Source: a virus
DNA: 20,343 nucleotides
Strand: one strand, 5' to 3'
Virus record (IMG/VR): IMGVR_UViG_3300029951_001074
Coordinates: 1-20,343 of that record
Part shown: in pieces, positions 1-20,343 of the stretch
How the letters are laid out: each line of letters starts with the position of its first letter
How positions within the stretch are numbered: the stretch's first letter is position 1
Translations under genes and position numbers: made by a program
The notes under the pieces: generated by a model
The model's input: the letters and a program-made list of their open reading frames with translations, nothing else
The model's database searches: none
What the model was told of the DNA's origin: nothing

Positions 1-1320
1 ATGCCCCCCACCGGCGGAATTCGCACCTCCCTGTCCTGGCAAATCACCCAAGGCCCGCTCGGCCCGGCCGTCACCGACGCGATCTTCTCGCCCGGCCAGC
101 CGCTGGCTCCGCCGGACCAGGAGCCGGTGCGGGTCTGGGATTTTCCGGTCGGGGTCAACACCACGATCACGCCGCGCGCGGCCGAGCCGTTCGGCTTCGC
201 CCACCTGCGCGCCTTCTCCAATGTCGAGCTGGTCCGCCTCGCCATCGAGACCCGCAAGGATCAGCTCGAGAGCCTGCATTGGCGGCTGAACCCGCGCGAA
301 GGCGTCGCCGCCACGCCCGCCCTGGCCGCCCGCACCCAAGCACTCACCCAGTTCTGGCGCCGGCCGGACGGCGTCCATCCGTTCGCCACCTGGCTGCGGC
401 TCGCCATCGAGGACCTGCTGGCCATCGACGCCCCGGCGTTCGAGAAGCGCCGCGACCGCGCCGGCCGGCTGATCGGCCTCGACGTGGTGCCCGGCGACAC
501 CATCAAGCTGCTGGTCGACGAGACTGGCCGCACGCCGATCCCGCCGTTTCCAGCCTACCAGCAGATCATCAAGGGCCGCGTCTGGGCCGACCTCAGCACC
601 GACGACCTGCTCTACGCCCCGCGCAACCGCCGCCCGAACCATGTGCTCGGCTTCTCGCCGGTGGAGCAGATCGTCGTCACCATCCAGACGATCATCAACC
701 GCCAGGCCGCCCAGCTGGCTTATTTCACCGAGGGTAACGCCCCGCTCGGCTTCCTCACCGCGCCGGAAGGCTGGGGCCCCAGCCAGATCCGCGAGCTGCA
801 ACTGTGGCTCAACGCCCAGCTCGCCGGCCAGGCCTCCGAGCGCGCCAAGCTGATCTGGACGCCCGCCGGCGCCGACTACAAGTCACTGAAGGACCCGCCA
901 CTGAAGGACGATTTCGACGAGTGGCTGGCCCGCATCGTCGCCTTCGCCTTCTCGCTGCCGCCGACGCCGTTCGTCAAACAGATGAACCGCGCCACCGCCG
1001 GCGAGGACCAGGACCGCAGCCTCGAGGAGGGCCTCGCGCCCCTGAAAGCCTGGGTCAAGCGCCTGATCGACGGCGTCAACGAAGCCGAGTTTGGCGAGAC
1101 CGACCTCGAGTTCGCCTGGCACGAGCCGGTCGAGGTCGACCCCAACGTCCAGTCCGACATCGACGACAAGGCCCTGCGCAACGGCTCGGCCACCATCAAC
1201 GAAATCCGCGCCCGCCGCGGCCAACCCCCGCTCGTCGGCGGTGATGAGCCGCGCATCTACGACGCGACGGGGGCGCAGGCTTTGACCGGCAGCGTAGCCC
1301 CTCAACCTCCCACGCCCTGA
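1..1320 (+). CDS. Phage portal protein
   Basis: Probable portal, the dodecameric ring at the capsid vertex through which DNA is packaged and ejected and to which the tail attaches. The 439-aa product has portal-like features: an N-terminal segment with a VRLAIETRKDQLE stretch, a middle region with GFSPVEQIV followed by a long helix (IQTIINRQAAQLAYF), a GNAPLGFL strand, and a C-terminal helical part with the FSLPPTPF motif common in HK97-type portals. Its position just before a prohead protease and a major capsid gene agrees. The ATG is the first base of the window, so the ribosome binding site cannot be seen and a longer upstream start cannot be excluded; the protein is somewhat short for the family. 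The last residues (about SVAPQPPTP) are encoded by the left arm of a GC-rich palindrome, so the original C-terminus may have been replaced. Function fairly sure, exact ends less so. Confidence 0.85.
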   Translation: MPPTGGIRTSLSWQITQGPLGPAVTDAIFSPGQPLAPPDQEPVRVWDFPVGVNTTITPRAAEPFGFAHLRAFSNVELVRLAIETRKDQLESLHWRLNPREGVAATPALAARTQALTQFWRRPDGVHPFATWLRLAIEDLLAIDAPAFEKRRDRAGRLIGLDVVPGDTIKLLVDETGRTPIPPFPAYQQIIKGRVWADLSTDDLLYAPRNRRPNHVLGFSPVEQIVVTIQTIINRQAAQLAYFTEGNAPLGFLTAPEGWGPSQIRELQLWLNAQLAGQASERAKLIWTPAGADYKSLKDPPLKDDFDEWLARIVAFAFSLPPTPFVKQMNRATAGEDQDRSLEEGLAPLKAWVKRLIDGVNEAEFGETDLEFAWHEPVEVDPNVQSDIDDKALRNGSATINEIRARRGQPPLVGGDEPRIYDATGAQALTGSVAPQPPTP

Positions 1321-1436
1321 CGGGCGCGGGCCCCTCCTTCTCCCTCCGGGAGAAGTGAAGGAAAGCAATCACTTCCACCTCTCCCAAAGGGAGAGGGAGG
1401 GGCCCGGCCGCGCAGCGGTCGGGAGGGTGAGGGGTT
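1296..1436. repeat. Nested GC-rich palindrome (REP/BIME-like) overlapping portal 3' end
   Basis: An imperfect inverted repeat of about 65 bp per arm is centred near 1364. The best core is CGGGCCCCTCC at 1327-1337 against GGAGGGGCCCG at 1396-1406, and AAGTGA at 1353-1358 pairs with TCACTT at 1369-1374. The outer arms pair CCCCTCA-type sequence near 1298 with TGAGGGG near 1428-1434. Each arm carries its own small hairpins: TCTCCC/GGGAGA in both, CGCCC/GGGCG on the left and CCGC/GCGG on the right. There is no T-tract, so it is not a standard intrinsic terminator. It resembles dispersed intergenic palindromes of GC-rich alphaproteobacterial chromosomes; that link is from memory. It begins inside the portal coding region and fills most of the gap before the protease gene. 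Confidence 0.85.
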
Positions 1437-1478
1437 ACGACCTCACCGACCATTCCGCCATCTCTGGAGCCCGCCCGC

Positions 1479-2615
1479 ATGCGCCTCTTCGGCGAACTGA
1501 CCAAGATCGAAGACCAGCCCGATGGCACCCTGAAGGTCTACGGCGTCGCCTCCACCGGCGCCCGCGACGACGCCGGCGAGATCGTGCGGCCGGAGGCTAT
1601 GAAGGCGGCGCTGCCCGACTACGCCCGCTATCCGGCGCTGCGCGAGATGCACCAGCCCACCGCCGCCGGCCGCACCCTGGAGGCCACCGTCGACGACGAC
1701 GGCGCGACGCGGATCGTCGCCCACGTGGTCGATCCGGTCGCCATCGCCAAGGTGAAGTCACGCACCTATTCCGGCTTCTCGATCGGCGGCCGGGTTCTGG
1801 CCCGCGACGCCGCCGACTCGACGGTGATCACCAAGATCAAGCTCAGCGAGATCAGCCTGGTCGACCGCCCCGCCAATCCCGAGGCGGTGATCGACCTCTG
1901 GAAGGCCGACGCCGGTTCCGAACCGGCCCCCAGCAACGACGCGGTCAAGGCGCGCGCGGCCGAGATGGCCGCCGCCGCCGGCCGACCTACCGCCTGGAAG
2001 GACTACGTCGCCAAGGCGCGCGCCGCCCTGATGGCCGACCGGACCGCCGACCAGAGCGCGCTCGCCGACGACACCGAAGACCCCGACGAATCGGACGGGC
2101 CGGCCGACGACAGTGACGACGACTCGGACGACACTGGCGATGACGACGAAGGTGAAGATCTGTCTACGGACGACAGCGATCCCGCCGACACCCCCGCCGA
2201 TATCGCCGCGCGCCTGGCCGAGCTCGCCGCCAGCGATCCGGATGCGCTTCAGGCCGCCCACGACGCCCTGGCCGCCCTCGGCGCCTGCTGCGACCCCGAC
2301 AACTGCCCGGACGCCGGCAAGGCCGCGGCCACGCACGATCTCGCCAAGGCCCTGCCGCGGGTCGAGGCGCTGGAGCGGCGGCTGGAGGCGCAGGACGCCC
2401 TGATCCAGCGGCTCGCCGCCACGCCAGCGGCGCCGCGCACCGCCGCCAGTCCGCACGCCCGCGCCATCGGCAAGTCCGAGGACGCCGATCCCGCCGCCGC
2501 CGACCCCGATCTCACGCCCGCCGACGTCCAGAAGGCCTTCGCGGCCCTGACCCCCGACGAGCGCGCCTTCCTGCTGATGAAGGCCTCCCTCCGTCAGCCC
2601 ATCCCGCTTCCATAA
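1479..2615 (+). CDS. Prohead protease (XkdF/S78-like) fused to scaffold-like C-terminal region
   Basis: Maturation protease of the phage head, here probably also supplying scaffold. Residues 1-145 look like the XkdF-type serine protease of the S78 group: N-terminal strands, a candidate catalytic His58 (in REMHQP), Ser101 in GFSIGG, and the closing EISLVDRPANPEA signature (about 124-136). The rest (146-378) is not protease. It contains a strongly acidic stretch at about 197-238 made mostly of Asp, Glu, Ser and Thr, a CC-x4-C cluster near 270-276, a coiled-coil segment around 293-313 (VEALERRLEAQ), and a helical C-terminus. This arrangement fits a protease-scaffold fusion in which the C-terminal part organises capsid assembly and is then degraded. 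The ATG at 1479 follows GGAG at 1466-1469. Protease assignment is good; the scaffold role is inference. Confidence 0.85.
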   Translation: MRLFGELTKIEDQPDGTLKVYGVASTGARDDAGEIVRPEAMKAALPDYARYPALREMHQPTAAGRTLEATVDDDGATRIVAHVVDPVAIAKVKSRTYSGFSIGGRVLARDAADSTVITKIKLSEISLVDRPANPEAVIDLWKADAGSEPAPSNDAVKARAAEMAAAAGRPTAWKDYVAKARAALMADRTADQSALADDTEDPDESDGPADDSDDDSDDTGDDDEGEDLSTDDSDPADTPADIAARLAELAASDPDALQAAHDALAALGACCDPDNCPDAGKAAATHDLAKALPRVEALERRLEAQDALIQRLAATPAAPRTAASPHARAIGKSEDADPAAADPDLTPADVQKAFAALTPDERAFLLMKASLRQPIPLP

Positions 2616-2630
2616 CCACGGAGCATCCCC

Positions 2631-4169
2631 ATGCCCCACGCCCTCTCCCCCGACGACCTCAAGAAGTCGTTCGTCCACGCCATGTCCCACCCAAGCGAGG
2701 ACATCGCCCGCACCATCCTCGCCCAGGCCGGCGTCGATGCCGATCGGCTGGAGAAGACCATCTCCACCGCCACCGGCCTCGTCGCCTACGACCTGCAGGC
2801 GCCGGCCAAGAACCTCTATCCGGCCGCGACCCCGCTGCGGAACCGCGTCCCCCGCGTCTCCGGCGCCGGCGGCACGGCCACCAACTGGCGCCAGGTCAGC
2901 GCCCTGATCGGCTCCGGCTACGACGCCATCGGCTGGGTGGCCGAGGGCCAGCGCGCCGGCCAGATGAGCTACACGACCGCCAGCAAGTCCGCCGCCTACG
3001 TCACCCTCGGCGAGGAAGACGCCGTCACCTTCGAGGCGATCAACGCCGCGGTGGGCTTCGAGGACATCCAGGCCACCATGGCCATGCGCCTTTTGCAGAA
3101 GACCATGCTGAAGGAGGAGATGGCCATCCTCGCCGGCAACACCTCGCTCGCCCTGGGTACGCCGTCGGCGCCGTCGCTCGCCGCAGCCGGCACGGGCGCC
3201 ACGCTGCCCGCCGCCACCTACTCGGTCATCGTCGTCGCCTTGACGCTCGAAGGCTATCGCAACTCCTCGCTCGCGAACGGCGTCGCCACGTCGAAGACCA
3301 TCACCGGCGCCGACGGCAAGACCTTTGCCATCAACGGCGGCTCGTCCAACAAGTCCTCGAACGAGACGCAAGGCGTGACGCTGGGCCAGACGCTCGCGGC
3401 CACGGTGACGCCCGTCCGGGGCGCCGTCGCCTACGCCTGGTTCGTCGGCCTCGCCGGCTCGGAGCAGCTGCAGGCGATCACCACGATCAACTCCGCTGCG
3501 TTCTCCGCGCCCCTGCTCACCGGCCAGCAGGCCGCCAGCGCGATCACTGGCGACTGCTCCACCAACAGTCTCGGCTTCGACGGTCTGCTCACCACGGCGC
3601 TGAACTCGGCCAACAATGCCTACGTCCAGTCGTTGGCCACCGGCGCCGCCGGCGCGGGCACGGCGCTCACCGCCTCGGGCCGCGGCTCGGTCGATGAGAT
3701 CGACAACATGATGCAGTCGATGTGGGACAGCTATCAGGTCTCGCCCACGGTGCTGTTCGTCAACAGCCAGGAGCTGAAGAATATCACCGAGAAGGTGCTG
3801 TCCTCCGGCACCGGGCCGCTGCTGCAGTACCGGCAGGACCCGGACGGCGGCGGCTACCAGCTCGACGCCGGCGGCATGATCTCCACCTACTACAACCCGT
3901 TCCTGCTCGACGGCGGCATGCGCATCCCGGTGAAGATCCACCCGTTCGTGCCGCCCGGCACCATCCTCGCCTACGCCGAGACCCTGCCGGCCCAGTACCA
4001 GTCCAGCGAGGTGCCCAACGTCGCGGAGGTGAAGTGCCGCCAGGACTACTACGCCATCGACTGGCCGCCGGTGACCCGCCAGCGCCAGAAGGGCGTCTAT
4101 GTCGAGGAAGTCCTCGCCGTCTATGCCCCCTTCGCCATGGGCGTGATCAACAACATCGCCAACGGGTAG
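2631..4169 (+). CDS. Major capsid protein with inserted Ig-like domain
   Basis: Main shell protein of the head, probably HK97 fold. It sits directly after the protease and before the connector. Residues 1-175 and 300-512 carry the capsid core, including KNLYPAATPLRNRVPR near 60-75, a GWVAEGQRAG loop near 101-110 and a C-terminal VYVEEVLAVYAPFAMGV strand-helix typical of this capsid group. Between them, about 177-297, is a Thr/Ser/Ala-rich beta-sandwich-like insertion (LPAATYSVIVVALTLEGY) of Ig/fibronectin type. Such insertions are known in phage capsids and usually project from the particle surface. There is no long N-terminal delta domain, consistent with scaffold being supplied by the upstream protein. 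GGAG at 2620-2623 precedes the ATG. A strong GC hairpin follows the stop codon by 7 bases. Confidence 0.9.
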   Translation: MPHALSPDDLKKSFVHAMSHPSEDIARTILAQAGVDADRLEKTISTATGLVAYDLQAPAKNLYPAATPLRNRVPRVSGAGGTATNWRQVSALIGSGYDAIGWVAEGQRAGQMSYTTASKSAAYVTLGEEDAVTFEAINAAVGFEDIQATMAMRLLQKTMLKEEMAILAGNTSLALGTPSAPSLAAAGTGATLPAATYSVIVVALTLEGYRNSSLANGVATSKTITGADGKTFAINGGSSNKSSNETQGVTLGQTLAATVTPVRGAVAYAWFVGLAGSEQLQAITTINSAAFSAPLLTGQQAASAITGDCSTNSLGFDGLLTTALNSANNAYVQSLATGAAGAGTALTASGRGSVDEIDNMMQSMWDSYQVSPTVLFVNSQELKNITEKVLSSGTGPLLQYRQDPDGGGYQLDAGGMISTYYNPFLLDGGMRIPVKIHPFVPPGTILAYAETLPAQYQSSEVPNVAEVKCRQDYYAIDWPPVTRQRQKGVYVEEVLAVYAPFAMGVINNIANG

Positions 4170-4175
4170 GTGAGA

Positions 4176-4306
4176 ACCCCCGCCCCCTTGCGGGGCGGGG
4201 GCAGGGGGTGGGGGTCTCCCTCCGCCACCCGCACCTCGAAAACACCGATCGAGCCCCCGGCCCGACAGCCCCCCACCCCCAACCCCGCCGCTCCAGGGGG
4301 CGGGGA
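4176..4306. repeat. Second nested GC-rich palindrome between capsid and connector genes
   Basis: Left arm about 4176-4216 and right arm about 4267-4306 form an imperfect inverted repeat around a spacer of about 50 bases. GGGGGTGGGGG near 4204-4214 pairs with CCCCCACCCCC near 4270-4280, and the outer GCCCCC and GGGGGC blocks also match. The left arm contains a perfect 10-bp hairpin, CCCCCGCCCC at 4177-4186 with GGGGCGGGGG at 4192-4201 and loop CTTGC. No T-tract follows. In style it matches the palindrome at 1296-1436: nested hairpins filling a late-gene gap, where other gaps in the head-neck module are 0-15 bases. It may also act as an RNA structure separating capsid from downstream expression, which is inference. 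Confidence 0.8.
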
Positions 4307-4308
4307 GC

Positions 4309-4314
4309 GAGGAG
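4309..4314 (+). promoter_or_regulatory. Shine-Dalgarno site that sets the connector start
   Basis: GAGGAG lies 5 bases before the ATG at 4320. It supports this start over the in-frame GTG at 4170, which would translate through the whole GC palindrome. Confidence 0.7.
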
Positions 4315-4319
4315 TTAAT

Positions 4320-4880
4320 ATGGCCGCCGGCGATCTCACCGATCTCGACACCGTCAAATCCTGGCTGGGCGTCACCACCACCGCGACCGACGGCCTCATC
4401 TGCGGCCTGATCACCGCCGTCTCGTCCTTCATCGTCAACTACCTCGGCCGCCAGATCCTCGCCGGCAGCTACGTCGAGACCTACCGCGGCAACGGCCAGT
4501 CGCTGATGCTGCTGCGCAATTTCCCGATCACGGCCGTGGCGAGCGTCGCCTTCGCCGGCCAGACCATCACCGCCGCCGCCGATCCGGTGACGCTCACCAG
4601 CGGCATCCTGTTCGACGACCGCGCTCTGCACCTCATCGGCCACCGCTTCCCGCTGAGCCGGCCGGTGGTGGTGACCTATACCGCCGGCTACGCCACCGCG
4701 CCCGCCGATGTCGCCCAGGCGGTGGTCGAGCTCGTCGGCGAAGCCTACCGGCGCCGCGACCGCATCGGCGTCGCCTCCAAGACGCTCGGCGGCCAGGAAG
4801 TCGTCGCCTTCAGTTTGAAGGACATGAACGATACCGCCCGCGCCCTGCTCGCGCCCTACCAGGTGCTGGCGCCCTTCTGA
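4320..4880 (+). CDS. Head-tail connector (gp6-like adaptor)
   Basis: Probable adaptor that docks under the portal after packaging. The 186-aa product starts with the pattern usual for gp6-like connectors: TDLDTVKSWLG, then two helices and VNYLGRQI. A beta-rich centre follows (VETYRGNGQSLMLLRNFPI), then VVTYTAGYATAPADVAQAVVELVGEAYRRR, the C-terminal helix signature of the family. The reading frame is open upstream to a GTG at 4170, but that extension is low-complexity sequence from the palindrome. The ATG at 4320 with a strong Shine-Dalgarno and the family's normal N-terminus is the better start. The stop overlaps the next ATG by one base (TGATG), so the two genes are probably translationally coupled. 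Confidence 0.85.
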   Translation: MAAGDLTDLDTVKSWLGVTTTATDGLICGLITAVSSFIVNYLGRQILAGSYVETYRGNGQSLMLLRNFPITAVASVAFAGQTITAAADPVTLTSGILFDDRALHLIGHRFPLSRPVVVTYTAGYATAPADVAQAVVELVGEAYRRRDRIGVASKTLGGQEVVAFSLKDMNDTARALLAPYQVLAPF

Positions 4881-5377
4881 TGTTCACCGTCTCGCTCACC
4901 GGCGCGGACGAGCTGGGCGCGCGGCTGGACGGCCTGCCGGCCTCGGTTCTGGCCGCCGTCGCCGCCAAGTCCGCCGCGCTCGCCGATCAGCTGCTCGAAC
5001 TGGCGCGGACCAAGCTCCAGGGCGGGGTGCTGAAGTCCCGCACCGGCGCGCTCGCCGCCTCGGTGGGCGTCATCGGCCCCGCCATCGAGGGCGACCGGGT
5101 CGTCACCCGGCTCTTCGCCGGCGGCGACCTGAAGTACGCCGCGATCCAGGAGTACGGCGGCGTTACGGCGCCGCACGACATCCTGCCCGAGCGCGCCAAG
5201 GCGCTGGCCTTCCTGGTCGGCGGCGAACAGGTCTTCGCCAAGGTCGTCCACCATCCCGGCTCACGCATTCCCGCCCGCTCCTACCTGCGCTCGTCGCTGG
5301 CCGAGATGGCCGATGAGATCGAGAGCGGCATGAAGGCGGCGGTGCTGGACGCGCTCAGCCAAGCGACGGGGTCGTAG
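4880..5377 (+). CDS. HK97 gp10-like neck/tail-completion protein
   Basis: Head-tail joining protein of the HK97 gp10 type, acting at the neck as a stopper or tail-completion factor. The 165-aa protein shows the family pattern: an N-terminal strand and helix (LGARLDGLPASVLAAVAAK), LKSRTGALAASV near 52-63, YAAIQEYGG near 91-99, a histidine-containing turn leading to ILPERAKALAF, and a terminal HPGSRIPARSYLRSSL helix. Its place between the connector and the tail-terminator candidate is the usual one. It overlaps the connector stop by one base and is 3 bases from the next gene. The family is clear; which neck role it plays here is not decidable from sequence. Confidence 0.8.
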   Translation: MFTVSLTGADELGARLDGLPASVLAAVAAKSAALADQLLELARTKLQGGVLKSRTGALAASVGVIGPAIEGDRVVTRLFAGGDLKYAAIQEYGGVTAPHDILPERAKALAFLVGGEQVFAKVVHHPGSRIPARSYLRSSLAEMADEIESGMKAAVLDALSQATGS

Positions 5378-5380
5378 CTC

Positions 5381-5821
5381 ATGGACTCCGAGACGATCTA
5401 CCAGGCGCTTTTCGACCTCACCGCCAGCCTGGCCTGGAGCCCCGGCGGCGCGCTCGCCTCCTCGTCTCGTCGGGTGAAGACGTTCGAGGACCTGCCCGCC
5501 CAGCCGGCGCTCTGCCAGGCCGAGACCGACGAGACCATGACCCAGGTCACCAGCCAGGTCGCGGTGACCACGCTGGGCGCCAGCTGGCTGATCTACCACC
5601 AGGCCGGCAAGGACGACGACGCCGTCCCGGCCCAGACCACCAACGCCATCCTCACCGCCGTGCGCGGCCTCTTCGTCGATCCCACCGATCCCGACTTCGC
5701 CCAGACCCTCGGCGGCCTGGTGCACAAGTGCTGGATCGAGGGCCGCATCCAGAAATTCCAGGGCGACCTCGACGGCCAGACGCTGCTCGTCGTCCCGATC
5801 AAGATCCTCGTTCCAGCCTAG
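5381..5821 (+). CDS. Probable tail terminator protein
   Basis: A 146-aa protein placed between the gp10-like neck protein and the tail tube protein, where the tail terminator (which caps the tube and joins tail to head) is normally encoded. The N-terminus (YQALFDLTASL) and the C-terminal pattern WIEGRIQKFQGDLDGQTLLVVPIKI resemble tail-terminator-like proteins of many siphophages and myophages, in which a conserved dipeptide LDGQ precedes a final strand. No catalytic motif or membrane segment is present. It starts 3 bases after the previous stop without a strong Shine-Dalgarno, so coupling to the upstream gene is likely. Function rests on position and weak pattern similarity. Confidence 0.65.
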   Translation: MDSETIYQALFDLTASLAWSPGGALASSSRRVKTFEDLPAQPALCQAETDETMTQVTSQVAVTTLGASWLIYHQAGKDDDAVPAQTTNAILTAVRGLFVDPTDPDFAQTLGGLVHKCWIEGRIQKFQGDLDGQTLLVVPIKILVPA

Positions 5822-5832
5822 GGAGGCCCGCG

Positions 5833-6078
5833 ATGGCCGAAGACCCCGCCGCGACCCCGTTCGCGGCAAGCGCAACCGCGTCTCCGACGCCCACTGAGCC
5901 GCCGGCCGCGGCGCCCGTCGCCGAAGCGGCCCAAGCGTTCCCGACTCTCGGCGACGTGATCGCGGCGATCATCCGCAACGGCCTTTCCAACGGCCCCATC
6001 GCCCAGTCCTCGGCGACCTGGGACCACCTCATCACCCGGCTCCCTCAGATCGTGGCAGCCATCATGAAGGAGCTCTGA
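5833..6078 (+). CDS. Small protein of unknown function between tail terminator and tail tube
   Basis: An 81-aa protein I do not recognise. The first 35 residues are rich in Ala, Pro, Thr and Ser and are probably disordered. The rest (FPTLGDVIAAIIRNGLSN through WDHLITRLPQIVAAIMKEL) looks like two or three amphipathic helices. The ATG at 5833 follows GGGAGG at 5821-5826, and the stop is one base before the tail tube ATG, so it belongs to the late operon. The frame is open further upstream, but that part is a shadow of the tail-terminator gene. Proteins in this slot are often minor head-tail or tail assembly factors, but nothing in the sequence fixes a role. Confidence 0.65.
   Translation: MAEDPAATPFAASATASPTPTEPPAAAPVAEAAQAFPTLGDVIAAIIRNGLSNGPIAQSSATWDHLITRLPQIVAAIMKEL
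6067..6072 (+). promoter_or_regulatory. Strong Shine-Dalgarno for the tail tube gene
   Basis: AAGGAG lies 7 bases before the ATG at 6080, inside the last codons of the 81-aa gene. Several neighbouring starts have weaker sites, which fits high expression of an abundant structural protein. Confidence 0.6.
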
Positions 6079-6079
6079 C

Positions 6080-6826
6080 ATGGCTCAGTCCGTCTTCGGC
6101 GTCGGCTTTCTCTTCGCCACGCCCCAGGGCACGACCCCAACCCCGACCCGTTTCGGCCGCCTGCAGGACGTGCAAGTCGATTTTTCCTACGACAGCAAGC
6201 TGCTCTACGGCTCGAACCAGTACGCGCTGGAGCAGGCGCGCGGTAAGGCGAAGATCGACCTCAAGGCCGCCGTCGGCGTGGTCGACCCCAACCTTTTCAA
6301 CAACATCTTCTTCGGCCTCACCACGGCTGCGGGCGAGACGCTGAACAGCGTCGACGAGTCGGCGACGCCGTCGTCGGGCACGTTCACGGTCGCCAACGCC
6401 AGCACCTTCTCGCAGGACCTCGGCGTCTACAACACCGTCACCGGCCTCTGGCTGACGCGCGTCGCCGCCACGCCGGCGATCGGCCAATACGCCGTGAACA
6501 CCTCGACCGGCGTCTACACGACCAACACCGCCCAGAACGGCCAGCTGCTGAAGGCGTCCTACACCTACGCCTCGGCCGCCACCGGCTCGAGCCTCAGCTT
6601 CACCAACCAGATCATGGGCTCGACGGTGATTTTCTCGGTGCAGCTGGTGAACAAGTTCCGCGGCTCCGACGGCGTCGTCCGCTCGCTGTTCCTGAACTTC
6701 CCGGCCGTCCAGTGCCCGAAGCTGTCGATGCCGCTCAAGCTCGACGATTTCACCCTGCCGCAGCTCGACATGAGCGCCCAGGACAACGGCTCGGGCAATG
6801 TCTTCAACTATTCGATGACGGGGTGA
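6080..6826 (+). CDS. Major tail tube protein
   Basis: Probable tail tube subunit forming the stacked rings of the tail. The 248-aa protein is almost entirely beta-strand with few charged residues. It opens with VFGVGFLFATPQG and RFGRLQDVQVDFSYDSK, a common start for this class, and ends with an aromatic strand (NGSGNVFNYSMTG). Residues about 95-160 contain a Thr/Ala-rich segment with SSGTFTVANAST and TSTGVYTTNT repeats that looks like an extra beta domain. Gene order (neck genes before, tail assembly chaperone after) strongly supports the call. There is a strong Shine-Dalgarno, the upstream stop is one base away, and the chaperone begins 3 bases after its stop. Confidence 0.85.
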   Translation: MAQSVFGVGFLFATPQGTTPTPTRFGRLQDVQVDFSYDSKLLYGSNQYALEQARGKAKIDLKAAVGVVDPNLFNNIFFGLTTAAGETLNSVDESATPSSGTFTVANASTFSQDLGVYNTVTGLWLTRVAATPAIGQYAVNTSTGVYTTNTAQNGQLLKASYTYASAATGSSLSFTNQIMGSTVIFSVQLVNKFRGSDGVVRSLFLNFPAVQCPKLSMPLKLDDFTLPQLDMSAQDNGSGNVFNYSMTG

Positions 6827-6829
6827 TCC

Positions 6830-7201
6830 ATGGCGGATGTCACCATTGGCGGGCGAACCTGGTCGGTCAGCCTGCCCAACTTCAAGAAGCTCAAGGCCGC
6901 GTGGCCCTATATCGCCCAGGTCCAGGCCGCCACCGATCCGATGGAAAGCGTCGCGGCGATGCTGGGCGTGATCGCGGTGGGCTCAGCGGTCCCGACCACG
7001 GTCGACGAGCTCGAAGAGGCGCTGACGCCGGCGGAGCTGCCGGCCATGCGCCCCTTCATCAACGCCCTCATGATCGAGATCGGGCTCGCGGCGGGGGAAG
7101 CGACGCCGGCGGAGGAGGCGGCGAGCCCTTCGACGGCGACTTCGACGACATCATCTGCGCCATCCTCGCCGGCGTCGGAAGCGCCGACTGGGACGGGGTA
7201 G
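6830..7201 (+). CDS. Tail assembly chaperone, short form (gpG-like)
   Basis: The 123-aa zero-frame product of the chaperone locus between tube and tape measure genes. Chaperones of this position bind the tape measure and guide tube polymerisation but are absent from the virion. The N-terminal 88 residues look like real coding sequence: VTIGGRTWSVSLPNFKKLKAAWPYI, a helix with MESVAAMLGVIAVG, and a second helix LPAMRPFINALMIEIGLA. The last 34 residues (after about Gly89) are a low-complexity run of Ala, Pro, Ser and Thr with the look of an out-of-frame reading, while the -1 frame becomes protein-like over the same bases. So the zero-frame stop at 7199-7201 gives the short form, and a fraction of ribosomes probably shifts to make the longer product. 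No lipid or membrane features. Confidence 0.75.
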   Translation: MADVTIGGRTWSVSLPNFKKLKAAWPYIAQVQAATDPMESVAAMLGVIAVGSAVPTTVDELEEALTPAELPAMRPFINALMIEIGLAAGEATPAEEAASPSTATSTTSSAPSSPASEAPTGTG

Positions 7202-7392
7202 AGCAGAGTTGGAACCTGCATCGCTACGCCGCCTTGGCGCGGCACTGGCGCCGAGAGGGACCGCCGATCTACATCTCGGCGGCCGCCTATCTCGGCCTGC
7301 GCAAGCCCGCGTCCTCGGCCGCCGATCGTCTTGAGGGCGATGACCTGCTGAATCTCCTCGCCGTGTTCCCGGGCAGCCAGCCTGGGCTCTGA
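7096..7392 (+). CDS. Tail assembly chaperone, -1 frameshift extension (gpT-like part)
   Basis: This is the -1 frame continuation of the gene that starts at 6830. It encodes GEPFDGDFDDIICAIL, then HRYAALARHW, then YISAAAYLGLRKP, and stops at 7390-7392. That frame has no ATG, GTG or TTG codon between 6904 and 7233, so separate initiation covering this conserved-looking part is unlikely. A shift at the five-G run of G GGG GAA (7093-7099) would give about 187 aa in total. That site is not a canonical X-XXY-YYZ heptamer: the P-site codon re-pairs fully but the A-site does not. C CCT TCG, a few codons later, is a second imperfect candidate. The shift itself is well supported by frame quality and family precedent (lambda G/GT); its exact position is uncertain. 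Confidence 0.65.
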   Translation, partial: GSDAGGGGGEPFDGDFDDIICAILAGVGSADWDGVEQSWNLHRYAALARHWRREGPPIYISAAAYLGLRKPASSAADRLEGDDLLNLLAVFPGSQPGL

Positions 7393-7471
7393 TGGACGTC
7401 GCGGTCTCTCGCTGTTGGCGTGTATTTGACCGCCGCGTTGGAGCAGATCGTGGCCTCGGTGGGTTGCTCGA

Positions 7472-7501
7472 TTGTTCTTAACATTCGCGTTGCGGTATGC
7501 T
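7472..7501 (+). promoter_or_regulatory. Candidate sigma70-type promoter for the lipoprotein gene
   Basis: TTGTTC at 7472-7477 and TATGCT at 7496-7501 are separated by 18 bases, in a locally AT-richer stretch between the chaperone stop and the lipoprotein start. Transcription would begin near 7508, leaving a leader of roughly 36 bases. A private promoter is typical of phage moron genes expressed from the prophage. The match is moderate and untested. Confidence 0.4.
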
Positions 7502-7543
7502 CTACCTGCGGCGAAGACTGCGGGGGCGACGGTGCGGGGGCGC

Positions 7544-8197
7544 ATGTTTCGGAAGACCGAGGAAGTGCGGGCGGCCGCGCGGCTGCTGATCCTGGGCTTG
7601 ATGGCGCTTTGCGCGTGCAGCCCACAGAAGACGAACGGAACCGAGCCAACCTCGGCGCCGGCGGCGAAGGCGGCCGATGGGCCGTTCGGTCTCGTGTTCG
7701 GAGAACCGCTCAGCGCGCTGGGGCCCACAAGTCCGGAGAGCACGCCCGACATCTACGATGTGCTGTCGCCGCCGAAACCCGATGCGGATTTCAACCTCAT
7801 CGCCGTCGTCGCGCATGCGACCACCGGCGTCTGCGAGATCTCCGCGGGGCAGCCGCTCATCCTGGGCGACTTGAGCGGCGCCAAGGTGAAGGCGGCGGTC
7901 GATCAGCTGGAGACCGTGGTGTCGTCCAAGTATGGGCCGCCGAAGCAGAAATTTGATGTGTGTCGGGAGTCGGCGTCGTCGTGCTCTCAGGCCTGGAGCG
8001 AGGCCCTCGCCAACCGCAACGCCGTCTACGGCTATGTCTGGTTCCCGGCTGCGCCGACCAAAGGCGGCGTCTGGCGGATCATAGCTGACGTTGCAGCCCA
8101 CAATGCGCTCGAGACGCGAGCGGCCCTGTCCTACGACGGCGTCAACCACGCCGCCTGTGATGCGGCGGCTGCCGCCGCGAAGAACAGTTCGCTGTAG
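7544..8197 (+). CDS. Predicted lipoprotein moron of unknown function
   Basis: A 217-aa exported protein that is not part of the usual tail gene set. The N-terminus has a charged start (MFRKTEEVR), a hydrophobic core (LLILGLMAL) and a lipobox LCAC, so Cys25 would be lipidated and the protein anchored to a membrane facing the periplasm or cell surface. A Pro/Ala/Thr linker (about 28-46) leads to a globular part with VCEI near 97, KYGPPK near 129-134 and Cys140, Cys147 and Cys205, which could form disulfides. The pattern G-x-C-x-I followed by K-Y-G-x-P recalls uncharacterised bacterial exported proteins, a weak impression. The frame is open to a TTG at 7472, but the ATG at 7544 gives a proper signal peptide. 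It lies between chaperone and tape measure genes with a possible own promoter. Superinfection exclusion is one plausible role; nothing proves it. Confidence 0.7.
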   Translation: MFRKTEEVRAAARLLILGLMALCACSPQKTNGTEPTSAPAAKAADGPFGLVFGEPLSALGPTSPESTPDIYDVLSPPKPDADFNLIAVVAHATTGVCEISAGQPLILGDLSGAKVKAAVDQLETVVSSKYGPPKQKFDVCRESASSCSQAWSEALANRNAVYGYVWFPAAPTKGGVWRIIADVAAHNALETRAALSYDGVNHAACDAAAAAAKNSSL

Positions 8198-8259
8198 CTG
8201 GCGACGACCGCGACCGGGATCGGCCGCGGATCCACTCGAAGAGCCTGTTTGACCCGAAA

Positions 8260-8278
8260 CGCGCGGCGAATCCGCGCG
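8260..8278 (+). other. GC hairpin between lipoprotein and tape measure genes
   Basis: CGCGCGG at 8260-8266 and CCGCGCG at 8272-8278 form a perfect 7-bp stem with a 5-base loop. No T-tract follows, so it is not a convincing terminator; it may be chance in such GC-rich DNA. Confidence 0.3.
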
Positions 8279-8295
8279 GCTGGGCCCTGGACGCC

Positions 8296-8303
8296 GGAGG
8301 AGG
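8296..8303 (+). promoter_or_regulatory. Strong Shine-Dalgarno for the tape measure gene
   Basis: GGAGGAGG lies 6 bases before the ATG at 8310. It lets the tape measure gene initiate independently of the upstream lipoprotein gene, as expected if that gene was inserted into an older chaperone-tape measure junction. Confidence 0.6.
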
Positions 8304-8309
8304 TCGCGA

Positions 8310-10973
8310 ATGTCCGACACCGATCTCCAGGTCACCTTCGGGGCCGATACGAGCGCCCTGACCAAGGGCGCCGGCGAGGCGCAATCGGCCATCGCCGACT
8401 TCGCGCCGAAGATTCAGCAACTCAGCCAGTCTTTCGCCGCGCTGGCGAGCGAACTCAAGGACAGCTTCAGCGGCCTGCAGTCGCTGGCGAGCGGCCTCGC
8501 CTCGGCCGGCCAGGCGGGCGCCGCCGGACTGGCCGGCGTCGCCGGGGCCGCCGGCGGCGTGGTGATGGCCGTCGCCGCGGTCACCGAGATCGCGCTCGGG
8601 GCCGCCGGCGCCATGGCGCAATGGGCGGCGGCGACCGCGACATCGAGCAGCGCCAGCGCTGACGCCAGGCAGAACGCCGCGGGTCTCAACACCGCGCTCG
8701 GCCAGGCGCATGACGCCTTGACCGACGTCGGCAATGCGCTCGCCAACGCGCTGGCGCCCACGCTCACCGTCGTCGTCCAGGGGATCGCCCAGCTCGCGCA
8801 GGGTTTTCTCGCCAGCTATTCCAGCGGCGGGGCGGCCAAGACGATCGTCGATGCGATCACCGCCACGGTGAAGTTGCTTGCCCTGGCGGCCGGCGCGACG
8901 GCGCTGGAGGTCACCGCCGCCATCGACGTCGTTCGCGGCGGCTATGCGGCCCTCGGGCCGGTCTTCCAGATGGCGATCGATGAGGTCGTCGGATGGGGCA
9001 AGCAGACGGGCGATGCGGCGATCACGGCCGGGAAGCTCATCTATGACGCCCTGACCAACAACATTCTCGGCGGCGCGAGCGACGCGGCGGCGGGCTGGAA
9101 GAAGATCCAGCAGGACGCGGACGAGACCGCGAAGGTCGTCGCGGCCGACGCCGCGAAGATGCGCGCGGCCTTCATGCGGAACGGCGGCGAGGAAATGGTC
9201 GGCGCCGTCGGCGCGTACGGCGACCTCGCCTCGAGGCTGATTACGCCGGGCGCGAACGGCGCGGGCGCGCCGCAGGCTCCGCAGGGCGCGGGCGCCGCCG
9301 GCAATGGCGCCGGCCAGGGCCCTCAGACCGGCGGCAGCAGCGGCGCCGGCCAGCAGCAGGCCCAAGCCCAGCAATGGGCCGACCAGCTCCACCAGACCGA
9401 AGTGCAGGCCGCCGCGGCCAGTGGCGACTACATGAAGGACCAGCTGTCCTCGGAGGTCGCCTTCTGGCAGCAGAAGCTGGCGCTCACCCAGCAGAACTCC
9501 AAGGCCTGGTTCGACGTCCAGGACAAGCTGTTCCCGCTCCTGAAACAGCAGCAGTCCGAGGCGTTCTCCGCCCTGGTCGCCGGCGACAAGAAGGCGATCG
9601 AAAGCGACCGCGGCAATGCCGCGCAATGGGCGGCTGACTGGACCAAGTATCTGGCGGACGTGGCCCACGCCTACGGCGCCGACAGCGCCGCCTATCGGAA
9701 CGCGCTCACCGAGAAGCAGAACGCCGAGAGCGAAGCCGACAAGCAACTCGTCGCCCAGAGCGAAAAGGCGATCGAGCAGCAGACCGCCGCCATGCGCAAG
9801 GGCTACGCCGACCAGGCGACCACCGCGAAGGCCAGCTCCGAGGAACAGATCGCCGCGGTCAAGCTCCAGTTCGACATGGGCAAGATCAGCGCCGACCAGT
9901 ACTTCGGCGACGTCCAGGCGATCCACCAGAAGGAGGACGCGGCCCAGATCGCCTCGGTGCAGGCGCAGCTGCAGGCCGTCACCGACGGCTACAACAAGCA
10001 GATCGCCGTCAAGGGCCTCACCTTCGACGCGGCGATCGCCTTGGACGACAAATATGTCGCCGAGTGGGGGCAACTGCAGACCAAGCTCGGCGCCCTCACC
10101 ACCGATGCGCTCCGCCAGTGGCTGTCCGATCAGGCCGCCACCCTGATGAAGTTCAAGCAGAGCTGGAGCTCGGTGGTCGATCCGATCGTCTCCGGCTTCA
10201 ACAGCGGCGTCGTCGAGATGATCGAGGGGACGAAGTCGTTCCAGCAGGTGATGCGCTCGGTGGGCCAGCAGATCCTGACCGACTTCGTCACCAACGTCAT
10301 CGACAAGCAGGTCGAGTCCTGGCTCTGGGGCGTCACCGAGCAGGTTCTTGCGACCGCGCAGGGGCAGGCGCTGCTCGACATGCTGGGCATGCAGCAGACC
10401 GCGCTCTCCATCGCCAACGACATGAAGCGCGTCGCCTCCAACGCCACCGCCAACACCGTCATGACCGCCTCGAACACCGCCGCCCAATCGGCCGGTCTGG
10501 GCACGATGCTGGCGCAGACCTTCGCGTGGCTGAAGGCCGACGCGGCGAAGGTGTACGGTGGGGTCTTCGCCGCGCTGTCGCAAAACCCGGTCACCGCGAT
10601 CGCCGCGGCCCCGGTCGCCGCGGCGGCCGCGGCCAGCGTGATGAGCTTCAGCTACGCCGAGCAGGGCTGGTGGCAGGTGCCGTCCGACAATATGCCGACG
10701 CTGCTGCACAAGGACGAGCAGGTGCTGCCCGCCCGCATCGCCAATCCGGCCCGCAACTTCTTCGAAGGGCTCGCCAGCGGCGGCGCCTCGATGGGCGCCG
10801 GCCACAGCTTCAATTTCGGCGACTTCAATGTGCACGGCGCGCCGTCCGGGATGTCGTCCTCGGAGTTTCGCCAGGCGCTGAGCGACCACGCCTCCCACGT
10901 CGCGGGCGCGGTCGCCGGCGCGCTGCGCAACGGCTACATGCCGCCCTACAAGCAGCCGACCGGACGCCTCTAG
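8310..10973 (+). CDS. Tail tape measure protein
   Basis: Sets tail length and helps DNA cross the host envelope. The 887-aa protein is mostly helical. Residues 1-60 start with a strand then a helix (FGADTSALTKGAGEAQSAI), a common tape measure opening. Two Ala/Gly-rich hydrophobic stretches (about 62-112 and 160-200) are candidate membrane-inserting segments. A Gly/Gln/Ala linker lies near 315-355, followed by a long coiled-coil region of about 240 residues rich in Gln, Lys and Glu. The C-terminus (SWSSVVDPIVSGFNSGVVEMIEGTKSFQQVM, then LHKDEQVLPARIANPARNFF) is typical of lambda-type tape measures in prophages. At about 1.5 angstrom per residue the length predicts a tail of roughly 130 nm, well above the short tape measures of gene transfer agents. 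The start has an excellent Shine-Dalgarno. Confidence 0.9.
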   Translation: MSDTDLQVTFGADTSALTKGAGEAQSAIADFAPKIQQLSQSFAALASELKDSFSGLQSLASGLASAGQAGAAGLAGVAGAAGGVVMAVAAVTEIALGAAGAMAQWAAATATSSSASADARQNAAGLNTALGQAHDALTDVGNALANALAPTLTVVVQGIAQLAQGFLASYSSGGAAKTIVDAITATVKLLALAAGATALEVTAAIDVVRGGYAALGPVFQMAIDEVVGWGKQTGDAAITAGKLIYDALTNNILGGASDAAAGWKKIQQDADETAKVVAADAAKMRAAFMRNGGEEMVGAVGAYGDLASRLITPGANGAGAPQAPQGAGAAGNGAGQGPQTGGSSGAGQQQAQAQQWADQLHQTEVQAAAASGDYMKDQLSSEVAFWQQKLALTQQNSKAWFDVQDKLFPLLKQQQSEAFSALVAGDKKAIESDRGNAAQWAADWTKYLADVAHAYGADSAAYRNALTEKQNAESEADKQLVAQSEKAIEQQTAAMRKGYADQATTAKASSEEQIAAVKLQFDMGKISADQYFGDVQAIHQKEDAAQIASVQAQLQAVTDGYNKQIAVKGLTFDAAIALDDKYVAEWGQLQTKLGALTTDALRQWLSDQAATLMKFKQSWSSVVDPIVSGFNSGVVEMIEGTKSFQQVMRSVGQQILTDFVTNVIDKQVESWLWGVTEQVLATAQGQALLDMLGMQQTALSIANDMKRVASNATANTVMTASNTAAQSAGLGTMLAQTFAWLKADAAKVYGGVFAALSQNPVTAIAAAPVAAAAAASVMSFSYAEQGWWQVPSDNMPTLLHKDEQVLPARIANPARNFFEGLASGGASMGAGHSFNFGDFNVHGAPSGMSSSEFRQALSDHASHVAGAVAGALRNGYMPPYKQPTGRL

Positions 10974-11042
10974 CTCGGCCCCTTCGCGACGGGCCTGCCG
11001 CCGCGCGCCTGAACCAACACCACGTCGACGGGAAGGGGGCCT

Positions 11043-11786
11043 ATGTCCATCACGCCCTTCATCCCGCCGAGCTTCCTGACCGGGCTGCCGACAGGCATCT
11101 GGGCCGGCGCGAACGGCCTGCCGGTGCTGCCCTATCTGCCCGGCCAGGAAGTCAGCGTCTCCAAGGCGCCGCGGTGGTCGACGCAGGTGATCCGCGCCGC
11201 GTCCGGCCGCGAACGCCGCACCGCCTATTGGAACTATCCGCTCTGGCAGTTCGAGCTCAGCTACGGGGTGATCCGGCATCGCCCGACCCAGGCCGAGCTG
11301 TTCGCGATGTGGGAGTTCTTCAACGTCCTGCAGGGGCAGTTCGCGCCCTTCCTGTTCGTCGATCCGACCGACTGCCAGGTCCCGACCAGCGCCCTGCTCG
11401 ACACCGCCGGCGCGCCGATCCTCGACACCAGCGGCGCGCCTTTGCTCGACGGCAGCGGCGCCCCGGTCGGCGAGACCTTCGGCGTCGGCGACGGCGCAAC
11501 GACGACGTTCCAGCTCATCCGGGCGATCAATAGCTTCACCGAGCCGGTCTACGCCGTCTTCCAGCCGATCATCTTCGACAACGGCGCCTGGGTCGCCTCG
11601 GGCTTCACGATCGGCGAGAGCGGTTCGATCACCTTCAGCGCCCCGCCCGCCAGCGGCGCCGTGCTGCAATGGGCCGGCTACTTCTACTTCGGCTGCCGCT
11701 TCGCGCAGGACGATCTCAGCTTCGAGCAGATCGTGACCCAGCTGTGGGCCGGCAAATCGCTCAAGTTCACCTCGCTCAGGGTCTGA
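11043..11786 (+). CDS. Distal tail protein (DUF2460 family)
   Basis: First protein of the tail tip, forming the ring that links tube to hub; homologous in type to gp12 of the R. capsulatus gene transfer agent. The 247-aa product shows DUF2460 features: IPPSFLTGLPTGIWAG is a variant start, then RRTAYWNYPLWQFELSYGVI, a helix with FFNVLQGQFAPFLF, the DPTDCQV motif near 107-113, GDGATTTFQLIR, and the closing Phe-Tyr-rich strand with CRFAQDDLSFEQ. Between DPTD and GDGATT lies an unusual three-copy 8-residue repeat (118-141). GGAAGGGGG lies just before the ATG. The 69 bases upstream hold no other gene. The next gene starts 3 bases after the stop. Confidence 0.88.
   Translation: MSITPFIPPSFLTGLPTGIWAGANGLPVLPYLPGQEVSVSKAPRWSTQVIRAASGRERRTAYWNYPLWQFELSYGVIRHRPTQAELFAMWEFFNVLQGQFAPFLFVDPTDCQVPTSALLDTAGAPILDTSGAPLLDGSGAPVGETFGVGDGATTTFQLIRAINSFTEPVYAVFQPIIFDNGAWVASGFTIGESGSITFSAPPASGAVLQWAGYFYFGCRFAQDDLSFEQIVTQLWAGKSLKFTSLRV
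11394..11465 (+). repeat. Three 24-bp tandem repeats inside the distal tail gene
   Basis: Three consecutive in-frame units encode LLDTAGAP, ILDTSGAP and LLDGSGAP (residues 118-141). They occupy a loop between the DPTD and GDGATT motifs of the DUF2460 fold, so copy number could change without breaking the frame. Confidence 0.85.
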
Positions 11787-11789
11787 CCG

Positions 11790-12701
11790 ATGAAGACCGC
11801 GATAGACGCCGCCTCCGCCGGCGCCGGGGCGACCGTCGCCCTGCTGAACGGCGGGGCCGATTTCCAGATGATCGATCTCTACAAGATCACCCTCAACGGC
11901 GGCGCGGTGATCCGCTGGCACGGCGGCCCGTTCAACACCTCGGTCAGCTTCACCGCCGCCAGCGGCCAGAGCGCCGCGGCCAACGGGACTTACCTGGCCG
12001 GCCCGGTCGTCGACCGCGGCAAGATCAGCACCAAGATCGGCGTAGAGGTGGCGACCTTCGACCTCCAGGTCGGCTCCACCGCCGAGGACCTGATCAACGG
12101 CGCACCGCTGATCCCGTTCGCTCAGGGACGCGGCTTCGACGGCGCCACGGTGGTGCTCTATCGCGGCTTCATTCGCGCCTGGGGCGCGCCGATCACCGGC
12201 GTCGTCATCGCCTTTTCCGGCCGCGTGACCGCGCTGAAGGACGTCTCGCGCTCGAAGTTCACCATGACCGTCTCGGCCTGGACCGTGCTGCTCAACGTCA
12301 ACATGGGCCCGGACGTCTTCCAGGCCGGCTGCCTCAACACCCACTATGACGCCGACTGCGGCCTGACGCCGGTCGATGTCTCCGGCGCGGTCGCTTCGGG
12401 CGCGTCGAGCATCACCGCCTTCGACACCAACCTCACCAACCCGGACCACTACTTCGACAAGGGTATCCTCACCTTCACCTCGGGCGCCAACGCGGGCGTC
12501 AGCCGGGCGGTGCAGACCTATCTCAATGCGTCGGGCGCGATGGCCTTCTCGTTCGGCTTTCCGGCCGCGCCGGCGCCGGGCGACGCCTTCACCGCCGTGC
12601 GCGGCTGTCTGCTGACGATGGCGGACTGCACCGCGCAGGCGAACCTGATCAATTTTCGCGGCCAGCCGTTCACGCCGCCCGCGGTCACGGGGGTGTCCTG
12701 A
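11790..12701 (+). CDS. Tail tip hub protein (DUF2163 / phage BR0599 family)
   Basis: Baseplate hub protein equivalent to gp13 of the R. capsulatus gene transfer agent, closing the distal end of the tube. The 303-aa product has the family layout: an N-terminal beta part with DLYKITLNGG and IRWHGGPF, a central IGVEVATFDLQV segment, and the C-terminal BR0599 region. It has exactly four cysteines, Cys181, Cys190 (in CLNTHYDADC) and Cys273, Cys280 (in GCLLTMADC), with the closing NFRGQPFTPP motif. Tail tip proteins of this structural class, including lambda gpL, bind an iron-sulfur cluster through conserved cysteines, so these four are good ligand candidates. Its TGA overlaps the next ATG by one base. 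Confidence 0.88.
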   Translation: MKTAIDAASAGAGATVALLNGGADFQMIDLYKITLNGGAVIRWHGGPFNTSVSFTAASGQSAAANGTYLAGPVVDRGKISTKIGVEVATFDLQVGSTAEDLINGAPLIPFAQGRGFDGATVVLYRGFIRAWGAPITGVVIAFSGRVTALKDVSRSKFTMTVSAWTVLLNVNMGPDVFQAGCLNTHYDADCGLTPVDVSGAVASGASSITAFDTNLTNPDHYFDKGILTFTSGANAGVSRAVQTYLNASGAMAFSFGFPAAPAPGDAFTAVRGCLLTMADCTAQANLINFRGQPFTPPAVTGVS

Positions 12702-13144
12702 TGACCTCGATCGAGGCCCAGCGCGCGGCCGTCGTCGCCGAGGCAATGACCTGGCTCGGTACCCCCTGGCACCATCGCGGCCGGGTGAAGGGCGCGGGCG
12801 TCGACTGCGCCCAGTTCGTCATCGCCGCCTATGCCGGCGCGGGCGTCATCACCGACTTCGACACCGGCGAATATCCGCGCGACTGGCACATCCATCGCGA
12901 CCAGGAACGCTTCCTCACCTTCGTGCCCAGCTTCGCGCGCGAGATCGCCGAGGCCGACGTGGGCGCCGGCGACCTGGTGCTCTGCAAGATCGGCCGGGTC
13001 TATTCGCACGGCGTCATCGTCACCGCCTGGCCGCAGGGCATCCACGCCGCCGTCAATGCCGGCCGCGTCACCCTGTGCGACCTCGACCGCGACGTCGGCT
13101 TGATCTCCGGCCCCCGCCGCTATTTCACCCACAAGGATTGGTGA
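12701..13144 (+). CDS. NlpC/P60-family tail tip peptidase
   Basis: Cell-wall hydrolase of the tail tip, cutting peptidoglycan cross-bridges during DNA entry; equivalent to gp14 of the R. capsulatus gene transfer agent. The 147-aa protein has the complete NlpC/P60 pattern: WLGTPWHHRGRVKGAGVDCAQF with nucleophile Cys36, GAGDLVLCKIG, YSHGVIV with His103, and a following GIHAAVNAG with His115 as likely third catalytic residue. No signal peptide is present, as expected for a virion enzyme delivered by the tail. It overlaps the hub gene by one base and lies one base before the GTG of the next gene. Length is normal for the family. Confidence 0.92.
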   Translation: MTSIEAQRAAVVAEAMTWLGTPWHHRGRVKGAGVDCAQFVIAAYAGAGVITDFDTGEYPRDWHIHRDQERFLTFVPSFAREIAEADVGAGDLVLCKIGRVYSHGVIVTAWPQGIHAAVNAGRVTLCDLDRDVGLISGPRRYFTHKDW

Positions 13145-13145
13145 C

Positions 13146-16100
13146 GTGGCCGGCCGCTCAGCTTCCAACGCCGTCACCCGCTATGCCGGCATCCAGGTCC
13201 AGACCTCGTCGCTGGGCCTGCAGATTCCGGTCGGCTGGGGCACGTTCCGCTGCCGCTGCAACCTGGTCGACTATCTCGACTTCAAGTCGGTGGCGCAGAA
13301 GGCTGCGAGCGGGAAGGGCGGCGCCACCGTCACCGGCTATTCGTACAGCGCCACCATCGTCCTGGCGATCTGCGAAGGCCCGATCGACTTCATCACCCAG
13401 GTCTGGGTCGACGCCAAGAACTACGCCTACAATTCGGTCGGCAGCACGGTCGCCAACACCGCCAACGCCTCCGCGGCCTCGCAAGTGGGCCTCACCCTGG
13501 CGCACGGCGCGATCGGCCAGTCGGTCTGGTCCTACCTGACCAGCGCCCATCCCGGCCACGCCATCGGCTATTCCGGCCTCGCCATCGTCTATGCGGAGAA
13601 CTACGCCCTCGACTCGGGCGCCTCGACCCCGGATCACAGCTTCGAGGTGGTCCGCCAGGCCGGTTTCACCGTCAGCGGCTATTCCGGCCCCGACATCGAT
13701 CCGTCGCTGATGATCGCCGACTTCTTCCAGAACACGCGCACCGGTGTGCCGAGCTGGCCGGTCAGCGGTCTCCTGGATCCCGTCACCCTGACCACGGCCG
13801 CCGATTCCTATCAGAAGTACTGCATCGCCTCGGGCCTGCTGCTCTCGCCGGTCATCGACGAGGAGCGTAGCGCTTCCGACGCCCTGACCGAATATCTGCT
13901 GGCGACCAATTCCACCTGCGTCTGGTCCGAGGGCCTGCTGAAGTTCATCCCCTATGGCGACACGACCGTCACCGCCAACGGCGTCACCTACACGCCGGAC
14001 CTGACGCCGGTCTATTCGCTGGGCGACGACGACTATATCGTCAAGGCCGACGGCGATGATCCGATCACGGTCGATATCCAGGACCAGTCGGACGCCTACA
14101 ACGTCGTGCAGCTCGAATATCTCGACCGCACCAACCAGTACAACATGGCCATCGCCCTGGCCTCGGACGCGGCCAATGTGGCGCAGTATGGCGCGCGCCG
14201 GCAGGATCCGACCACCGTCCACTGCGTCTGCACCCCGGCCGTCGCGGCCAGCGCCGCCCAGCTCTACCTGCAGCGCACGCTCTACATTCGCGGCCAGTAC
14301 AAGTTCAAACTCGGCTGGATGTTCGCGCTCCTGGAGCCGGGCGACCTGCTCGAGCTCACCGATTCAGGCCTGGGCCTCGCCGCCTACATGGTCCGGATCA
14401 TCCAGATCGACGAGGACGACAAGGACGCAACCCTCGACGTCACCTGCGAGGACCTGCTGGTGGGCGTCTCCAACACGCCGCTCTACACGATGCAGGCCGG
14501 GCAGGGGACGCAGGTCAACAAGTCCGTCGATCCGGGCGGCGTCGAGGCCAACCTGCTGCTGTGGAGCCAGGATTTCACCCAGAGCGCCTGGACGAAGACC
14601 GATATAAGCGTCACGGCCAGCGCGGCGATCGATCCGATCACCGGCGCGACCGACGCCCAGAAGCTCGTACCTTCGACGGCCGACGCGCCGCATGGCGTCA
14701 GCCAGTCCTTCGCCGGGTTCGAGAACGCCAACTACACCCTGACCTGCTATTTCCAGGCCGACGAGGACTACAACGCCGAGCTTGCGCTGGGTGACGGTGG
14801 GTCGAACGTCGCGACGGTGAGCGTCGATCTTGTATCGGGCGCGGTCTTCGCGACGGCCATCGCCGGAACCGCGATGATCGTCGCTGCGTCGGTGAGCCAG
14901 GTCGGGTCGACGACCTGGTATCGCGCCCAGCTCACGGCGACCATCCCGGCGGCGACGATCAAGGCCACGATCAAGGTGCTCAACGACGCCGGCCTGTCGG
15001 GCTTCTCGGGCGTCGGATTGGAGGGACTCTATGTCTTCGGCGCGCAGGTCAGCCAGGGCGTCGATATCCGCGCCTACGCCGCCACCACGGCCGCGATCTT
15101 GGGCCCGCGGGTCTTCAATCCGCCGAGCCCGGTCACCGAAGGCGGCATGGAGACCTGGTGCGCGCTGGCCGGCGGCCCGAACTGGGGCGGCGCCAACATC
15201 TGGGTGAGCCTCGATGGCGGCGACACCTACGAACTCGTCGCCGAGACCTCGCAAGGCCCCGCCAGATTCGGCTTGCTGACCGCGAGCTATCCCATCGGCG
15301 CCGATCCCGACACCGCCGACACGCTTGCGGTCGACCTCTCGGCGTCCAACGGCGCACTCACCTCCGCCGCCGACGCGGTCGCGGCCGCCAACGGCACGCT
15401 CTGCCTAGTCGACAACGAACTGATCAGCTTCTCCACCGCGACGCTGAAGGGCCCGAACCGCTACAACCTGACCACCTATGTCCGCCGCGGCTGCCTCGGC
15501 ACGACCATCGCCGCCCACGCCGCCGGCGCCGGCTTCGTCCGGCTCGACTCCGCCTGCGTGGCGCTGCCGTTCCTGACCAGCCAGGCGGGCGCCTCGGCCT
15601 ATGTGAAGTTCCAGTCGTTCAACCTCTGGGGCCAGGGCGCGACACCGCTCGCGAACTGCGTCGCCTACCCCTTCACCCCGGCGTCCAATCCCGCCGGCGC
15701 GAGCCCGAACGGCAACACCGCCGGCGGCGGTGAGATCAGCCCGACCACCAACCCGACCTACGTCTCCGCGACCGATCCCTCGCTGGCCGAGGCGATTCCC
15801 AACGGCGCGTTCTGGTTCAATTCGGGCACCGGCGTCTTCTACCAGCGCCATGCGGGGGCCTGGGTCGGCGTCAACCAGATCACCGGCGGCACGGTGTTGT
15901 TTTCCACCACCGGCGCCGGCAACAGTGGCTCGTTCCTGGTCCCCGCCAACGGCCCCAGCTCCGTCACCGTCCTGGTCAAGGGCGGCAGCGGCGGCATGGG
16001 CGACACCGTCGGCGCGGGCTACCTCGGCGGCGGCGGAGGCGAGAATCTCTACACCGCGACCGTGACGCCGGGCTCGACCGTCATCAACTGGACCTGCGGC

Positions 16101-16322
16101 GGATCCGGTACGCCAGGCACGGGCGCTGGCGGCGCGGGCGTCGCCTCGACGGCCACGAGCTCGGCCTGGACCGGAACCATGACCGGCGGCGGCGGCGCGG
16201 GCGGCGGCGTCAGCAGCGTCGGCGCGGGCGGGTCAGCCTCCGGACCCGCCGGCAGCACCAGCACCAGCGGCGCCGCCGGCGTCCCCAACGGCCTCGGCGC
16301 CGTCACCATCACCGCGAACTGA
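13146..16322 (+). CDS. Large tail tip / host-specificity protein with inserted carbohydrate-binding-like module and Gly-rich C-terminus
   Basis: A 1058-aa tail tip protein in the position of gp15 of gene transfer agents, expected to form the central tip and contact the cell surface. Residues 1-465 form the conserved tip core (LGLQIPVGWGTFRC near the N-terminus, YSATIVLAICEGPI, later QLEYLDRTNQYN and MFALLEPGDLLELTD). At about 469-648 (bases 14550-15089) a separate module begins NLLLWSQDF and ends near GAQVSQGVDIRAYA; this pattern is common in phage carbohydrate-binding-like insertions. The core resumes to about 850. From 914 to 1058 the chain is a Gly-rich domain (GGSGGMGD, GGGGGENL, GGGGAGGG), resembling glycine-rich phage adhesin tips. 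The start is GTG with AAGGA 8 bases upstream; no nearby ATG suits better. Confidence 0.85.
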   Translation: MAGRSASNAVTRYAGIQVQTSSLGLQIPVGWGTFRCRCNLVDYLDFKSVAQKAASGKGGATVTGYSYSATIVLAICEGPIDFITQVWVDAKNYAYNSVGSTVANTANASAASQVGLTLAHGAIGQSVWSYLTSAHPGHAIGYSGLAIVYAENYALDSGASTPDHSFEVVRQAGFTVSGYSGPDIDPSLMIADFFQNTRTGVPSWPVSGLLDPVTLTTAADSYQKYCIASGLLLSPVIDEERSASDALTEYLLATNSTCVWSEGLLKFIPYGDTTVTANGVTYTPDLTPVYSLGDDDYIVKADGDDPITVDIQDQSDAYNVVQLEYLDRTNQYNMAIALASDAANVAQYGARRQDPTTVHCVCTPAVAASAAQLYLQRTLYIRGQYKFKLGWMFALLEPGDLLELTDSGLGLAAYMVRIIQIDEDDKDATLDVTCEDLLVGVSNTPLYTMQAGQGTQVNKSVDPGGVEANLLLWSQDFTQSAWTKTDISVTASAAIDPITGATDAQKLVPSTADAPHGVSQSFAGFENANYTLTCYFQADEDYNAELALGDGGSNVATVSVDLVSGAVFATAIAGTAMIVAASVSQVGSTTWYRAQLTATIPAATIKATIKVLNDAGLSGFSGVGLEGLYVFGAQVSQGVDIRAYAATTAAILGPRVFNPPSPVTEGGMETWCALAGGPNWGGANIWVSLDGGDTYELVAETSQGPARFGLLTASYPIGADPDTADTLAVDLSASNGALTSAADAVAAANGTLCLVDNELISFSTATLKGPNRYNLTTYVRRGCLGTTIAAHAAGAGFVRLDSACVALPFLTSQAGASAYVKFQSFNLWGQGATPLANCVAYPFTPASNPAGASPNGNTAGGGEISPTTNPTYVSATDPSLAEAIPNGAFWFNSGTGVFYQRHAGAWVGVNQITGGTVLFSTTGAGNSGSFLVPANGPSSVTVLVKGGSGGMGDTVGAGYLGGGGGENLYTATVTPGSTVINWTCGGSGTPGTGAGGAGVASTATSSAWTGTMTGGGGAGGGVSSVGAGGSASGPAGSTSTSGAAGVPNGLGAVTITAN

Positions 16323-16342
16323 AGCTTTCCGAGGTCAGACCC

Positions 16343-18277
16343 ATGCGCTTTCCGCTCCGCCTGCTGGCGGCGGCTTCGGCCGTCGCGCTCGTCCCCGCCG
16401 CGGCGCTCGCCGCCCCGGTGCCGACCTACACGCCCGCGCCGACGCCCTACACCGGCGGCGAGTTGCTCTTCTGCACCAACTCGGCCGGGACCTCGTCCTA
16501 CCGGTGCGACACGTCGGACGTCGCCAAGGTCGTGCTGGGCGCGACCAACGCCTGGAGCGGGCCGCAGACGTTCGGCGGCGGCGTCTCGCTCGACACCCTG
16601 CCGGCGCATGTCATCATCGTCGGCGAGGACGCCTCGCTCGTCACCGGCGTCGGGCCCGGAACCGCCGGCCAGTTCCTGGTCAGCGGCGGCGCCTCGGGCG
16701 ACCCCAGCTTCACCACCCTGATCAGCGGCGCGCCGTCGACCGGCGACTGCGTCAAATGGGCCTCCGCCACCCAACTCGCCGACGCCGGCGTCCCCTGCGG
16801 CGGCGCCCCCGGCGCCAGCGGCGACCTCGTCTTCAATAACGCCGGCGCGCTGGCGGGGACGACGGATTGGCAACACCTATCGGGCGGGACGCTTTACAGC
16901 ACGCTGACCGGCGGCACGGCGGCGATCTCGCTGAACTCCAACGGCAGCGTAGACGGACAAATCGGCACGGTGGACTCGACCCATTTCGGGCTTTGCTATG
17001 GGGGCCCATCAACGCTCGGGACATGTCCGCTGGAATGGAGCGGCCTGGGTGTCTCGATCACCGGCAATCAGTTCAACATCACGATGACCAATACGACGAA
17101 CTTCTATTCAGGCTCTACGATCGCGCTGCAGTTCTATCCATCCGGTTCGTCTACTGGGACCGATCTGACAGTCGAGGCCGGGACTCTGTTGAATTTTGGC
17201 AGCGGAGCCGTTGGCCTCTGCTACGACACTTATTCCGGGGGCGCGATCATCGATGTCGGGAACGCTTGCGGCAACAAAGCAGGCGCGATGCAACTCGGCA
17301 CCCTGATCGCCAGCGCCGCGATCGATCTCCCTGACGGCGGCCAGGATACGACGAGTTTCCTAAGAGTCGGCGATCACGTCGGTCCCGGCAGCGGAATGGT
17401 GTTTGAAGCACCGGCTAGTGCCGTTATGCCGACGCCCGCGGTTGTCGCCTTCGGCGCCGGTGCGATCGGTCTTCCCGCTGCTGGCGTGCCACTCGGGCCA
17501 ACTGGACAGTATCTCTATCCCGGCCTGACGATCCAAGGCTGGCACACGCCCGGGACTGAGGGCTGTTCGGTCTATTGCCAAGTCGATGACATGACGTTCG
17601 AAGATCACGCGGGAAACGTCATTGCAGGCGTTCAATCACCCGTAAACAGTGCATTCGGCTATCCGTTCCCCTTCCTCATAGGCGCGACGCGCACAGTGAC
17701 GGCCAGCGCCGGCGACGAGGGGATGTATGTCAGCCAACTGCTGATTGGCGATATCATCCCGTCCGGCGCGGTCGAGGGTCCGCGTATCCTATTCCAGCCT
17801 GGGCCAAGCCAGACGTCGCCGGCGACCGGGCCGGCTTTCCTGGGAATTGGCCCGGAGTCACCGAGCAACAACAATTTCCGGTTCGGGCACTCCGGCAACG
17901 AGGTGTCGCCCTGGGATGACGACGGTACCTACCCGACTGACGTCGATGTTGCGGGTTGTTGGGGTACCGGCATTGGTGCGGGTGCGGGCTTCCAAGGCGG
18001 CGCGGGCGTCGTTTGGGAGGGAAAGCTTTGCCCGCTTTCGGGCGGAGGGTTCGAGATTATGAATGCTGCGAAGAGCGGCGATGCGCCGTTGAAGGCAGCA
18101 TTTTACCGAACCGTCGCCACAACCGTATCGGGATTGGCGACGGTTGATGCTTCGCCAAGTGTTGGGGATAGGGCGGTCGTCACCGACGCGACAAGTTGCG
18201 CTTTCAATTCGGCCGTCACCGGAGGCGGCTCCGCGAAATGCCCGGTCGTCTATACTGGCTCCTGGGTCGCGGGCTGA
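16343..18277 (+). CDS. Fibre-like protein with Sec signal peptide and paired cysteines
   Basis: A 644-aa protein next to the tail tip gene, probably a tail fibre or surface adhesin. Residues 1-24 look like a classical Sec signal peptide: MRFPLR, a hydrophobic Ala/Val/Leu core, and an ALA-A cleavage site near 23/24. This is odd for a virion protein assembled in the cytoplasm. The body is low-charge, Gly/Ser/Thr-rich beta sequence. The C-terminus (SVGDRAVVTDAT, then AVTGGGSAKCPVVY and SWVAG) matches an end motif seen in many phage tail proteins. The 14 cysteines fall in neighbouring pairs: 44/55, 136/152, 218/228, 293/309, 408/412, 539/563, 619/633. From about 16860 on, base composition is visibly less GC-rich than in the tail genes, suggesting recent exchange. 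The 3' end overlaps the convergent acyltransferase gene by 28 bases. Confidence 0.7.
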   Translation: MRFPLRLLAAASAVALVPAAALAAPVPTYTPAPTPYTGGELLFCTNSAGTSSYRCDTSDVAKVVLGATNAWSGPQTFGGGVSLDTLPAHVIIVGEDASLVTGVGPGTAGQFLVSGGASGDPSFTTLISGAPSTGDCVKWASATQLADAGVPCGGAPGASGDLVFNNAGALAGTTDWQHLSGGTLYSTLTGGTAAISLNSNGSVDGQIGTVDSTHFGLCYGGPSTLGTCPLEWSGLGVSITGNQFNITMTNTTNFYSGSTIALQFYPSGSSTGTDLTVEAGTLLNFGSGAVGLCYDTYSGGAIIDVGNACGNKAGAMQLGTLIASAAIDLPDGGQDTTSFLRVGDHVGPGSGMVFEAPASAVMPTPAVVAFGAGAIGLPAAGVPLGPTGQYLYPGLTIQGWHTPGTEGCSVYCQVDDMTFEDHAGNVIAGVQSPVNSAFGYPFPFLIGATRTVTASAGDEGMYVSQLLIGDIIPSGAVEGPRILFQPGPSQTSPATGPAFLGIGPESPSNNNFRFGHSGNEVSPWDDDGTYPTDVDVAGCWGTGIGAGAGFQGGAGVVWEGKLCPLSGGGFEIMNAAKSGDAPLKAAFYRTVATTVSGLATVDASPSVGDRAVVTDATSCAFNSAVTGGGSAKCPVVYTGSWVAG

Positions 18278-19344
18278 GGAACCCGCGCGCGCAAAGGCAC
18301 GCTGTCGGACACGAATTTTAGGCCCCTGCGAATTGGCGGCTCGAAAACGGTAGCTACCAAGACGCTCAACACCACCATCAGCGCTGCGGTAGCGAAGGCG
18401 TCTAGATGAATGATTACGCCGAGCCGAACACCGAACCTCGCGTGGAGCAGATAGAGCGGGTACGTGGCTAGGCCGAGCGCCCGGATCGCGCCGCTCAACC
18501 GGGCAAGCGCCGCCCAAATCCGGCGATTTAGGATAACCGACGATCCTGCTGTTACGACGAGCGTGATCCACACAATAACCGGGACCAGCTCTTGCGCCTG
18601 GAACGGCCGAGCGGCCCCCGCTCCAGACGATGCCGCGAAGGCGTTGAACATGATCTGAGCAATGCCCGACGCGAGGCAAACGAGCATCAGCGCCGACCGG
18701 CTGGCGGTCATGCCGTAGCGCATGGTCTCTCTAAATAATGCGCCGAGCGCGAAGTAGCAGCCGAACTGGACAAGGCTCAGTAGGATCGGCGGGACCATCT
18801 CAAAACGAGCAGCGTCGATCGGAGATGCCGCGTCGGCCGCTACGACAAGACGGCCAAGCCACCATAGGCCACTACCGATCGCCAATATACGGATTAGATT
18901 TCTCAGTGAAAGAAGGCTTTGCCGACCCAGTGTGCAAAAAACGAAGACGTAAAAGGTGATCTCAATTGGAAGTGTCCAGTAGACGGCGTCCACGTAAGGG
19001 CCTGTGAGCCAAAGACTGACGGTCCTAATGTACTGATTAAATAGACCCCCGGTATTTCCCGAGAACGCAACAATTGTCGCTGTGGCCGTTCCGCTTATCC
19101 ACGCCGCTGGCATTAGACGGGCGACACGCGCCTTGACGAATGACGAAGCCGTCGCGCCTTCGGCGGAGTAGGCGATGACGAAGCCCGAAATGACGAAGAA
19201 AACTTCCACGCCGACCCACCCGGCCCAGGCGAACGAAAGTCGATTCTGAGGAAAGGCGTGGTCGTAGTGGAACGCCATGACCATTGCTGCAGCCGCGAAC
19301 CGGATTAGGTCGAGGCCGAGGATGTGGCGATCATTCATTGCCAT
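18250..19344 (-). CDS. Acyltransferase family 3 (OafA/YrhL-like) membrane protein
   Basis: Inner-membrane acyltransferase likely to add acetyl or a similar group to surface polysaccharide (O-antigen, capsule or S-layer glycan). The 364-aa product has the family motifs in order: LDLIRFAAAAMVMAFH with Arg15 and the key His26, VGVEVFFVISGF near 44-55, VKARVARLMPAAW, and YWTLPIEITFYVF, followed by about seven further hydrophobic helices. A basic Pro-rich tail ends the chain. I chose the ATG at 19344; an ATG at 19338 and a TTG at 19353 are alternatives, and none has a clear Shine-Dalgarno. It is the only minus-strand gene, is less GC-rich than the tail genes, and overlaps the fibre gene tail to tail. 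Phage-encoded acyltransferases of this kind are known in lysogenic conversion, where altered glycans block related phages. Substrate unknown. Confidence 0.88.
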   Translation of the reverse strand: MAMNDRHILGLDLIRFAAAAMVMAFHYDHAFPQNRLSFAWAGWVGVEVFFVISGFVIAYSAEGATASSFVKARVARLMPAAWISGTATATIVAFSGNTGGLFNQYIRTVSLWLTGPYVDAVYWTLPIEITFYVFVFCTLGRQSLLSLRNLIRILAIGSGLWWLGRLVVAADAASPIDAARFEMVPPILLSLVQFGCYFALGALFRETMRYGMTASRSALMLVCLASGIAQIMFNAFAASSGAGAARPFQAQELVPVIVWITLVVTAGSSVILNRRIWAALARLSGAIRALGLATYPLYLLHARFGVRLGVIIHLDAFATAALMVVLSVLVATVFEPPIRRGLKFVSDSVPLRARVPQPATQEPV

Positions 19345-19514
19345 GACGAACAACTAACGCGGGTGTGGTCGCGCCGCCAAGACCCAACGCCAGGTTACAT
19401 CGCGCGGTGTATGACGCGCGCGTCGCTCCCAACGACCGATACGCCGCCCATTTGCGCGTCCCTCGTCAGTCGTCCGCTCCCTGTTCACCGCCGGATCGTT
19501 GAGGCTCGTACGAA

Positions 19515-19814
19515 ATGGACCCAGCCGCCTGGATCGCGCTTGCGGGCGCGGTTGCTACCGCTGCGATAAACCTCGGCGGCTACCTCATCGCCTGGGGCGT
19601 GATGAAGGGGACCGTCGCCGGTCTGGCGAGTCGGGTCGCCTCGCTCGAGGGGGAGATGCGCGCGCTGGACGAGCTCAAGCTCGACGTGGCGCGGCTCGAG
19701 ACCCGGCTCGACACCCTGATCGAGCAGGTCCGCGACCTGAACGCCTCGATCCGCTGGATGCGCGAGCCCGGCGAGGGCCGTCGGGCGCGCGGCCGCAGCA
19801 CGATCGCCGACTAA
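19515..19814 (+). CDS. Small membrane-anchored coiled-coil protein, possible lysis-region gene
   Basis: A 99-aa protein with one clear hydrophobic segment at about 5-30 (IALAGAVATAAINLGGYLIAW), then a heptad-like coiled coil from about 36 to 83 (ASRVASLEGEMRALDELK, RLETRLDTLIEQV), and a basic Arg-rich end. This layout, one N-terminal transmembrane helix followed by a coiled coil, resembles small phage proteins found near lysis genes (inner-membrane spanins or holin-associated proteins), but no conserved motif confirms one. GAGG at 19501-19504 lies 10 bases before the ATG. The 170 bases upstream, between the divergent acyltransferase start and this gene, hold no convincing gene or promoter. 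Confidence 0.65.
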   Translation: MDPAAWIALAGAVATAAINLGGYLIAWGVMKGTVAGLASRVASLEGEMRALDELKLDVARLETRLDTLIEQVRDLNASIRWMREPGEGRRARGRSTIAD

Positions 19815-19875
19815 GCCGCGGTCGCGTGGGATCGCGCCGGCCCTTCAAGCTCGACGTCACGAAAGGATCTGCCTG

Positions 19876-20343
19876 ATGTCCGAAACCACCCCCTTCACCG
19901 TCGCCGCCGCGGACGTTCAAGATGCGGTCAACGCCACGCTGGCCGGCCTGAAGTGGTTCGGCGACGAGGCCAGGCTCGCCCTGGCCTGGATCGACAAGTC
20001 CGTGCCCGGCGCCCAGCCGGCGCTGGCCGAGTTGTTCCAGGTCGCCGACGCGGCGGCGATGGCGCTCGAGGCGCAGGCGACGGGCGGGCTCGGCGAGGTT
20101 GTCGGCGTCGCGATCGAGGACGCGGGCGCGACCCTCGCCAGGCTGATCGCGACATCCGGCCTCGACCTCGCCGCGAAGGCCACCCTGTCCGCCGCCGATG
20201 TCGCGACGGTGAGCGCGGCGCGCGGCATCGCCCAGGACGCCATCTCCGTCGCCGCCGCCAGGCTGCTCGGGAACGCGGCGCGGGTCGCCTCGGCGAACCA
20301 GGCGAGCATCGCGGCCGGCGCCGCACCGGCCAGCGGCGGCTAG
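19876..20343 (+). CDS. Alanine-rich helical protein of unknown function
   Basis: A 155-aa protein that I do not recognise. It is predicted to be almost wholly helical and Ala-rich: an amphipathic start (VQDAVNATLAGLKWFGDEARLALAWI), a middle segment with LAELFQVADAAAMALEAQA, and a C-terminal half of small residues ending in a flexible AAGAAPASGG. There is no signal peptide, clear transmembrane helix or catalytic motif. AAAGGA at about 19860 precedes the ATG, and the stop is the last codon of the window. It follows the coiled-coil gene by 61 bases in the same direction, so the two may be cotranscribed. Genes here are often late-region accessory or lysis-linked, but the sequence does not decide. 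Confidence 0.6.
   Translation: MSETTPFTVAAADVQDAVNATLAGLKWFGDEARLALAWIDKSVPGAQPALAELFQVADAAAMALEAQATGGLGEVVGVAIEDAGATLARLIATSGLDLAAKATLSAADVATVSAARGIAQDAISVAAARLLGNAARVASANQASIAAGAAPASGG

Follow-up and report, generated by a model that had tools for sequence, protein, structure and literature searches.

REPINs, doublets of REP units, have been described as short GC-rich palindromic units that stand in inverted pairs between genes, often at gene 3′ ends, with many per genome (PMC3116915, PMC3733652). The REP units carry a GTAG/CGTC tetranucleotide tag at one end, and ordinary REPIN elements are moved by RAYT, a Y1 tyrosine transposase. MITEs are gene-less elements with the same ends as a larger, gene-carrying element of the genomes that they inhabit, and both occupied and empty versions of a site are met. 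The CIR repeats of Caulobacter (Chen and Shapiro 2003, as related in PMC2229807) are intergenic elements of about 110 bp with a GANTC methylation site. Among phages, terminators of the T7 T-phi type place a stable hairpin right behind the capsid gene and before the connector genes, and LUZ100 has an apparent strong terminator immediately 3′ of its capsid gene (PMC10134795). VsrA of Caulobacter crescentus, a DUF559 protein, is a predicted endonuclease linked to DNA damage (PMC12907096).

The stretch of DNA analysed here, referred to as the window, is an IMG/VR viral record of 20,343 bases containing a siphovirus-type structural module of portal, S78-type prohead protease, major capsid, head-tail adaptor, neck/tail completion and tail genes. 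The portal gene (1-1320, plus strand; phrog_2662, E 1e-64; PF04860) is followed on the same strand by the prohead protease/scaffold gene (1479-2615; PF04586, E 4e-7; phrog_80) and the major capsid gene (2631-4169). The latter was assigned from phrog_13692, where no function is named, together with tblastn, in which annotated major capsid proteins of Arthrobacter phages match it with 24-25% identity. The reading frame of the head-tail adaptor gene (4320-4880, plus strand; phrog_442, PF05135) is open upstream as far as 4170, and its start was placed at 4320 by homology and the presence of an ATG. A related capsid is encoded in 392 IMG/VR stretches, and among cultured or binned genomes the closest relatives come mostly from Caulobacteraceae and other alphaproteobacterial MAGs; the phage or prophage of the window is of Caulobacteraceae type.

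The gaps 3′ of the portal and capsid genes are 158 and 150 nt long, while the remaining measured gaps of the head-neck region lie between -1 and 15 nt (protease 15, adaptor -1, neck 3). As the first-pass annotation had pointed out, a palindrome occupies each of these two large gaps. It had placed them at 1296-1436 and 4176-4306, and both are real, with extents of 1293-1439 (palindrome 1) and 4176-4309 (palindrome 2) in the present analysis, the first not being confined to its gap. The portal stop codon ends at 1320, such that the last portal codons lie within the left arm of palindrome 1. The C-terminal tail of the portal is unlike that of the relatives compared, save for L006, where it is identical. 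Palindrome 1 is absent from most close relatives; it was inserted, or replaced other sequence, sporadically at the 3′ end of the portal gene and thereby changed the C-terminus of the protein.

Both palindromes are inverted doublets. Palindrome 1, with arms at 1293-1357 and 1376-1439 and hairpins facing inwards, is 76% self-complementary along the full 1293-1439 and has a predicted fold of -115.7 kcal/mol (z -10.7). Palindrome 2 is made up of units at 4174-4217 (minus strand) and 4266-4309 (plus strand) with hairpins facing outwards; its arms, 4178-4217 and 4267-4305, are 83% complementary. The z-score of its fold, -3.0, is weaker because the shuffles keep the composition of C and G runs. No others of the 25 longest inverted repeats in the window have arms less than 60 nt apart. 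The two had been described as similar. Their sequences are in fact unrelated, the best local score between them being 10, which is the noise level, and their layouts are opposite, with the small hairpins inside in palindrome 1 and outside in palindrome 2; they are members of different repeat families and not a matched pair. A search of Rfam returned sub-threshold matches to microRNA hairpins only, which were taken as chance matches to a long hairpin.

Both families are dispersed in the chromosomes of Caulobacteraceae, where many of the genomes searched are split over many contigs. Palindrome 1 has matches at E 1e-8 or better in 57 of 199 genomes, among them full-length copies at 80-83% in G090; one genome has 104 matches. 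BLAST with palindrome 2 against the host genomes gave no match, probably owing to low-complexity masking, and this family was searched by pattern and covariance model instead. The pattern GGGGGCAGGGGGTGGGGG, with one mismatch allowed, has 11 copies in G043, all but one of them with the two-armed architecture of palindrome 2, and the reversed control has none. A covariance model of one arm detected units in 75 of 149 Caulobacteraceae genomes, up to at least 42 per genome, and the strongest are mostly in inverted pairs. The two units of the window score 60.5 and 46.4 bits against covariance model R1, the window copy being among the sequences from which the model was built. The stems of the doublets show compensatory changes, for example from T-A to G-C in the window copy. 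In the phages, members of the palindrome 2 family are found in the post-capsid gap of the window, L007, L008/L009, L014, L016, L017, L018, L019/L020, L023 and L026, and in the post-portal gap of L015, L018 and L028. Reverse-strand open reading frames are also present, in the first gap of L016, L041 and L087 and in the second gap of L021. Both gaps tolerate small inserts.

The gap behind the capsid gene was compared across relatives dereplicated at 93% capsid DNA identity, by which kinship is reduced and not removed. For every gene, the strongest local stem within the following 90 nt was scored, with 100 dinucleotide shuffles for each, since MFE z-scores over 110 nt underrate hairpins built from C and G runs. 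A stem scoring at least 24, a threshold picked after the distribution had been seen, is present behind the capsid gene of 44 of 57 relatives (77%) and behind the portal gene of 5 of 49 (p = 1e-12); elsewhere such stems are found after 4 of 36 protease genes, after 3 of 30 neck genes and at 3 of 62 random places (5%). The higher count after the adaptor gene, 16 of 52, is probably due to the GC-rich coding sequence downstream of it. The shuffle test does not depend on the threshold, and here 38 of 57 stems after the capsid gene beat their own shuffles against 7 of 52 after the adaptor gene. In relatives with less than 75% capsid identity, the hairpin is present in 32 of 43 after the capsid and in 2 of 31 after the portal.

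The post-capsid hairpin is mostly kept in relatives down to about 65% capsid identity, often with unrelated sequences. In 12 relatives it is followed by a terminator-like T tract, compared with none after the portal gene; hairpins with T-rich tracts include those of L029, L083 and L048-L052. L033, L037 and L061 have simple GC hairpins, and in other relatives the slot is filled by palindromic doublets of several repeat families. This pattern would be expected if selection keeps a hairpin at this position and not its sequence. The hairpin is not essential, as nothing comparable is present in L087, L041, L022 and L078, whose post-capsid gaps are short. No T tract follows palindrome 2 on the sense strand of the window, and in this phage it is therefore not an intrinsic terminator of the canonical kind; a hairpin that terminates partially or shields the 3′ end is favoured over one that brings about efficient intrinsic termination. 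By analogy with the hairpin behind T7-type capsid genes, palindrome 2 could plausibly be a transcript-end or attenuation hairpin, with the difference from the T-phi type that the slot is here filled by a host-derived repeat lacking a T tract. The suggestion in the first-pass annotation that the palindromes act as structured RNA around the capsid transcript is hence plausible for palindrome 2 only, given the hairpins in the relatives.

In the host chromosomes a number of palindrome 2 pairs are separated by about 400 bp, and the interval contains a DUF559 gene (PF04480, a Vsr-like endonuclease); these long-spaced pairs mostly represent one orthologous locus and were left out as independent evidence. 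DUF559 genes were therefore counted over a set of 18 genomes: each of 12 palindrome-2-rich genomes has 2-13, compared with 0-1 in six genomes with one unit or none, the six being smaller and both groups hand-picked. Long inverted arms, of the palindrome 1, palindrome 2 or a related type, flank 19 of the 27 DUF559 loci with enough flanking sequence and none of 2,420 control windows obtained by tiling 400 kb from eight of the same genomes (p = 1e-41). Mismatched flanks had been tried as the control, were inflated by shared arm families, and were replaced by the tiled windows. Class-wide, arms are present at 14 of 25 DUF559 loci at a score cut-off of 18, and at 10 with a cut-off of 23, against 0 of 100 control windows. 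The arm-DUF559-arm elements are 437-628 bp long, and the sequence outside the arms is unlike between most loci. The arms of palindrome 1 match those of 16-18 of 30 DUF559 loci, its hairpins having the opposite orientation to the flanking arms there, while those of palindrome 2 were matched by BLAST at just 2 of 30. DUF559 genes of the hosts are specifically flanked by these arms, or by similar ones, in inverted orientation. No description of this association was found in the open-access literature. VsrA belongs to the protein family that the bracketed genes encode and comes from the same family of bacteria; the role proposed for VsrA is in mismatch repair and not mobility, and the text of that paper contains no mention of palindromes (PMC12907096).

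For three DUF559 elements of G154 the sequences on either side of the arms were joined and searched against the genus, and all three orthologous sites were found full, with DUF559 present, in two or three genomes. At the first site a gene-less doublet of another palindromic family is present in G150 and G321, and G095, G066 and G073 have neither; at the second the doublet is found in G066, G166 and G322, with neither in G150 and G073; and at the third G080 has the doublet and G095 neither. At five of the six unfilled sites one short hairpin remains at the junction, mostly CCCTCTCTC-loop-GAGAGAGGG, like the outer hairpin of the arms. Such a leftover would fit insertion at a hairpin, as a duplicated target, or else a deletion running from one outer hairpin to the other. 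Palindromic families therefore replace one another at a single chromosomal site, as they do in the post-capsid gap of the phages.

Taken as a whole, it seems reasonably probable that these two host-type repeats, of which palindrome 1 is sporadic, are gene-less relatives of the DUF559 elements, and that palindrome 2 provides a hairpin at the end of the capsid message. The doublets would have moved from the host chromosome onto the phage DNA; a DUF559 gene was looked for within the phage gaps and loci and was not found there. Palindrome 2 may act as a partial terminator or as a barrier to 3′ exonucleases, through which the capsid would be made in excess over the products of the downstream adaptor and neck genes. 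Palindrome 1 probably has no effect, or a mild polar one.

The alternative that survives best, which we nevertheless regard as unlikely, is that both are neutral hitch-hikers, selfish miniature elements that enter whatever intergenic gaps they meet in DNA on its way through the host and have no function in the phage. The host-type nature of both repeats, the sporadic occurrence of palindrome 1 and the filling of one slot by different families in different relatives, with the same replacement at chromosomal sites, would all fit such a view. It accounts less well for a post-capsid hairpin that distant relatives keep by means of non-repeat sequences, 12 of them with T tracts, and for the far lower frequency of hairpins after the portal, protease or neck genes.

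That these are ordinary REPINs moved by RAYT is improbable, even though they share with REPINs the inverted doublets, each a hairpin plus tail, the intergenic location and the tens of units per genome. The tag of the REP units is missing from the family consensus: the window copy of palindrome 1 has GTAG at 1294-1297, where the aligned family mostly has CGTAACCCC, and a search of the palindrome 2 units for GTAG/CGTC found none. The RAYT gene (PF01797) was not found in four palindrome-2-rich genomes of unstated completeness (G043, G046, G031 and G095), and the single PF01797 copy of G002 is without flanking palindrome 1 arms; the arms surround genes for DUF559 endonucleases instead. MITEs offer a further parallel, with gene-less and gene-carrying elements sharing their ends and with occupied and empty sites, as seen in L034, which has no palindrome 1, and at the chromosomal DUF559 sites. 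The larger element differs here in holding a PD-(D/E)XK nuclease of the DUF559 family and not a known transposase. The repeats can be called REPIN- or MITE-like; they do not pass the RAYT and tag tests, and the association with DUF559 is the part worth following. CIR repeats, as related in PMC2229807, are likewise alphaproteobacterial, intergenic and built of two inverted arms; identity with them was rejected, there being no GANTC in either palindrome (none at 1-1814 or 2126-5383).

The first-pass annotation had also proposed that the palindromes are recombination sites through which the protease-capsid cassette is exchanged as a unit, with a break in similarity at the palindromes and independent variation of the cassette as the signs to look for. 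The relative L034 is 93-98% identical to the window over most of the portal gene and 92-96% over most of the capsid gene, its dips in identity do not coincide with the palindromes and, the insert itself aside, identity is even across the junction; its contig stops within the capsid gene and so tests the first junction only. L007 tests both, and has no step in identity at either. At 95% identity in both portal and capsid, L034 has a post-portal gap of 40 nt without palindrome 1. Across 11 complete relatives the pairwise identity of the capsid correlates with that of the portal (rho 0.50), adaptor (0.45) and tail completion (0.45) genes no less than with that of the protease (0.31). The exchange reading thus fails by the refuting sign that the annotation itself had named, similarity that runs evenly through the junctions. 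The palindromes do not delimit an exchanged unit and, whatever the reverse-strand open reading frames in these gaps of some relatives might lend to the idea, two mutually unrelated repeats, the first of them lacking in most close relatives, are very improbable linkers for a capsid cassette.

Returning to the reading of the palindromes as host repeats related to DUF559 elements, we can offer, as a possibility rather less likely than not, a wider proposal. Alphaproteobacterial DUF559 nucleases may mobilise or maintain a large class of palindromic elements, whose gene-less derivatives would insert at hairpins at gene 3′ ends, swap with one another and enter phages, one of them having been adopted as the hairpin at the end of the capsid transcript. 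A part for DUF559 as the mobiliser is suggested by its association with the arms. If this link is true, there is a candidate partner enzyme for abundant palindromic repeats of alphaproteobacteria for which no tie to RAYT was found here, and a role open to testing for a widespread domain of unknown function; a nuclease and short hairpins that travel together would form a parallel to the RAYT-REPIN system. For the phages, a post-capsid hairpin that is kept in position and often not in sequence suggests the repeated recruitment of whatever hairpins are available, host repeats included, and hairpins recruited in this way would determine how much capsid is made relative to connector proteins.

Repeat units of both palindrome types also alter the C-terminal tail of a portal protein. 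In the related phage locus L015 a unit of the palindrome 2 type (L015:3230-3273) is read through by the portal reading frame, giving the protein a new tail, PAGRGQGVGV, and the portal tail of the window is likewise rewritten, there by palindrome 1 (1293-1439). In other related loci one of the same two gaps that hold the window palindromes, behind the portal or the capsid gene, contains a minus-strand ORF (L016:3100-3624, L041:1871-2311, L087:7963-8514 and L021:7826-8680). Those of L041 and L087 are mutually alike, with N-terminal starts resembling those of secreted proteins. Both gaps are possible insertion points for extra (moron) genes. Where the structural module of the window ends, a minus-strand ORF (18250-19353) has a predicted product of 367 aa that, judged from its sequence, resembles an acyltransferase-3 membrane protein; it is possibly a surface-modifying moron gene.

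Inverted palindrome 2 arms also flank a DUF559 gene in nine Caulobacteraceae genomes (L143-L151), some with additional palindrome 2 units. An acyl-CoA dehydrogenase-like gene lies on either side, and the site is apparently one orthologous place across the nine. The window (1-20343) has 26 copies of GANTC, the site methylated by CcrM, where shuffles predict about 96; this scarcity is consistent with a long stay in Caulobacterales hosts.

What the first reader, a model, noticed from the sequence alone, without database searches (positions are those of the whole stretch)
16343..18277. A phage fibre-like protein that appears to be secreted and disulfide-bonded
The protein carries a clean Sec signal peptide with ALA-A cleavage site, and 14 cysteines fall into seven neighbouring pairs, both pointing to folding in the periplasm or outside the cell, yet its C-terminal motif and location are those of a tail fibre. 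Either the virion protein is made with a signal peptide for an unknown reason, or the prophage displays a fibre-like protein on the host surface (receptor masking, decoy, or adhesion). I recall similar signal-bearing fibre-like genes in other alphaproteobacterial prophages, but not an explanation.
Basis: partly seen in the sequence, partly recalled or inferred. Interest (0 to 1): 0.75.

Follow-up and report, generated by a model that had tools for sequence, protein, structure and literature searches.

The report
Secreted, disulfide-paired phage tail-fibre-like protein
A phage tail-fibre-like protein carries a secretion signal and paired cysteines, and in its relatives the two features come and go together, so these fibres are probably made outside the cell's cytoplasm, where phage tails are not thought to be built.

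Summary
In detail: 644 aa, clean Sec signal peptide (ALA|A), 14 cysteines in seven close pairs (short gaps 4-24, long gaps 56-127), a fibre-type C-terminal cap, 20 bp behind the tail-tip gene J.

I tested whether the signal is real. The cap occurs on about 100 distinct viral proteins. All 17 readable caps carrying either of two cysteine-pair geometries (11/11 and 6/6) have a signal-like N-terminus; unpaired caps almost never do (non-redundant 12/12 versus 6/52, p=6e-9; five of the six are internal heuristic hits). Eighteen of 20 signal-bearing fibre-like proteins have an even mature cysteine count. The distal module (residues 171-644) is shared at 41-46% with two distant phages whose unrelated N-termini also carry signal peptides. 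Export and disulfide bonding are therefore very likely, though inferred.

GC3 and homology show that residues 171-644 plus the neighbouring acyltransferase form a swapped cassette: an adhesin tip beside a surface-modifying enzyme. Best reading: a receptor-binding fibre subunit that folds and oxidises in the periplasm and joins virions at lysis. Virion incorporation is untested; a free, lysis-released adhesin is the main rival. Lysogen masking is less likely (late-operon position, no membrane anchor). I found no published description of this class.

The parts
13146..16322 (+). J-like tail-tip/hub protein (1058 aa), upstream neighbour in the same operon
   Evidence: Pfam Phage-tail_3 5.5e-33 and Rcc01698_C 7.7e-16; PHROG tail protein 3.2e-88
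16331..16334 (+). ribosome-binding-site-like GAGG before the ATG at 16343
   Evidence: sequence
16343..18277 (+). exported fibre-like protein P0001, 644 aa
   Evidence: relatives L135 (41%) and L139 (44%) with signal peptides
16343..16411 (+). Sec signal peptide, residues 1-23, predicted SPase I site ALA|A
   Evidence: sequence and heuristic; signal peptide also in relatives L135, L139, L005, L007
16343..16852 (+). backbone-type N-terminal module, residues 1-170 (Cys pairs 44/55 and 136/152), GC3 0.94-0.97 like J (0.91)
16853..18274 (+). foreign C-terminal module, residues 171-644 (Cys pairs 218/228, 293/309, 408/412, 539/563, 619/633), GC3 0.66-0.73, 46% and 41% identical to L139 and L135
18101..18274 (+). 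C-terminal fibre cap (residues 587-644) with the pair C619/C633 (18197-18199, 18239-18241)
   Evidence: cap motif in about 100 proteins; AF2 pLDDT 90; Foldseek matches to phage proteins
18250..19353 (-). convergent acyltransferase-3 (O-antigen-acetylase-like), GC3 0.68; travels with the fibre C-terminal module
   Evidence: Pfam Acyl_transf_3 1.5e-19, PHROG O-acetyltransferase 2.3e-30; 45% homologue in the same place in L135's record
19515..19814 (+). backbone gene (small protein, hydrophobic N-terminus and coiled coil) bounding the cassette; 94% identical to L139

Best explanation
P0001 is the receptor-binding fibre subunit of a lambda/GTA-type siphophage, made in the late tail operon but exported by Sec. 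Shown (by sequence): signal peptide, seven sequence-neighbouring Cys pairs, fibre-type cap, operon position, exchangeable tip cassette. Strongly inferred: the signal peptide is cleaved and the protein folds with disulfides in the periplasm. Inferred and untested: it trimerises there and docks on the tail tip (J) when lysis mixes periplasm and cytoplasm, so virions get their disulfide-hardened adhesin only at release. Its tip probably recognises a surface glycan that the neighbouring acyltransferase modifies in lysogens to stop superinfection and re-adsorption.
For: All 17 caps with a Cys pair and a readable N-terminus (11 of geometry TDAxxC...GGGxxxCPV; 6 of strict geometry LPxC...C[DN]G) have a signal-like N-terminus, while caps with only the second Cys do not. 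Non-redundant table 12/12 versus 6/52, Fisher 5.7e-9. Mature Cys number is even in 18/20 signal-bearing proteins; J is odd and unpaired. Pairs 293/309, 408/412 and 619/633 are each both present or both absent in every relative. The same C-terminal module sits on unrelated N-termini that both have signal peptides. Signal-bearing relatives match tail-fibre PHROGs (L008 1.4e-18, L065 2.7e-9, L138 8.6e-5), and L008 matches an annotated E. coli phage tail fibre. In L102's phage at least five of the long fibre-like genes in the region have signal peptides and no long cytoplasmic fibre gene was seen there. Gap to J 20 bp, no promoter found between them. Tip plus acyltransferase form one compositionally foreign block in two phages. 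Acyltransferase or hexapeptide transferase genes lie near signal-bearing genes in five of six J-bearing records checked.
Against: No virion proteomics or isolate relative was found. Docking on the virion after lysis is unproven. L154's phage has a long fibre-position gene without a signal peptide beside signal-bearing ones, and L029 has signal-less fibre-like ORFs too, so exported genes need not be the virion fibre. The recognisable docking domain could not be confirmed: Pfam found nothing for P0001's N-terminal domain or for L069's. L135, L139 and L007 have a Cys in the signal peptide that could be a lipobox, which would mean membrane anchoring (sequence).
Confidence: 0.5

Rival explanations
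1. An exported late adhesin or enzyme that never joins the virion. It accumulates in the periplasm and is released at lysis, where it occupies or destroys receptors on debris and neighbouring cells so that progeny are not lost.
For: Same export and disulfide evidence. Runs of several signal-bearing genes in one phage (L102, L138) are more than a single fibre needs. J's own glycine-rich C-terminus could be the receptor-binding tip. A GDSL-like esterase with a signal peptide lies in L014.
Against: The fibre cap and tail-fibre PHROG matches point to virion fibres. No catalytic domain was found in P0001.
Confidence: 0.27
2. A lysogenic-conversion protein shown on or in the host envelope that masks receptors or excludes superinfection, comparable to lambda Lom, which is also encoded next to J.
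For: Position after J, as for lom (own knowledge); adjacent acyltransferase; possible lipoboxes in L135, L139 and L007.
Against: No promoter between J and the gene, so expression should be late; no lipobox, beta-barrel family or autotransporter domain in P0001; the cap is a fibre domain; the neighbouring gene looks like the conversion gene.
Confidence: 0.13
3. The signal-like N-terminus is not used for export; it is a hydrophobic docking segment, and the cysteines are free thiols or metal ligands in a cytoplasmically folded virion protein.
For: All recognised tailed-phage assembly is cytoplasmic (own knowledge); only heuristic signal prediction was possible.
Against: Perfect association of Cys pairs with signal peptides in two geometries, even Cys counts, cleavage-site conservation, unrelated N-termini that all keep signal features.
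Confidence: 0.07

Closest known systems
Tailed-phage tail fibres and tailspikes (receptor-binding proteins)
   Same: Position behind the tail tip, modular exchangeable distal part, C-terminal cap domain shared with about 100 fibre-like proteins
   Different: Sec signal peptide and paired cysteines; ordinary members fold in the cytoplasm and lack both
Shigella phage Sf6: glycan-binding tailspike plus O-acetyltransferase (Oac)
   Same: A phage that carries both a glycan-recognising adhesin and an acyltransferase-3; O-acetylation by Sf6 gives superinfection immunity because it hinders the tailspike (PMC9558356)
   Different: Sf6 oac maps next to the integrase gene (reference title), and the Sf6 tailspike has no signal peptide to my knowledge
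Lambda Lom (outer-membrane protein encoded after J)
   Same: Exported protein encoded next to the tail-tip gene (own knowledge)
   Different: P0001 matches no outer-membrane family and carries a fibre cap
Phage proteins known to have signal peptides (SAR endolysins, T4 RI antiholin, spanins)
   Same: Use of host Sec by a late phage protein (for example PMC8385771 on T4 RI and PMC3765740 on a SAR endolysin)
   Different: Those are lysis proteins, not fibre-like structural proteins

Membership tests
Tail fibre / receptor-binding protein | Encoded in the tail module behind tail-tip protein J | tested here: met
   20 bp after J, same strand
Tail fibre / receptor-binding protein | Recognisable fibre domain | tested here: met
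   C-terminal cap shared with about 100 fibre-like proteins; Foldseek probability 1.00 to phage proteins, but best E 1.3e-3 and no strong PDB match
Tail fibre / receptor-binding protein | Modular exchange of the distal part | tested here: met
   Breakpoint near residue 171 by homology and GC3
Tail fibre / receptor-binding protein | N-terminal tail-docking domain | tested here: inconclusive
   No Pfam or PHROG match for the N-terminal region
Tail fibre / receptor-binding protein | Present in virions and binds the host | not testable with these tools
   Needs virion proteomics and adsorption tests
Sec/SPase I-exported, disulfide-bonded protein | n-, h- and c-regions with an AXA site | tested here: met
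   Sequence and heuristic; SignalP not available
Sec/SPase I-exported, disulfide-bonded protein | Even, paired and co-conserved cysteines | tested here: met
   14 mature Cys, seven pairs; most pairs co-conserved in relatives
Sec/SPase I-exported, disulfide-bonded protein | Cleaved and oxidised in vivo | not testable with these tools
   Needs N-terminal sequencing and redox mass spectrometry
Superinfection-exclusion or outer-membrane moron (Lom-like) | Own promoter, expressed in the lysogen | tested here: not met
   No promoter between J and the gene; the only consensus match is inside the gene and at chance level
Superinfection-exclusion or outer-membrane moron (Lom-like) | Membrane anchor, lipobox or outer-membrane barrel | tested here: not met
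   None in P0001 by inspection and Pfam; possible lipobox only in L135, L139, L007

The most novel reading that the evidence does not exclude
A widespread class of tailed phages makes its host-recognition fibres outside the cytoplasm: Sec-exported, oxidised in the periplasm, and fitted to virions only when lysis mixes the compartments, so that the last step of virion maturation is extracytoplasmic.
Probability: 0.45. Interest if true: 0.85.

Novelty: new variant of a known kind. Interest (0 to 1): 0.62.

Why it matters
Tailed-phage assembly is treated as cytoplasmic. If a recurrent class of fibres is exported and disulfide-bonded, either virions are finished after lysis, or phages secrete fibre-like proteins for another purpose; both would be new to phage biology. 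It would also give a sequence rule (signal peptide plus cap Cys pair) for finding extracytoplasmic, probably very stable, receptor-binding proteins, and would mean that heterologous expression of such proteins needs an oxidising compartment.

Tried and rejected
Pfam, PHROGs and PDB sequence searches with the whole protein: nothing significant. Isolate phages and plasmids by tblastn: no relatives. AlphaFold on the five-member family gave pLDDT 35 except for the cap, so no whole-protein fold search was made. The cap model gave no distances, so the C619-C633 distance could not be measured. Two DNA patterns were written with wrong spacing and wasted three scans; later patterns were checked on known loci first. 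T7-type docking domain in L069, recalled by eye: not supported by Pfam, PHROGs or PDB, so not used as evidence. Total Cys content alone: rejected as an argument because signal-less J also has 15 Cys. Closest phage structural hit BcepF1: its annotated tail region was read in the record, gave nothing further, and the matching protein was not analysed. L152: a cap with its first Cys displaced by about eight residues has no signal peptide; the loose pair rule would have counted it as paired had it been readable then.

Full report
Setting. The window is the whole of a 20,343-base IMG/VR record without a host genome. It holds the head and tail module of a lambda/GTA-type siphophage: portal, protease-capsid region, tape measure, DUF2460, phiJL001-gp84-type hub protein, NlpC/P60, and a J-like tail-tip protein with Phage-tail_3 and Rcc01698_C domains. 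P0001 (16343-18277) follows J by 20 bp with a GAGG ribosome site. A convergent acyltransferase-3 gene (18250-19353, minus) overlaps its 3' end.

Observation. The signal peptide, the ALA|A site and the seven Cys pairs are there. Gaps within pairs are 11, 16, 10, 16, 4, 24, 14; gaps between pairs are 81, 66, 65, 99, 127, 56. Random placement reaches an equally small sum of within-pair gaps in 0.16% of trials, separates short from long gaps at all in 0.05%, and never gave the observed separation in 300,000 trials. J in the same operon has 15 cysteines without this pattern, so the number alone means little; the pattern does.

Is the export real? Most are cytoplasmic-looking proteins starting with adaptor sequences such as MATINQLSAV and have no cap cysteines. 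A subset has a Cys on each side of one hairpin (TDAxxC...GGGxxxCPV). A scan for that form gave 11 stretches besides the window. All with a readable N-terminus had a signal peptide, and two first seen truncated (L021, L134), when read upstream, had one too, making 11 of 11; L137 remains unread. The L134 signal (MYRWLPLLIVLLCRDVIAG) is the weakest.

A second scan for a different geometry (second Cys in the CDG turn) gave an internal control. Proteins with the partner Cys at LPxC (L049, L069, L145, L150, L154, and L144 once read upstream) all have signal peptides, 6 of 6. Those with the second Cys alone (L036/L146, L099/L149/L153, L148, L151) have none. L152, whose first Cys lies about eight residues away from the LPxC position, also has none. 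After removing caps above 82% identity, an automatic table gives 12/12 with signal among paired and 6/52 among unpaired caps, Fisher p=5.7e-9. Five of those six are internal start codons picked up by the loose heuristic; L005 is genuine and carries its 12 cysteines elsewhere. Relatedness makes the cases less than independent, but two geometries and several unrelated protein bodies (beta-helix-like, GDSL-like, collagen-containing) share the rule. Mature Cys counts are even in 18 of 20 signal-bearing fibre-like proteins. In the P0001 family, pairs 293/309, 408/412 and 619/633 are each either both present or both absent in every relative; 539/563 has one ambiguous case in L005, and 218/228 is shifted in the relatives. 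Together this makes export with disulfide formation the only economical explanation. It is still inference from sequence: no cleavage or bond was measured, and SignalP was not available.

Anatomy and evolution. P0001 is a mosaic. Residues 1-170 have GC3 of about 0.95 like the phage backbone; residues 171-644 have 0.66-0.73, like the acyltransferase (0.68). The break coincides with homology: residues 171-644 are 46% and 41% identical to L139 and L135, residues 1-170 are unrelated to them, and the J proteins of these phages are only about 32% identical, while the next backbone gene (19515) is 94% identical to L139. L135's fibre shows the same GC3 drop near residue 140 and has a 45% identical acyltransferase in the same convergent place. 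So the distal fibre and the acyltransferase move together onto different backbones, and each backbone supplies its own N-terminus, in every case with a signal peptide. Acyltransferase-3 genes also lie near signal-bearing genes in L014 and L008, and a hexapeptide transferase in L013; L139 has a 609-aa ORF without a Pfam match instead. A distal fibre linked to a surface-modifying enzyme is what one expects of a receptor-binding protein and its receptor-altering partner. In phage Sf6, O-acetylation by the phage enzyme blocks the tailspike (PMC9558356).

Mechanism. Most likely P0001 is made late, exported, oxidised and trimerised in the periplasm, and joins the tail when lysis opens the cell. Support for a virion role: operon position, cap, tail-fibre PHROG matches of signal-bearing relatives (L008, L065, L138), and L102's phage, where the long fibre-like genes seen all have signal peptides. 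That fibres or spikes can attach to finished particles outside the cell is established for P22 and T4 (own knowledge). The competing reading is a free, lysis-released adhesin or receptor blocker; runs of signal-bearing genes (L102, L138) and the coexistence of signal-less fibre-like genes in L154's and L029's phages keep it alive. Display in lysogens fits less well because no promoter separates the gene from J and P0001 has no anchor, although three relatives have a Cys in the signal peptide that might be a lipobox.

Novelty. Full-text searches found no description of Sec-exported, disulfide-paired tail fibres as a class; the library holds open-licence papers only, so this is weak evidence of absence. 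I rate it a new variant of a known kind (tail-fibre-like protein), with a potentially important consequence if virion docking after lysis is shown.

Noticed in passing
window 7544-8197 (+): A predicted exported, probably lipoprotein gene (MFRKTEEVRAAARLLILGLMALCAC|SPQ) inserted between the tail genes before the tape measure; found only in the near-identical record L004, no Pfam match; possible exclusion moron.
   Followed up: partly
L180:12016-19801 (record of L102): Six consecutive or nearly consecutive genes with signal peptides in the fibre region of one phage, including an 862-aa collagen-containing protein with 24 cysteines.
   Followed up: partly
L181:290-6814 (record of L154): A long fibre-position protein without a signal peptide (290-1633) followed by three signal-bearing proteins; it may be an adaptor onto which exported fibres dock.
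   Followed up: no
L135:1053-2843 (-), L139:8056-9888 (+), L007:11509-12375 (+): Each has one Cys inside the signal peptide in a lipobox-like context, with an even number of Cys after it; lipoprotein or SPase I substrate is unresolved.
   Followed up: no
L005:11960-12565 and L006:4708-5307 (+): Second family of about 200-aa signal-bearing proteins directly at the end of J, with an ISALPSA..TDVFP-type adaptor start and six Cys, followed by an unknown conserved protein of about 190 aa.
   Followed up: partly
window 16852/16853 and 18250-19353: Sharp GC3 break inside the fibre gene, with the adjacent acyltransferase on the foreign side: distal fibre plus surface-modifying enzyme exchanged as one block, repeated in L135.
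   Followed up: yes
L014:12679-13932 (+): Signal-bearing GDSL-like esterase in fibre position near an acyltransferase-3 gene: a possible deacetylase and acetylase pair acting on the same surface glycan.
   Followed up: no
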